Assembly: GCF_900250115.1 (NCBI RefSeq)
Contig: NZ_LT984803.1
Span: forward strand, 1,825,583 to 1,889,582
Length of the DNA: 64,000 nt
Source of the DNA: Cupriavidus taiwanensis
GTDB taxonomy: Bacteria; Pseudomonadota; Gammaproteobacteria; Burkholderiales; Burkholderiaceae
Direction: 5' to 3'
Shown here: positions 1 to 64,000 of the stretch, one piece after another
How the letters are laid out: each line of letters opens with the position of its first letter
Position numbering within the stretch: the stretch's first letter is position 1
Translations under genes and position numbers: made by a program
Notes under the pieces: model-generated
What the model was told of the DNA's origin: nothing
The model's database searches: none
Seen by the model: the letters and a program-made list of their open reading frames with translations, nothing else

Positions 1-165
1 GGCCGGGTCGACCTCCGGGCAGGCCTGCTGCAGTCCGGAGCCGACGATCGCCGCGGCAATCGTGGTGCCCTCGGGGACGTCGATGTCCTTCAGGAACACG
101 GCCCCCGGCCGCGCGTAGCAGACCGCGATATGCACCGTGCCGGCGCTGCGTTCAGCTGGCGCCAT
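1..165 (-). CDS. rnfH: RnfH-family (UPF0125) protein, N-terminal part
   Basis: Only the first 55 codons are inside the window; the rest lies beyond base 1. The translation opens MAPAERSAGTVHIAVCYA and continues into a region rich in hydrophobic beta-strand residues (FLKDIDVPEG), which fits the small ubiquitin-fold RnfH family. The ATG at 165 lies inside the end of ratA, giving a 14-base overlap, so the two are almost certainly co-transcribed. The ratA-rnfH pair next to a divergent smpB is a widely conserved arrangement in proteobacteria and is the main support for the name. The biochemical role of RnfH is not well established. It was too short and cut off to be listed as a complete reading frame. 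Confidence 0.75.
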   Translation of the reverse strand, partial: MAPAERSAGTVHIAVCYARPGAVFLKDIDVPEGTTIAAAIVGSGLQQACPEVDPA

Positions 166-589
166 AGACCACCTCGGCGCGCTTGACGAAGGCATCGACA
201 AAGGTATTGGCGATCATGCTGAAGACCGGGCCAATGAGCTTTTCCAGCAGCAGGCTGGAAAACTCGTAGTGCAGGTGGAACTCGATCTTGCACGCGTCTT
301 CGCGCAGCGGCGTAAAGCGCCATGACCCGTTGAAGGTCTTGAACGGCCCGTCGGCAAAGGTCATGTCGATACGCGTCGGGCGTTCCTGGGTATTGCGCGT
401 ATGGAAGAACTGCTGGATGCCCTTGAAGTGGATATGGATCTTGGCGTCGAGTTTCGTCTCGGTCTGCTCGAACACCTCCACGCCGCCGCACCATGGCAGG
501 AACTTGGGATAGTCCTCCACGCGGGTGACCAGGTCATACATCTGCGCGGCCGAATAACCGAGCAGGACGGATTTATGGACGTCTGCCAT
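152..589 (-). CDS. ratA: RatA-like START/SRPBCC (coenzyme Q-binding) protein
   Basis: A protein of about 145 residues of the polyketide cyclase/START-like fold. Family members include E. coli RatA, reported to act on 50S subunits, and the Coq10-type ubiquinone-binding proteins. The first half contains the typical VEDYPKFLPWC stretch just after the first helix, and the C-terminal half has a long amphipathic helix (LLLEKLIGPVFSMIANTFV) that closes the lipid-binding pocket in this fold. An in-frame ATG exists at 616, but the homologous N-terminus MADVHKSVLLGYSA begins at 589, so I prefer 589. Neither start has a strong Shine-Dalgarno sequence. It overlaps rnfH downstream and is divergent from smpB. 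Whether it is a ribosome-directed toxin or a quinone chaperone cannot be read from the sequence. Confidence 0.85.
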   Translation of the reverse strand: MADVHKSVLLGYSAAQMYDLVTRVEDYPKFLPWCGGVEVFEQTETKLDAKIHIHFKGIQQFFHTRNTQERPTRIDMTFADGPFKTFNGSWRFTPLREDACKIEFHLHYEFSSLLLEKLIGPVFSMIANTFVDAFVKRAEVVYGAS

Positions 590-660
590 GTAAGGGGAAA
601 TCTGGCTTGCGGCCATGCCGCGCGCGCTGCGCGGCAGGCATGCGCCTGTGCCGGGGGCTG

Positions 661-676
661 GTTTGCTAGAATCCCG
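661..676 (+). promoter_or_regulatory. Candidate extended -10 promoter of smpB
   Basis: In the 179-base gap between ratA and smpB, the sequence TGCTAGAAT (664-672) matches an extended -10 element (TGn before TAGAAT). No good -35 box lies 17 bases upstream, as expected for extended -10 promoters. It would start transcription around 680, leaving a leader of about 90 bases before smpB. Seen by eye only. Confidence 0.4.
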
Positions 677-768
677 ATTTTAGCCGACCCGCGCGCTCCG
701 CGGCATCCCGCCATGCGGCGCCGCAGCGAACCGGCCGGAATCCAACCTACCGCACCCTACCCGCACGC

Positions 769-1221
769 ATGACCATTGCAGATAACAAGAAGGCCTTCTT
801 CGACTATTTCATCGAGGAACGATACGAGGCCGGGATCGTGCTGGAAGGCTGGGAGGTCAAGGCGATCCGCGCCGGGCGGGTGCAGATCAAGGAAGGCTAT
901 GTGGTGGTGCGCGACGCCGAGATGTTCCTGATCGGCGCCCATATCAGCCCGCTGCAGAGCGCCTCCACCCACGTCAAGCCCGATCCGGTGCGCACGCGCA
1001 AGCTGCTGCTCAAGGCCGACGAAATCAAGAAGCTGATCGGCAAGGTCGAGCAGCGCGGCTACACGCTGGTGCCGCTGAACCTGCATTACACCCGCGGCCG
1101 CGTCAAGTGCGAGATCGGCCTGGCCAAGGGCAAGAAGCAGTTCGACAAGCGCGAGACCGAGAAACAGCGCGATTGGCAGCGCGAGAAGGCCCGCATCATG
1201 AAGGGCGACACCAAGGCATAG
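769..1221 (+). CDS. smpB: SsrA-binding protein SmpB
   Basis: SmpB binds tmRNA (SsrA) and delivers it to stalled ribosomes for trans-translation. The 150-residue length is typical. Family hallmarks are visible: the N-terminal [18 protein letters not shown], then [20 protein letters not shown], the central [18 protein letters not shown], and the basic C-terminal tail [18 protein letters not shown] that mimics the missing mRNA/codon-anticodon partner. The ATG at 769 gives the conserved N-terminus. It is transcribed away from ratA. The tmRNA gene itself is not in this window. Confidence 0.97.
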
Positions 1222-1233
1222 CGCCGCCCGCCC

Positions 1234-1253
1234 GCGCCTGCGTGTTCAGGCGC
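1234..1253. terminator. Hairpin between convergent smpB and the band-7 gene
   Basis: GCGCCTG (1234-1240) and CAGGCGC (1247-1253) form a 7-bp stem with a 6-base loop in the 24-base gap between the two convergent genes, running into the end of the minus-strand gene. There is no T-tract, so it is at best a weak terminator or RNA-stabilising structure. Confidence 0.3.
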
Positions 1254-2178
1254 CGGCCTTCTGCCCCTTCACGATCTGCAGCGCTGACGCGATCATGCTG
1301 CTCATCTCGCCCAGGTTGCCGGGCACGATCAGCGTATTGCCTTGCTTGGCCAGGTTGCCGAATGCGGCAACATATTCCTCGGCCACCTTCAGGTTGACCG
1401 CGTCCATGCCGCCTTCGGTGCGGATCGCGTTGCCGATCTTCTGGATCGCCTGCGCGTTCGCCTCGGCCACGGCCAGGATGGCCTGGGCCTCGCCCTGCGC
1501 GGTATTGATCGCCGCCTGCTTCTCGCCTTCCGATTTCTGGATCGCCGCCTCGCGCGCGCCCGAGGCCAGGTTGATCTGTTCCTGGCGCCTGCCTTCCGAC
1601 GCGGCGATCAGCGCCCGCTTTTCCCGCTCGGCGGTGATCTGCGCCTGCATCGCATGCAGGATCTCCTTGGGCGGGGTCAGGTCCTTGATCTCGTAGCGCA
1701 GCACCTTCACGCCCCAGTTGGAAGCGGCTTCATCCAGCGCATTGACCACGCTGTGATTGATGAACTCGCGCTCCTCGAAGGTCTTGTCCAGCTCCAGCTT
1801 GCCGATCACCGAGCGCAGCGTGGTCTGCGACAGCTGCGTGATCGCGACCACGAAATTGCTGGAGCCGTACGACGCCTTCATCGGGTCGGTGACCTGGAAG
1901 TACAGCACGCCGTCGACCTGCAGCTGCGTGTTGTCCTTGGTGATGCAGACCTGGCTGGGCACGTCCAGCGGGATTTCCTTGAGCACGTGCTTGTAGGCGA
2001 CGCGGTCGACGAACGGCACCACGATCGACAGCCCCGGCGTCAGGGTCGCGTGATAGCGGCCCAGGCGCTCCAGCACCCAGGCATGCTGCTGCGGCACGAT
2101 CTTGATGCCCTTGGCAATCAGCACGATGACGGCGATGAGGATGATCAGCGGCAGCAAACCAAGCTGAAAAGCGAGCAT
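1246..2178 (-). CDS. qmcA: SPFH/band-7 (stomatin/QmcA-like) membrane protein
   Basis: A 310-residue SPFH-domain protein related to stomatins and E. coli QmcA. One N-terminal transmembrane helix (LLPLIILIAVIVLIAKG, about residues 8-24) is followed by the SPFH core (VPQQHAWVLERLGRYHATL through VLRYEIKDLTPPKEIL). Then comes a long charged coiled coil with alanine/glutamate repeats (AAIQKSEGEKQAAINTAQGE, about 210-260) used for oligomerisation. The ATG at 2178 has a GGAGGG Shine-Dalgarno sequence seven bases upstream. It lies downstream of an NfeD-like gene on the same strand. Such pairs form membrane microdomain assemblies thought to act in membrane protein quality control; the specific role here is inferred. 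Confidence 0.9.
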   Translation of the reverse strand: MLAFQLGLLPLIILIAVIVLIAKGIKIVPQQHAWVLERLGRYHATLTPGLSIVVPFVDRVAYKHVLKEIPLDVPSQVCITKDNTQLQVDGVLYFQVTDPMKASYGSSNFVVAITQLSQTTLRSVIGKLELDKTFEEREFINHSVVNALDEAASNWGVKVLRYEIKDLTPPKEILHAMQAQITAEREKRALIAASEGRRQEQINLASGAREAAIQKSEGEKQAAINTAQGEAQAILAVAEANAQAIQKIGNAIRTEGGMDAVNLKVAEEYVAAFGNLAKQGNTLIVPGNLGEMSSMIASALQIVKGQKAGA

Positions 2179-2286
2179 GTAACGACCCTCCAGGCAGAAT
2201 ACATCGGTACGGCGCCGCCGGTCGGCGGCAGGCGGAACACACCGCGGCCGCGGCCGCGATGCGCGAAAGACTCGGAAGACAGGGCT

Positions 2287-2721
2287 TCAGCGGGGCGATA
2301 CCACCAGCGTGCTGCCGCGCACCGCGACGATGCGGTAGCGGCCCGGCGCAAGGGCGCGATCGGGGGGGCAATCTGGCGCCAGCTCGACGGTCCAGTCGGC
2401 GCCGCGATACGGCACGCGCGCGCGCCGGTTGGCATCCCACGCGGGCACGTCGAGCTCCTGGCCGATATCGAGGTTGACGTTGGGATCGGCCGCGGCATTG
2501 CCGCGGCGCAGCTTGCCGAAGCGGGTACCCCGCAGCCCGGCGATCAGCGCCGCCGCGACCAGCGCTCCGATCAGTGTCTGCGCCGCGGGCGATGCGCCGA
2601 GCAAGGCGGCCACGCCGGCGGCGGCCAGTCCCACCGCCACCATCAGCAGGTAGAACGTGCCGGTGTTCAGTTCGACGATCACCAGCAGCACCGCTGCCAC
2701 GAACCAGATGTAGTACGCCAT
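2287..2721 (-). CDS. nfeD: NfeD-like membrane protein
   Basis: A 144-residue NfeD-family protein. The N-terminal half has three short hydrophobic segments (YYIWFVAAVLLVIVELNTG, LLMVAVGLAAAGVAALLG, TLIGALVAAALIAGL). The C-terminal third is a small beta-barrel (OB-fold type) domain ending in RYRIVAVRGSTLVVSPR. The reading frame stays open upstream, but the ATG at 2721 begins right at the first membrane segment and is the sensible start. It sits 108 bases upstream of the band-7 gene on the same strand. NfeD proteins partner with SPFH proteins, so the two likely form one membrane complex. This is the short form without a ClpP-like serine protease domain. Confidence 0.85.
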   Translation of the reverse strand: MAYYIWFVAAVLLVIVELNTGTFYLLMVAVGLAAAGVAALLGASPAAQTLIGALVAAALIAGLRGTRFGKLRRGNAAADPNVNLDIGQELDVPAWDANRRARVPYRGADWTVELAPDCPPDRALAPGRYRIVAVRGSTLVVSPR

Positions 2722-2759
2722 CCAAGCTCCCGTTCGTCCACGGATTTCCCGAAAAAGTA

Positions 2760-2796
2760 AAAGCCCCGCAGCGCCATACAGCGTCTGCGGGGCTTT
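2760..2796 (-). terminator. Rho-independent terminator of ppsA
   Basis: AAAGCCCCGCA and TGCGGGGCTTT form an 11-bp perfect stem around a 15-base loop. Reading on the minus strand it is followed by a T-rich stretch (TTTTACTTTTT). It lies between the ppsA stop codon and the NfeD gene and so separates the two units. Confidence 0.85.
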
Positions 2797-2872
2797 GCAA
2801 CACCTGACGCAGGGCCGGTGCCTCCGCCGGCTGCCCGAGGGCGCCGGCATCGTTATTGTGACGTCAAAGGCC

Positions 2873-5257
<2,385 letters not shown>

Positions 5258-5463
5258 GAGAGCCTCAAAACAAAGTAGAAAACTGGTTGCGCATGCCCGG
5301 TATGTTGTTGATGTTCTGTTCCCGGACGGATCGCTTGGCTAAGCAACCCCGGACTGGCGCTGCGGACCTGGCGCTACGGCTCTCATCGCGCAGCGCGCAT
5401 TGTCGACAATTCCGGGCGCAGTTTGTGGCGCGCGCATGTTGCGGAGCCGGCCACCCTATGGAA

Positions 5464-5492
5464 TTGCTTAGCGAAAAGATCGCCGCTATTCT
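5464..5492 (+). promoter_or_regulatory. ppsR: Candidate sigma-70 promoter of ppsR
   Basis: TTGCTT (5464-5469) and TATTCT (5487-5492) are separated by 17 bases in the 292-base ppsA-ppsR gap. Transcription would start near 5499, which supports translation from the ATG at 5550 rather than the upstream in-frame ATG at 5496. I see no clear promoter for ppsA in the other half of the gap. Confidence 0.5.
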
Positions 5493-5549
5493 ACCGTGCT
5501 GCGCCGCACTTTTCTGCGGAAGATTCAATCTATTTATTCCACCCTCCCC

Positions 5550-6467
5550 ATGTCCCAGCCAGAAGCGCCCGGAACGGCGACACCCGGGTCCAAGCCTGGA
5601 ACTCAGCCCGAAACCCCTGCGGCGCCTACGCCCCAGGCAGCCGAGCGCCCCGCGGTGCGCACCGTGTTCATCGTCTCGGATGGCACCGGCATCACCGCCG
5701 AGACCTTCAGCCACTCCATCCTGGCCCAGTTCGAAATGCGCTTCCGCAAGGTGCGCATGCCCTTTGTCGATACCCCGGAAAAGGCACATATCGCCGTCGG
5801 CAAGATCAACGAGGCGTTCCACAACGAAGGCGTGCCGCCGATCGTCTTCACCACGCTGGTCAACCAGGAAGCGAACAAGGCGCTGCGCCGCGCCAAGGCG
5901 ATGATCCTGGACATGTTCCAGACCTTCATCGAGCCGCTCGAGAAGGAACTGGGCGTGAAATCCACCCACGCCATCGGCCGTTTCCACCAGAATGCGGACA
6001 CCGAGGCCTACAAGAACCGGATCGAGGCGATCAACTTCTCGCTGGCGCATGATGACGGCCAGTCACACAAGAACCTGGAGGAAGCCGATGTGATCCTGGT
6101 GGGCGTGTCGCGCAGCGGCAAGACCCCGACCAGCCTCTACCTGGCGATGCAGTACGGGCTGAAGGCGGCCAACTATCCGCTGATTCCCGACGACTTCGAG
6201 CGCGGCAGGCTGCCGTCGGCGCTCTATGCGTTCAAGCCGAAGATCTTCGGCCTGTCGATCGACCCGCAGCGCCTGACCGAGATCCGCAACGAGCGCCGCC
6301 CCGGCAGCAAGTACGCCGCGCTGGAAAACTGCCGCTACGAGGTCAACGAGGCCGAGGCGATGATGCGGCGCGAAGGCATCAAGTGGCTGTCGTCGACGCA
6401 CAAGTCGATCGAAGAGATCGCGACCACGATCCTGCAGGAGATCAAGGTCGATCGCGACAACTACTGA
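5550..6467 (+). CDS. ppsR: PEP synthase regulatory kinase/pyrophosphorylase (PSRP)
   Basis: Bifunctional regulator (DUF299 family) that inactivates PEP synthase by ADP-dependent phosphorylation of a threonine next to the catalytic histidine, and reactivates it by phosphate-dependent removal. The P-loop-like [11 protein letters not shown] is at about residues 184-194. The N-terminal [20 protein letters not shown] and the later [20 protein letters not shown] are family signatures, and the C-terminal [18 protein letters not shown] is the segment near the active site. The first 30 residues are Pro/Ala-rich and probably disordered. I start at 5550 because the predicted promoter covers the upstream ATG. 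Its position divergent from ppsA gives strong functional context. Confidence 0.95.
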
Positions 6468-6470
6468 AGC

Positions 6471-6499
6471 AAAAAAGCGGCCGTACTGGCCGCTTTTTT
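6471..6499. terminator. Bidirectional terminator between ppsR and the RNA methyltransferase gene
   Basis: A perfect 12-bp stem, AAAAAAGCGGCC / GGCCGCTTTTTT, with a 5-base loop starts three bases after the ppsR stop codon. The A- and T-tracts on both sides allow it to end transcription from both convergent genes. Confidence 0.92.
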
Positions 6500-6518
6500 G
6501 TGGGCCGCGCGGCCCCGG

Positions 6519-7301
6519 TCAGCCGGCGCGCCGCTGGCGCACCGCCTCGAACAGGCAGATCGCCGTCGCCGCGGCGACGTTCAGCGACTCCATCCCGCCC
6601 GGTTGCGGAATGCCGACCTTGCGCGTCACATGCGCCATCCAGCCCTCGCTGACCCCTGCCCCTTCGTTGCCGACCACCCACGCCACCGGTCCGCGCAGGT
6701 CGGTATCGAACACCGCGGTCTCGGCGTGCGACGAGGTCGCCAGCAGCGGGATCGCCAGGCGCGGCGCCAGCGCCTCGAGCGTGCAATGCTCGACGATATT
6801 CAGGTGGAAGTTCGCGCCCATGCCGGCGCGCAGGGTCTTGACCGACCACGCGAAGGCGCAACCGGTGGCAAGGAAGGCGTCGCGGATGCCCGCCGCGGCC
6901 GCGCTGCGCAGGATCGAGCCGACGTTGCCGGCGTCCTGCACCCCGTCCAGGATGATGCAGTCCTGCTCGATGCGCGCCGGCAGGCGGCCCGCCGGCGTCT
7001 CGATCACCAGCATCAGGTCGATGCCATTGACCACGCCGCTGATCTGCGTGAACAGCGCATCGGCCAGCACCACCACGCGCTCGCTATCCACCTGCGCCAG
7101 CAGCGGCGCCACTTCGGCGTGGTCGTAGTGGCGCTCCGACACCACGCAGGTCACCGGCTGGCCGCGCGCGGCGACGTAGGCCTGCGCCAGGTGCACGCCG
7201 TCGAGCAGCGACTGGCCCGCCTTGCGGCGCTGGTGCGTGGAACCGGCAAGCGCCTTCAGGTGCTTGAACAGCGCGTTGTCGCGCGAGGTGACGTGCTTCA
7301 C
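6519..7301 (-). CDS. TrmH/SpoU-family RNA 2'-O-methyltransferase
   Basis: A 260-residue SPOUT-class methyltransferase. The N-terminal part ([20 protein letters not shown], then [11 protein letters not shown]) is the substrate-binding domain found in RlmB/TsnR-like members. The C-terminal catalytic domain has the trefoil-knot motifs: [30 protein letters not shown] at about 213-222, and [20 protein letters not shown] near the end. It probably 2'-O-methylates a ribose in rRNA or tRNA, but the target nucleotide cannot be told from sequence. Its ATG overlaps the rnhB stop by four bases, so it is the last gene of the long lpx-rnhB series. Confidence 0.9.
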
Positions 7302-8092
7302 GATGCTTCGGGTGGCAGGAAGGTGCCGAGCTTGGCGGCGGCGGGCGCGGCACCGGCAAAGGCGTCTGCGTCAGCGTCGGCGTCGGCGTCGGCCTCAACG
7401 ATGGCAATGTCTTCGATGGCTGGCGCGGCGGCGGCCATGGCGGTAAACAACGGCCGCAGCGCCAGCGCCTCGCGCACGGGCGCGAACGAGCGGCGGTGGT
7501 GCGGGGTCGCGCCGAATTCGGCCAGCGCGGCCATATGCTGCGGGGTGCCGTAGCCGACGTGCGAATCGAAGCCATACTGCGGATAGGCCGCGTGCAGCTC
7601 CATCAGGGCACGGTCGCGCGCCACCTTGGCCAGGATCGACGCCGCCGAGATCGCCTTGACCAGCGCATCGCCCTTGACGATGGCTTCGACCGGGTACGCC
7701 ACCTGCGGGCAGCGGTTGCCGTCGACCTGCACCAGGTCCGGCACCACGCCGCTGGCGGCCAGGCCCTGCACGGCACGCTGCATCGCCAGCATGCTGGCGT
7801 GCAGGATGTTGATGGTATCGATTTCCTCGACCGTGGCGAAGGCGATATGCCAGCCCAGCGCGCGCTCGCAGATCTTCTCGTACAGCGCCTCGCGTTTGGC
7901 GGCGGTGAGGATCTTGGAATCGGCCAGGCCGCGGATCGGGCGTTTCGGGTCGAGCACCACCGCGGCGGCATAGACCGGGCCAGCCAGCGGGCCGCGGCCG
8001 GCCTCGTCGACGCCGCACAGGCGCTGGATGGCGCCGGCGGCCGGCGCCAGGTCCAGTCCCAGCTGCGGCGAGGCAGCATGGCGGCGTGCCAT
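7298..8092 (-). CDS. rnhB: Ribonuclease HII
   Basis: Degrades RNA in RNA-DNA hybrids and incises at single ribonucleotides in DNA. The catalytic [19 protein letters not shown] block is near residue 28, and [15 protein letters not shown] and [17 protein letters not shown] follow in the usual order. The ATG at 8092 overlaps the lpxB stop as TGATG; the reading frame stays open further upstream but only this start gives the family N-terminus. The protein is longer than most RNase HII because of a C-terminal tail of about 50 residues. This tail contains a run of alternating Ala-Asp ([15 protein letters not shown]) encoded by hexamer repeats. The same lpxB-rnhB-methyltransferase order is common in proteobacteria. 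Confidence 0.95.
7364..7398. repeat. GGCGTC hexamer microsatellite inside rnhB
   Basis: About six copies of a GGCGTC-like hexamer encode the alternating Ala-Asp stretch in the C-terminal tail of RNase HII. Slippage by whole units would change tail length by two residues without a frameshift. Confidence 0.8.
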
Positions 8093-9309
8093 CAGACGGT
8101 CCCCCGGCTGCGCAACAGGTCGACCACCACATCGGCCGCCAGTTGCGCGGTGTTGCACTTGAGCGTCTCGTGCATGCGCGTGAAATGCTCGTACAGGAAG
8201 GCGGTGTTGCCCTCGTCGTTGAGCTGCAGCAGGGTCTCGCGCGCCAGCGCCTCGGGCGTGGCGTCGTCCTGCAGCAACTCGGGCACGACAAAGCGCCCTG
8301 AAAGGATATTAGGCAATCCCACGTAAGGCAGATAACCCTGGCGCTTCATGATCTGCGCGGTCAGCCAGGGCACCTTGTACGAGATCACCATCGGCTTCTT
8401 GTACAGCGCCGCCTCGAGCGTGGCGGTGCCGCTCGCCAGCAGCACCACGTCGGCGGCCTCCATGGCCTGGTGCGACTTGCCGTCGACAATGGTAAGGCAC
8501 AGTTCCGGATGCTGGTGGTGCAAGTCTTCGACGATGGCGCGCAGCGGTGCGCTGGCCGCCGGCAACACGAACGCCAGCTTCGGGTCCATGCGCTGCATGC
8601 GAGCCATCGCCGCGAAAAAGGTGGCGCCGAGGTTGCGCACCTCGGACTGGCGGCTGCCCGGCAGCACTGCCACCACGCGGTGTCCGGCCGGCAACTTCAG
8701 CGCGGCGCGCGCGCCGGCCACGTCGGGCACCATCGGGATCACGTCGGCGAGCGGATGGCCCACGTAGGTGGCCGGAATGCCGGCCCTGGCGTAGATCTCG
8801 GGCTCGAACGGGAACAGGCACAGGATGTGGTCGACCGCGCGCGCGATGGTGCGGATGCGCCCGCCGCGCCAGGCCCAGATCGACGGGCTGACGAAATGCA
8901 CCACCGGGATGCCGGCGCGGCGCAGCGGCACTTCCAGGCCGAAATTGAAGTCGGGGGCATCGACGCCGATAAAACACAGCGGCGGCTCGGCCAGCAGCCA
9001 CTCGCGCACCGCGCGCCGCGTGGCGAGGATCTCGCGCAGCGAGCCCAGTACCTCGACGTAGCCGTTGACCGACAGCGTTTCCATCGGCCAGCGCGAGGCG
9101 AAGCCCTGCGCCATCATGCGCTTGCCGCCGATGCCGGCGTAGTCGACGCTCTCGCCGGTCTCGGCCAGGCGGGCCTGCAGCCCGCCCATCATCAGCGAGG
9201 CCAGCAGGTCGCCCGAGGCCTCGCCGGCCACCATGGCGATGGTGCCGCGCTTGCCCGCGGCGCTACCGTTGCCCGCGGGCAGGTCCTTCCGAATCGCGGC
9301 GTCAGCCAT
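8092..9309 (-). CDS. lpxB: Lipid-A-disaccharide synthase
   Basis: Condenses UDP-2,3-diacylglucosamine with lipid X to form the tetraacyl disaccharide of lipid A (GT19 glycosyltransferase, peripheral to the inner membrane). The 405 residues include [21 protein letters not shown] near residue 25, YVSP-type strand [14 protein letters not shown], and the sugar-nucleotide part [12 protein letters not shown] and [20 protein letters not shown]. The first 20 residues are a non-conserved polar extension. It lies 12 bases downstream of lpxA and shares its stop with the rnhB start. Substrate supply comes from lpxA and lpxD in the same series; lpxC and lpxH are elsewhere. Confidence 0.97.
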
Positions 9310-9321
9310 GTGGGACCGGTC

Positions 9322-10125
9322 TCAGCGCACGATGCCGCGCTGGGTGGCGGCAAGGAAGTCGACAAAGGCCTGCAGCGGCGCCGCGGTGCCGGCATCCACC
9401 TGGGCCAGCAGTGCGGCAATCTCGTTGCGCGCCTCGTCGAAGCTGAGGTCGGACTTGTAAAGCAGCTTGTAGGCCTGGCGCAGTGCGGCGATCTGGCCGG
9501 CGTCGAAACCGCGGCGGCGCAGCCCTTCGACATTGATGCCGTGCGGCGTGGCCTTGTTGCCGCTCTTGTCGCTGGCCGCAATCACGTACGGCGGCACGTC
9601 CTGCACCAGTGCCGAGGCGCCGCCCAGCATCGCATGGGCGCCGATGCGCACGAACTGGTGCACGCCGCTCATGCCGCCCAGGATGGCCCAGTCGCCGACC
9701 TCGACGTGGCCGGCGATCTGCGCGTTGCTGGAAAACACGGTGTGGTTGCCGACCATGCAGTCATGGGCGATATGGACGTAGGCCATGATCCAGTTGTCGT
9801 TGCCGATGCTGGTCAGGCCGCGGTCCTGCACCGTGCCGGTGTGGATCGTGGTGAATTCGCGGATGGTGTTGCGGTCGCCGATCTCGAGCCGGGTCGGCTC
9901 GTTGCGGTACTTCATGTCCTGCGGCACGCCGCCGACCGAGGCATAGGGGCCGATGTTGTTGCCCGCGCCGATCGTGGTATGGCCCTCGACCGTCGTATGC
10001 GAGCCGATCCGGGTGCCGCTGCCGATCCGCACGTTGGGGCCGACGATGGAGAACGGGCCGACGCTCACGTCGGCGGCCAGCTCAGCCTTCGGGTCGACCA
10101 GTGCGGTGGGGTGGATTTGCGTCAT
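9322..10125 (-). CDS. lpxA: UDP-N-acetylglucosamine O-acyltransferase
   Basis: First enzyme of lipid A synthesis: transfers an R-3-hydroxyacyl chain from ACP to the 3-OH of UDP-GlcNAc. The 267 residues begin with left-handed beta-helix hexapeptide repeats ([20 protein letters not shown] onward). The catalytic His is at about 121 in [14 protein letters not shown], and the family signature [19 protein letters not shown] follows residue 65. The C-terminal third is helical, ending in [14 protein letters not shown]. The ATG at 10125 is preceded by AGGACAG. It follows fabZ after a 133-base gap and precedes lpxB. Confidence 0.98.
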
Positions 10126-10258
10126 GCGTACTGTCCTGTGATGGGTCTGGTGAAGGATGGGCCAATGCGCCGGGCAAAGGTTCCCGTCCGGGCCGTGCGC
10201 CCCGCGGCGCGGGGACGCGGCGGTCAGCCCGCGGCAGCGCCGCGGGCCGCGGGCGGCC

Positions 10259-10708
10259 TCACTCGGCCTGCTTCACGGTGCACATCAGCTCCGCCTCGCA
10301 GGCCACCTTGTCGTCGACCGTGGCGAACGCCTTGAACTTCCAGATGCCGCGGATATAGCGCTCGACCGTCACGTTCATGTGCAGCTGGTCGCCCGGGTAC
10401 ACCACCTGCTTGAAGCGGGCGCCGTCGATGCCGACGAAGTAGTACAGCGCGCCTTCCTTGCGCTCCATGTCGGCGCCGAAGGTCAGCAGGCCGGCCGACT
10501 GCGCCAGCGCCTCCAGGATCATCACGCCCGGCATCACCGGCTGCTCGGGGAAATGGCCCTGGAAGTACGGCTCGTTGATGGTGACGTTCTTCAGGGTCTT
10601 GATCCGCTTCTGCGCCTCGAACTCCAGCACGCGGTCGACCAGCAGGAACGGGTACCGGTGCGGCAGCAGCTTGAGGATCTTGCGGATATCGATTTCGGCC
10701 GCGCTCAT
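10259..10708 (-). CDS. fabZ: (3R)-hydroxyacyl-ACP dehydratase FabZ
   Basis: Dehydrates 3-hydroxyacyl-ACP in fatty-acid elongation and competes with LpxA/LpxD for the same acyl-ACP pool, which explains its place in the lpx cluster. The 149-residue hot-dog fold protein carries [16 protein letters not shown] near the start and the active-site helix [20 protein letters not shown] with catalytic His 52 and Glu 66. The ATG at 10708 has an AAGAGA ribosome-binding site. It lies 12 bases downstream of lpxD. Confidence 0.98.
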
Positions 10709-10720
10709 GATGATTTCTCT

Positions 10721-11812
10721 TTAGTCTTGTGAGGGTTGGGACCCGGCGGCCTGGCCGCGCAGGCGGCGTTCCAGCGCCACCACCCGTTCGCGCAGCTTGC
10801 TCAGGCCGCGCACGATGGCTGCGTTGCGTTCCCACTCGCCGTGCGGCAGGAACGGGAACACGCTGGTGAAATGGCCGCCGGGCTTGGTGATGGATTTGGT
10901 GATCGAGGTGCCGCCCGACACCGTGGTGCGGTCGGCAATGGTCAGGTGGCCGGCAAAGTTGGCCGCGCCGCCGATCACGCAGAAGCGGCCGATGCGGGTG
11001 CTGCCCGACACCGCGGCGCAGCCGGCGATCACCGTGTGCGCGCCGACCCGCACGTTGTGCGCGATCTGGACCTGGTTGTCGATCTTGCAGCCGTCCTCGA
11101 TCACGGTGTCGGCCATGGCGCCGCGGTCGATCGCGGTATTGGCGCCGACCTCGACGTCCTGGCCCAGCACCGCACGGCCGGTCTGCGGGATCTTCACGTA
11201 TTCCACGCCGGTGGCGCTGATGTCCGGGGCGAAGCCGAAGCCGTCGGCACCGATCACCACGCCGCTGTGCAGGATGGCGCGGGCGCCGACCACGCAGTGG
11301 TGGTAGACCGAGACATTGGCGTAGAGCAGCGCATCGTCGCCGATCTCGGCGTGCGCGCCGACATAGCCGTTGGCCAGGATGCGCACGCGCTCGCCCAGGC
11401 GCGCGCCGGCTTCGATGACCACGTTAGGGCCGATGTAGCACGAGGCCGGCACCACCGCGTCGGGCGCCACGGTGGCGCGCGCGTCGATGCCGGTGCGCGC
11501 ATCGGTATTGGCGGCGCGGTCGAAACGCTGCGCCACGCGGGCAAAGCATACGTAGGGATTGCGCGCCACCAGCCAGTTGCGGCCGTCGGCCTTGCCTTCG
11601 GCGCGCACGCGCTCGAGGTCGGCGGCCGAGACGATCACGGCGCCGGCCTTCGCCTCCAGCGCCTGCTGCAGGTAGAGCGGATTGGACAGGAACGAGAGCT
11701 CGCCCGGTCCGGCCTGGTCCAGGGGGGCCAGGCCGGTGATCGCCAGGTCGGGGTCACCCACAACCTGCGCGCCGTTCTCGGTGGCGAGCTGACCCAGTGT
11801 GGGTGTCTGCAT
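10721..11812 (-). CDS. lpxD: UDP-3-O-(3-hydroxyacyl)glucosamine N-acyltransferase
   Basis: Third step of lipid A synthesis: adds the N-linked 3-hydroxyacyl chain. The 363 residues show an N-terminal uridine-binding domain (LGQLATENGAQVVGDPDLAI; LSFLSNPLYLQQALEAKAGA), a long left-handed beta-helix of hexapeptide repeats (about 110-310, including VYHHCVVGARAILHSGVVIG with the conserved His and DGFGFAPD), and a C-terminal helix (ERNAAIVRGLSKLRERVVAL). The start has AGGAAG upstream. It sits between skp and fabZ as in most proteobacteria. Confidence 0.97.
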   Translation of the reverse strand: MQTPTLGQLATENGAQVVGDPDLAITGLAPLDQAGPGELSFLSNPLYLQQALEAKAGAVIVSAADLERVRAEGKADGRNWLVARNPYVCFARVAQRFDRAANTDARTGIDARATVAPDAVVPASCYIGPNVVIEAGARLGERVRILANGYVGAHAEIGDDALLYANVSVYHHCVVGARAILHSGVVIGADGFGFAPDISATGVEYVKIPQTGRAVLGQDVEVGANTAIDRGAMADTVIEDGCKIDNQVQIAHNVRVGAHTVIAGCAAVSGSTRIGRFCVIGGAANFAGHLTIADRTTVSGGTSITKSITKPGGHFTSVFPFLPHGEWERNAAIVRGLSKLRERVVALERRLRGQAAGSQPSQD

Positions 11813-11865
11813 GGCGGTACTTCCTGATGAAAGAACGAATGAAGGAACGAAGCAGCGGCGTCGGC

Positions 11866-12393
11866 TTACCTGCCGCCGGCGTTCAGCACCTTCATCACGT
11901 CGTCGGTGATATCGATGCGCGGATTCACGTACACCGCTTCCTGCACGATCAGGTCGTACTTGCGCTGTTCCGCGAGCTGACGGATCACACGGTTGGCGCG
12001 CTCCAGCACCTGGGCCAGTTCTTCGTTGCGGCGCTGGTTCAGGTCCTCGCGGAACTCGCGCTGCTTGCGCTGGAACTCGCGGTCCAGGTCGGCCACTTCG
12101 CGCTGGCGGCGCTGGCGGTCGGAGTCGGCCAGCACGGCCGTGTCCTTGTCCAGCTTGTCGGCCATGCCCTTGATCTTCTGCGCCATGTCCTGCAGCTCGC
12201 GGTCGCGCTTGGAGAACTCCTGCTCCAGCTTGACCTGGGCCGCCTTGGCCGGCTGCGAATCGCGCAGGATGCGCTCGGAATTGACCGCGGCGATGCGCGC
12301 TTCCTGGGCCGCGGCCGGCAGCGACGCGCAGAGCGCCGCGGTGGCGAGCGCGGCGGCGCCCAGGGACTTGACCAGTTTGGATGTTGTAGTCAT
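11866..12393 (-). CDS. skp: Periplasmic chaperone Skp/OmpH
   Basis: A 175-residue periplasmic chaperone that carries unfolded outer-membrane proteins to the Bam complex. A signal peptide is clear: basic start, hydrophobic ALATAALCASLPAAAQ, with cleavage likely after AAAQ-free AxA near residue 29. The mature part begins EARIAAVNSERILRDS and is followed by a long charged coiled coil (LEQEFSKRDRELQDMAQKI through the RQRREVADLDREFQRKQREF region) that forms the tentacles of the jellyfish-shaped trimer. It sits directly downstream of bamA (22-base gap), matching its role. GGATC precedes the ATG. Confidence 0.95.
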   Translation of the reverse strand: MTTTSKLVKSLGAAALATAALCASLPAAAQEARIAAVNSERILRDSQPAKAAQVKLEQEFSKRDRELQDMAQKIKGMADKLDKDTAVLADSDRQRRQREVADLDREFQRKQREFREDLNQRRNEELAQVLERANRVIRQLAEQRKYDLIVQEAVYVNPRIDITDDVMKVLNAGGR

Positions 12394-12415
12394 GAAAACA
12401 GATCCTTTTTCAGAA

Positions 12416-14725
12416 TCAGAATGCCGTGCCGATCTGGAACTGGAAGCGCTGGACCTTGTCGTTGTCGTCGCGGTTGAGCGGGAAGCCCATGCTGAGCTTC
12501 AGCGGTCCGATCGGCGACAGCCACGACATGCCGAAGCCGGTCGAGTACTTCAGTTCGCTGAAGCTCAGCGGCTGACCTTCCTGATAGACGTTACCGAAGT
12601 CAAAGAACGTGAACAGGCGCAGCGTGCGGTCCACGCCCGAGCCCGGCAACGGGAAGATGAATTCGACGTTGCCGATCATCTTGGAGGCACCGCCCACCGG
12701 GTTGCCGTTCTGGTCCTTCGGGCCCAGCGTGCTGGTCTGGTAGCCGCGCACCGAGCCGATACCACCGGCGTAGAAATACTTGAACACCGGGAACGGCGTG
12801 TTGCCGTAGCCGTGGCCGTAGGCAACTTCGCCGTTCAGTGCCAGCGTGAAGGACTTGGAGATCGGGTAGAAGTACTGCTGCTGCACGCTGGCGCGGTAGT
12901 ACTGCGTATCGCCGCCCGGCAGGCCGACTTCGAGGTTGGCCTGGGTGTACGGGCCCTTGGTCGGGACCAGCGCGCTGTCGCGGCGGTCGCGCGCCCAGCC
13001 GATCGTGAACGGGAAGTTGTTGATGCCGTCGCCGGATTCCTTGCCGATCTTGTTCAGCCAGTCGGTGTACTGGGTCGGCGTATTGACCGAGGTGTACACC
13101 TGGGTGCGTTCGTAGCCGATGCCGAAGAACACGGTATCGACTTCCGAGAACGGCACGCCGAACTTGAAGCCGCCGCCGGCCGAGACGATCTTGTAGTCCT
13201 GGTCGCCGGTGTAGTACAGCGGGCGCGAGGTGCGGTAGTAGATATCGGTCGAGCGGCTGATGCCGTCCACCGTGAAGTACGGGTCGTACTGCGTCAGCGC
13301 AATGGTGCGGAACGACTTGGCGGTGTTCACGTCCAGACCCAGGCTGGTGCCCGAGCCGAACACATTGTCCTGACGCAGGCCGGCCTGCAGCACCAGCTTG
13401 TCGGTCGACGAGAAGCCCACGCCCAGGCTGATCTGGCCGGTCGGCTTTTCGGTCACGTTGACGTTCACATCGACCTGGTCGGGCGCGCCGGGCACGTCCT
13501 CGGTGGTGATGTTGGTGTCGGTGAAGTAGCCGGTACGGTTGATACGCGCCTGCGACTGCTGCAGCTTTTCACTGTCGAACCACGAGCTTTCCATCTGGCG
13601 CATCTCGCGCCGCACCACTTCGTCGCGGGTCTTGCTGTTGCCGACCACGTTGACGCGGCGCACGTAGACGCGGCGGCCCGGATCGACCATCAGGGTCAGC
13701 GCGACCTCGCGCTTTTCCTTGTCGATCTGCGGCTGCGGATTGATGGTGGTGAAGGCGTAGCCATAGGTGCCGAGCAAGTCGGTAATCGCCTTGGTGCTCT
13801 GCGTCAGCTTCTCGGACGAGAAGATATCGCCCTTCTTCAACTGCAGCAGTTTTTCCATTTCCTCCTGCTTGCCCAGCAGTTCGCCCGCCAGGCGCACGTC
13901 GGAAACCTTGTACTGCTCGCCTTCCTTGATGTTCAGCGTCAGGAAGATGTCTTTCTTGTCGGGCGTGATCGAGACCTGGGTCGATTCGATGGCGAATTCC
14001 AGGTAGCCGCGGTTCAGGTAGTACGAGCGCAGCGCTTCCAGGTCGGCGGTCAGCTTCTGCTTCGAGTACAGGTCGTTCTTGGTGTACCACGACAGCCAGT
14101 TCGGCGTGGACAGCTGCATCTCGTCGCGCAGCGTGCTTTCCTTGAAGGCCTTGTTGCCGACGATATTGATCTGGCGGATCTTGGCGACCGGACCCTCGTC
14201 GACATTGAACACCACCGAGACGCGGTTGCGGTCCACCGGCGTGATGGTGGTCTGCACGTCGGCGGCATAGTAGCCGCGCGCGACGTACTGGCGCTTGAGC
14301 TCTTGCTCGGCCTTGTCGATCAGCGCCTTGTCATAGTAGCGGGCCTCGGCCACGCCGACCGCGCGCAGCGAGCGGCGCAGCGTGTCCTTGTCGAATTCCT
14401 TGATGCCGACGAACTCGAGCTGCGAGATCGCCGGGCGCTCCTCGACCTGCACCACCAGCACGCCGTCTTCGGAGCGGATCTGCACGTCCTTGAAGAAGCC
14501 GGTATTGTAGAGGGCACGGATGGCATCGGCGCCCTTGTCATCGGTGAAGGTTTCCCCGACGCGCACCGGCAGGTAGCCAAACACGGTACCCGGTTCGACG
14601 CGTTGCAGTCCCTCAACGCGGATGTCCCTGACGACGAACGGATCGGCAGCCCAGCCCGCCGGGCTCCAGGCTGCAATAACGGCACTCGCCAGCAAGCCCA
14701 GCGAAATGCGCTTATGTCTGATCAA
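12416..14725 (-). CDS. bamA: Outer-membrane protein assembly factor BamA
   Basis: Essential Omp85 protein that folds and inserts beta-barrel proteins into the outer membrane. A signal peptide (RISLGLLASAVIAAWSPAGWA) is followed by ADPFVVRDIRVEGLQRVEPG, the first of five POTRA domains covering about residues 30-430. The C-terminal 16-strand barrel ends in aromatic-rich QFQIGTAF with terminal Phe. The barrel carries GGIGSVRGYQTSTLGPKD, the conserved VRGY motif of loop 6. I choose the TTG at 14725 because GAGGGG lies seven bases upstream and it gives a compact signal peptide. An ATG at 14749, eight codons earlier, is the alternative. The gene follows rseP and precedes skp. Confidence 0.95.
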   Translation of the reverse strand: MIRHKRISLGLLASAVIAAWSPAGWAADPFVVRDIRVEGLQRVEPGTVFGYLPVRVGETFTDDKGADAIRALYNTGFFKDVQIRSEDGVLVVQVEERPAISQLEFVGIKEFDKDTLRRSLRAVGVAEARYYDKALIDKAEQELKRQYVARGYYAADVQTTITPVDRNRVSVVFNVDEGPVAKIRQINIVGNKAFKESTLRDEMQLSTPNWLSWYTKNDLYSKQKLTADLEALRSYYLNRGYLEFAIESTQVSITPDKKDIFLTLNIKEGEQYKVSDVRLAGELLGKQEEMEKLLQLKKGDIFSSEKLTQSTKAITDLLGTYGYAFTTINPQPQIDKEKREVALTLMVDPGRRVYVRRVNVVGNSKTRDEVVRREMRQMESSWFDSEKLQQSQARINRTGYFTDTNITTEDVPGAPDQVDVNVNVTEKPTGQISLGVGFSSTDKLVLQAGLRQDNVFGSGTSLGLDVNTAKSFRTIALTQYDPYFTVDGISRSTDIYYRTSRPLYYTGDQDYKIVSAGGGFKFGVPFSEVDTVFFGIGYERTQVYTSVNTPTQYTDWLNKIGKESGDGINNFPFTIGWARDRRDSALVPTKGPYTQANLEVGLPGGDTQYYRASVQQQYFYPISKSFTLALNGEVAYGHGYGNTPFPVFKYFYAGGIGSVRGYQTSTLGPKDQNGNPVGGASKMIGNVEFIFPLPGSGVDRTLRLFTFFDFGNVYQEGQPLSFSELKYSTGFGMSWLSPIGPLKLSMGFPLNRDDNDKVQRFQFQIGTAF

Positions 14726-14848
14726 TGTTGATCCCCTCTTTGATTCCATCCAGGATTGCGCTCCAATGCCTCATTGGACTGCGCCTGGCAAATGGCGTCC
14801 CCGGCGATGGTGCCCGACGACACCACCACCCCTTGCCGACACACGTTT

Positions 14849-16252
14849 CTAGCCGTTCGCCAGAAACATTCGGCTGACGTCATTGAACAAAGCGAGCGAA
14901 GTCAGGAGCAAGATGCAGGCAATGCCAACCTTCTGCAGCATTGCCTGCCAGTGGTCTGGGACGGGCCGGCCAGTCAAAAATTCCACGCAATAATACAGCA
15001 AATGCCCCCCATCCAGAACCGGAATGGGTAACAAATTGAGTACGCCAAGACTAACGCTGACCAGCGCCAGGAAGCTGACAAAGGCTTGTATGCCGAGGTT
15101 TGCGGCACGCCCGGCGTAGTCCGCGACGGTCAGCGGACCGCTCAGGTTCTGCAGCGAAGCCTGACCCACCAGCATCTTGCCCAGCAGCTTGAGCGACAGC
15201 GCGCTGGTATCCCAGACCTGCCCCGCCGCGCGCGCCAGCGCCTGGTCCGGCCGGTAGCGCACGGTCTCCATCTGCACCGCCTGGCTCAGCGCCGCGCCCA
15301 GCTTGCCCGCGGGCGCCGGCGCGGCGCCGCTGGCATCGGTGGCGCCGTCGCGCGCCGCGGCGGTGTCGAGCGTGACCGGCACGTCCAGGCGCTGGCCGTC
15401 GCGTTCGATCCCCAGCATCACGGCCTGGCCCGGCTGGCTGCGCACCGCCTGGATCAGCGCGCTGGCCTGCGTCAGCGGGCTGCCCTGCCAGGCCACGATG
15501 CGATCGCCCTTGCGCAGCCCGGCGCGTTCGGCGGCCGAATCCGGCAGCACCTCGGTGATCGTCACCGGCCCGCCCTTCAGGTTCAGGCCGAGCGTGGCCA
15601 GCGGGTCCTGCTCGGGATTGCCGCCGGTATTGGGCAGGCGCGGCAGCGTGACATCGCGCTCGGAGCCATCGGCGCCGCGCACGCGCAGCACCGCGCGCGC
15701 ATCGCCGAAGCCTTCGGCAAATACCGCCATGCGCAGGTCATTCCAGGAGCGGACTGGCTCGGTGTGGCCGTTGGCGGTCAGCGACAGCACCCGGTCGCCC
15801 TCGCGCACGCCGGCCTGCGCCGCCATGGTGCCGGCCGCGGGCGCCGCCACCACCGGCACGGGCTCGCGCATGCCACCGGCGAACAGCGCGAAATACAGCA
15901 CGATCGCCAGTGCGAAGTTGGCCAGCGGGCCGGCCGCGACGATGACGAAGCGCTTGCCCACCGGCTGGCGGTTGAAGGCGCGCGGCAGGTCGGCCGGGTC
16001 GATGGCGGTGTCGCGCGCGGGATCGAACTCGCGCTCGTCGAGCATCTTGACGTAGCCGCCCAGCGGGATCGCCGCCACGGTCCATTCGGTGCGGTCGCGG
16101 CTTTTTGAGATCCAGCGCAGCAGCGGCCGCCCGAAGCCGATGGAAAAGCGCAGCACCTTCACGCCGCAGGCGCGCGCGGCCAGGTAGTGACCCATTTCGT
16201 GCACGTAGATCAGCACGCACAGGGCAACGATGAAAGCGAGTACGGTTTGCAT
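14849..16252 (-). CDS. rseP: Site-2 intramembrane zinc protease RseP
   Basis: Membrane metalloprotease that cuts anti-sigma-E (RseA-type) and other transmembrane substrates after an initial periplasmic cut. HEMGH is at residues 18-22 in the first membrane helix, and LDGGHLLYY near residue 400 supplies the third zinc ligand. Two PDZ domains lie between (about 125-215 and 220-310; RVLSLTANGHTEPVRSWNDL and RIVAWQGSPLTQASALIQAV). The C-terminal helices include FVSFLALVSVSLGVLNLLPI. An Ala/Asp-rich insert at about residues 305-325 is probably a flexible linker. It sits between dxr and bamA, the usual order. Confidence 0.96.
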   Translation of the reverse strand: MQTVLAFIVALCVLIYVHEMGHYLAARACGVKVLRFSIGFGRPLLRWISKSRDRTEWTVAAIPLGGYVKMLDEREFDPARDTAIDPADLPRAFNRQPVGKRFVIVAAGPLANFALAIVLYFALFAGGMREPVPVVAAPAAGTMAAQAGVREGDRVLSLTANGHTEPVRSWNDLRMAVFAEGFGDARAVLRVRGADGSERDVTLPRLPNTGGNPEQDPLATLGLNLKGGPVTITEVLPDSAAERAGLRKGDRIVAWQGSPLTQASALIQAVRSQPGQAVMLGIERDGQRLDVPVTLDTAAARDGATDASGAAPAPAGKLGAALSQAVQMETVRYRPDQALARAAGQVWDTSALSLKLLGKMLVGQASLQNLSGPLTVADYAGRAANLGIQAFVSFLALVSVSLGVLNLLPIPVLDGGHLLYYCVEFLTGRPVPDHWQAMLQKVGIACILLLTSLALFNDVSRMFLANG

Positions 16253-16354
16253 GGTGCGGGAGGTCGGTAAGATCGCTGGGCCGGCCCGCGCGGTCCCCGG
16301 GGACCGGCCGGCGCAGCCGCTATTGTCGCAGATGCGGCAGACCGCCCCGCCGGC

Positions 16355-17536
16355 TCAGCGGGCGCTGGCCCGCGCGGTGACGCCGGCCCTGGCCGCCTCG
16401 CGCGCGAGCGCGTCGGCCGAGAGCACGGCCTCGAGCGTATCGGCGGGCCCGTTCGGTGCCGCCTCCAGCACCTCGCGCACGATGCCGGCGATATCGGTAA
16501 AGCGCACCTGGCCCGCGAGGAATGCCTCCACCGCCACTTCATTGGCGGCATTGAGCACCGCCGGCGCCACCCCCGCCGCGCGCAGCGCGTCGAAGGCCAG
16601 CCCCAGGCACGGGAACCTCGCCAGGTCCGGCTTCTCGAAATGCAAGCCGCCGGCGAGGGTCAGGTCGAGCGGGGTCACGCCGGCGTCGATCCGTTCCGGG
16701 TAGGCCAGGCCATAGGCGATCGGCGTGCGCATGTCGGGGTTGCCCAGTTGCGCCAGCACCGAGCCATCGGCGTAGGCCACCATCGAATGCACGATGCTCT
16801 GCGGGTGGATCAGCACCTCGATGCGTTCGGCCGGAGCGCCGAACAGCCAGTGCGCCTCGATCACCTCGAGGCCCTTGTTCATCATGGTGGCGGAGTCGAC
16901 CGAGATCTTGCGGCCCATGACCCAGTTGGGATGGGCGCAGGCCTGGTCGGGCGAGATATCGTGCAGCGTGGCCGGATCGCGCGTGCGGAACGGCCCGCCC
17001 GAAGCGGTCAGCAGCACCTTGGCCACGCCGCGGCCGTAGCGCGGGTCGTCGGCGGGCAGGCACTGGAAGATGGCGTTGTGCTCGCTGTCGATCGGCAGCA
17101 GCGTGGCCCCATGCTCGCGCACCGCGTCCATGAAGATGCGCCCGGACATCACCAGCGCTTCCTTGTTGGCCAGCAGCACGCGCTTGCCCGCGCGCGCCGC
17201 CGCCAGCGTCGGACGCAGGCCCGCCGCGCCGACGATGGCGGCCATCACCGCGTCGGTCTGCGTATCGGCGGCGATGGATTCCAGCGCGGCTTCGCCGTAG
17301 CCGACCTCGGTGGCGACGCCGGCAGCGCGCAGCAGCGTCTCCAGCTCGCGCGCGGCCTCGGCCGTCCCCACCACGGCGCGCGCCGGGCGGAACTCGATGC
17401 ACTGCTCGGCCAGCTTGCGCACCTGGCGGTGGGCGCTGAGCGCATGCGCGGCGTAACGGCCGGGATGGCGCCGGATCACGTCGAGCGTGCTTTCTCCGAT
17501 GGAGCCGGTGGCGCCCAGGATGGTGATGCGATGCAT
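16355..17536 (-). CDS. dxr: 1-deoxy-D-xylulose-5-phosphate reductoisomerase
   Basis: Converts DXP to 2-C-methyl-D-erythritol 4-phosphate with NADPH, the committed step of the MEP isoprenoid pathway. The product feeds UppS, encoded three genes upstream. 393 residues, normal length. NADPH-binding [19 protein letters not shown] is at residues 7-25, and the metal/substrate block [15 protein letters not shown], the catalytic-loop region SGGPFRTRD, and [20 protein letters not shown] with the conserved flexible loop are all present. The frame is open far upstream, but the ATG at 17536 gives the correct N-terminus MHRITILGA. Confidence 0.97.
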
Positions 17537-17547
17537 AGCAGACGGCT

Positions 17548-18369
17548 TCAAAGAAAAATCAGCATCAGGGCAGCCAGCGGGAACACCGGCAGCAAGGCGT
17601 CGATACGGTCCAGCACACCGCCATGGCCGGGCAGCAGCCGGCTGCTGTCTTTCTTGCCGACCTGGCGCTTGAGCAGCGATTCGAACAGGTCGCCCACCAC
17701 GCTCGCCGCAACCAGCAGCGTGGTCACCGCGGCGACGAAGCCCAGTCCGCCGCGGTCGCCCATGGCCGAGAACCAGGTCGGGGCAAAGGCGTGGGTGGCG
17801 GCCAGCGCGAGCCCGATCGCCAGTGCCAGCAGCCAGCCGCCGAGGGCGCCCTCCCACGACTTGCCCGGGCTGATGCCGGGCGCCAGCTTGCGCCGGCCGA
17901 TCGCCTTGCCGGTGAAATACGCGCCGATATCGGCGGCCCACACCAGCACCGCGGCGCTCAGCAGCACGCCGATGCCGGCGCCGCGCAGGACCATGGTGGC
18001 ATGGGCGAACGCGGGCAGCATCACCAGCCCCAGCACCGCGCCCAGCGCGGTGAAGGCCGGGGTCGCGGTGCGCACGCCGCGCGCCAGCAGCACCACCGCC
18101 ACGCCCCAGCACACCACCGCGGCCTCGAGCAGCCAGGTGATGGCGTGGCGCTGCGGCAGGTCATGCCAGGTGATGGTGGCGATCAGGCAGGCCAGCGCAT
18201 AGACGTAGGGCCACGGCCCGCGCAAGCCGATCAGGCGGCCGAATTCCCAGCCGGCCAGCAGCACGATCACGCCGAGCAGTCCCGCCAGGCCCGCCGGCGG
18301 CGCCAGGAACAGGATCGGCAGGATCAGCAGCAACAGGCACAGGGCGGTGATGACGCGGGTGAGGAGCAT
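17548..18369 (-). CDS. cdsA: Phosphatidate cytidylyltransferase (main copy)
   Basis: Makes CDP-diacylglycerol from phosphatidic acid and CTP, the branch point for all phospholipids. 273 residues with about eight membrane helices ([19 protein letters not shown] at the start). The family signature is intact near the C-terminus: [20 protein letters not shown] followed by [27 protein letters not shown] with [10 protein letters not shown] holds the conserved cytoplasmic CTP-binding residues. It lies between uppS and dxr, the canonical position. A second, longer homologue is at 52623-53585. Confidence 0.96.
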
Positions 18370-18405
18370 GCGCTGCAGTCCCGTGAAAAGTTGGAGCGGC
18401 CGGGT

Positions 18406-19176
18406 TCAGGCCGTACCGGAAAGCCCCGGCGCAACCAGCTGCGCGCTGGTGCGGCCGAAGCGGCGTTCGCGCTGGCGGTACGAGGCAAAGGCCTTGTCGA
18501 GTTCCGCGGCGTCGAAATCCGGCCAGTAGACGTCGGTGAAGTACAGCTCGGAATAGGCGAGCTGCCACAGCAGGAAGTTGCTGATGCGCTGTTCGCCGCC
18601 GGTGCGGATGAACAGGTCCGGCTCAGGCGCATAGGCCATCGCCAGGTGCGGGGCCAGCAGGGACTCGTCGATCGTTTCCGGATCGAGCATGGGCGAGCGC
18701 GCCAGCATCTTGCGCATGGCCTGCAGCAGGTCCCAGCGTCCGCCATAGTTGGCCGCGATGGTCACGGTCAGGCCGGTATTGCCGGCGGTGCGCGCCTCGG
18801 CATCCTTGATCAGCCGCTGGATGCGCGGGCTGAAGCGGCTCAGGTCGCCCACCACCCGCAGCCGGATGTTGTTGGCGTGCATCTTCACCACTTCGCGCCG
18901 CAGCGACATCATGAACAGCCGCATCAGGAACGAGACCTCGTCGGCCGGACGGCGCCAGTTCTCGGAGCTGAACGCGAACAGCGTCAGGTACTGCACGCCC
19001 CGGGCGGCGCAGGCTTCCACCACCGCTCGCACAGCGTCCAGCCCGCGGCTGTGCCCCGCCACGCGCGGCAGGTGCCGCTGGGTCGCCCAGCGGCCGTTGC
19101 CGTCCATGATGATGGCAACGTGCCGGGGCACGTAGGAAGTATCGGGTACGGCAAGCGTCGAGCTGATGTGCTGCAT
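18406..19176 (-). CDS. uppS: Undecaprenyl diphosphate synthase (cis-prenyltransferase)
   Basis: Builds the C55 lipid carrier for peptidoglycan and O-antigen by cis-addition of isopentenyl units to farnesyl diphosphate. 256 residues. Visible motifs: [20 protein letters not shown] near residue 22 with catalytic Asp, [15 protein letters not shown] near residue 80, and [20 protein letters not shown] followed by [13 protein letters not shown] near 205-230. The start at 19176 has no obvious Shine-Dalgarno sequence; the N-terminal 15 residues are not conserved. It precedes cdsA on the same transcript. Confidence 0.97.
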
Positions 19177-19222
19177 GGGCGTGAGACGATCGCTGACAGT
19201 CCCGGCCAGGCCGGGACGGGCG

Positions 19223-19783
19223 TCAGACCGTCATGATCTCCTTCTCTTTTTCGGCGACCATCTTGTCGATCTCGGCCACGTACTTGTCGGTCAGTTTCTG
19301 CACCTCGTCCTGGCCGCGGCGTTCTTCGTCCTCGGAAATGGTCTTGTCCTTGACCAGCTTCTTGAACTGCTCGTTGGCATCGCGGCGCAGGTTGCGCACC
19401 GCCACCTTGGCACCCTCGGCCTCGCCCTTCACGACCTTGGTCAGCTCCTTGCGGCGCTCTTCGGTCAGTGCCGGCATCGGCACACGGATCACTTCGCCCA
19501 TGGTGGCCGGGTTCAGGCCCAGGTCGCAATCGCGGATGGCCTTCTCGACCGCGCCCACCATTTTCTTTTCCCACGGCTGCACCGTGATGGTACGGGCGTC
19601 GGCCAGGCCGATCGCCGCCACCTGGCTGATGGGCACCATCGAGCCGTAGTAATCCACCTGAACGTGGTCGAGCAGGCCGGTATGGGCACGGCCGGTGCGG
19701 ATCTTAGCCAGATCGGCCTTGAAGGCTTCGATCGACTTCTGCATTTTCTGCTCGGCGCTCTTCTTTGTGTCGGCGACGCTCAT
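19223..19783 (-). CDS. frr: Ribosome recycling factor
   Basis: RRF splits post-termination 70S ribosomes together with EF-G. 186 residues, family length. It starts [20 protein letters not shown], with the conserved [20 protein letters not shown] and [17 protein letters not shown] in the three-helix tRNA-mimicking fold, and it ends with the long charged helix [21 protein letters not shown] strong GGAGGT Shine-Dalgarno sequence lies before the ATG at 19783. It is located between pyrH and uppS as in many bacteria. Confidence 0.98.
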
Positions 19784-19810
19784 TTTTACCTCCGGAAATC
19801 AGCCAACCAA

Positions 19811-19830
19811 GATCCCCTCTGGTGGGGATC
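19811..19830. repeat. Inverted repeat between pyrH and frr
   Basis: GATCCCC and GGGGATC flank a short 5-6 base loop in the 141-base pyrH-frr gap, near the frr start. No T-tract follows in either direction, so it may be an RNA structure or weak pause site rather than a terminator. Confidence 0.4.
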
Positions 19831-19924
19831 GAAAATGAATCATTCTACTCTTTGCCCGTCTGGATACCAGCGCCGCGGCGCGGCATCCGTTACCGGACTC
19901 ACAGATGCAGCTCAGAGACGGGGA

Positions 19925-20635
19925 TCACACATGCACCAGGGTGCCCTCGTCCTCGCCCAGGATGACGCGCTTGAGCGCGCCCGGCTTCACGATCGAGAAC
20001 ACCTTGATCGGCAGCTTCTGGTCGCGGCACAGCGCGAAGGCGGTGGCGTCCATCACCTGCAGGTTGCGCGAGATGGCTTCGTCGAAGCTGATGGTGGTGT
20101 AGCGCGTGGCGCTCGGATCCTTCTTCGGGTCGGCGGTGTAGACACCGTCGACCTTGGTCGCCTTCAGCACGATCTCGGCGCCGATCTCGGAGCCGCGCAG
20201 CGCGGCCGCGGTGTCGGTGGTGAAGAACGGGTTGCCGGTGCCGGCGGCGAAGATCACGACCTTGCCCTCTTCCAGCTGGCGGATCGCGCGCGGGCGGATA
20301 TAGGGCTCGACCACCTGGTCCATGCGCAGCGCCGACTGCACGCGGCCTTCGATGTTGGCGTGGCGCATCGCGTCCTGCAGCGCCAGCGCGTTCATCATGG
20401 TGGCCAGCATGCCCATGTAGTCGGCGGTGGCGCGGTCCATGCCGGCGGCGCCGCCGGCGACGCCGCGGAAGATATTGCCGCCGCCGATCACCACCGCCAC
20501 CTGCACGCCGAGCTTCACGATCTCGGCAATGTCGTTCACCATCGCCTCGATGGTGGAGCGGTTGATGCCGAAGGCATCGTCGCCCATCAGGGCTTCACCG
20601 GACAGTTTCAGAAGGACGCGCTTGTAGGCTGGCAT
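19925..20635 (-). CDS. pyrH: UMP kinase
   Basis: Phosphorylates UMP to UDP in pyrimidine nucleotide synthesis; hexameric amino-acid-kinase fold. The chosen ATG at 20635 (GAGGGTG upstream) gives the standard 236-residue protein starting [20 protein letters not shown], although the frame stays open for 63 codons more. Also visible: [53 protein letters not shown] and [20 protein letters not shown]. It lies between tsf and frr, the usual position. Confidence 0.97.
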
Positions 20636-20936
20636 GTTCACCCTCGGAAGGAGCAGTTCGCTCGGTTGAGCCGACTCGGTCGAGTCGACCCGGTTGAGAC
20701 ACACTGGGACGTATGTTTTGGCACCGGCGGCACGGGTCATCGTGCCGCCGGCAGGAGGAAAGCCGGTTTTCGGGGTGCCCCGGCCGGAACCGGACCACCG
20801 CGGAAACGGACTGCTGCAGTGCAACGCCGGCTGCGCCGTGCCGCACTACTTATGCAGAGGGGCACCTTGCGGCGCCCCTGCGGCATTATAGGCGCCCGGA
20901 CCAGCCCACAGCGGGCCGGCCGGCGCGCCCCTGACA
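20636..20936. other. tsf-pyrH intergenic region
   Basis: A 301-base gap with no credible gene. It holds an imperfect hairpin (AGGGGCACC / GGCGCCCCT, about 20857-20879) that could slow transcription after tsf but lacks a T-tract. A TATAAT-like box on the minus strand lies at 20885-20890, giving a possible internal promoter for pyrH. Nothing else stands out. Confidence 0.6.
20885..20890 (-). promoter_or_regulatory. pyrH: Possible -10 box of a pyrH promoter
   Basis: A perfect TATAAT on the minus strand about 250 bases upstream of pyrH. The sequence 17 bases upstream (CGCTGT) is a poor -35 match, so this is only a candidate. Confidence 0.3.
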
Positions 20937-21815
20937 TCAGCCCTTCTGGGCAGCGGCCACCTGGGCGGCCACTTCAGCGGCGAAGTCGTCCTGCTTCTTC
21001 TCGATGCCTTCGCCCACGACGTACAGGGTGAAACCCTTCACGGTCGTGTTGGCGGCCTTCAGCATCTGCTCGACGGTCTGCTTGTCGTTCTTCACGAACG
21101 GCTGGTTGAACAGCGAGACTTCCTTCAGGTACTTCTGCACCGAACCCTCGACCATCTTGGCGGCGATCTCGGCCGGCTTGCCCGACTCGGCAGCCTTCTG
21201 CTCGGCGATGCTGCGCTCCTTGGCGATCAGGTCGGCGGGGACCTGCTCGGCCGACAGCGACACCGGCTTCATCGCGGCCACGTGCATGGCGACGTCCTTG
21301 GCGGCGGCTTCGTCGCCGTCGAACTCGACCATCACGCCGATACGGGTGCCGTGCAGGTACGAAACCAGCTTGCCGCCGTCGGCGTAACGCACAAAGCGGC
21401 GGATCGTCATGTTCTCCCCGATCTTGCCGATCAGGGCGGTACGGGTGGCTTCAACGCTCACGCCGTCGATTTCCAGCGCCGACAGCGCGGCCACGTCGGC
21501 CGGGTTCTGCCTGGCGACCAGTTCGGCCACCTTGGCCGAGAACGCCAGGAAGTCGTCGTTCTTGGAGACGAAATCGGTCTCGCAGTTCAGTTCGACCAGC
21601 GCACCGGTGGTGCCGTCGATGAAAGAAGCGACCACGCCCTCGGCGGTCACGCGCGAGGCGGCCTTGCTGGCCTTGTTGCCCAGCTTGACGCGCAGCAGCT
21701 CTTCAGCCTTGTTCAGGTCGCCGTCGGCCTCGGTCAGGGCCTTCTTGCATTCCATCATCGGCGCGTCGGTCTTCGCGCGCAGTTCTGCAACCATGCTTGC
21801 GGTAATTGCCGCCAT
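20937..21815 (-). CDS. tsf: Elongation factor Ts
   Basis: Guanine-nucleotide exchange factor that recycles EF-Tu-GDP. 292 residues. The N-terminal UBA-like domain ([20 protein letters not shown] then [19 protein letters not shown]) and the core with [15 protein letters not shown], the strongly conserved TDFV motif that touches EF-Tu, are both visible. The second subdomain runs from [14 protein letters not shown] to [26 protein letters not shown] precedes the ATG at 21815. It follows rpsB, but a strong hairpin separates the two genes. Confidence 0.98.
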
Positions 21816-21935
21816 TTGTCACTCCTTGAATGGTTCGCGCCGGCTGCCGGCAGTCGCCCGCGGCACCCGGTCGGTGGGTCTTCAGCGCACCCGCGGCAGA
21901 TCTTGCCTGCGGCGGATGACAACAATTCAAATTCG

Positions 21936-21968
21936 AAAAAAGGGGGCGCCAGATGTGCCCCCTTTTTT
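21936..21968 (-). terminator. Terminator/attenuator between rpsB and tsf
   Basis: AAAAAAGGGGGC (21936-21947) and GCCCCCTTTTTT (21957-21968) form a perfect 12-bp stem with a 9-base loop and a T-tract on both strands. It stands about 130 bases after the rpsB stop and 120 bases before tsf, on their shared direction. It should end many rpsB transcripts and let a fraction through to tsf and the genes beyond, setting their ratio. Confidence 0.88.
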
Positions 21969-22097
21969 CCCTGCTGCCGAAGTACCCCGGCTTGCGCCCT
22001 GCGCGCTGCCCGGCGTGCCGGGCGGCAGGCGATGCCTGCCTGTCGTGTGTTGACGTGCGCGCTATCGGGTTCCTTTCAGCAGCAGGCCGGGAGGCGT

Positions 22098-22841
22098 TCA
22101 GCCTTCCTGCACTTCGACGAATTCGTCGTCGCCGCGGGCGGCTTCAACGACTTCCTGCACCGCATTGGCACGGCCTTCCAGGATCGCGTCAGCCACGCCG
22201 CGCACGTACAGGGCCACGGCCTTGCTCGAGTCGTCGTTGCCCGGGATCACGTAATCGATGCCTTCCGGCGAGTGGTTGGTATCGACCACGCCGATCACGG
22301 GGATGCCCAGCTTGTTGGCTTCGGTCACGGCGATCTTGTGGTAGCCGACGTCGACCACGAAAATCGCGTCAGGCACGCCGCCCATTTCCTTGATGCCGCC
22401 GATCGACTTTTCCAGCTTGATCATCTCGCGCTCGAACATCAGCGCTTCCTTCTTGCTCATGGTTTCCAGCGCGCCGGCTTCCTTGGCAGCTTCCATGTCC
22501 TTCAGGCGCTTGATCGAGGTCTTGACCGTCTTGAAGTTGGTCAGCATGCCGCCGAGCCAGCGGGCGTCGACGTAGGGCATGCCGGCACGGCCAGCTTCTT
22601 CAGCCAGGATTTCGCGCGACTGGCGCTTGGTGCCCACGAAAAGGATGGTGCCGCGATTGGCCGCCAGCTGACGCACGTACTTCATGGCGTCCTGGAACAT
22701 CGGCAGCGTCTTTTCGAGGTTGATGATGTGGATCTTGTTGCGGTGGCCGAAGATGAAGGGGGCCATCTTCGGGTTCCAGAAGCGGGTCTGGTGGCCGAAG
22801 TGGCAACCGGCTTCCAGCATTTCGCGCATGGTCACGGACAT
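22098..22841 (-). CDS. rpsB: 30S ribosomal protein S2
   Basis: Small-subunit protein that binds late and helps dock S1. The 247-residue translation begins [20 protein letters not shown] and continues [20 protein letters not shown], with [40 protein letters not shown] and [20 protein letters not shown], all S2 landmarks, and a short acidic tail. The ATG at 22841 has GGAG upstream; the open frame further upstream is not conserved. It is the first gene of the long minus-strand series and has a good promoter at about 23000. Confidence 0.98.
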
Positions 22842-23175
22842 GTAAATCTCCAAAGGGTTAGGTCTGAAGCCCGCCCCGACATTCCTGAAAAGGAACACCC
22901 CGGATAGGCGGGCCAGCGATTTCAAGCGGCAGGAAGGGCCCTGCCAAAAACCGAACCGGCCGGCGCAATTGCTGCAGCGCAACCAGGTCAGCCCGCTATT
23001 CTAGCAACAAAAGCGCCGCCCGCTCAAGCCGCCCCGACCTCTTGCGCCACTGGCGCCCGCTTCCGGACGACTTGGAACAGGCTGCGATCCGCCCTCGATG
23101 GTGCGATAATCCCACTTTGATCCTTCTTTTCCGGCGTGGCCAGAGGCCCCGCCATCACTTTTCTGGCGACGCAGC
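22842..23175. other. Divergent rpsB-map intergenic region
   Basis: A 334-base gap without a credible gene. It contains a good minus-strand promoter for rpsB, listed separately, giving a leader of about 150 bases upstream of rpsB. For map on the plus strand a GATAAT box sits at 23105-23110, but its -35 region is poor. I found no clear S2-binding RNA structure by eye, although S2 autoregulation via the leader is known in E. coli. Confidence 0.6.
22998..23027 (-). promoter_or_regulatory. rpsB: Promoter of the rpsB-tsf-pyrH series
   Basis: Reading on the minus strand, TTGAGC (23027-23022) and TAGAAT (23003-22998) are 18 bases apart. This is the best sigma-70 match in the divergent gap and is well placed for the strongly expressed rpsB. 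Confidence 0.65.
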
Positions 23176-23994
23176 ATGAGCATTTACCTGAACACGGCCG
23201 AAGACATCGCCCACATGCGCGTGGCTTGCCGCCTTGCCTCCGAAGTCCTCGACTACATCACGCCCTTCGTGCAGCCCGGCGTCACCACCGGCGAACTCGA
23301 CCGCCTGTGCCACGCCTATATGCGCGACGTGCAGGGCACCGTGCCGGCGCCGCTGAACTATGCGCCCCCCGGCTACCCGCCCTTCCCCGGCGCGATCTGC
23401 ACCTCGGTCAACGACGTGATCTGCCACGGCATTCCGGGCGAGCGGGTGCTCAAGAGCGGCGACGCGGTCAATCTCGACATCACCGTCATCACCAAGGATG
23501 GTTATTACGGCGACACCAGCCGCATGTTCATCGTCGGCGAGGGCTCGATCCTGGCCAAGCGCCTGGCGCAGGTAACCTATGAGTGCATGTGGAAGGGCAT
23601 CGCGCAAGTGCGCCATGGCGCGCGCCTGGGCGATATCGGCCACGCCATCCAGGTGCACGCCGAGGCCGCCGGCTACAGCGTGGTGCGCGAATACTGCGGC
23701 CACGGCATCGGCAAGAACTTCCATGAAGACCCGCAGATCCTGCACTATGGCCGTCCCGGCACCGGCGCCGAGATCAAGGCCGGCATGATCTTCACGGTGG
23801 AGCCGATGATCAACGCCGGCAAGCGCGATATCCGCACCATGCCCGACCAGTGGACCGTGAAGACCCGCGACCGCAGCCTGTCGGCACAGTGGGAGCACAC
23901 GGTGCTGGTCACCGAGACCGGCTACGAGGTACTGACGGTGTCCGCCGGCACCCCGGCGCCGCCGGCCTTCATTACCGATTCCGTGGCGGCCTGA
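23176..23994 (+). CDS. map: Type I methionine aminopeptidase
   Basis: Removes the initiator methionine from nascent proteins after deformylation. 272 residues, a pita-bread fold. Active-site residues by position: His 84 in SVNDVICHGIPG, Asp 101 in AVNLDITVI, Asp 112 in GYYGDTSRMF, the His in REYCGHGIGKNFHEDP, and the Glu residues of FTVEPMINAG and AQWEHTVLVTE. The first 20 residues lack a zinc-finger extension, as in type Ia enzymes. It is divergent from rpsB and ends at its own terminator just before glnD. Its functional partner def is about 4.6 kb away. Confidence 0.97.
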   Translation: MSIYLNTAEDIAHMRVACRLASEVLDYITPFVQPGVTTGELDRLCHAYMRDVQGTVPAPLNYAPPGYPPFPGAICTSVNDVICHGIPGERVLKSGDAVNLDITVITKDGYYGDTSRMFIVGEGSILAKRLAQVTYECMWKGIAQVRHGARLGDIGHAIQVHAEAAGYSVVREYCGHGIGKNFHEDPQILHYGRPGTGAEIKAGMIFTVEPMINAGKRDIRTMPDQWTVKTRDRSLSAQWEHTVLVTETGYEVLTVSAGTPAPPAFITDSVAA

Positions 23995-24010
23995 CGCCGC
24001 GCAGAAGCCA

Positions 24011-24038
24011 GGGCGCCTGACCGGGCGCCCTTCTTTTT
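24011..24038 (+). terminator. Rho-independent terminator of map
   Basis: GGGCGCC and GGCGCCC form a 7-bp stem with a short loop, followed by TTCTTTTT. It starts 17 bases after the map stop and ends only seven bases before the first possible glnD start codon, so any glnD transcript from map must read through it. Confidence 0.8.
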
Positions 24039-24044
24039 CCAGCC

Positions 24045-26654
24045 GTGCCCAACAACCCTTCCGCCCTCTCCATGGACACCACGCCGGAACTGCTGCTGGC
24101 CGCGCGCGTGCGCGACCGGCTCAAAGCCGACAAGCAGGCGCTGTTTGCGGACTTCAGCATCAGCGCCAATGCCGGCACGCTGACCACGCGGCTGCGCCGC
24201 GCCGTCGATGCCGCGCTGGGCGAGGCCTGGCGCGGGCTGGCGATGCCCGCCGACGCGGCGCTGGTGGCGGTGGGCGGCTACGGCCGCGGCGAACTGTTCC
24301 CGTACTCGGACGTCGACGTGCTGCTGCTGCTGCCGGCCGAGCCCGACCGGGATACCGCGGGCAAGCTGGAACGCTTTATCGGCCTGTGCTGGGACCTCGG
24401 CCTCGAGATCGGCTCGGCGGTGCGCACGGTCGATGACTGCATCCGCGAATCGCGCCAGGACGTCACCATCCAGACCTCGCTGCTCGAGGCGCGCCTGCTG
24501 ACCGGCAACCCCAAGCTGTTCGAGGCGCTGCGCGGCCGCTACCAGGCCGACCTGGACCCGGCGGCGTTCTTCCAGGCCAAGCTGCTGGAAATGCGCCAGC
24601 GCCATGCCAAGTACCAGGACACGCCGTACGCGCTCGAGCCCAACTGCAAGGAGAGCCCCGGGGGGCTGCGCGACCTGCAGGTGATCCTGTGGATGACCAA
24701 GGCCGCGGGCCTCGGCGACAGCTGGAAGGAACTGTTCGAGAAGGGCCTGCTGACGGAGCGCGAAGCGCAGGAGCTGGCCCGCAACGAGCGCCTGCTGAAG
24801 ACCATCCGCGCGCGCCTGCACCTGGTCGCCGGACGCCGCCAGGACGTGCTGGTGTTCGACCTTCAGACCGCGCTGGCCGAGGCCTTCGGCTACCGCCAGA
24901 ACGCCCACAAGCGCGCCAGCGAGCAGCTGATGCGGCGCTACTACTGGGCCGCCAAGGCGGTGACCCAGCTCAACAGCGTGCTGCTGCTCAATATCGAGGC
25001 GATGCTGTTCCCGAGCGAGTCGCAGGTGACGCGCGTGCTCAACGAGCGCTTCGTCGAGCGCCAGGGCATGCTGGAGATCACCAGCGACGACATCTACGAG
25101 CGCGACCCGCACGCCATCCTCGAAACCTTCCTGCTGTACGAGCGCACGCCCGGCGTGAAGGGGCTGGCGCCGCGCACGCTGCGCGGCCTCTACAACGCGC
25201 GCACGGTGATGGACGCGCGCTGGCGCAACGACCCCGAGAACCGCCGGCTGTTCCTGGCCATCGTGCAGGAGCCGCAGGGCATCACCCATGCGCTGCGGCT
25301 GATGAACCAGACCAGCGTGCTGGGCCGCTACCTGATCAACTTCCGCCGCATCGTCGGCCAGATGCAGCACGACCTGTTCCACGTCTACACCGTGGACCAG
25401 CACATCCTGATGGTGGTGCGCAACATGCGCCGCTTCGCCATCGTCGAGCACACCCACGAGTTCCCGTTCTGCAGCCAGCTGATGGCCAGTTTCGACAAGC
25501 CCTGGGTGCTGTGGGTGGCGGCGCTGTTCCATGACATCGCCAAGGGCCGCGGCGGCGACCATTCCCGCCTCGGCACCGTCGATGCGCGCCGCTTCTGCAA
25601 GCAGCACGGCATCGCGCGCGAAGACGCGGACCTGATCTGCTGGCTGGTCGAGCACCACCTCACCATGAGCCACGTCGCGCAGAAGCAGGACCTGACCGAC
25701 CCGGACGTGGTCCATGCCTTTGCCGAAGTGGTCGGCAGCGAACGCTACCTGACCGCGCTTTACCTGCTGACCGTGGCCGATATCCGCGGCACCAGCCCAA
25801 AGGTGTGGAATGCCTGGAAGGGCAAGCTGCTGGAAGACCTGTACCACATCACGCTGCGCGTGCTGGGCGGCGCCCGGGTCGACTCGCATTCGCTGTGGTC
25901 GCAACGCAAGGAAGACACCATCTCGGAGCTGCGCCTGAAGGCGTTCGATCCGGCGCTGGGCAAGTCGCTGTGGGCGCAGCTCGACGTGGCCTTCTTCCTG
26001 CGCCACGATTCGCACGATATCGCCTGGCTCACGCGCCATCTCTACAACAAGGTCGACAGCCCGGTGCCGGTGGTCAAGGCGCGCGTGTCGCCGGCCGGCG
26101 AAGGGCTGCAGGTGGCGGTCTACATCAAGGACCAGCCCGACCTGTTCGCGCGCATCTGCGGCTATTTCGAGCGCAAGGCGTTCTCGATCCAGGACGCCAA
26201 GATCCACACCACGCGCCACGGCTACGCGCTCGATACGTTCCAGGTCACCGATCCCGGCATGGCCGGCGATGGCGGCAATTACCGCGACATCATCGCGCTG
26301 GTCGAGCATGAGCTGTGCGAGCGGCTGCGCCTGCAGGGCGCGCTGCCCGAGCCCACGCAAGGACGGCTGTCGCGCCAGTCGCGCAGCTTCCCGATCAAGC
26401 CGCGCGTCGACCTGCGCCCGGACGAGCGCGGCCAGTATTACCTGCTGTCGCTGTCCGCCAACGACCGCACCGGCCTGCTGTACGCCATCGCCCGCGTACT
26501 GGCACGGCATCGCGTGTCCGTGCACACGGCACGCATCAACACCCTGGGCGAACGCGTCGAAGACGTGTTCCTGGTAGACGGCAGCCGCCTGGCCGCCGAC
26601 AACCGATTGCAGATTCAGCTTGAACAGGACTTGCTCGCCGCCCTCGCCATCTGA
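24045..26654 (+). CDS. glnD: PII uridylyltransferase/uridylyl-removing enzyme
   Basis: The nitrogen sensor that uridylylates PII proteins when glutamine is low and removes UMP when it is high. 869 residues in four parts. The nucleotidyltransferase domain has [16 protein letters not shown] at 77-92 and the two metal Asp residues. A helical region ([18 protein letters not shown]) follows. The HD hydrolase domain has [17 protein letters not shown] near residue 495. Two C-terminal ACT domains (about 685-770 and 795-869, the second ending in [20 protein letters not shown]) bind glutamine. The frame starts with GTG at 24045; an ATG at 24072 ([20 protein letters not shown]) is an equally good start. 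Neither has a visible Shine-Dalgarno sequence. Confidence 0.97.
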
Positions 26655-26676
26655 GGCGGGCGGGCAGCATCAACAT

Positions 26677-28434
26677 ATGACCGACAGCAATTCGCCGAAG
26701 CGCAAGACGCTAGGCATCAAGGCCGCCAGCGAAACCGGCACGGCCGCGCGCAAGGGCGGCAACCGCCCGGTGCGGGTTTCAGACCTGAACCGTAACCGCG
26801 TGCGGGCCGTGACCGAAGGCATCAAGCGCGCGCAGCAAAGTGATGGTGGCAAGAGTGCCGGCCGCCGCGCGCCAGGCGAAGCGCAAGCCGGCGGCGACGT
26901 GCGCAAGCCGCGCCCGCCGCGCCCCGCTGACGGCGAGCGCCAGGCGCGGCCACGACGCCCCGAGGGCGAAGCGCGTGCGCCGCGGCGCTTTGGTGACGAC
27001 GAAAGCCGTCCGCGCCGCTATGGCGACGATCGCGGCGAAGCGCGTCCGCGCCGTGCTGGCGATGACCGTGGCGAAGCCCGTCCCCGCCGTTTCGAAGGCG
27101 GCGAAGCGCGCCCGCCACGACGCTTCGGCGACGACGACAATCGTCCGCGCCGTGCTGGCAATGACCGCGGCGAAGCGCGTCCGCGCCGCTTCGAAGGCGG
27201 CGAAGCGCGCCCGCCGCGACGCTTCGGCGACGACGACAACCGTCCGCGCCGCACCGGCGGTGACCGCGCCGAAGCGCGCCCGCGCCGCTTCGAAGGCAGC
27301 GAAGCGCGTCCGCCGCGACGCTTCGGCGATGACGACAACCGTCCGCGCCGCACTGGCGACGATCGTGGCGAGGCGCGACCGCGCCGCTTCGAAGGCGCTG
27401 ACACTCGCCCGCGCCGCTTTGGCGACGACGAAAACCGCCCGCGCCGCTTCGAGAATGCCGACTCGCGTCCGCGCCGCCATGGCGATGACGACAAGCGCCC
27501 GCGCCCCGCGCCGTCGGGCGAACGCCGCCGCGAAGGCACGGCGCCGGCACGCCGCTTCAGCGACGCGGCCGACCGTATCCGCACTGCCGGCCCGGCACGC
27601 CAGCACGCACCGGCCGCGCGCCAGGAAAAGCCTGCCCCGGTCCGCGACGAGTCCACCCACGACGACGGCCTGGTACGGCTGTCCAAGCGCATGTCCGAAC
27701 TCGGCCTGTGCTCGCGCCGCGAGGCCGACGAATGGATCCCGCGCGGCTGGGTGCTGGTCGACGGCAAGCCCGTGACCGAACTCGGCAGCCGCATCCGCCC
27801 CGACGCCGAGATCGAGATCCTGCAGGAAGCGCGTTCCGAGCAAGGCGAGCGCGTCACCGTGCTGCTGAACAAGCCGGTGGGCTACGTTTCGGGCCAGGCC
27901 GAGGACGGCTACGAGCCCGCCGCGGCGCTGTTTGCCCCCGAGAACCAGTGGGAAGGCGATCCCACGCGCAAGCGCTTCGCGCCGTGGCAGCGCAAGAACC
28001 TGGCGCCGGCCGGCCGCCTCGATATCGACTCCACCGGCCTGCTGGTGCTGACGCAGGACGGCCGCGTCGCGCGCGCGCTGATCGGCGAGGACTCGACCGT
28101 CGAGAAGGAATACCTGGTGCGCGTGGTCTGGCACTCGCCGCACGGGCCGGTCGAGCGCAACATCAGCGCGGAATTCCCCGCCGACGACCTCGAACTGCTG
28201 CGCCACGGCCTGTCGCTCGACGGCGTGCCGCTCAGGCCGGCCAAGGTCAGCTGGCAGAACGAAGAGCAACTGCGCTTCGTGCTGCGCGAGGGCCGCAAGC
28301 GCCAGATCCGCCGCATGTGCGAGCAGGTCGGGCTGCAGGTGGTGGGCCTCAAGCGCGTGCGTATGGGACGGGTGGTGCTGGGGGATCTGCCGCCGGGCAA
28401 GTGGAGGTTCCTGGGGCAGTTCGAGAAGTTCTGA
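26677..28434 (+). CDS. rluB: Ribosomal large-subunit pseudouridine synthase (RluB type) with a long repeat-rich tail
   Basis: The C-terminal half (from about residue 330) is a complete RsuA/RluB-family enzyme. An S4 RNA-binding domain ([20 protein letters not shown]) leads into the catalytic core with [17 protein letters not shown], whose Asp is the nucleophile, and [20 protein letters not shown] near the end. RluB modifies 23S rRNA around position 2605 (E. coli numbering). The first 320 residues are very different: a disordered Arg/Asp/Pro-rich region with three near-identical 33-residue repeats of the [10 protein letters not shown] ... [11 protein letters not shown] type. I start at the ATG 26677 ([19 protein letters not shown]), 23 bases after glnD; an upstream in-frame start would overlap glnD. 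A terminator follows. Confidence 0.92.
27124..27417. repeat. 99-bp tandem repeat encoding the RluB tail
   Basis: Units start at 27124, 27223 and 27322, spaced exactly 99 bases, each encoding about 33 residues ([10 protein letters not shown] at the front, [11 protein letters not shown] at the back). Partial, more diverged units lie on both sides from about 26990 to 27500. Because the unit is a multiple of three, copy-number changes keep the frame. Confidence 0.92.
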
Positions 28435-28442
28435 TAAAAAGA

Positions 28443-28469
28443 AAAGCGGCCGGGACGGCCGCTTTCTTT
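28443..28469 (+). terminator. Rho-independent terminator of rluB
   Basis: AAAGCGGCCG and CGGCCGCTTT form a 10-bp perfect stem with a GGA loop, followed by CTTTG. It begins nine bases after the rluB stop. Confidence 0.85.
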
Positions 28470-28516
28470 GATGGGTTTTGGCAAATCGCCACACCCTCAT
28501 TTCCCTACCGCCGGTG

Positions 28517-28549
28517 TGCTCCCTCTTCCGCAAGCGGGAGAGAAGAGCA
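28517..28549. repeat. Palindromic intergenic repeat, copy 1 (degenerate)
   Basis: TGCTCCCTCTTCCGCAAGCGGGAGAGAAGAGCA-like palindrome (centre CCGCAAGCGG) in the gap between convergent rluB and def. It matches the cores at 40033-40061 and 43910-43959 with a few changes, so this is one family of dispersed intergenic repeats. Confidence 0.75.
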
Positions 28550-28571
28550 GGCCAGAGGTCATTCTGCGCCG

Positions 28572-29105
28572 TCAATCGTCGCCGTTCGCCGGCAAATCCG
28601 GAAACAGGATCTCGGTAAACCCGAAGTTCGAAAAATCCCTGATCCGCATCGGATAAAGAATCCCCTGCAGGTGGTCGCACTCGTGCTGCACCACGCGCGC
28701 ATGGAAGCCCTCGGCGACGCGTTCGATGCGGTTGCCCATCAGGTCGTAGCCGCTGTACTTCAGCCGCAGGTGCCGCGGCACCACGCCGCGCAGGCCCGGC
28801 ACCGACAGGCAGCCTTCCCAGCCGTCCTCCATCTCGTCGGACTGCATTTCCAGCACCGGATTGATCAGCACGGTCTTGGGCACGGTCGGCGCTTCCGGGT
28901 AGCGCGGATTGCGGTCGAAGCCGAAGATCACCACCTGCAGGTCCACGCCGATCTGCGGCGCCGCCAGGCCCGCGCCGTTGGCGTGGTCCATGGTGTCGAA
29001 CATGTCTTCGATCAGCGTGCGCAGCTCCGGCGTGTTGAAGCGCTCCACCGGCCGCGCCACCTGCAGCAGGCGCGCATCGCCCATCTTGAGAATCTCGCGG
29101 ATCAT
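28572..29105 (-). CDS. def: Peptide deformylase
   Basis: Removes the formyl group from the N-terminal methionine of new proteins, ahead of Map. 177 residues with all three metal-binding motifs in order: [11 protein letters not shown] at about 45-54, [11 protein letters not shown] with metal-ligand Cys 99, and HECDH at 141-145. The frame stays open far upstream into ligA, but the ATG at 29105 gives the family N-terminus [20 protein letters not shown]. It lies 14 bases downstream of ligA on the same strand, so it is probably co-transcribed. Confidence 0.97.
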
Positions 29106-29119
29106 GGTTGTATTCCCGG

Positions 29120-31261
<2,142 letters not shown>

Positions 31262-32629
31262 CTAGTTGCTGAACAGGCGCAGCGCCACCGGCGAACCGGC
31301 CGGCATGCCGCGTGCTTCCAGCTTCTGGTACAGCGTTTCGAGCTGGGTGAAGATGGCGACGAACGAGGCTTCGGTGAGCGGCCGCATATTGTCGTCGACC
31401 AGTTGCGCCCCCATGCGCTGCGCCAGCGTATGGCCGTACTCGCACACGGTCTTGAACGGCTTGGCGGCCTGGTCGGCCACCGGCACGTCGAGCAGCAGCG
31501 TGATCTGGCGGCCGGCCTTGACGGTGAGATCGTCGCGCAGGAAGTTGGTGTCGCCGAACTGCAGCGTGAACAGCGGGCGCTGCACGCCCTCGGCATTGGC
31601 CTGGTAGCGGATAAAGCGGGTGCCGTCGCGCGACAGCACCAGCCCGTCCTGCGTCGCCACGTTCTGCACATAGGCGGCCGACCATGGCGCGCCGTCGGAG
31701 ATCACGTTGACGCCCAGCTGCACGTCGCAAGCGGCGGCGAAGCCGTCGAGCTCGCGCGCGTTGGCCACGGTCTCGCCCATGTCGGGCAGGTCGGCCGAGG
31801 CGTCGAGCGATTCGGCCAGCGACTCGACCGCGGTGACGAATTCCGAGAACTCGAGCGCGTTGAGCGGGCCGCCGCGGTTGGCCAGCTGCACGCCGACCTG
31901 CAGGTCTTCGTACTGATGGCCGGCGGTGACGGGCTCCCAGGCGTTGGCTTCGGCGCGCAGGCCTTCGATATGGACCGGCTTGGTGCCGGCGCGGCGCAGC
32001 CGGCCGGTCAGCGGCAGGATGCGGTCGCCGGAGGCCTTGCGCTCCAGATGCAGCGGCACTATGCAGTCGATCAGCGGGTCGACCACGGCCGGTGCGGGCT
32101 GGCCATCCGGCACGGCGGCGACCGGCCCCTGCACCGGCGCCGGCGCCGGTGCAGGTGCAGGTGCAGGTGTGGCGGCAACCGCGGGGGCGGGTGCCGGGGC
32201 CATGCCGGCTTCGACCGCATCGGCCTGGTCCGCCTCATCGGCCGCGGCACGCGTCGCGGCCGCTGCCAGGGCAACTTCCTCGGCGACGGCCTCGTCGGCA
32301 TCGGCGGTGCTGGCCGCAGCGACAGCGGCGGCAGCGGCGTGGTTGTTGCCGGCCACGGCGGCCGCCCCGGCGCCGGCTGCTGCCTGGGCAAGCGTCGGCT
32401 CGCGCCGCGGCGGCTGCTCGGCGGCGGCCTCGTGCAGGCGCGCGGCGGTTTCCGGCGTGGTGCTCTGGCCGACCACCGGCTCGCGCATCGGCGGCAGGTC
32501 GTCCTCGGGCCGCAGCTCGCGCGGGCGGCGCGCCTTGCGAATCTGCCACTGGTTGTAGCCGAACACCAGCACCACGAAAACCAGGCCGGCGACGATCAGC
32601 GCGGTCTGCAGGTCCATGTTGAGCTTCAT
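31262..32629 (-). CDS. zipA: ZipA-like cell-division protein
   Basis: A 455-residue protein with an N-terminal membrane anchor (LQTALIVAGLVFVVLVFGYN) and a short basic stretch (QIRKARRPREL). A long Ala/Pro/Glu-rich disordered linker of about 150 residues follows, including an APAPAPAPAP run. The C-terminal domain (from about residue 170; ILPLTGRLRRAGTKPVHIEG and LDVPVADQAAKPFKTVCEYG) resembles the ZipA FtsZ-binding domain. The layout anchor-linker-globular domain is that of ZipA, which tethers FtsZ to the membrane. The position smc-zipA-ligA is conserved in proteobacteria and supports the call. The linker and domain differ from E. coli, so function in FtsZ binding is inferred. Confidence 0.85.
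   Translation of the reverse strand: MKLNMDLQTALIVAGLVFVVLVFGYNQWQIRKARRPRELRPEDDLPPMREPVVGQSTTPETAARLHEAAAEQPPRREPTLAQAAAGAGAAAVAGNNHAAAAAVAAASTADADEAVAEEVALAAAATRAAADEADQADAVEAGMAPAPAPAVAATPAPAPAPAPAPVQGPVAAVPDGQPAPAVVDPLIDCIVPLHLERKASGDRILPLTGRLRRAGTKPVHIEGLRAEANAWEPVTAGHQYEDLQVGVQLANRGGPLNALEFSEFVTAVESLAESLDASADLPDMGETVANARELDGFAAACDVQLGVNVISDGAPWSAAYVQNVATQDGLVLSRDGTRFIRYQANAEGVQRPLFTLQFGDTNFLRDDLTVKAGRQITLLLDVPVADQAAKPFKTVCEYGHTLAQRMGAQLVDDNMRPLTEASFVAIFTQLETLYQKLEARGMPAGSPVALRLFSN
32135..32172. repeat. GC-rich microsatellite in the ZipA-like linker
   Basis: Repeated GGCGCC and GGTGCA hexamers encode the alternating Ala-Pro run of the linker. Such a run keeps the linker extended; unit changes keep the frame. 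Confidence 0.6.
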
Positions 32630-32735
32630 GCTGCAGTCTCCAAAGCGCCGCGGTTGGTTACAGCACGGTAGTGTCGGTTGCGCGCAGCATTCGCGGACGT
32701 GCGCTTCCCCGCTGCGCGGGGTCCCTGCTTACTGC

Positions 32736-35700
32736 TCATGCTGCCTCCGCCATCGATACTGCCGCGTCCATATCTACTGCCACGATCCGCGAAACGCCCT
32801 GCTCCTGCATGGTCACGCCAATGAGTTGATGAGCCATTTCCATGGCAATCTTGTTATGTGAGATGAAAACGAACTGGGTCTTGTCCGACATGCGCGCCAC
32901 CATATTGGCGTAGCGCTCGGTATTGGCATCGTCCAGCGGCGCGTCGACCTCGTCCAGCAGGCAGAACGGCGCCGGGTTCAGCTGGAACATCGCGAACACC
33001 AGCGCGATCGCGGTCAGCGCCTTCTCGCCACCCGACAGCAGGTGGATGGTCGAGTTCTTCTTGCCCGGCGGTTGCGCCATCACCTGCACGCCGGCATCGA
33101 GGATTTCCTCGCCGGTCATGATCAGGCGCGCCTGGCCGCCGCCGAACAGCGACGGGAACAGCTCGCCGAAGTGATGGTTGACCTGGTCGAAGGTGCCCTG
33201 CAGCAGCGCGCGGGTTTCCTGGTCGATCTTGGCGATCGCGTCCTCGAGCGTGCCGATGGCGTCGTTCAGGTCGGCCGACTGCGCGTCGAGGAAGGTCTTG
33301 CGCTCGCGCGCCGCGGCCAGTTCGTCGAGCGCGGCCATGTTGACCGGGCCCAGCGCGTTGATGGCGTTGTTGATGCGCGTGACCTCGCCCTGCAGGTAGG
33401 ACGGCTTCAGCTCGCCGGTCAGCTTGTCGGCCAGCGCGGCCTCGTCCACCGCGGCGGCGCTGAGCTGCTCGCTGAACTGCTCCTGGTTCAGGCGCGCGGC
33501 CTGTTCCTTGAGCTGGAGCTCGGTGATGCGATCGCGCAGCGGCTGCAGGCTGCGCTCGGCGGCCAGGCGCTGCTCGTCGTGCTGGCGCAGCTGCGCCGAC
33601 AGCGCATCGAGCTCGGTGCGCGCGATGGTCAGCTTCTCTTCCTTTTCGGCACGGCGCTCCAGCGCTTCCTGCAGGCCGGTATGCGCGGTCTGCTCGTTGA
33701 TGGTCTCGAGTTCGGCGCGGGCGTTTTCCAGCGATTCGGCGATGCGCTCGGCCTGGTCAGCCGCCACCTGGATATTGCGGCGCAGCTCGTCGATGCGGCT
33801 GGCCAGGTTGCGCTCGGCAAACAGCGCTTCCTGCGCGGCGCGCTCGAGGTCGCGCAGCTGGTGGCGCGCGCCGGAGAGCTTGCTGTCCAGCGCCTCGAAG
33901 GCCATCTGCTGGTCTTCGTGGCTGGCCTGCATCTCGGCCAGCGCGGCGTCGTGCTGCTCGAAGCTGGCCTCGGATTCGGCGCGGATGGCACGCTGCTCTT
34001 CGACCTGCGCGTGGATCTCTTCCAGTTCCTCGCGGATCTGGCCGCTGCGCGCGGCATAGCGCTCCATCGCCTGCGACAGCTTGAGCACGTCCATCTGCAG
34101 CGCATGCACGCGGCGGGTGGCCTGCTCGGCACGGGCACGGGCTTCGCCCAGCGCCTGGCTGGCCTGGGTGTAGGCCGCTTCGGCGCGCACCGCCTCGGTC
34201 TTGGCCTCGTCGGACAGCAGCAGCTGCGCGCGCGCCTGCTTGTGCAGGTTTTCGATTTCCTGCTCGCGCGCGAGCATGCCGGCCTGCTCGGAATCGGCGG
34301 CGTAGATCTGGATGGCGTTGCGGCCCACCAGGTGGCCTTCGGCGACCACGAAGGAAGCGCCGTCGGGCAGCGTGTTGCGCGCGGCCAGCGCCTGCGCCAT
34401 GTCGGTGGCGACATAGACGTCGGCGAGCCAGTCCTGCATCACCGCGCGGATGCCGGGCTCGGTGATCTGCACCAGCGCCATCAGCGGGCGCAGGCCGGCC
34501 GGCGTTTCGAGCGGACGGGCCGCGGCCGGCGGCGAGTAGAACGCCAGCTTTGCCGGCGGCGCGTCGGCCAGGAAGGCCTTGACCCAGTCCAGGTTCGACA
34601 CTTCCAGCGCTGCCAGCTTCTCGCGCAGCACGGATTCGAGCGCGTTTTCCCAGCCCGGCTCGATATGGACCTTCTTCCACAGCCGCGGCAGCTCGGACAG
34701 TTCATGCCTGGCCAGCCAGGGCTGCACCTTGCCGTCGGTCTGCACGTTCTCTTGCAGCTGGCGCAGCGCCGCCAGGCGCGCCTCCAGCGTGGCGATGGCG
34801 GCGGCCTCGCTGTGCACGCGCGCCTGCGCGGCGCGGCGCGCCTCGTCCAGGCGCGGCACGCTCTCTTCGGCGTCGGCGAGCACGGCCTGGGCTTCCTCGA
34901 CCAGCGCCTCCTGCTCCGCCAGCTCGGCGCGGGCCTGCTCCAGCCGGGTTTCGTCGGGCCGGTCCAGGCCCTTGTCTTCGGCCGACAGCCGTTCGCGGCG
35001 CTGTTCCAGCTGCTGCAGCATCTGGTCGGCGCTGCGCTGCTGCGCGGCCTCCAGCTTGAGCGCCTGCTCGGCCTGCATGATGCCGGCGCGCTGCTCGTTG
35101 AGCAGCAGCTGGGCTTCGCGCCACTGCGCTTCCAGCGTCGGCAGCTCGTCGTTCTGGCGCGCGACGGCCTCCTGCGCCTCGACCGTGCGGCCTTCGGCCA
35201 CGGCCAGGTTTTCTTCGGCCTGCGCCAGTTCGTCGGTGGCCTGTTCGGCCTTGCCCTGCCACTGCTCGCGCTGCGCGGTCAGCGCGGCGATCTGGGCCTG
35301 CACGCGGTTGCGCGACTCGACCACGTAGCGGATCTCGGCCTCGAGCTTGCTGACCTCGGCATTGGCCTCGTACAGCGCGCCCTGCGCCGCGTGCATGCCA
35401 TCGGATGCGGCATAGTGCGCGGCGCGCATGGTTTCCAGCTCGGCTTCGACATGGCGCAGCTGCGCGGTCTGGGCTTCCAGGTCGATCTGGGCCTGCTTGA
35501 TGGCGCGCTGGTGGCGTTCCTGCTCCTGCTGCGCCTCGCGCTTGCGCAGCAGCCACAGCAGGTGCTGCTTCTCTTCGCCGTCGGCCTGCAGCGTCTTGAA
35601 GCGCTGCGCCACTTCGGCCTGGCCCTCGAGCTTTTCGAGGTTGCTGCCGAGTTCGCGCAGGATGTCTTCGACCCGGGTCAGGTTTTCACGGGTGTCGGAC

Positions 35701-36251
35701 AGCCGGTTCTCGGTCTCGCGGCGGCGCTCCTTGTACTTGGACACGCCCGCCGCTTCTTCCAGGAAGATGCGCATGTCATCGGGCTTGGCCTCGATGATGC
35801 GCGAGATCATGCCCTGGCCGATGATGGCGTAGGCGCGCGGGCCGAGGCCCGTGCCCAGGAAGATGTCCTGGATGTCGCGCCGGCGCACCGGCTGGTTATT
35901 GATGTAGTAGGACGAGGTTCCGTCGCGGGTCAGCACGCGCTTGACCGCGACTTCGGCGTACTGGCTCCACTGGCCGGCGGCGCGGCCTTCGGCGTTGTCG
36001 AACACCAGTTCGACGCTGGCCCGGCCGGCCTGCTTGCGCGCGGTCGAGCCGTTGAAGATGACGTCCTGCATGGATTCGCCACGCAGCTCGGACGCGCGTG
36101 ACTCGCCCAGCACCCAGCGCACCGCATCGATGATGTTGGATTTGCCGCAGCCGTTGGGACCGACGATGCCGACCAGTTGGCCCGGCACCTGGAAATTGGT
36201 GGGATCGACGAATGACTTGAAGCCCGCCAGCTTGATCGAGGATAGTCGCAC
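32736..36251 (-). CDS. smc: Chromosome segregation protein SMC
   Basis: Structural-maintenance-of-chromosomes ATPase that extrudes and aligns DNA loops. About 1171 residues. The N-terminal Walker A GPNGCGKSNIIDAVRWVLGE is in the first 50 residues. Coiled coils surround a hinge at roughly 520-660 (PWLARHELSELPRLWKKVHI through TEPGIRAVMQDWL). The C-terminal ABC signature LSGGEKALTAIALVFAMF and Walker B FCLLDEVDAPLDD complete the head. I place the start at the GTG 36251, which gives the standard MRLSSIKLAGFKSFVDP N-terminus and has GAGA upstream. A GTG eight codons earlier (36275) is the alternative. The kleisin genes scpA/scpB are not nearby. Confidence 0.95.
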   Translation of the reverse strand: MRLSSIKLAGFKSFVDPTNFQVPGQLVGIVGPNGCGKSNIIDAVRWVLGESRASELRGESMQDVIFNGSTARKQAGRASVELVFDNAEGRAAGQWSQYAEVAVKRVLTRDGTSSYYINNQPVRRRDIQDIFLGTGLGPRAYAIIGQGMISRIIEAKPDDMRIFLEEAAGVSKYKERRRETENRLSDTRENLTRVEDILRELGSNLEKLEGQAEVAQRFKTLQADGEEKQHLLWLLRKREAQQEQERHQRAIKQAQIDLEAQTAQLRHVEAELETMRAAHYAASDGMHAAQGALYEANAEVSKLEAEIRYVVESRNRVQAQIAALTAQREQWQGKAEQATDELAQAEENLAVAEGRTVEAQEAVARQNDELPTLEAQWREAQLLLNEQRAGIMQAEQALKLEAAQQRSADQMLQQLEQRRERLSAEDKGLDRPDETRLEQARAELAEQEALVEEAQAVLADAEESVPRLDEARRAAQARVHSEAAAIATLEARLAALRQLQENVQTDGKVQPWLARHELSELPRLWKKVHIEPGWENALESVLREKLAALEVSNLDWVKAFLADAPPAKLAFYSPPAAARPLETPAGLRPLMALVQITEPGIRAVMQDWLADVYVATDMAQALAARNTLPDGASFVVAEGHLVGRNAIQIYAADSEQAGMLAREQEIENLHKQARAQLLLSDEAKTEAVRAEAAYTQASQALGEARARAEQATRRVHALQMDVLKLSQAMERYAARSGQIREELEEIHAQVEEQRAIRAESEASFEQHDAALAEMQASHEDQQMAFEALDSKLSGARHQLRDLERAAQEALFAERNLASRIDELRRNIQVAADQAERIAESLENARAELETINEQTAHTGLQEALERRAEKEEKLTIARTELDALSAQLRQHDEQRLAAERSLQPLRDRITELQLKEQAARLNQEQFSEQLSAAAVDEAALADKLTGELKPSYLQGEVTRINNAINALGPVNMAALDELAAARERKTFLDAQSADLNDAIGTLEDAIAKIDQETRALLQGTFDQVNHHFGELFPSLFGGGQARLIMTGEEILDAGVQVMAQPPGKKNSTIHLLSGGEKALTAIALVFAMFQLNPAPFCLLDEVDAPLDDANTERYANMVARMSDKTQFVFISHNKIAMEMAHQLIGVTMQEQGVSRIVAVDMDAAVSMAEAA

Positions 36252-36703
36252 GGTTTCTCGTGTGGTATCGGCCACTCCGGCAGGGAAGCGGGGGCGGCCT
36301 GGTATCGGGTATCGGGGCTATTGCACGGTTCGGAACAGCCGGGCTGCGCGGGAGCCCGGCACGGCGTGACGCCAGCACCTCAAAACACCCCTCCAGCCCG
36401 AGAATTGGGGCTAATCATACCATCGCAGATGCCTTCGCCGGCCCGTTTGGGGTCCTCCGGGGGAGGTGGCCGGGTGGCGGAATTCCTTTGCGTTTCCGGC
36501 CCTTACAAGCGGTTTCACAAGCACTTTGGCAAACCGCGCGCCGGCAGCCAGCTACGCTTGCGGCGTGATCCACCCGGAAACTAATCAGGGTAAATGCTAG
36601 TCTCTGCTCTGTCGGCGTGATGCCGGATACGCTCCGGCCCCACGCACCATGAACGACCCCCAGCCCGCCTTCGCCACCGTAAGGCCAACCAGGAGGACAG
36701 AGC
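36252..36703. other. Divergent smc-ferritin-like gene intergenic region
   Basis: About 450 bases without a convincing gene; short frames here show no family features. A minus-strand TATGAT box at 36414-36419 could serve smc but lacks a good -35. On the plus strand TTGCGG with a loosely matching TAATCA 18 bases later (about 36556-36585) could serve the ferritin-like gene. The GGGGGAGG-type and AT-poor stretches have no obvious dyad. Confidence 0.5.
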
Positions 36704-37531
36704 ATGAGTGAACCGTCAGCGGCCGCCCGGCCGTGGTCTGTCAGCGACATCCATTACGAGGCGATCGACGTGGCGCGCGTGCGCGGCGACCGCGACCTGT
36801 TCTACCTGCTGGTGTCGGCATCGTTCATCGAGAGCGGCTCCGACACCTATGCCGGCAACCTTGCCACCTATTACGCCCGCGTGCCCGAAGCCGCCGGCTG
36901 GCTTGCCGCGCACTGGGAAGCCGAGGAACTGCAGCATGGCGTGGCGCTGCGGCGCTATGTCGAACATGTCTGGCCGGAATTCGACTGGGAGCGCGGCTAT
37001 GCGCGCTTTTTCGACGAGTACCGCCAGACCTGCTCGATCGACCAGTTCGAGCCCACCGAGGCGCTCGAGATGGCGGCCCGCTGCGTGGTCGAGACCGGCA
37101 CCGCGGCCTACTACCGGGCGCTCGAGCAGGCCAGCGACGAACCGGTGCTGCGCGACCTGACGCGGCGCATCTCCAACGACGAGGTGCGACACTACAAACA
37201 CTTCTTCCACTTCTTCAACCGCTTCGCCGAAGCCGAGCGCCCGGGCCGGCTGCGCGTGCTGCGCGCGCTGGCGCGCCGGCTGCTGGAGATCAAGAACGAG
37301 GACGCGGCGATCGCGCTGCGCAACGTGCTGCGCATGGAACGCGGGGTCGAGTCGGTGCCCGAGGCGGAGGTGCGCGCGCTCAATACGCGCGTGTCAGGCG
37401 TGATCCGCCGCAATATCCCGATCGAGATGACCGTCAAGATGCTGCTGCGCCCGCTGCACCTCCACCGCGGCGTCGAGCGCGCGGTGCGCGCACCGCTGGT
37501 GGCGATGGTGTCGCGGGTGATCCTGCACTGA
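36704..37531 (+). CDS. Ferritin-like di-iron protein of unknown substrate
   Basis: A 275-residue all-helical protein. It shows the complete ligand pattern of a four-helix-bundle di-iron centre: Glu 43 (in [13 protein letters not shown]), Glu 75-x-x-His 78 (AEELQHG), Glu 130 ([11 protein letters not shown]), and Glu 160-x-x-His 163 ([11 protein letters not shown]). This is the ExxH-ExxH arrangement of ferritin-like oxygenases and desaturase relatives rather than of iron-storage ferritin. The C-terminal 75 residues are basic and amphipathic and may bind a membrane or nucleic acid. A strong AGGAGGA ribosome-binding site lies seven bases before the ATG. The gene stands alone, with a convergent exporter gene downstream. 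Substrate unknown. Confidence 0.8.
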
Positions 37532-37542
37532 GCCGCGCCGGG

Positions 37543-38511
37543 CTAGTGGCAGGCCGCGGCCTCGGCCCCCGCCGTCAGCGCGGGCGCGGCGCGGCTGCGG
37601 TGCACCAGCCCGGACAAGGCGCCGGCGGCGATGATGCACAGGCCGCCGGCGGCCTCCTTCCAGCTCAGCACTTCGGTGGCCAGCCACCACGACGAGACCG
37701 CGGCAATGACGATCTCGAACAGCATCAGCAGCGACACGCGGTTGGCCGGCAGCCGCTGCAGCCCGTACTGGACCACCGAGTTGCTGACCACCAGCACCGC
37801 CGCCAGCCCCAGCACCAGCATCGCTGCGCTGACCTGCGCGCCTGGCACGATGGCCAGCGCCGGGCCATCGAGCAGCAGCGCGGCCGGCACGCCGACCACG
37901 GTGCAGCCCAGGTAGACCACCACGGTGCGCACGCGTGCGTCGGTGTCCGGAAAGCGCTGCCCGGCCCGGCGCGACAGCACGTTGTTGACGGCAAAGCCCA
38001 TGCCGCCGACCAGCCCGGACCATTCCGCGGCGGAGCCTGGCAGCGGCACGCCGACCGCGGGCGTCCACAGCATCAGCCCGGCGCCGAACAGCGCCAGCCC
38101 CACCAGCGCTAGCCCGGCCGCCGACAGGCGCTCACCCAGGAACAGCCGTGCGCACAGCGCGGTCCAGACCGGGGTCAGGTAGAACAGCAGCAGCACCCGC
38201 ATCACATGCCCGTTGACGCTGCCCCAGACAAAGCCGGCGTTGGTCACGCCCGCCGCCAGGCCGATCGCGACGAACAGCCAGTGCGGGCGCAGGCCGCCCA
38301 GGTGGCGGCGGAAGGCCAGCAGCGACAGCACTGCCGCGACCGCGCTGACCAGCGCCGCGGCATGCATGCCGCCCAGGCCCCAGCCGGCCAGGACCCGGTA
38401 CGGGAACCAGGCGATGCCCCACACCGAGGCGCCGATCAGGATGGAAAGCGATGCCTTGACCGCATGGCGGTCGGCCGGCGCCGGCGGCGCCGCAACTGTC
38501 TTTGTGCTCAT
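37543..38511 (-). CDS. DMT-superfamily (EamA) transporter
   Basis: A 322-residue inner-membrane protein with ten hydrophobic segments arranged as two EamA repeats of about five helices each (first: LSILIGASVWGIAWFPYRVL to LALVGLALFGAGLMLW; second: WSGLVGGMGFAVNNVLSRRA to GGLCIIAAGALSGLVH). EamA proteins mostly export amino acids or other metabolites; the substrate cannot be told. The frame is open upstream, but the ATG at 38511 gives a short polar N-terminus directly before helix 1. No clear Shine-Dalgarno sequence is seen. It is convergent with the ferritin-like gene and divergent from dapC. Confidence 0.85.
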   Translation of the reverse strand: MSTKTVAAPPAPADRHAVKASLSILIGASVWGIAWFPYRVLAGWGLGGMHAAALVSAVAAVLSLLAFRRHLGGLRPHWLFVAIGLAAGVTNAGFVWGSVNGHVMRVLLLFYLTPVWTALCARLFLGERLSAAGLALVGLALFGAGLMLWTPAVGVPLPGSAAEWSGLVGGMGFAVNNVLSRRAGQRFPDTDARVRTVVVYLGCTVVGVPAALLLDGPALAIVPGAQVSAAMLVLGLAAVLVVSNSVVQYGLQRLPANRVSLLMLFEIVIAAVSSWWLATEVLSWKEAAGGLCIIAAGALSGLVHRSRAAPALTAGAEAAACH

Positions 38512-38682
38512 AAAGGGAATCGGTGCGAGGCGAGCCGGCCCGCCTGCCGTCACCGGCGGGCAGCGTCCGGACGGCGCCGGCGGCATCACCGTGGCGTGAT
38601 GCCCGCCATCCGTGGCGGCCCAACCCTGGCCAAAGACCGCCTGGCGGGCCGGGCCGGCGCACGGAAACCCGCGCCGTTCCTC

Positions 38683-38688
38683 TATAAT
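38683..38688 (+). promoter_or_regulatory. dapC: -10 box of a likely dapC promoter
   Basis: A perfect TATAAT sits 31 bases before the dapC GTG. The -35 region (CACGGA-like, about 38660-38665) is poor, so recognition may need an activator or rely on other contacts. Confidence 0.5.
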
Positions 38689-38718
38689 GCGTCGTTTTAA
38701 CCGGCCCCGACTGACACT

Positions 38719-39918
38719 GTGAATCCGCGCCTCGACCTGCTCCAGCCCTACCCGTTCGAGAAACTGCGGGTGCTCTTTGCGCAAGTAAAGGCTGCCGACA
38801 AGCCGGCCATCAGCTTCGGCATCGGTGAACCCAAGCATCCGACGCCTGCCTTCATCAAGCAAGCGCTGGCCGAGTCGCTTGCGGGGCTGGCGAATTATCC
38901 CACAACGGCCGGTTCCGATGCACTACGGCAGTGCATTGCGGGCTGGCTGGAGCGCCGCTACGGCCTGCCCAAGGTCAACGCCGCCACCGAAGTGCTGCCC
39001 GTGACCGGCTCGCGCGAGGCGCTGTTCGCATTTGCCCAGACCGTGGTCGACGGCACCCGGCCGGGCGCGCTGGTACTGTGCCCCAACCCGTTCTACCAGA
39101 TCTACGAAGGCGCGGCGCTGCTGGCCGGCGCCACCCCGGTATTCGCCAACAGCGACCCGGCGCGCAATTTCGCCCCGGCATTCGACCGCATTGCCGACGA
39201 GGTCTGGCAGAAGGTGCAACTGCTCTTTGTCTGCACCCCCGGCAACCCGACCGGCGCGGTGCTGTCGCTGGAGGACTGGAAGCAATTGTTCGCGCTGTCC
39301 GACCGCTACGGCTTCGTGATCGCCTCCGACGAGTGCTATTCCGAGATCTATTTCGACGAGGGCCGCGCGCCGCTGGGCGCGCTCGAGGCCGCGCACAGGC
39401 TGGGACGCGGCTTTGACCGCCTGGTGGTGTTCTCGAGCCTGTCCAAGCGCTCCAACGTGCCGGGCCTGCGCTCGGGCTTCGTCGCCGGCGACGCCGCGCT
39501 GCTCAAGCAGTTCCTGCTCTACCGCACCTACCATGGCGGCGCGATGAACCCGGCAGTGCAGAGCGCCAGCATCGCCGCCTGGAACGATGAGGACCACGTG
39601 CGCGAGAACCGCGCCGCCTATGTGCGCAAGTTCAGTGAAGTGACGCCGATGCTGGCCGAGGTGCTGGACGTGGCGCTGCCCGATGCCGGCTTCTATCTGT
39701 GGGCGGATGTGTCGCGCACCGGCCTGAGCGATACCGGGTTCGCCGCCCGCCTGCTGGCCGAGCAGAACGTGACGGTGCTGCCGGGCAGCTACCTGGCGCG
39801 CGAGGCCGACGGCATCAACCCGGGCGCCAACCGCGTGCGCATGGCGCTGGTGGCGACGCCGGAGGAATGCCTGGAAGGCGCGCGCCGGATCGTGGAATTT
39901 TGCAGGTCACTGGGCTGA
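38719..39918 (+). CDS. dapC: N-succinyldiaminopimelate aminotransferase
   Basis: PLP-dependent aminotransferase of fold type I that makes N-succinyl-LL-diaminopimelate from the 6-keto compound and glutamate, in the lysine and peptidoglycan precursor pathway. 399 residues. Hallmarks: FGIGEPKHPTPAFIKQAL at the start, CTPGNPTGAVLSLEDWKQLF, the SDECYSEIYFDE loop with the PLP-pyridine Asp, and the Schiff-base Lys at about 243 in FSSLSKRSNVPGLRSGF. Translation starts at GTG 38719. The neighbours dapD and dapE complete the succinylase branch and make this DapC rather than a generic aminotransferase. Confidence 0.93.
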   Translation: MNPRLDLLQPYPFEKLRVLFAQVKAADKPAISFGIGEPKHPTPAFIKQALAESLAGLANYPTTAGSDALRQCIAGWLERRYGLPKVNAATEVLPVTGSREALFAFAQTVVDGTRPGALVLCPNPFYQIYEGAALLAGATPVFANSDPARNFAPAFDRIADEVWQKVQLLFVCTPGNPTGAVLSLEDWKQLFALSDRYGFVIASDECYSEIYFDEGRAPLGALEAAHRLGRGFDRLVVFSSLSKRSNVPGLRSGFVAGDAALLKQFLLYRTYHGGAMNPAVQSASIAAWNDEDHVRENRAAYVRKFSEVTPMLAEVLDVALPDAGFYLWADVSRTGLSDTGFAARLLAEQNVTVLPGSYLAREADGINPGANRVRMALVATPEECLEGARRIVEFCRSLG

Positions 39919-39940
39919 GGCCTGAGTTTGTCCAATTGTG

Positions 39941-40061
39941 TCCTCCCTCTCCCCTCAGGGGGAGAGGGTCGGGGTGAGGGGTGGTTCAGCAAGGCACCAC
40001 GCCAGTAGAACCGCCCGCCCTCACCCCCGGCCCCTCTCCCGCAAGCGGGAGAGGGGAGCAA
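39941..40061. repeat. Palindromic intergenic repeat, copy 2 (paired arms)
   Basis: Two arms in the dapC-dapD gap. The left arm has CCTCCCTCTCCCC / GGGGGAGAGGG followed by TCGGGGTGAGGG. The right arm has CCCTCACCCCCGG followed by CCCTCTCCCGCAAGCGGGAG and AGGGG. The arms are also complementary to each other (TCGGGGTGAGGG with CCCTCACCCCCGG), so one large branched hairpin can form in RNA about 60 bases before dapD. The core CTCTCCCGCAAGCGGGAGAG recurs in copies 1 and 3. Confidence 0.88.
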
Positions 40062-40124
40062 ACAAAGGGTCGAGGCCCAGGCCCGACGATCGAACATCAA
40101 CATTCAACACCTGAGAAACCAAAC

Positions 40125-40952
<828 letters not shown>

Positions 40953-41041
40953 GGGCCGCTCGCGGCCCGCATGGGCTGCGACGCCCCGGGGCCCGGCTCC
41001 GGGGCTGATTGACCGTCGTCACCCGCCTGGCCAGGCTGAAC

Positions 41042-41425
41042 ATGCCCTCCCTCCGCAAGCGACTCATGGCCCTGGATCCCACCACCGTCAGCACCGTGCT
41101 TTCCCTGCTGCCCACCATTCTCGAGCAGGCCAACAAGACCCTCGAGAAACTGAAGAAGAACAAGCGCAAGGACGGCACCCCCGACGCCGCGGTGGCCGAC
41201 GCGCGCGATCCCGCGACGCGCATCGCCGAACTCGAAGCCGCAGTCGTCCAGCAGGCGGAGGCCGTCAAGCTGCTGGCCGAGCAGCACGCCATCACCATCG
41301 ACGCGCTGCGCAAGGAAGCCGCCCGGCTGGACCGGCGCCTGCGCCTGATGACGGCGGTGGCGATGGGCGGCGTGGCGCTGGGCCTGGGCGGCCTGGTGAT
41401 CGCGCTGAACCTGCTGTTGCGCTGA
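41042..41425 (+). CDS. Small membrane-anchored coiled-coil protein, unknown function
   Basis: A 127-residue protein I do not recognise. It starts MPSLRKRLMALDPTTVSTVL, has a basic segment rich in lysine (about 35-50), then a heptad-like helix with many Ala, Glu and Gln (RIAELEAAVVQQAEAVKLLA). One C-terminal hydrophobic helix (AVAMGGVALGLGGLVIALNL) would anchor it in the membrane with the bulk in the cytoplasm. An in-frame TTG at 41009 and an ATG at 41066 are alternative starts. It lies in line with dapD and the ArsC-like gene, with short gaps, so probably belongs to that transcript. Confidence 0.7.
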   Translation: MPSLRKRLMALDPTTVSTVLSLLPTILEQANKTLEKLKKNKRKDGTPDAAVADARDPATRIAELEAAVVQQAEAVKLLAEQHAITIDALRKEAARLDRRLRLMTAVAMGGVALGLGGLVIALNLLLR

Positions 41426-41452
41426 ATCCCCCGAATTCCATCAAGACTTGCC

Positions 41453-42971
<1,519 letters not shown>

Positions 42972-42993
42972 TTTTTTCGCAAAGACAACCCTC

Positions 42994-43887
42994 ATGGCAA
43001 CGCCCTCTCCCCTGCGCACCGTGCGCGACCTGCTGCGCCTGGCCGTGTCGCGCTTCACTGCCGCGCGCCTGTCCTTCGGCCACGGCAGCGCCAACGCCTA
43101 TGACGAGGCGGCCTACCTGGTGCTGCATACGCTCAACCTGCCGCTCGATACGCTCGATCCCTTCCTCGACGCGCGGCTGCTGCCCGAGGAAGTCGAGGCC
43201 GTGCTCAAGGTGATCGACCGCCGCGTCAACGAGCGCGTGCCGGCGGCCTACATCACGCATGAGGCGTATATGCACGGCCTGCGCTTCTACGTCGATTCAC
43301 GCGTGATCGTGCCGCGCAGCTTTATCGGCGAACTGCTGCAGGAAGGCCTCGAGCCCTGGGTCGGCGAGAGCGACAGCATCGGCCCGGTGCTGGAGCTGTG
43401 CACCGGCTCCGGCTGCCTGCCGATCGTGGCCGCGCACGTCTGGCCGAACGCCCGCGTCGACGCGGTCGACATCTCGCCCGACGCGCTCGCCGTGGCGCAC
43501 CGCAATGTGGCCGACTACAAGATGGAAGACCGCATCCGGCTGTACCAGGGCGACCTGTACGCGCCGCTGCCGCACGGCGCCAGCTACGACGTGATCCTGA
43601 CCAACCCACCCTACGTCAACGAGACCTCGATGCAGGCGCTGCCGCCGGAATACCTGGCCGAGCCGCGCATCGCGCTGGCCGGCGGCGACGACGGCATGGA
43701 CGTGGTGCGGCGGATCATCGCCGGGGCCAAGGCGCGCCTGAATCCGGGCGGCGTGCTGGTGGTGGAGATCGGCAACGAGCATGCCAACGTGGCAGCCGCC
43801 TTCCCGGAACTGGAGATCGTGTGGCTGCCGGTCAGCGCGGGGGATGAGCAGGTGTTCTTGCTGACGTACGACGCGTTGCCGGGCTGA
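42994..43887 (+). CDS. prmB: Ribosomal protein L3 N5-glutamine methyltransferase
   Basis: SAM-dependent enzyme that methylates a glutamine of ribosomal protein L3. 297 residues. An N-terminal helical domain (LRTVRDLLRLAVSRFTAARL) leads to RSFIGELLQEGLEPW and motif I (VLELCTGSGCLPIVAA). The catalytic NPPY is at 204-207, followed by VNETSMQALPPEYLAEPRIA, a segment that distinguishes PrmB from the release-factor enzyme PrmC. It lies 22 bases downstream of dapE and probably ends the operon, with repeat copy 3 following. Confidence 0.95.
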   Translation: MATPSPLRTVRDLLRLAVSRFTAARLSFGHGSANAYDEAAYLVLHTLNLPLDTLDPFLDARLLPEEVEAVLKVIDRRVNERVPAAYITHEAYMHGLRFYVDSRVIVPRSFIGELLQEGLEPWVGESDSIGPVLELCTGSGCLPIVAAHVWPNARVDAVDISPDALAVAHRNVADYKMEDRIRLYQGDLYAPLPHGASYDVILTNPPYVNETSMQALPPEYLAEPRIALAGGDDGMDVVRRIIAGAKARLNPGGVLVVEIGNEHANVAAAFPELEIVWLPVSAGDEQVFLLTYDALPG

Positions 43888-43909
43888 TACGGTAAATTCC
43901 GCGACGGCT

Positions 43910-43959
43910 TGCTCCCCTCGCCCGCTTGCGGGAGAGGGGCTGGGGGAGAGGGAGCAAAC
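43910..43959. repeat. Palindromic intergenic repeat, copy 3
   Basis: TGCTCCCCTCGCCCGCTTGCGGGAGAGGGG-type core with a second GGGGGAGAGGGAGCA arm, in the gap after prmB. Outer arms TGCTCCC and GGGAGCA also pair. It begins 23 bases past the prmB stop and could protect or end the transcript. Confidence 0.82.
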
Positions 43960-44068
43960 AAGCGGCACAAGGTCACCGCCCGCGCAATCTGGGCGAACAC
44001 CGGCCATCCGTTGATCCCGCAACGCGCGCAGGCCCTACACTCGCTGCAGAGCCAGCGCCACTGACGCC

Positions 44069-45340
44069 GTGACCCCCAGCAATTCCCCCCCTTCCGGATC
44101 GCCCCCCGGCGCCGCCGCCCTGCCCGCGCGCAGCCCGGCGCGGTATGCCGTGCGCGGCATCGCCCTCCTGACCTTCGCGTTCGCCCTCAGCCAGTTCTTC
44201 CGTTCTTGCCTGGCGGTGATGGCGCCGGAGCTGCAACACGATTTCGGCTTGTCGCCGGCGGGCTTCGGCGCATTGTCCTCTTCGTTCTTCCTGGCCTTTG
44301 CCGTGGCGCAGATCCCGGTGGGCATCGCCTTCGACCGCTATGGCGTGGGCCGTCCGACCGCGCTGCTGCTGGCGGTGGGCGCGCTGTCGTCGATCCTGTT
44401 CGTGCTGGCGCCCAACGGCGCCGCGGCCACGCTGGCGCAGGTGGGGCTGGGACTGGCGTGCGCGCCGGTGTTCATGGGCCTGCTGCATTTCGCCTCGGAG
44501 CAGCTGTCCGAGCGCGACTACACCCGCGTGGTCAGCCGCTCCAACGCCACCGGCATGATCGGCTCGCTGTGCGCGACCGCGCCGCTGGGCTGGGCCATCT
44601 CGCTGGTGGGCTGGCGGCCGTCGATGGCGGTGTCGGCGCTGGGCATGGTGGCGGCCTGCTATGGCGTGTGGCGCTGCGTGCGTGACCAGGGCCATGCCGA
44701 GGCCCGCAGCGCGTCGTGGCCGGCGATGCTGTCGGAAAGCCTGCAGCTGCTCAAGCTGGCACCGCTGTGGACGCTGATCCCGGTGTGCGTGGCGATGGCC
44801 GCCGGCACCGCCTTCCGCAATGCCTGGAGCGGCCCCTACCTGGCCGACGTGTTCCGCCTGGGCTCGGCGCCGCGCGGCGTGGCGCTGACACTGCTGAGCC
44901 TGGCCGGCTTCCTGACCGCCTTCCTGCTGCCGGTGCTGGTGCGGCGCAGCACGCTCAAGACCACCATTGCCGGCTGGTCGTGCCTTGCCATGGCCGGGTC
45001 GATCCTGCTGGCGCTGTGGCCGGACCGCGGCATCGGCTCTGGCGTGGCGATGATGGCGCTGCTGTCGACCATCGGCATGCTGCATCCGCTGGTGATGGCG
45101 CAGGGCCGCGGGCTGATCCCGCCGTCGCAGCGCGGACGCGGGCTGGGGCTGCTCAATACCTTCGTGTTCCTGGGTTCGGCACTGACCTCATGGGCCTTCG
45201 GCCTGATCGCCAATGCCGGCCATGTGCGCGGCTGGCCGGCGCCGACCACCTATGCGGCGATCTTCCTGTCGGCGGCGGTGCTGATCGCCGCCGCGCTGGT
45301 GCCCTACTGGTTCAGCCCGGCGCATCCGACCAGCCATTAG
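44069..45340 (+). CDS. Major facilitator superfamily transporter
   Basis: A 423-residue inner-membrane protein with about twelve hydrophobic helices in two six-helix halves. The loop between helices 2 and 3 has the MFS-type GIAFDRYGVGRPTALLLA. The N-terminal 25 residues are Pro/Ser/Ala-rich and polar. The start is a GTG at 44069 just after a short GC-rich stretch. No close substrate motif is recognisable; LAVMAPELQHDFGLSPAGFG near helix 1 is typical of the metabolite:proton symporter group. It is a single gene between the dap-prmB cluster and a Bug protein gene. Confidence 0.85.
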   Translation: MTPSNSPPSGSPPGAAALPARSPARYAVRGIALLTFAFALSQFFRSCLAVMAPELQHDFGLSPAGFGALSSSFFLAFAVAQIPVGIAFDRYGVGRPTALLLAVGALSSILFVLAPNGAAATLAQVGLGLACAPVFMGLLHFASEQLSERDYTRVVSRSNATGMIGSLCATAPLGWAISLVGWRPSMAVSALGMVAACYGVWRCVRDQGHAEARSASWPAMLSESLQLLKLAPLWTLIPVCVAMAAGTAFRNAWSGPYLADVFRLGSAPRGVALTLLSLAGFLTAFLLPVLVRRSTLKTTIAGWSCLAMAGSILLALWPDRGIGSGVAMMALLSTIGMLHPLVMAQGRGLIPPSQRGRGLGLLNTFVFLGSALTSWAFGLIANAGHVRGWPAPTTYAAIFLSAAVLIAAALVPYWFSPAHPTSH

Positions 45341-45522
45341 CCGCAACCGGATGCCGGCCCCGGATTACCCGGTACCGCTTCGCCTGCAAAAAGCCAGACT
45401 TATCGATTTAAGAATTCCGCTGGCAGCCTGACGCCATTACCGTTGGTGACACCAACGTCCCAGCCGGATCCGGCGCAGGGACCCCGGCTGCGCGCGCGGC
45501 CGGCACCACGAGGAGACACCCG

Positions 45523-46521
45523 ATGGCATCCACATCCCGCCCCGCCCGGGGCCGCCGCGCATGGCTGGCGGCCATGCTGGCCACCGCCGCCGCAGCCGCC
45601 CTGCCCGCCGGCGCCGGCGCCGAGACCTGGCCAGCGCGCCCGATCCAGCTGCTGATCCCCTATCCGCCCGGCGGCAGCGCCGACCTGCTGGCGCGTCCCG
45701 TCGCCGCGAAGCTGCAGGAGCGCCTGGGCCAGCCGGTGGTGCTGGAATACCGGCCGGGCGCCGGCGGCACCATCGCCAGCCAGGCACTGACGCGCGCCAA
45801 ACCAGACGGCTACACGCTGATCATGGTGCTGGCCGCGCATGCCATCAACACCAGCCTGTATCCCCGCCTGCCCTACGACACGCGCAAGGATTTCGCGCCG
45901 GTATCGCTGGTGGCCAACCTGCCGATGATCCTCGCGGGCAGCCCCTCGCTGCAGGCCACCAACGTGAAAGAGCTGATCGCGGCGGCCAAGGCCGCGCCCG
46001 GCAAGCTGACCTTTGCCTCGGCGGGCAACGGCAATACCGGCCACCTGGCCGGTGAACTGTTCGATTCCGTGGCGGGCATCAAGATGACCCATGTGCCGTA
46101 CAAGGGCAGCGCCCAGGTGGTGACGGCGATGCTGTCCGGCGAAGTCCAGGTCACCTTCGACAGCATCTCGACCACGCTGCCGCATGTGAAGAGCGGCAAG
46201 CTGCGCGCGCTCGCCGTCACCGGCAGCCAGCGCGCCGCCGTCGCCCCCGAAGTACCGACGCTGGCCGAGGCCGGCGTGCCCGGCATCAGCATTACCGGCT
46301 GGTACGCGATGCTGGCGCCGGCCGGCACGCCGCAGCCCGTGATCGACCGGCTCAGTACCGAGATTGCCACCGTGCTGCGCCAGCCGGAGCTCAAGGCCAC
46401 GCTGGCGGCCAACGGCTATGAGCCGGTAGGCTCGACGCCCGCCGCGCTGCGCACCCATATCGACGCCGAGATCGACCGCTGGAGCAAGGTGGTGAAAGAC
46501 TCCGGCGCGCAGATCCAGTAA
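45523..46521 (+). CDS. Periplasmic tripartite tricarboxylate (Bug) binding protein 1
   Basis: A 332-residue exported solute-binding protein of the TctC/Bug family. The signal peptide has a Tat-like or Sec-like start (SRPARGRRAWLAAMLATAAA) with AxA sites at about residue 30. Mature-domain landmarks are ARPIQLLIPYPPGGSADLLA, YRPGAGGTIASQALTRAKPD and GEVQVTFDSISTTLPHVKSG. Such proteins are greatly expanded in Burkholderiales and bind carboxylates or aromatic acids; many have no linked membrane partners, and none is present here. It ends 30 bases before the acyl-CoA ligase start, so the two may form an operon that senses or takes up the ligase substrate. Confidence 0.92.
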   Translation: MASTSRPARGRRAWLAAMLATAAAAALPAGAGAETWPARPIQLLIPYPPGGSADLLARPVAAKLQERLGQPVVLEYRPGAGGTIASQALTRAKPDGYTLIMVLAAHAINTSLYPRLPYDTRKDFAPVSLVANLPMILAGSPSLQATNVKELIAAAKAAPGKLTFASAGNGNTGHLAGELFDSVAGIKMTHVPYKGSAQVVTAMLSGEVQVTFDSISTTLPHVKSGKLRALAVTGSQRAAVAPEVPTLAEAGVPGISITGWYAMLAPAGTPQPVIDRLSTEIATVLRQPELKATLAANGYEPVGSTPAALRTHIDAEIDRWSKVVKDSGAQIQ

Positions 46522-46551
46522 GGCTTGCCGCATTCACCAACACTGTCCGAC

Positions 46552-48102
46552 ATGACCCAGCCGACTCCGCTCCAACGTCCCTTCACCACCATGTCCGTGC
46601 TCGTGCGCGAGCACGCCGCGCAACGCCCCGTGCAACGCGCGCTGATGCACGGCGAGCGCGTGCTCGACTACGCCGGGCTCGACGCCGCCATGGATCGCAT
46701 TGCCGCGGCGCTGGCGCGCGACGGGGTGCGGCCCGGCGCAGCCATCGCCATCTGCGCCGCGTCGTCGATCGAATACGCCGCGGTGTACCTGGGCGCGGTG
46801 CGCGCCGGCGTGGTGGTCGCGCCGCTGGCGCCGTCATCCACGCCCGACAGCCTGGCCGGCATGATTGCCGACGCTGGCGCGCGCATCGTGTTCATCGACG
46901 CCAGCGTCGCCGACGTGCTGGCGCCGGTGCGTGCCAGGCTGGCTGGCACCCCCGTGGTGGCGCTGGACGGCAGCGACGCGGGCGTGCCGTACGCGGACTG
47001 GCTGGCGCCCGCCGGGACGCCGGTGACGGAACCCGAGATCCGCCCGGAGCTGCCGCTCAACATCATCTATTCCTCCGGCACCACCGGCGCGCCCAAGGGC
47101 ATCGTTCAGTCGCACGGCATGCGCTGGGCCCATGTGTCGCGCGGCGCCGCCACCGGCTATGGGCCCGATGCGGTCACGCTGCTGTCGACGCCGCTGTATT
47201 CCAACACCACGCTGGCCAGCTTCTTCCCCACCATCGGGCTGGGCGGCACCGCCATCCTGATGGCGAAGTTCGATGCGGGCCAGTACCTGGCGCTGGCGCA
47301 GCGGCATCGCGTCACGCACACCATGCTGGTGCCGGTGCAGTACCAGCGCCTGCTGGCGCATCCGGAATTCGATCGCCATGACCTGGCGTCGTTCCGGCAC
47401 AAGTTCTGCACCAGCGCGCCGTGCAGCCCGGCGCTGAAGGCCGAGATCCTGCGGCGCTGGCCCGGCGCGCTGACCGAGCTGTACGGCATGACCGAAGGCG
47501 GCGGCGGCTGCCTGCTGTTCGCCGACCAGTTCCCGCACAAGCTGCACACCGTCGGCCGCCCCGCCACCGGCGCCGACGTGCGCATCATCGACGAGGCCGG
47601 CCGCGAGCTGCCACCCGGCAGCACCGGCGAAGTGGTGGGCCGCTCGGCGGCGATGATGAACGGCTACCACAACCAGCCCGAAAAGACCGCCGAGACCGAA
47701 TGGCATGACGCGCAGGGCCAGCGCTTTATCCGCACCGGCGATATCGGCCGCTTCGATGAGGACGGCTTCCTGGTGCTGCTCGACCGCAAGAAGGACATGA
47801 TCATCTCGGGCGGCTTCAACATTTACCCGAGCGACCTCGAGGCGGTGGTGCGCGAGCATCCGGCAGTGTCCGAAGTCTCGGTGGTGGGCGTGCCGTCGGA
47901 GCGCTGGGGCGAGACCCCGGTGGCCTTTGTCGCGCTGCGCGCCGACGGCGGCGCCAGCGCGCAGGAGGTGCTGGCGTGGGCCAATGAGCGGCTCGGCAAG
48001 ACCCAGCGGCTGGCCGCGATCCACGCGGTGGAGCGCCTGCCGCGCAGCGCCATCGGCAAGGTGCTCAAGCGCGAACTGCGCGACCGTATCGGCACTGCCT
48101 GA
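46552..48102 (+). CDS. Acyl-CoA synthetase (AMP-binding family)
   Basis: ANL-superfamily ligase of 516 residues that forms an acyl-adenylate and then a CoA thioester. ATP-binding SSGTTGAPKG is at about 174-183, the A5-type YGMTEGGGGCLLFAD near 320, the hinge DRKKDMIISGGFNIYPSD near 420, and catalytic Lys at about 503 in SAIGKVLKREL. The substrate is not evident, but the upstream Bug protein and the nearby CoA-transferase and oxidoreductase suggest catabolism of a carboxylic acid. The ATG at 46552 is preferred to a TTG nine codons upstream. The gene is followed by the promoter of tRNA-Val. Confidence 0.9.
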   Translation: MTQPTPLQRPFTTMSVLVREHAAQRPVQRALMHGERVLDYAGLDAAMDRIAAALARDGVRPGAAIAICAASSIEYAAVYLGAVRAGVVVAPLAPSSTPDSLAGMIADAGARIVFIDASVADVLAPVRARLAGTPVVALDGSDAGVPYADWLAPAGTPVTEPEIRPELPLNIIYSSGTTGAPKGIVQSHGMRWAHVSRGAATGYGPDAVTLLSTPLYSNTTLASFFPTIGLGGTAILMAKFDAGQYLALAQRHRVTHTMLVPVQYQRLLAHPEFDRHDLASFRHKFCTSAPCSPALKAEILRRWPGALTELYGMTEGGGGCLLFADQFPHKLHTVGRPATGADVRIIDEAGRELPPGSTGEVVGRSAAMMNGYHNQPEKTAETEWHDAQGQRFIRTGDIGRFDEDGFLVLLDRKKDMIISGGFNIYPSDLEAVVREHPAVSEVSVVGVPSERWGETPVAFVALRADGGASAQEVLAWANERLGKTQRLAAIHAVERLPRSAIGKVLKRELRDRIGTA

Positions 48103-48144
48103 CGCGCCCTGGCATGCACCCCGGCAAAAAGTCGCGCGGGGTGC

Positions 48145-48173
48145 TTGCGCAATCGTGAAGGGCTCTCTATAAT
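48145..48173 (+). promoter_or_regulatory. Promoter of tRNA-Val
   Basis: TTGCGC (48145-48150) and a perfect TATAAT (48168-48173) are 17 bases apart, 13 bases before the tRNA. A short GC-rich stretch (TCGCGCC) follows the -10, as in stringently controlled stable-RNA promoters. Confidence 0.85.
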
Positions 48174-48186
48174 TCGCGCCTTCGCT

Positions 48187-48263
48187 AGGCTCGTAGCTCA
48201 GCTGGTTAGAGCACCACCTTGACATGGTGGGGGTCGTTGGTTCGAGTCCAATCGAGCCTACCA
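48187..48263 (+). tRNA. tRNA-Val (anticodon GAC)
   Basis: A 77-base cloverleaf. The acceptor stem AGGCTCG pairs fully with CGAGCCT, and the A discriminator and CCA are encoded. The D arm is GCTCAGCTGGTTAGAGC, the anticodon stem is CCACC/GGTGG around TTGACAT (anticodon GAC, reading GUC and GUU), and the T arm contains GGTTCGAGTCC. It has its own promoter and terminator. No integrase or repeated 3' end of the tRNA was seen in the window, so it is not an obvious attachment site here. Confidence 0.97.
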
Positions 48264-48277
48264 ACGCACAAGGGAAC

Positions 48278-48316
48278 ACGGACGGTACGCATTCGCGCAC
48301 CGTCCGTTTTTCTTTT
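48278..48316 (+). terminator. Rho-independent terminator of tRNA-Val
   Basis: ACGGACGGT (48278-48286) and ACCGTCCGT (48299-48307) form a 9-bp stem, followed by TTTTTCTTTT. It starts 15 bases after the CCA end. It also faces the end of the convergent CoA-transferase gene. Confidence 0.9.
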
Positions 48317-48327
48317 GCGGGTCCGCT

Positions 48328-49479
48328 TCAGGCGCCGATGCCGAACTCCGCCAGCACCGCCCCGGTATGCTGGCCAAGCGCCGGCGCAGTCCCTGCCGGC
48401 CGCTCCCGCCCTGCCATGCCGGGCAGGTTGGCCCACGGCACCTCGCCAACGCCCGCCAGCGGCAGCCGGCCGAACACCCCCGCCTGCGCGCACTGCGCGC
48501 TCTGCAGCAGATCGCGGGCATGGCCGACGCGCGCGAACAGCACATCGTGCTCGGTCAGCAGCGCCTCCCAGTGCGCCAGCGGCCGCGCGGCCAGCGCCTG
48601 CGCCACGCGCCGGCCGAGTTCCGCCGCGCGCGGCAGCCGGCCGGCGCTGGAGTGCAGCGAGGCATCGGCAAGCCAGTCGTCGAATCCCAGCAGCGCGGCC
48701 AGCCGCAGGAACATCGCGTCGTTGAGCATGCTCAGGTACAGCGCGCCATCGGCCGCCTCGAACAGCCCGGTCGGCGCGTTGGCCGCCGCCAGCTCGGCAT
48801 GGGGGAACATGGCATCGTCGACCATCAGGTAGGACTGCAGCGCGGCACTGGTCTCGAGCAGCGACAGCCGCACATGGCGGCCGCGGCCGCTGCGCGCGGC
48901 CTTGTACAACGCCGCCGACGCCTGCTGCGACGCGTACAGTCCGGTGGCCAGGTCGACCATGAAGAAGGCGATGCGGCGCGGCTGGCCGGCGCCATCGCGA
49001 TTCAGGTGCATCAGGCCGCTGTAGGCCTGCATGGTGGTATCCACCGCGGGCCGGTTCGCCAGCGGCCCCGCATGGCCGTAGCCCGAGATCGAGACATAGA
49101 CCAGCGCCGGGTTGTGCGCGGCCAGGGCCTCGTAGCCGACGCCCATGCGCTCGGCCACGCCGGGGCGGAAGTTCTGGATCACCACATCGGCGCGCTGCGC
49201 CAGCCGGCCGATCGCGGCCCGGCCGTCGGCGCTGCGCGCGTCCAGCACCACGCTTTCCTTGCCGGCGTTGCACGCGATCGCGATCGCGGTCTGGCCGGCG
49301 CGGATGCGCCCCATCTGCCGCGACCAGTCGCCGCCCGGCGGCTCCACCTTGATCACGCGCGCGCCCTGCTGGCGCAGGATCAGCCCGCAGTACGGGCCGG
49401 CGATGCCCTGGCTCAGGTCGAGCACGGTCAGGCCGTCGAACATGGCATCGTCCGCGCTCGCCGCGGTTGCATGGTGCAT
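48328..49479 (-). CDS. Family III (CaiB/BaiF) CoA-transferase
   Basis: A 383-residue CoA-transferase of the interlocked-dimer family. The first 30 residues end in FDGLTVLDLSQGIAGPYCGL, the family opening. IKVEPPGGDWSRQMG follows, then NAGKESVVLDARSADGRAAI and DLATGLYASQQASAALYKAA. The substrate carboxylate is unknown. The ATG at 49479 has GGAG seven bases upstream. It is 13 bases downstream of the quinone-oxidoreductase gene and probably shares its transcript. The expected catalytic Asp lies in the YSGLMHLNRDG region or nearby; I cannot fix it without alignment. Confidence 0.9.
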   Translation of the reverse strand: MHHATAASADDAMFDGLTVLDLSQGIAGPYCGLILRQQGARVIKVEPPGGDWSRQMGRIRAGQTAIAIACNAGKESVVLDARSADGRAAIGRLAQRADVVIQNFRPGVAERMGVGYEALAAHNPALVYVSISGYGHAGPLANRPAVDTTMQAYSGLMHLNRDGAGQPRRIAFFMVDLATGLYASQQASAALYKAARSGRGRHVRLSLLETSAALQSYLMVDDAMFPHAELAAANAPTGLFEAADGALYLSMLNDAMFLRLAALLGFDDWLADASLHSSAGRLPRAAELGRRVAQALAARPLAHWEALLTEHDVLFARVGHARDLLQSAQCAQAGVFGRLPLAGVGEVPWANLPGMAGRERPAGTAPALGQHTGAVLAEFGIGA

Positions 49480-49492
49480 AAGTTGGCTCCGT

Positions 49493-50521
49493 TCAGATAT
49501 CCAGCATGACCTTGCCGATAGCGCGGCGCGACATGGTGGTGTCGACCGCGTTGAGCCAGTCGCCCAGCGCAAAGTGCTGCAGCACCGGCGGCGCCAGCCT
49601 GCCACTGGCCGCGGCCTGCATGATCTCCCCGACCATGGCCTGCACCCGCGGCGCAAAGCGCCGGCGCTCATCGGTCAGCCCCCAGCCGATGTAGTAGCCA
49701 TAGTTGAAGCCGACCAGCGTCAGGTTTTTCACCAGCAGCAGGTTGGCGGGCACCGACGGGATGCGCCCGCTGGCATAGCCGATCGACAGCAGCCGCGCGC
49801 CCGGCGCCGCGCAGCGCAGCGAGGCGTCGAACAGGTCGCCGCCGACCGGGTCGAACACCACGTCGGCACCGCCGGCCGGGCACAGCGCCTTGACCGCGGC
49901 GGCCAGCGTGTCAGGATCCGGCTCCAGCACGTGCGCGGCGCCATTGCGCAGCGCCGCGTCGCGCTTGGCCGCGGTGCTGGCGGTGGCGATCACGCGCGCG
50001 CCCATCAGCCGGCCCACCTGGACCGCTGCGGTGCCGAGCGCGCCGCTGGCGCCGTGGACCAGCATGGTGTCGCCCGGCTGCAGCGCCGCGCGCCATGCCA
50101 GAGCGGCCCATACCGTGCCATAGGTGATCGGCAGCGCGGCGGCGTGCGCCAGCGGCAGTCCTTCGGGCACGGGATAGACCGTCGCGGCGGTCGCCACCGC
50201 CTCCTCGGCAATGCCGCCCCAGTCCAGCGCCGCGGCCACACGCTGGCCTGGGCGCAGCTGCGTGACGTCGGGCGCCACTTCGATGATCTCGCCGGCGACC
50301 TCGGTGCCCGGCGTGAACGGCAGCGGCGGCTTGCGCTGGTATTTGCCCGACACGAACAGGCTCAGCGCGAACCCCACGCCGGCGTGGCGCACGCGGATGC
50401 GCACCTGGCCCGGCGCCAGCGGCCGGCGCGCGATGCGTTGCAGCGCCAGCTCGCTCCAGTGGCACCAGCGGGAGCAGACCAGTCCCTGGTAATCGTCGGC
50501 TTGCATCGGCGTCCCCGTCAT
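49493..50521 (-). CDS. Zinc-independent NADPH:quinone oxidoreductase (MDR family)
   Basis: A medium-chain dehydrogenase/reductase of about 342 residues without the structural zinc Cys cluster. The GroES-like half has VRHAGVGFALSLFVSGKYQ and PFTPGTEVAGEIIEVAPD. The Rossmann half has VHGASGALGTAAVQVGRLMG and VVFDPVGGDLFDASLRCAAP. The ATG at 50521 overlaps the stop of the upstream Bug gene as ATGA; an ATG five codons later (50506) has a GGGGA ribosome-binding site and is a fair alternative. Members reduce quinones or enoyl compounds with NADPH; the role here is inferred only from the catabolic neighbourhood. Confidence 0.88.
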   Translation of the reverse strand: MTGTPMQADDYQGLVCSRWCHWSELALQRIARRPLAPGQVRIRVRHAGVGFALSLFVSGKYQRKPPLPFTPGTEVAGEIIEVAPDVTQLRPGQRVAAALDWGGIAEEAVATAATVYPVPEGLPLAHAAALPITYGTVWAALAWRAALQPGDTMLVHGASGALGTAAVQVGRLMGARVIATASTAAKRDAALRNGAAHVLEPDPDTLAAAVKALCPAGGADVVFDPVGGDLFDASLRCAAPGARLLSIGYASGRIPSVPANLLLVKNLTLVGFNYGYYIGWGLTDERRRFAPRVQAMVGEIMQAAASGRLAPPVLQHFALGDWLNAVDTTMSRRAIGKVMLDI

Positions 50522-51525
50522 TCGAGCGTGATGCCGACATCGCGGATGATGCGGCTCCATTTGTCGCGGTCGTTCTTCATCACCGTGGCGAAGGCCTCCG
50601 GCGTGCCGCCCACCGGCACCAGGTTCAGGTCCTGCATCTTCTTCGCGACCTCGGGCAGTCGCACGATGCGCGCCACCTCGCGCGACAGCGCGTCGACCCG
50701 CGCCCTCGGCACGCCGGCCGGGAACAGCAGCCCCATCCATGCATCCGGCTCGAAGCCCTGGTAGCCGGCCTCGCGGAAGGTCGGCACCCTGGGCAGCAGG
50801 GCCGAGCGCTCGGCGCCGGCAAGCGCCACCGGCACCAGCTTGCCGCCCTGCAGCAGCGGCATCGCCGTGCCCACGGCAATAAAGCCGAGCTTCACATGTC
50901 CCGCGGCCAGGTCGGTGGCCAGCGGCGCGCCGCCCTTGTACGCCACGTGCTCCATCTGCACGCCGGCCTCGCGCTTGAGCAGCTCGCCCAGGATATGCCC
51001 GGTGGTGCCGGCGCCATAGGAGCCATACGGATACTTGCCGGGATTGGCCTTGAGCAGCGCCACCAGCTCGGGCAGCGTGCGCCCCGGAAAGTCCGGCGAC
51101 ACCGCCAGCATGGTGGACGAGATCGCGACCTCGCTGACCGGCGTGAAATCCGCGATCGGGTCATAGCCGATGCCGCGGTACAGCGACGGGTTCTGCACGT
51201 GCGCGGTGAAGGTCAGCAGCGCGGTGTAGCCATCCCGGGCCGCCCTGGCGACGTACTTGGTGCCGGTGGTGGTGCCCGCGCCGGGCCTGTTGTCGACGAT
51301 CACGGGCTGGCCCCAGCTCCTGGTCAGCTCCTGCCCGATCAGCCGCGCCACGGCGTCATTGACGTTGCCCGCCACCGACGGCACCACGATGGTCAGCGGC
51401 CGCGACGGATAGGGTTCGGCAGGGCCGGGATCGGCGGCCGCGGCTGCGGCCGGCATCACGGCGGGAACGGTGGCCATCAAGATGGCGGCCATGGCTGTGC
51501 GCAGCCATGCGGAACGGTATGGCAT
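50518..51525 (-). CDS. Periplasmic tripartite tricarboxylate (Bug) binding protein 2
   Basis: A second TctC/Bug-family binding protein (335 residues). The signal peptide MPYRSAWLRTAMAAILMATV runs to an Ala-rich AxA region near residue 30. The mature part shows SRPLTIVVPSVAGNVNDAVA (the usual PGG is replaced by SVAGN), VDNRPGAGTTTGTKYVARAA and GHVKLGFIAVGTAMPLLQGG. AGGAGA precedes the ATG. It is divergent from the LysR gene and first in a three-gene operon with the oxidoreductase and CoA-transferase, so the LysR protein probably controls uptake and use of one compound. Confidence 0.9.
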   Translation of the reverse strand: MPYRSAWLRTAMAAILMATVPAVMPAAAAAADPGPAEPYPSRPLTIVVPSVAGNVNDAVARLIGQELTRSWGQPVIVDNRPGAGTTTGTKYVARAARDGYTALLTFTAHVQNPSLYRGIGYDPIADFTPVSEVAISSTMLAVSPDFPGRTLPELVALLKANPGKYPYGSYGAGTTGHILGELLKREAGVQMEHVAYKGGAPLATDLAAGHVKLGFIAVGTAMPLLQGGKLVPVALAGAERSALLPRVPTFREAGYQGFEPDAWMGLLFPAGVPRARVDALSREVARIVRLPEVAKKMQDLNLVPVGGTPEAFATVMKNDRDKWSRIIRDVGITLE

Positions 51526-51709
51526 CGATGGGTCTCCTGTCTGGCGCCCTTCTGTAGTGCCCGCCGCAGTGTCCACTGCCGTGCGGTGCGCGAGGGATGC
51601 CACGCAGTCTAGGCCAGCGCCCGCGCCGCCGCGATTCCCGCGCGGCGCGAAGCAAGTCCCGGCAGGCATGGCGCTACAATGGCCCGCACCCCCAGCGCCA
51701 TCCCGCCCC

Positions 51710-52609
51710 ATGCGATTCGAGGATCTAGAAGCCTTCCTGGTCGTGATCGGCCAGGGCAACCTGCACCGTGCCGCCGAGACCCTGGGCATGACCCAGTCCG
51801 GGCTGTCCAAGACCCTGGCGCGGCTGGAAGGCGAAGCCGGCATGCCCCTGTTCGAGCGCACCCCGCGCGGACTGGTACCGACCGGCGCGGGCCACACCCT
51901 GGCCGCGCATGCGCGCCGGATCTCGCTGGCCGCCGGCGACATGCGTAGCGAACTGGCCGAGCAGCGCGCGGCGCGCGCCGGCACGGTGCGCCTGGGCGCC
52001 ATCCCCTACCTGCTGCCCTCGCTGCTGTCGCCGCTGCTGGCGCGCTTCTTCCTGAGCCGGCCGCTGGCCACGTTCTCGATCGAGACCCACCTGAGCGCGC
52101 GCCTGCTGGCGATGCTGCAGAACGGCGAAGCCGACCTGATCCTCGCTGCGCGCCCCGCCAGCGTGCCGGCGGAGGTTGCCTGGGCGCCGCTCGGGCCGCT
52201 CAGCATGCAGATCGTGTGCCGCAGTGCCCATCCGCGCCGCGAAAGCTTTCGCACCCTGGCGGACCTTGCCGGCGAACGCTGGGTGGTGCCGGCCAGCTCG
52301 CTGTACCTGCGCCAGTGGCTGGAACAACGGTTCACCGCGGTGGGGCTGCCGCCGCCGCGCGTGGCGGTGGAAAGCACGGCGTCGCCGGTGGCCTTCGGCG
52401 AGCTGCTGCGGCACTCGGACCTGCTCGGCATCATGCCGCCGCGCATGCTGCGCCAGGCCGAGGGCCAGGGGCTGGCCGCGATCGAGGCCCCGGGCACGTC
52501 GTGGCAGCACGAACTGGCGGTGCTGTGGCGCGCCGACGGCTACCTGTCGCCGATCTGCCAGGACTTCCGCGATGCGGTGGTGGCGTGGTGCGAAGAGATG
52601 GCGTTGTAA
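51710..52609 (+). CDS. LysR-family transcriptional regulator
   Basis: A 299-residue LTTR. The N-terminal winged helix-turn-helix is clear: MRFEDLEAFLVVIGQGNLHR, ETLGMTQSGLSKTLARLEGE, FERTPRGLVPTGAGHTL. The effector-binding domain follows (GTVRLGAIPYLLPSLLSPLL; ADLILAARPASVPAEVAWAP). The ATG at 51710 gives the standard HTH start; an ATG 14 codons earlier (51668) is possible. The 184-base gap to the divergent Bug gene should hold its operator. The convergent gene behind it belongs to the lipid operon and is unlikely to be a target. Confidence 0.92.
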   Translation: MRFEDLEAFLVVIGQGNLHRAAETLGMTQSGLSKTLARLEGEAGMPLFERTPRGLVPTGAGHTLAAHARRISLAAGDMRSELAEQRAARAGTVRLGAIPYLLPSLLSPLLARFFLSRPLATFSIETHLSARLLAMLQNGEADLILAARPASVPAEVAWAPLGPLSMQIVCRSAHPRRESFRTLADLAGERWVVPASSLYLRQWLEQRFTAVGLPPPRVAVESTASPVAFGELLRHSDLLGIMPPRMLRQAEGQGLAAIEAPGTSWQHELAVLWRADGYLSPICQDFRDAVVAWCEEMAL

Positions 52610-52622
52610 GCCGCTGAGCGGA

Positions 52623-53585
52623 TCAGGGCACCCACCAGTAGCGCGTGACGTGGAAGAACACCGGCGCGGCGAACACCACCGAGTCGAGCCGGTCGAGCAT
52701 GCCGCCGTGGCCCTGGATCATGTGACCCCAGTCCTTGATGCCGCGGTCGCGCTTGATCGCCGACATCACCAGCCCGCCAAGGAAGCCCATCAGCGCGATC
52801 ACCAGCGCGATCGCGCCGGCCTGCCACGGCGAGAACGGCGTGATCCACCACAGCGCCGCGCCCAGCGCGGTGGCGCTGGCGACGCCGCCGACAAAGCCCT
52901 CGACGGTCTTGGACGGCGACAGCAGCGGCGCGATCTTGCGCTTGCCGCACAGCTTGCCCCACACGTACTGCAGCACGTCGCTGCCCTGCACTACGATCAC
53001 CAGGAAGGCGATCAACAGCAGGTTGCGCCCGTCGAAGCCCGGGATCGGCAGCGTCAGCAGCGCCGGCACGTGCGAAATGCAGAACACGCACACCATCACC
53101 GCCCACTGCACCCCGGCGCAGCGCTCCAGGAAGCGCGTGGTCTCGGACGACAGCGCCGCCAGGATCGGCAGCACCAGGAAGGCGTAGACCGGGATCAGGA
53201 TCGAGAACATGCCGTACCAGCCGATATAGACCAGCACGTACTGCAGCGGCAGGAACACGAAGAACGCGGCGACGATGGCGCGATGGTCGCCGCGCCGCGT
53301 GGTGATGATGGTGACGAACTCGCGCAGCGCGAAGAACGACAGCAGGGAGAACAGCACGATCACCGCGGTGCGGCCCAGCGCGAAGGCCACGCCCATGATG
53401 CCGATCATCCACCACCAGGCGCTGACGCGCTGCGCCAGGTTGTCGATCACCGCGTGCCGGCCGCCGCCCGCCACGCGCCAGCGCAGCAGCGCGGTCACGG
53501 TCGAGGCCAGCAGCAGCACGCCGAACAGGCCGCCGAACAGCAGCCAGGTCTCGCGGCTCCAGTGCAGGGTGGGCATGGCGTTCAT
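52623..53585 (-). CDS. Second phosphatidate cytidylyltransferase (YnbB-like)
   Basis: A 320-residue CdsA homologue with about eight membrane helices. The family signature is complete: SAIKRDRGIKDWGHMIQGHG then GMLDRLD. GSDVLQYVWGKLCGKRKIAP and SPSKTVEGFVGG hold the other conserved residues. It is longer than the housekeeping CdsA at 17548, with an extra N-terminal membrane part (LLFGGLFGVLLLASTVTALL). It overlaps the PlsC gene upstream by four bases (ATGA) and is the last gene of a six-gene operon. It likely makes CDP-diacylglycerol, or a CDP-lipid variant, for the CDP-alcohol transferase of the same operon. Confidence 0.9.
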   Translation of the reverse strand: MNAMPTLHWSRETWLLFGGLFGVLLLASTVTALLRWRVAGGGRHAVIDNLAQRVSAWWWMIGIMGVAFALGRTAVIVLFSLLSFFALREFVTIITTRRGDHRAIVAAFFVFLPLQYVLVYIGWYGMFSILIPVYAFLVLPILAALSSETTRFLERCAGVQWAVMVCVFCISHVPALLTLPIPGFDGRNLLLIAFLVIVVQGSDVLQYVWGKLCGKRKIAPLLSPSKTVEGFVGGVASATALGAALWWITPFSPWQAGAIALVIALMGFLGGLVMSAIKRDRGIKDWGHMIQGHGGMLDRLDSVVFAAPVFFHVTRYWWVP

Positions 53586-54208
53586 TCCAGTTCCGGGGCC
53601 AGCGCGAGCAGGCCCGCGCGGCAGCGCGCAAGGAAGGCGTCCTTGCTGTCGTCGGCGGCCAGCCGCAGCGGCTGGCCGAAGGTCACGGTGCACAGCAGCG
53701 GCACCGGCACGATTTCGCCCTTGGGCATCACGCGGTTCAGGTTGTCGATCCATACCGGCACGAACTCCGCCTCGGGGCACGCGCGCGCCAGGTGGTAGAT
53801 GCCGCTCTTGAACGGCAGCAGGCGCGCATCGGTGGTGTTGCGCGTGCCTTCGGGAAACAGGATCAGCGAGTCGCCCGCCGCCAGCGCGGCCTGCATCAGC
53901 GCCACCGGGTCGCTGCCGGGATCGCTGCGGGTGCGGTCGATCAGCAGCGCTCGGAACACGTCGCGGCCGATAAAGCGGCGCAGCGGCGATGTCTCCCAGT
54001 AATCGGCGCCCGCCACCGGCCGCGTCACCGTGCGCAGGTCGGGCGGCAGGCAGCCCCAGATCAGCACGAAGTCGCCGTGGCTGCTGTGGTTGGCAAAGTA
54101 GACGCGCTGCACCGCGGCCGGGATGCAGCCCTGCCAGTTGGCGCGCATGCCTGTCAGCAGCCGGGCGAAGACGATGATGGCGCGCGCGGTGGCGCGGGCA
54201 AGCCACAT
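53582..54208 (-). CDS. PlsC-family 1-acylglycerol-3-phosphate acyltransferase
   Basis: A 208-residue lysophospholipid acyltransferase. It has the catalytic HxxxxD in FANHSSHGDFVL near residue 37, and the phosphate-binding FPEGTRNTTDARLLPFKSG near 118. The third and fourth PlsC blocks (VPVWIDNLNRV and IVPVPLLCTVTFGQPL) follow. It is shorter than most PlsC proteins and likely monotopic. It probably acylates lysophosphatidic acid or another lyso-lipid to supply the CDS-type enzyme that overlaps it. No other acyltransferase of this family is seen in the window. Confidence 0.9.
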   Translation of the reverse strand: MWLARATARAIIVFARLLTGMRANWQGCIPAAVQRVYFANHSSHGDFVLIWGCLPPDLRTVTRPVAGADYWETSPLRRFIGRDVFRALLIDRTRSDPGSDPVALMQAALAAGDSLILFPEGTRNTTDARLLPFKSGIYHLARACPEAEFVPVWIDNLNRVMPKGEIVPVPLLCTVTFGQPLRLAADDSKDAFLARCRAGLLALAPELE

Positions 54209-54214
54209 GGTTGT

Positions 54215-54658
54215 TTACCTCAAGACCAGGGACAGCAGGGCCAGCAGCAGCTGGCACACGGTCAGCGCGGCGCTGGCGCGCACCAGGCGCAGCGCGCCGC
54301 GGGCGCGTTCGGACAGCGGGCGTGCGGCCCGCGCGGCCGGCATCCAGCCCAGTTCAAGCAACGCGCCATCGAGCCCGCCCAGGTCGGCCTGGTCCGGCAC
54401 GCGCCCGGCAAGCGCGCCGAACAGGCGGCGGTCGATCGCGACGCGCAGCAGCAGCCACAGCTGGGGCAGCGCCAGCAGCAGGGCCAGCGCCGCCGGCCAG
54501 CGCGAGAGCGCGGTGCCCGCGCCCAGCCACGCCGCCAGCATGGCGAACGCCAGTCCCGCGGCGCCGATCCACGCGGCCCCCGCGAGCGCGCCCGTCACCG
54601 CGTGCGCGATCCAGGCGTCGGTGCGATGCGCCAGACCTGCGTCGTGATCAGCGGCCAT
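54215..54658 (-). CDS. Small membrane protein of the lipid operon, unknown function
   Basis: A 147-residue protein with two hydrophobic segments in the first half (ALAGAAWIGAAGLAFAMLAA and ALALLLALPQLWLLLRVAID) and one at the C-terminus (ALTVCQLLLALLSLVLR). A polar stretch between them is rich in Arg/Asp/Leu. I recognise no domain. The ATG at 54658 (GGAG seven bases upstream) lies inside the end of the PAP2-phosphatase gene (11-base overlap). Its fixed place in the operon suggests a partner or scaffold for the lipid enzymes. Confidence 0.75.
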   Translation of the reverse strand: MAADHDAGLAHRTDAWIAHAVTGALAGAAWIGAAGLAFAMLAAWLGAGTALSRWPAALALLLALPQLWLLLRVAIDRRLFGALAGRVPDQADLGGLDGALLELGWMPAARAARPLSERARGALRLVRASAALTVCQLLLALLSLVLR

Positions 54659-56024
54659 CGCCAGGCTCCTGCGTGGCCGCACGGTCGAGCCAGCGTTGCA
54701 GCGCTTCGGCATGTTGCTGGCCGAGCACCACCGCCGGCCGATGCTGGCGCAGCGCCGCCAGCGCGGCGCCAGCATCGCGCAGCCCCTGCCGCCGCGCCAG
54801 CCACGCTGCCGCGACCAGCGCGCTGCGCGAATAGCCCAGCGCGCAGCTGACCAGCACGCGGCGTCCCTGGCGCTGCCAGGCGTCGAGCTGCGCCACCGCC
54901 TGCCCGATCTGCTGCGGCGTCGGCACGGTCAGGTCCAGCACCGGCACGCAGCGATAGGCGAGTCCGGGCGCCGTGGCCGCGCGCGGCAGTTCGGCGCTGA
55001 GGTCAAGCACGGCATCCGCGCCGAGCACGCGCAATTCGGACCGCGTCGGGAAGCGCCCCACCCAGACACCCGGCGCGATCGCGCTGGCCTGCGGCGCGCG
55101 CCGTGTCCACCAGCGTGAGTTGAGGAAGGCGCCCAGCAGGTAAGGCGCGAGCACCCAGCGCGCGGCCGGCGCGATCTTGCCGTCGCCATCCTTCTGGAAC
55201 CACGCCGGCGCCGCCAGCGCGTAGATGCGCGCCACGCAGGCCAACGCCAGCGCGGCCCACAGCAGCAGGAACGCGAGCGTCACCGATGCGCCCACCGCCA
55301 GCAGCGCGCACAGCAACGCCACCACAGTGCCCGCGCCGTAGCGGCGCGACAGCTGCCGCGTGCGCGCATCAGGCACGCCGGCCGCGGCGGCGGGCAGCTG
55401 CATCGGCAACAGGTAGACGCATAGCCAGCCCACCAATGCGCCCGTGGGCACGTCGATCAGGTGATGCTGCCAGGTGGTCAGCACCGACACCCCGATCAGC
55501 GCAAACCAGCCGTGCAGCAACCAGCGCCAGCCGCCGCGCAGGTGCGCCGCGAAGGCAAGCCACAGGATCACCAGCAGGCTGATATGCAGCGACGGCGCCT
55601 GGTTGAACGGCAGGTCGAAGCCGCCCAGCAGCGTGAACAGCTGGCCCGGCAGGCCGTCGGCAGCGGGCCGCGCAAAGCTGAAGCGCAGCGGGAAGGCGAT
55701 AAAGCACGCCACCGACACCAGCTGCGCCAGCACCAGCCGCTTGACGTGCGTGAGCAGCGCCGCGCGGCTGCGCCACAGGAAGAACGAGATGCCGTACAGC
55801 AGGTCGATCGACCAGTACGGCACGATGGTCCAGGGCAGGAACGGAATGCCCCGCTCCCATGCGAAGTGGAACGACGGCACCTCGGCGCGCTGGCTCGCCA
55901 GCCAGTTGGCAAAGCCATAGCTGGAGAAGAACAACGCGCCGGCCAGCGCCAGCAGCAGGCAGGCCAGGCCCCACGGCCGCCGCGCCGGCGCGGCGGCGCC
56001 GGCCTGCGTCGGCACCGTGCTCAT
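54648..56024 (-). CDS. PAP2 - dual-specificity phosphatase fusion (YnbD-like)
   Basis: A 458-residue membrane protein made of two phosphatases. The N-terminal part (1-270) has about six helices and PAP2 active-site elements: NQAPSLHISL (Ser 145, His 147) and TTWQHHLIDVPTGA (His 188, Asp 191). These resemble the SGH and HxxxD motifs, though Leu replaces the Gly. The C-terminal part (about 315-458) is a dual-specificity (tyrosine-phosphatase-like) domain with P-loop CALGYSRS (Cys 394, Arg 400) and a possible general-acid Asp at about 364. The ATG at 56024 overlaps the upstream stop as ATGA. It would dephosphorylate lipid phosphates at two chemical centres. A similar fusion is E. coli YnbD. Confidence 0.88.
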   Translation of the reverse strand: MSTVPTQAGAAAPARRPWGLACLLLALAGALFFSSYGFANWLASQRAEVPSFHFAWERGIPFLPWTIVPYWSIDLLYGISFFLWRSRAALLTHVKRLVLAQLVSVACFIAFPLRFSFARPAADGLPGQLFTLLGGFDLPFNQAPSLHISLLVILWLAFAAHLRGGWRWLLHGWFALIGVSVLTTWQHHLIDVPTGALVGWLCVYLLPMQLPAAAAGVPDARTRQLSRRYGAGTVVALLCALLAVGASVTLAFLLLWAALALACVARIYALAAPAWFQKDGDGKIAPAARWVLAPYLLGAFLNSRWWTRRAPQASAIAPGVWVGRFPTRSELRVLGADAVLDLSAELPRAATAPGLAYRCVPVLDLTVPTPQQIGQAVAQLDAWQRQGRRVLVSCALGYSRSALVAAAWLARRQGLRDAGAALAALRQHRPAVVLGQQHAEALQRWLDRAATQEPGDGR

Positions 56025-57790
56025 GCGCCGCGCCTGCGCGCCAGGCTGACGGTAAAGATGCCCCACGGATCGATGCGCTGCGTGACCTTGTCGAAGCCCG
56101 CGGACCGCACCAGTTCATCCATCTCGGCCTGCGAGCGGCGCCGCATCACCCAGGCCGCGCCGGCGCGATGGCTGGTCAGCGCGCGCGCGATGAATTCCAG
56201 CTGTGGATGCCAGGGCTGGCCGGTGTAGACCAGGTAGCCGCCGGGCGGCACCGCGCGCGCCAGGCCGTCGAGCGAGCGTCGCACCATGGCGTTGTCGGGG
56301 AACAGCTCGTACAGGCCGGACACCACCGCCAGCGTCGGCGCGGGCGCCAGCGCGGCCAGGCTGTCGCCGTCGAAGGCATCGCCCTGCTCGAAGCGGGCCA
56401 CGTGCTGCAGGCCCTTGGCGGCAATCAGGGCGCGGCCCTGCTCCACGTTCAGCGCGCTGTAGTCGCGCAGCAGGATCGACGCGACCGCGGCCGCGCCGCC
56501 CTCCAGCGCGCCCAGCGCTTCCAGCACGTAGCGGCCATGGCCGGCGGCGATATCGACCATGCGCACCGGCATGCCGGCCGCGCGCAGGCGGCGCACGGCC
56601 TCGGCGATCAGCGCCTCGGCGTTGACCTTGCGCTGGCGGATGCCGCGCCAGCCGATCGCGTCGAGGTATTGCCGGTCGGCCAGCCGGCCCAGCGCGCCGC
56701 GGCCGGACGGCGTGTTGCGGTAAACGTAGTCGAGCGTCGAGCCCGAGTCGAAGCCGGTCTGGTGGCCCAGCCGGACCCCGTCCGACAGCATCCCGCCCAG
56801 CCTCAGGTTGGCCCGCGCCGCGCGCCAGTACCAGGCGGCCAGGCCGCCGGGCGCCGACGCCAGCCGGTCGGCTTCCTCGCGGAACGGGCCGATCTGGTCG
56901 GCATCGAGCAGCGAGCGCGGTGCCGAGGGCGCGTCGAATTCGCGCAGGATAAAGCGGCGCGCGGCATCGACCGCCAGCTTGCGCTCGCGTTCGCCAAGGG
57001 TGTCGTGGTAGAAGCCGTCCAGCACGATGCGCTCCTTGGTGCGCGAGCCCAGGCGCTCATAGAAGCGCTCCTGCGGCCCGCGGTGCACGACCCAGTCGGC
57101 GCCGGAGATCAGCAGCTGCGTCGGCACCGTGATCGCGGCCGCGTCGGCGACGATGCGCTCGGCGGTCTGGTACAGGTCCAGCAGGATATTGACCGCGATC
57201 GGGCGCGTGATCAGCGGATCGCTGTCATAGCTGGCGATGCGCTCGGGATCGTGGCTCAGGAACTTTGCCTTGACGTAGCTGTTGACGAAGAACTTGCCGC
57301 GCAGGCGCTGCATCAGCTTCAGCCCCGGCCGCGCGAACGGTACGTACAGCTTGACCTTGAACGCCGGCGACGCCAGCACCAGCGCGCGGATCGGCGGCGC
57401 GTAGTCGTGCACCCAGGTCGCGGCCAGCACCGCGCCCACGCTCTGCGCGACCACCGCGGTGCGTTCCAGCGGGATGCCGTGGACTTCGGCGATATGCGCG
57501 GTGAAGGTCTGGATGTCGCGCACGGAATCGGCCAGGCTGGGGCTGTAGCCGCGTTCGCCGGGCGATTTGCCGTGGCCACGCGCGTCCCAGGCAAAGATGT
57601 CATGGCCGGGCAGGTGGAGCTCGTCGGCGAGGTGGGCGACCCGGCCGGAATGCTCGTGGCCGCGGTGGAACAGCAGCACGGCGCCGCGCGCCGGGCCTTC
57701 CACCGCGGGCCAGTGGCGATAGAACAGCGCCTGGCCGTCGTGGGTCTCGAATTGCCGCTCCAGCGGCTGGCGGGAAGACGGTCGGTCCAT
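56021..57790 (-). CDS. Alpha/beta hydrolase - SAM methyltransferase fusion (YnbC-like)
   Basis: A 589-residue protein of two enzymes. Residues 1-290 are an alpha/beta hydrolase like monoacylglycerol lipase: FHRGHEHSGRVAHLADELHL and WDARGHGKSPGERG. The triad is Ser 117 (VVAQSVGAV; first Gly of GxSxG replaced by Ala), Asp 232 (ISGADWVVHRG) and His 262 (DGFYHDTLGE). Residues 380-589 are a class I methyltransferase with motif I VDIAAGHGRYVL at 412-422 and LAVVSGLYELFPDN. The middle region (300-380) has no known domain. The ATG at 57790 gives the hydrolase start; it is four bases from the CDP-alcohol transferase gene. Size and layout fit E. coli YnbC (585 residues as I recall). Confidence 0.9.
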   Translation of the reverse strand: MDRPSSRQPLERQFETHDGQALFYRHWPAVEGPARGAVLLFHRGHEHSGRVAHLADELHLPGHDIFAWDARGHGKSPGERGYSPSLADSVRDIQTFTAHIAEVHGIPLERTAVVAQSVGAVLAATWVHDYAPPIRALVLASPAFKVKLYVPFARPGLKLMQRLRGKFFVNSYVKAKFLSHDPERIASYDSDPLITRPIAVNILLDLYQTAERIVADAAAITVPTQLLISGADWVVHRGPQERFYERLGSRTKERIVLDGFYHDTLGERERKLAVDAARRFILREFDAPSAPRSLLDADQIGPFREEADRLASAPGGLAAWYWRAARANLRLGGMLSDGVRLGHQTGFDSGSTLDYVYRNTPSGRGALGRLADRQYLDAIGWRGIRQRKVNAEALIAEAVRRLRAAGMPVRMVDIAAGHGRYVLEALGALEGGAAAVASILLRDYSALNVEQGRALIAAKGLQHVARFEQGDAFDGDSLAALAPAPTLAVVSGLYELFPDNAMVRRSLDGLARAVPPGGYLVYTGQPWHPQLEFIARALTSHRAGAAWVMRRRSQAEMDELVRSAGFDKVTQRIDPWGIFTVSLARRRGA

Positions 57791-57794
57791 CGCG

Positions 57795-58421
57795 CTACTC
57801 CGCAAGGCGGGACTGCGCCTCGGCAATGCCGCGGCGCACCCGGTTGGCCATCGTGAACAGCGACAACAGCGACAGCAGCAGCCACAGCCAGCTGGCGGCG
57901 ACGCCGAAGCCCAGCCCCAGGCCCGCCCACAGCGCGAGCGCGCCCACCGCGAAGGCGCGGTCGCTCTTGCCGAGCGGGCCGTCATAGCGCCGGCTGGCGC
58001 CGGCCAGCGGCCCGATCAGTCCGGCCGCCTCGACCAGCAGCGCCAGCAGCGCGAAGGTGCCCACCTGCCCCAGGCTGAAGCCGGGCAGCGCGGCCAGCGG
58101 CAGGATCAGCGCCAGGTCCGAGACCATGTCGCCGAGCTCGTTCAGGTAGGCGCCCAGCACGCTCTGCTGGCCATGCTCGCGCGCCAGCAGGCCGTCGATG
58201 GCATTGAGCGCCATGCGCGCGAACAGCCACAGCGGAAACAGCAGGAACAGCGCCGGGGTCTCGGCCACCAGCATGCCCAGCGTGGCCAGCACGCCGACCG
58301 CCAGCGAGCCCGCGGCGGCGGCCAGCGTGACCTGGTTGGCGGTCACGCCGCGCTGCGCCAGGTCTTGCACCAGGGGGCGCAGCCAGGCCTGGAACCTGGG
58401 TTTCAGTTCGTAGAGCGTCAT
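57795..58421 (-). CDS. CDP-alcohol phosphatidyltransferase with altered metal motif (YnbA-like)
   Basis: A 208-residue membrane protein with about six helices and the CDP-alcohol transferase motif at 73-98, which joins a CDP-lipid to an alcohol. The usual form is D-x2-DG-x2-AR-x8-G-x3-D-x3-D. Here it reads N73-x2-D76-G77, A80-R81, G90, N94, D98, so the first and third Asp are Asn. D98 and D76 remain. The remaining family features and the neighbouring CdsA and PlsC support a lipid-synthase role. The product alcohol is unknown. First gene of the operon; the ATG at 58421 gives the family N-terminus. Confidence 0.88.
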   Translation of the reverse strand: MTLYELKPRFQAWLRPLVQDLAQRGVTANQVTLAAAAGSLAVGVLATLGMLVAETPALFLLFPLWLFARMALNAIDGLLAREHGQQSVLGAYLNELGDMVSDLALILPLAALPGFSLGQVGTFALLALLVEAAGLIGPLAGASRRYDGPLGKSDRAFAVGALALWAGLGLGFGVAASWLWLLLSLLSLFTMANRVRRGIAEAQSRLAE

Positions 58422-58618
58422 CGCGCCGGCCTCCCTGCCGAGCTGATGCCGGAAGCGCACCGCGCGGCGGCCGCTTCCGTCCTGTTCTTGGTGTTGGTCT
58501 GGCTCCTGGCCCGGCCACGGCACCCCCCGGGCCAGGGCATGGCGGCAGTGCCTGGCCCAGCACTCTACCGCCAAGCCCGGACAATACCAGATGACGCCTG
58601 CTGCCTGAACCCCACCCG

Positions 58619-59689
58619 CTAGGCCGACGCGATCGTGCTGCGCACGGCGTCGCCCACCTGCGCCACCACGCCCTCGCGCCAGTCGTCGGCGTCGCCGTAG
58701 AAGGCGCGCCACATTGCCTGGCGCACCAGCGCGCGCTGGTTCTCGTCGGCCTCGGGGTGCCGGTGCAGCCAGTGGTCGCCGCGCAGGGCGTCCAGCACCT
58801 CGCCCACCGGCAGCGTGCCGAACTCGAGCGCGATGCCGGCGTAGTCCACCGCCGGCAGGGTCTGCGGCACGGCGTGCCAGGCCAGCCCGGTCAGGTTGGC
58901 CGAGGTCGACGAGCCATCGTAGATCGAGGTCACGCGCTCGCCCCAGATCGCGCGCGTGCGTGTGATTGACTCGGGCGTGTCCGGGCCCATGTGGATCGGC
59001 TCGCCGTAGCCCCACGGGCCCAGGCCGGTATGGATGTCGATCCAGCGCAGCGCTGCGCGGCCGGCGCCGAAGCGCGCCAGGATGCGGCACAGCGTGTAGT
59101 TGCTCCAGGTGGCCTGGTCGCCGCCGTAGAACATGCCGCCCGGATCCTGGTACTGGCCGCTGCTGACCGCGGCCTGGTACCACGCCATGCCGCGCTCGGC
59201 CACCGCCTTCATCAGCCGCGCCTGGTCGGACTCCGACGGCGGCCATTGCGCCGGCAGCAGCAGCGGCGCGATTTCGGCATAGGCGGCGTTGTGCGGCAGC
59301 GGCTGCGAGAAATCCATGAAGTTGCGGTTCAGGTCGACGTTGTCCTCGTTGACCCGGCGCAGGTGGGAGAAGCCGTAGGGGTTGACCGCATGCACCAGCA
59401 GCAGGCAGGCGTCGGCGGCGGCGCAATCGGCAAGCAGCGCCGCGTCGCGCAGCAGCGCCGTTTGCGCCCCGGAACCGGCAAAGCCCTCGGCACCGTGCGT
59501 GCCCGAGGTCACCATGATGCAGCGCCGGGCCTCGGGCGCGCCGGCCAGCGCCACGTCGATCGCGAGTTCTTCGCCGGCGCTGCCGCGCCGGGTGGGATGC
59601 GGAAATTGCGCCAGCGCGGCGCCCGCGGCGCGGGCGGCGTCGAGGAAGGCCCGGCGCGCTTCGGCGTAGCTGCGAGAAAAATGGCTCAT
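58619..59689 (-). CDS. DUF2817/M14-like metallopeptidase
   Basis: A 356-residue protein related to zinc carboxypeptidases of the DUF2817 group. SGTHGAEGFAGSGAQTALL (about 59-77) resembles the HxxE metal site (His, Glu), NRNFMDFSQPLPHN follows an N-R-N motif, and WIDIHTGLGPWGYGEPIHM holds the third His ligand. No signal peptide is visible, so it is probably cytoplasmic. The ATG at 59689 is chosen over 59728 because the conserved part starts soon after; there is no strong Shine-Dalgarno sequence. It lies near a peptide-uptake operon and may act on small peptides or amides. About 200 bases separate it from the lipid operon. Confidence 0.8.
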   Translation of the reverse strand: MSHFSRSYAEARRAFLDAARAAGAALAQFPHPTRRGSAGEELAIDVALAGAPEARRCIMVTSGTHGAEGFAGSGAQTALLRDAALLADCAAADACLLLVHAVNPYGFSHLRRVNEDNVDLNRNFMDFSQPLPHNAAYAEIAPLLLPAQWPPSESDQARLMKAVAERGMAWYQAAVSSGQYQDPGGMFYGGDQATWSNYTLCRILARFGAGRAALRWIDIHTGLGPWGYGEPIHMGPDTPESITRTRAIWGERVTSIYDGSSTSANLTGLAWHAVPQTLPAVDYAGIALEFGTLPVGEVLDALRGDHWLHRHPEADENQRALVRQAMWRAFYGDADDWREGVVAQVGDAVRSTIASA

Positions 59690-59752
59690 GGCGTCACCCG
59701 GGGATGCGATGCAGGCATTAGACGCCAATTCGCCGGGTCTCGCCAGTCGCGG

Positions 59753-60523
59753 CTAGAACAGCGAGCCGGACTGCGGTTTGCCCGCCGCGGGGGGCGGCTC
59801 CGCCTCGGCCTCGGCCCCCCAGATGCCGGCCGAGGTGAAGGCCTGCGGATGCATCGCGATCCCGGCCGCGGCCAGCTGCCCCGCGGTCAGCACCAGGTGC
59901 CGCGCCAGCCAGTCATGCAGGCTGCGCAGGAAGCGGATGTTGTCGACGCGGGTGGATGCCGCGATCAGCCGTTCAAGCTTTACGTGCGCGGTATAGACGT
60001 CGAGCAGGTTGATCGCGCGCAGCCGCGGCGGCGTCGACGGGCTGCGCTCGATCGCCAGGATGCGGCGCACCTGCGCCGGGGCGATGTCGCCGCTGCGCTG
60101 GTATTGCGCGTAGACGTCCTCGAGCGCCGGGAAGCGCACGGTGGGCTGCACGCGCGGCACCGCGGCCACCTTCTCCATGCGCAGCACCAGGTAACGGATC
60201 GCCGCGGCGCGTTCGGCCGCACGGGCCTGCGCGGGGTCGCGCCGGCGCGGCCCCGCGGGCAGCTCCGGCAAGGCCGTGCGCGGCACCATGTCGCGTTCGG
60301 TGTAGTCCGGCACCTGCCGCAGCAGGGCCGGCTGCGCCAGCGCGGCGCGCGCGCAGTCCTCGCCGAACGGGTATTCGTGCCCGGCGGCGTCGCGCAGGAT
60401 AAAGGCCTGGCCTTCCGGAAAGCCGTGATGGCGGCGGCTGGCGCCGCGCGCGTGGCAGCGTGTGGCGGGATCGACGAAATCCTTGCGTACCGGGATCCAG
60501 CCGCCGTCGTGTGCCTGGGTCAT
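59753..60523 (-). CDS. Conserved-looking protein of unknown function
   Basis: A 256-residue protein I do not recognise. The N-terminal part has a Cys/His-containing segment (ATRCHARG, SRRHHGFPEG, EYPFGEDCARAAL) that could bind a metal. The middle is a basic, Ala-rich helix region (ARAAERAAAIRYLVLRMEKV). Then comes DVYAQYQRSGDIAPAQVRRI, and the C-terminus is Pro/Ala-rich and probably disordered. No signal peptide or membrane helix is seen. The ATG at 60523 starts MTQAHDGGWIPVRKDF. It lies 83 bases downstream of the DppA-like gene on the same strand. Confidence 0.7.
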   Translation of the reverse strand: MTQAHDGGWIPVRKDFVDPATRCHARGASRRHHGFPEGQAFILRDAAGHEYPFGEDCARAALAQPALLRQVPDYTERDMVPRTALPELPAGPRRRDPAQARAAERAAAIRYLVLRMEKVAAVPRVQPTVRFPALEDVYAQYQRSGDIAPAQVRRILAIERSPSTPPRLRAINLLDVYTAHVKLERLIAASTRVDNIRFLRSLHDWLARHLVLTAGQLAAAGIAMHPQAFTSAGIWGAEAEAEPPPAAGKPQSGSLF

Positions 60524-60606
60524 GCGTTGTGTCTTGCCTGCCTGTTGCTCGACCCGCCATTGTCGCCGATCTGCGGGAGATGGCCGGCCCGCCGCGCGGC
60601 GCCTGG

Positions 60607-61425
60607 CTACTTCAGCATGAACGACATGGCCGACAGGCAGTTCAGCATGCGCACCGCGGCCTGCACCGAATCGGCCTGGAACGACAGCGTCACGCCGTCG
60701 CGCCGCTCCAGCGCCGGCCACTGGCAGAACAGGTCGGCGTGCGCCGGCGTCTGCGTCTGCAGGGTGCAGGCCACCGGCGCGGCGATGCGCAGGCATTGCG
60801 CCTGCGCGCGCTCGCGCACCGCGGCCGCCGCCGCCGCGGCAATGGCCGCGCGCGCGGCCGCCGGCGACAGCGACGCGCCGCTGCCGAAGCCGCCCGCGCT
60901 CTTGGTCTCGACAAAGCGCACCCACGGCATCAGCGCGTGGGTTTCCTGCACGAACACGTCGTCGCCGCTGGCCATCAGCACCGGCGCGCCGAACTCGCCC
61001 GCCAGCGCCGCGTACAGCCCGGCCTCGCCGAGCTCCTTGCCGTTGAGCCAGACCCGCGCAAAGGCGCCGCTGTTGATGGTGTGCGCGAGCACGCCGCGGC
61101 TCTGCGCGCGGCCGTGGTAGCCGATCATCAGCACGCCGTCGACGCCGGCCTCGACGCCCGCCATCATGCCAAGGTAGCGCGGCTTGCCCAGCACCACCCG
61201 CGCGCGCGGATCGAGCTGGTCCGGCAGCAGGTTGCGAAAGCCGCCGTGCGAATCGTTGACCAGCACTTCGGCCGCGCCGCCGGCAAAGGCGCCTTCGATG
61301 GCGGCGTTGGCCTCGCCGGTCATCCAGGCGCGGGCGCGCTCGTATTCGCCATTGCCGGCACGGGTCTGCTCGGCGTGGAACACGCCGGCCACGCCCTCGA
61401 TATCGGTGGAAACAAGGATCTTCAT
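60607..61425 (-). CDS. dppA: M55-family D-aminopeptidase (DppA-like)
   Basis: A 272-residue metalloenzyme of family M55. The zinc/catalytic residues known from Bacillus subtilis DppA fall at the same numbers here: Asp 8 and Glu 10 in VSTDIEGVAG, His 60 in VNDSHGGF, His 104 in IGYHGRAQ and His 115 in GVLAHTINSG. Such enzymes cleave N-terminal D-amino acids from small peptides such as D-Ala-D-Ala. The ATG at 61425 overlaps the DmpA stop as TGATG, so the two are translationally coupled. Together with the permeases upstream this suggests uptake and breakdown of D-amino-acid-containing peptides. Confidence 0.92.
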   Translation of the reverse strand: MKILVSTDIEGVAGVFHAEQTRAGNGEYERARAWMTGEANAAIEGAFAGGAAEVLVNDSHGGFRNLLPDQLDPRARVVLGKPRYLGMMAGVEAGVDGVLMIGYHGRAQSRGVLAHTINSGAFARVWLNGKELGEAGLYAALAGEFGAPVLMASGDDVFVQETHALMPWVRFVETKSAGGFGSGASLSPAAARAAIAAAAAAAVRERAQAQCLRIAAPVACTLQTQTPAHADLFCQWPALERRDGVTLSFQADSVQAAVRMLNCLSAMSFMLK

Positions 61426-62471
61426 CAGCAGCTCTGGCCCAGTTCGGGCATCAGGTCCAGCAGCGCGGCGCGGCCGTGGCCGTCGCGGCCCTGCACCGGC
61501 GCGGCATGCCACAGGGCATGCAGGATGGCTTGCTCGACGCTGTCGGCCGCGGCGCGGAACAGCGGGTCGAGCAGGGTCTCATGCAGCAGCGCAAGCGCCG
61601 GCATCGGCCGCGCCGCGTCGTCGGGGACGGTGTATGCCGTCGAGAACGCCAGCGCGATATCGCCCGAGCCATGCCCGAACACCGAACCGGTGCGCGCCAG
61701 CCCGGCGCCGGCGCGCAGCGACAGCCGGCGCAGCTGGCGCGCGTCCAGCGGCGCATCGGTGGCAACGATCATGATGATCGAGCCTTTTTCCGGTGGCGCC
61801 GCGCCGGCCGGCAGCGCCAGTCGCCGCGCCAGTTCGGGGCCGACCATCCGGCCGGCGACGGTGAGCGATTCCGGCGTGCCGAAATTGGCCAGCACCAGCG
61901 CGCCGACGCGATGGCCGCCTGCCACGCGCGACGCCGAGCCGATGCCGCCCTTGACGCCGAACGCCGACATGCCGCGGCCGGCGCCCACGGCGCCCTGCGC
62001 GACCTCGGCGCCCGCGTCGGCCAGCGCTGCATCGTAGTGCGAGCCTGCCACCGCCATGCGCTGGATATCGTTCAGGTAGCCGTCATTGCATTCGAACACC
62101 AGCGGATTGACGGTCGGCAGCGCGCGGCCGATTTCCGGATTGGCCGCCACCGCCGCCCGGATTTGCGCCTGCGCGACGGCACCGACGGCAAAGGTGTTGG
62201 TCAGCGCGACCGGCGTCTCCAGCACGCCCAGTTCGTCCACCTGCACCAGCCCCACGCTCTTGCCGAAGCCATTGAGCACCGTGGCCGCGGCGGGCACCTT
62301 GTCGCGGTACGGATCGCCGCCATGCGGGCGGATCACGGTCACGCCGGTCTGCACGCCGCCCGCGGCCAGCGTGCAGTGGCCGACGGTGACGCCGGCGACG
62401 TCGGCAATGCTGTCCAGCGGCCCCGCGGCAAGGCTGCCGACCCGCGGCACGTCCGGGTTGGAGGCACTCAT
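61425..62471 (-). CDS. dmpA: S58-family aminopeptidase (DmpA/P1)
   Basis: A 348-residue N-terminal-nucleophile peptidase of the DmpA family. It is made as one chain and cuts itself. The cut is expected before Ser 231 in EKGSIIMIVATDAP, which becomes the N-terminal nucleophile of the beta subunit. Other landmarks are GVTVGHCTLAAGG, TVLNGFGKSVGLVQVDELG, VFECNDGYLNDI and GRGMSAFGVKGGIGSASR. Members release N-terminal residues, including D-Ala and beta-Ala. The start at 62471 is two bases from the upstream permease stop. It is coupled to the DppA-like gene. Confidence 0.93.
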   Translation of the reverse strand: MSASNPDVPRVGSLAAGPLDSIADVAGVTVGHCTLAAGGVQTGVTVIRPHGGDPYRDKVPAAATVLNGFGKSVGLVQVDELGVLETPVALTNTFAVGAVAQAQIRAAVAANPEIGRALPTVNPLVFECNDGYLNDIQRMAVAGSHYDAALADAGAEVAQGAVGAGRGMSAFGVKGGIGSASRVAGGHRVGALVLANFGTPESLTVAGRMVGPELARRLALPAGAAPPEKGSIIMIVATDAPLDARQLRRLSLRAGAGLARTGSVFGHGSGDIALAFSTAYTVPDDAARPMPALALLHETLLDPLFRAAADSVEQAILHALWHAAPVQGRDGHGRAALLDLMPELGQSC

Positions 62472-62473
62472 CT

Positions 62474-63388
62474 TCAGCGGCGGTCGATCTTGGGGTCGAG
62501 CGCGTCGCGCAGCCCGTCGCCCAGCAGGTTGAAGGCCAGCACGGTCAGGAAGATCGCCAGGCTGGGAAAGATCGCCACGTGCGGCGCGGTGACCATGTCG
62601 GCGCGCGCCTCGTTGAGCATCGCGCCCCATTCCGGCGTGGGCGGCTGCGCGCCCAGGCCCAGGAACGACAGGCTGGCGGCGGTGATGATCGAGGTGCCGA
62701 TCCGCATCGAGAAATACACCACGATCGACGACACCGTGCCCGGCAGGATATGGCGTGCCAGGATGGTCCAGTCCGACGCGCCGATGCTGCGCGCGGCCTC
62801 GACGTAGGTCAGCCGCTTGAGCATCAGCGTATTGCCGCGCACCAGCCGGGCAAACGCCGGGATGCTGAAGATGGCGACGGCGAAGATCACGTTGGTCATG
62901 CCGTTGCCGAGGATGGCGACGATGCCGATCGCCAGCAGGATGCCGGGAAAGGCGAACAGCACGTCGGAGATGCGCATCACGATGCGGTCCCACCAGCCTT
63001 CGTAGTAACCGGCCAGCAGGCCGAGCACGGTGCCGATCACCGCGCCGATGATCACCGACAGGAAACCGGCCGCCAGCGAGATGCGCGTGCCGGCCAGGAT
63101 GCGGCTGAAGATATCGCGTCCGAGCGAATCGACGCCCATCCAGTGCGCGGCCGACGGGCCGGCATTGAGCGCGTCGTAGTCGAAGAAGTTCTCGGGGTCG
63201 TACGGCACGATATGCGGCGCCAGGATCGCGACCAGCACCAGCACCAGCACGAACGCGCCGGCACCCAGCGCCAGGTGCTGCTTGCGGAATTTGCGCCAGA
63301 ACTCGGTCCAGGGGGTACGCACGGCCTCTGGTGCGGCCGCGGTGGCGGATGCCGCTGGCGTTGCGGCGGGCGTGGAAAGCTCAGTCAT
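62474..63388 (-). CDS. gsiD: Dipeptide/glutathione-type ABC permease (GsiD/DppC-like)
   Basis: A 304-residue inner-membrane permease. The N-terminal cytoplasmic part is followed by a first helix ([20 protein letters not shown]), then [20 protein letters not shown] with [12 protein letters not shown], typical of DppC/GsiD proteins. Four or five more helices follow, and the EAA loop ([20 protein letters not shown] with LPG) contacts the ATPase. C-terminal [20 protein letters not shown] is also characteristic. It pairs with the GsiC-like gene upstream; the ATPase and binding protein lie beyond the window. The substrate is a small peptide, perhaps glutathione. Confidence 0.9.
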
Positions 63389-63395
63389 GCCGGCC

Positions 63396-64000
63396 TCACT
63401 TGTAGCGGATGGTGGGATTGATCACGGTGTAGAGCATGTCCACCACCAGGTTGATCAGGATGAATTCGAGCGAGAACAGCAGCACCTCGGCCTGGATCAC
63501 CGGGTAGTCGCGCATCTCGACGGCATCGACCAGCAGGCGCCCGAGCCCCGGCCAGTTGAACACCTTCTCGACCACGATCGAGCCGCCCAGCAGGAAACCG
63601 AACTGCAGGCCCATCATGGTCACCACCGGGATCATGGCGTTGCGCAAGCCATGCTTGGCCACCACCAGGGTCTCGCGCACGCCCTTGGCGCGGGCGGTAC
63701 GGATAAAGTCTTCCTGCAGCACCTCGACGAACGAAGCCCGGGTAAAGCGCGCCATCACTGCCGCCACCGCGGCACCCAGCGTGGCCGAGGGCAACACGTA
63801 GTGCTGCCAGCTGTCGGCGCCGATCGACGGCAGCCAGCCCAGCTGCACCGAGAACACCTCCATCAGCAGCATGCCCAGCGCAAAGGCCGGAAAGGAAATC
63901 CCCGAAACCGCCAGCGTCATGCCGAAGCGGTCCGGCCAGCGGTTGCGCCACACCGCCGAGCCGATGCCGATCGCCATGCCGAACACCACCGCCCACGCCA
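63396..64000 (-). CDS. gsiC: Dipeptide/glutathione-type ABC permease (GsiC/DppB-like), 3' part
   Basis: Only the C-terminal two thirds (about 201 residues) are in the window; the frame continues past base 64000 and the N-terminus is missing. Visible: [40 protein letters not shown], the EAA loop ([20 protein letters not shown]), [20 protein letters not shown] and [19 protein letters not shown] at the C-terminus, all DppB/GsiC landmarks. The stop is seven bases before the GsiD-like gene. This is the membrane half of the peptide transporter whose other components are outside the window. Confidence 0.9.

Follow-up and report, generated by a model that had tools for sequence, protein, structure and literature searches.

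Six adjacent minus-strand genes of Cupriavidus taiwanensis, here referred to as genes A to F, form a grouping that is more than chance and is kept together in related genomes. We consider, with a probability of about 0.5, that this operon represents a dedicated side pathway in which a CDP-activated lipid is turned into a single minor phospholipid. Judged from its alignments, gene A is predicted to be a non-standard CDP-alcohol transferase, with two signature residues replaced throughout its lineage. The genes lie in a stretch of 64,000 nucleotides (the window, whose numbering is used throughout unless a locus is named) from a genome of 7.0 Mb in 3 contigs, and their positions are compiled in Table 1. 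The initial annotation had described six tightly packed minus-strand genes, and its coordinates, starts and spacing all agree with ours: A and B are separated by 4 bp and D and E by 6 bp, and overlaps of 4, 11 and 4 bp are found between B and C, C and D, and E and F, respectively. Its protein types also agree with Pfam, with A just below the cut-off, the PAP2 match sub-threshold and D without a match. The upstream neighbor is a DUF2817 gene (58619-59728; Pfam, 459 bits) that ends 197 bp before A, and downstream a plus-strand open frame (51470-52609), a LysR-type regulator as read by eye, converges on F.

Table 1. Genes of the operon and the two asparagine codons of gene A, in window coordinates
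Feature	Position	Strand	Basis
Gene A, YnbA-type CDP-alcohol transferase, 208 aa	57795-58421	minus	PF01066, 21.1 bits; 47% identity with YnbA
Gene B, lipase-like alpha/beta hydrolase-methyltransferase fusion of YnbC type, 589 aa	56021-57790	minus	PF12146 and PF12147
Gene C, dual-specificity phosphatase of YnbD type with a PAP2-like membrane domain, 458 aa	54648-56024	minus	PF00782
Gene D, small membrane protein, 147 aa	54215-54658	minus	Three hydrophobic stretches
Gene E, PlsC-like acyltransferase, 208 aa	53582-54208	minus	PF01553, 57 bits
Gene F, CdsA paralogue of YnbB type, 320 aa	52623-53585	minus	PF01148, 228 bits
Asn73 codon of gene A, place of motif Asp1	58203-58205	minus	Alignment
Asn94 codon of gene A, place of motif Asp3	58140-58142	minus	Alignment

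In the proposed pathway, gene E would acylate a lysolipid to phosphatidic acid, gene F would activate the latter with CTP, and gene A would move the phosphatidyl group onto a phosphate-bearing head group. The phosphate would be stripped by gene C through its dual-specificity and PAP2-like domains, gene B (lipase-like hydrolase plus methyltransferase) would trim and/or methylate the product, and gene D would serve as a membrane helper. We infer each of these reactions, their order and one product that joins all six genes. A single pathway in this order had been suggested earlier; it still fits best because of the gene order, the co-occurrence and the intact catalytic residues, but it has to be amended in that A is non-standard and YnbB has a published activity.

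We searched one genome per species with gene B and kept the best 80 of 551 loci, which are hence close relatives; they span Cupriavidus, Paraburkholderia, Pseudomonas, Hydrogenophaga, Variovorax, Xenophilus, Parachitinimonas and others. When gene content was scored with profiles built from these same loci, the exact order A-B-C-D-E-F on one strand was found in 73 of the 80. The number rises to 75 with L033, which has the six-gene order and an extra E-type match upstream, and L042, in which A is split over two open frames; E. coli (L003) and the short loci L084-L112 are excluded from the count. The exceptions are L007, L030, L060 and L077, which lack genes beside a contig end, and L023, in which E-F is divergent. 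At L033 (Hydrogenophaga taeniospiralis) the E-type match (6e-29) stands at the end of a long open frame that directly precedes A (6281-9328 of that locus), and the earlier part of this frame resembles by eye a lysophospholipid transporter of the LplT type; L030 is similar. At L135, which comes from a small genome, B and C are separated by an inserted WG-repeat protein (717 aa; 8208-10361 of that locus).

Across 398 evenly sampled Pseudomonadota genomes, a set that the searches for A, B, C and F are all taken to cover, gene B was present in 27. All six genes stand in order in 22 of these carriers, including our own genome. Among the others, E-F is divergent in G324; A is divergent and F is on another contig in G253 and G043; G204 has A-B-E-F with C elsewhere; and G296 has A-B with F elsewhere, and gene C was not found in it. 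Thus A and F accompany B in 27/27 genomes and C does so in 26/27. Moreover, full-length C (E below 1e-140) was found in 26 of the 398 genomes, all of them within the 27 carriers; some search alignments contain the carriers' own sequences, so that re-finding those is partly circular, but absence elsewhere is not. The initial annotation had named genes not kept together in relatives as the finding that would count against it; this comparison was run, and the genes were together in most carriers examined. The distribution is patchy, with B in one of eight sampled same-family genomes outside Cupriavidus.

In E. coli (NC_000913), ynbA, ynbB, ynbC and ynbD lie on one strand and are followed by azoR on the opposite strand. 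The initial annotation had stated that ynbABCD contains four of the same protein types, and BLASTP bears this out, with identities of 47% (A-YnbA), 36% (F-YnbB), 61% (B-YnbC) and 40% (C-YnbD). In both species the four matching genes lie together on one strand, but the order corresponds to A-F-B-C in E. coli and is A-B-C-D-E-F here, where D and E separate F from C. Genes D and E, for which the fetched E. coli ynb stretch holds no counterparts, had been regarded as two additions. They are indeed absent from the ynb locus, but the six-gene order is the commoner form, and therefore the four-gene locus of E. coli looks like a reduced case. A query comprising ynbA, ynbB, ynbC and the start of ynbD was matched in 4568 of 5426 E. 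coli genomes, with at least 80% coverage in 4239.

A smaller unit became apparent when A and F were followed separately. Gene A was found in 37 of the 398 genomes (E 1e-25) and F in 69 (E 1e-50), and 36 of the 37 genomes with A also contain F. Among the 10 genomes with A and without B, F is in the same cluster in nine (L143-L151, with L145 as fragments) and E in eight; L152 has A alone, without F or E. Of the 33 genomes with F and without A, 20 were fetched and their loci scored for gene E, which adjoins F in all 20. A second transferase-like subfamily, here named A2, is close by in 14 of these loci (L153-L164, L169 and L171), and no transferase was seen near F-E in the other six (L165-L168, L170 and L172). 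Because E adjoins F without A, and A or A2 is mostly nearby, we conclude that E, F and usually a transferase are a unit, and that B, C and D are additions to it. Against a single pathway speak the absence of B, C and D from many genomes with the smaller unit and the six of 20 F-E loci without a visible transferase; the patchy distribution, the failure to find C in G296, the published link between YnbB and MPIase and the absence of a reported phospholipid defect in the ynbB deletion also count against this main reading.

Some of the smaller clusters contain further genes. Beside A-F-E, L146 (4149-10703) carries a YdbH-like gene (PF11739, 913 bits; intermembrane phospholipid transport) and a YdbL-type DUF1318 gene, and on the other side an azoR-like gene by eye, as at the E. 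coli locus; a link of the ynb genes to lipid export is possible. A membrane protein follows E in the A-F-E clusters of L148, L149 and L150, and that of L149 has a sub-threshold VTT (DedA-type) match (29 bits vs a cut-off of 33.9), while the member from L148 has no match. L156 (5974-6378) and L158 (7340-7735) encode a membrane-like protein of only about 132 aa between F and A2; the L158 member has no Pfam match, and this protein may take the role of gene D.

Gene A is a distant member of its family. Its protein scored 21.1 bits against PF01066 (E 4e-4; cut-off 22), and 22.1 bits, above the cut-off, in the genome scan. The gene A profile matched PgsA1 of M. tuberculosis (MtPgsA1) over residues 8-194 (E 1.4e-10), and this match to the PIP/AIP synthase branch (MtPgsA1 and AF2299) covers nearly the full length. 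In NCBIfam its best matches were archaetidylinositol-phosphate (AIP) synthase with 64 bits and phosphatidylinositol-phosphate (PIP) synthase with 33.8 bits, both far below the respective cut-offs of 180 and 170, and there was no PgsA model among the matches at E 0.01. According to excerpts of PMC4634129, the motif D1xxD2GxxAR...GxxxD3xxxD4 comprises eight absolutely conserved residues, D4 is the likely base, and an Asp-to-Asn change at D4 nearly abolishes activity; the same excerpts contain no Asp-to-Asn test of D1 or D3. D68, D71 and D89 of MtPgsA1 bind metal 1, and D89 and D93 bind metal 2 (PMC6506517, in excerpt).

Gene A keeps six of the eight signature residues (D2, G1, A, R, G2 and D4). 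Asparagine occupies both the D1 and D3 places in 110 of 111 aligned gene A rows, the remaining row being a gap, and also in 120/120 of the gene A relatives listed, which are the best 120 of 8000 scored; by alignment E. coli YnbA carries the same pair. R155 and R194 of A are invariant in 24 rows and align with the acceptor-phosphate arginines R155 and R195 of MtPgsA1. Residues matching R94, S132, K135 and R137 of MtPgsA1 are not kept (alignment, read by eye; roles of the acceptor- and inositol-side residues as given in the excerpts of PMC6506517 and PMC4634129). Gene A therefore shares with the PIP/AIP synthases six motif residues and two phosphate-binding arginines, but differs from them in having Asn for Asp1 and Asp3 and in not retaining the inositol-side residues. 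Because the phosphate-holding arginines are kept but the inositol-side residues are not, the acceptor of A is likely a phosphorylated compound other than inositol phosphate. The Asn pair points to an altered metal site and hence to an unusual acceptor or donor; given the two missing signature residues, A might not be an ordinary transferase, or might even be inactive.

These alignments also bear on a phosphatidylinositol-type lipid, in which A would make phosphatidylinositol phosphate and C would dephosphorylate it. Such a product would agree with the nearest NCBIfam models of A and with a phosphatase domain of C near that of PTPMT1 with PI(5)P, but the scores against both models and the loss of the equivalents of the four MtPgsA1 residues make it very improbable. 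Inositol-1-phosphate synthase (PF01658) had no match in our own genome and matches in 6 of 14 control genomes. An inositol lipid was dropped as the main reading on account of this lack of a PF01658 match and the inositol-side residues not kept in A.

We then asked where else the Asn pair occurs. The A2 proteins, which lie beside the same CdsA-PlsC pair, have Asn at both sites in 14/14, and the Arg of their 'AR' motif is replaced. Two members scanned gave no Pfam match at E 0.01. A 5-member A2 profile matched AF2299 (2.6e-10) and MtPgsA1 (8.6e-6), matched the AIP and PIP synthases of NCBIfam, both below cut-off, and matched the gene A profile by hhalign (98.9%, 1.8e-17). The motif control comprised 37 CDP-alcohol transferase matches, 30 of them with loci read for motifs. 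Among 33 such loci from our own genome and 10 others, 27 have Asp/Asp and five Asn/Asn, all five being gene A; locus L201 has Asp too, with different spacing as read by eye. All 28 of the 28 non-A control proteins checked thus retain Asp. The orphan A of L152, which is without F, has Ala at D1. In a maximum-likelihood tree of 60 proteins, whose root is not known and which sampled 13 of the 14 A2 proteins and 13 of the 24 rows of one gene A alignment, A and A2 were joined with support of 98/87 and separated from 27 Asp-type proteins, of which L199 and L202 are on long branches and unsure in placement. The Asp-type proteins include housekeeping types, and A stands apart from them. The simplest account would be a single origin of the Asn pair, retained in the company of a YnbB-type CdsA and a PlsC-type enzyme.

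Phosphatidylglycerol synthesis proceeds through PlsC, CdsA, PgsA and a PGP phosphatase, the last a role known for PTPMT1-like as well as PAP2 proteins. The operon has the same succession of protein types and could be a duplicate of this pathway, in which E would give phosphatidic acid, F CDP-DAG and A phosphatidylglycerophosphate, with C as the phosphatase; its parts correspond, and some database names for A relatives read CDP-diacylglycerol--glycerol-3-phosphate 3-phosphatidyltransferase. However, we find this improbable: by NCBIfam, A falls outside the PgsA type and scores best with AIP/PIP synthases, and in the tree it lies apart from the Asp-type proteins, housekeeping ones included. Such a duplicate would also leave the Asn pair and B unexplained, B and D have no counterpart in phosphatidylglycerol synthesis, and the host genome encodes further CDP-alcohol transferases besides A.

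Genes B to E also have invariant residues, some of which are expected to be catalytic. Gene B matched PF12146 (Hydrolase_4) with 246 bits and PF12147 (Methyltransf_20) with 505 bits, and its Ser117, Asp232 and His262 as well as D413, G417 and G419 of the SAM loop are invariant in 16 rows. A fold search with B gave only alpha/beta hydrolases among the matches listed, mostly monoglyceride lipases, and was silent on the substrate of the methyltransferase. Gene C matched PF00782 (DSPc) with 54 bits and reached only 18.9 bits for PAP2 (cut-off 27.2); at E 0.01, PAP2 was matched in 21/22 and PAP2_3 in 18/22 of its homologues. D364, C394, R400 and the motifs PSLH and HHxxD are invariant in 22 rows, and the Asp acid and the CX5R loop of a PTPMT1-type lipid phosphatase are both present. 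Dual-specificity phosphatases took up the fold-search listing for C; its phosphatase domain is close to PTPMT1 with PI(5)P, and no PAP2 structure was among the matches listed. Fusions of a dual-specificity phosphatase with diacylglycerol kinase (NCBIfam PRK12361 type) have a related domain (127 bits), but their partner is a kinase, whereas that of C is a PAP2-like membrane domain (two proteins scanned).

Gene D had no Pfam or NCBIfam match, and its homologues gave five unrelated weak Pfam matches, each in 1/21. Its D76, D97, R118 and G121 are invariant in 21 rows, and those of its 120 listed relatives that carry a name are called hypothetical or uncharacterized membrane proteins. In gene E, H41, D46 and FPEGTR are invariant in 18 rows. 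Gene F matched PF01148 (CTP_transf_1) well above the cut-off of 24, as CdsA does, but is encoded apart from the other CdsA of the genome; that it is a 'second CdsA', as annotated initially, is right, the sole other PF01148 match lying at about 17557-18360 of the window.

The lipase-like half of B invites a different use of the same enzymes, namely lipid turnover or repair, in which B would deacylate, E reacylate and C dephosphorylate, and A would be a liponucleotide-binding or regulatory protein rather than a transferase. The resemblance to monoglyceride lipases and the loss of two of the four metal aspartates in A are consistent with this. We consider it unlikely, as A shows no variation in the rest of its motif, in D4 or in the phosphate-binding arginines, so that its site appears to be under selection, and A and F still co-occur where B and C are missing.

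The initial annotation held that ynbABCD has no known product. In the open-licence literature we found nothing on the ynb operon as a pathway, on a lipid assigned to it or on the Asn pair, but YnbB does have a published activity and a link to MPIase. The excerpts of these papers report that YnbB makes CDP-DAG in vitro and restores MPIase under CdsA depletion (PMC7018664), that its overproduction increases MPIase and that YnbB-type proteins are unable to replace CdsA in E. coli (PMC6362211). After deletion of ynbB, MPIase was normal (PMC6362211, PMC7018664) and, in the excerpt of PMC7018664, no phospholipid defect is reported. Sato et al. 2019, as cited in PMC7018664, assigns YnbB to MPIase. 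Transposon hits in a strain that produces ECA solely in the phosphoglyceride-linked form include ynbB, which is reported not to be needed for that synthesis (PMC8609368, in excerpt). YnbA is described as a predicted choline-phosphotransferase in the excerpt of PMC12871917, which also cites activation of ynbA by BglJ-RcsB; 'ynbA' is absent from the main text of PMC6362211.

From this literature it might be proposed that the core genes assemble a glycolipid with a pyrophosphate linkage, for example the MPIase precursor: F would give CDP-DAG, A would join it with a sugar-1-phosphate to sugar-PP-DAG, and C would recycle lipid phosphates and pyrophosphates. The nucleophile would then be a phosphate, which might account for the two carboxylates missing from A, the effects of YnbB on MPIase fit, and the GlcNAc-PP-DAG assays, which according to the excerpt of PMC6362211 used membranes, extracts or partly purified CdsA8, leave room for a helper such as YnbA. 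However, PMC6362211 (in excerpt) attributes the formation of the precursor to CdsA itself, and MPIase is normal in the ynbB deletion. A also retains D4, the residue proposed to act as base on an alcohol acceptor, and there is no sugar-enzyme-like gene in the operon, which leaves us doubtful of this proposal.

The most interesting part, and one absent from the initial annotation, is the Asn-pair transferase lineage that is tied to its own CdsA and acyltransferase. We tentatively suggest, as a possibility held with low confidence, that the YnbA type and A2 are one lineage that co-evolved with a PlsC-type enzyme and CdsA of the YnbB type, constituting an unrecognized class of lipid-making trios in Pseudomonadota with an altered metal center and different acceptor chemistry. 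If so, the acceptor may be, for example, phosphate, giving a pyrophosphate-linked lipid, and E. coli YnbA would be an enzyme of the same kind, possibly the partner of YnbB in MPIase synthesis. The finding raises the questions of how a CDP-alcohol transferase would function with two metal ligands as amides, and why the Asn variant travels with its own CdsA and acyltransferase. The ynb genes are present in most E. coli genomes searched, Pseudomonas, Cupriavidus and other Burkholderiales repeatedly carry the six-gene form, and the operon of E. coli K-12 is a ready model.
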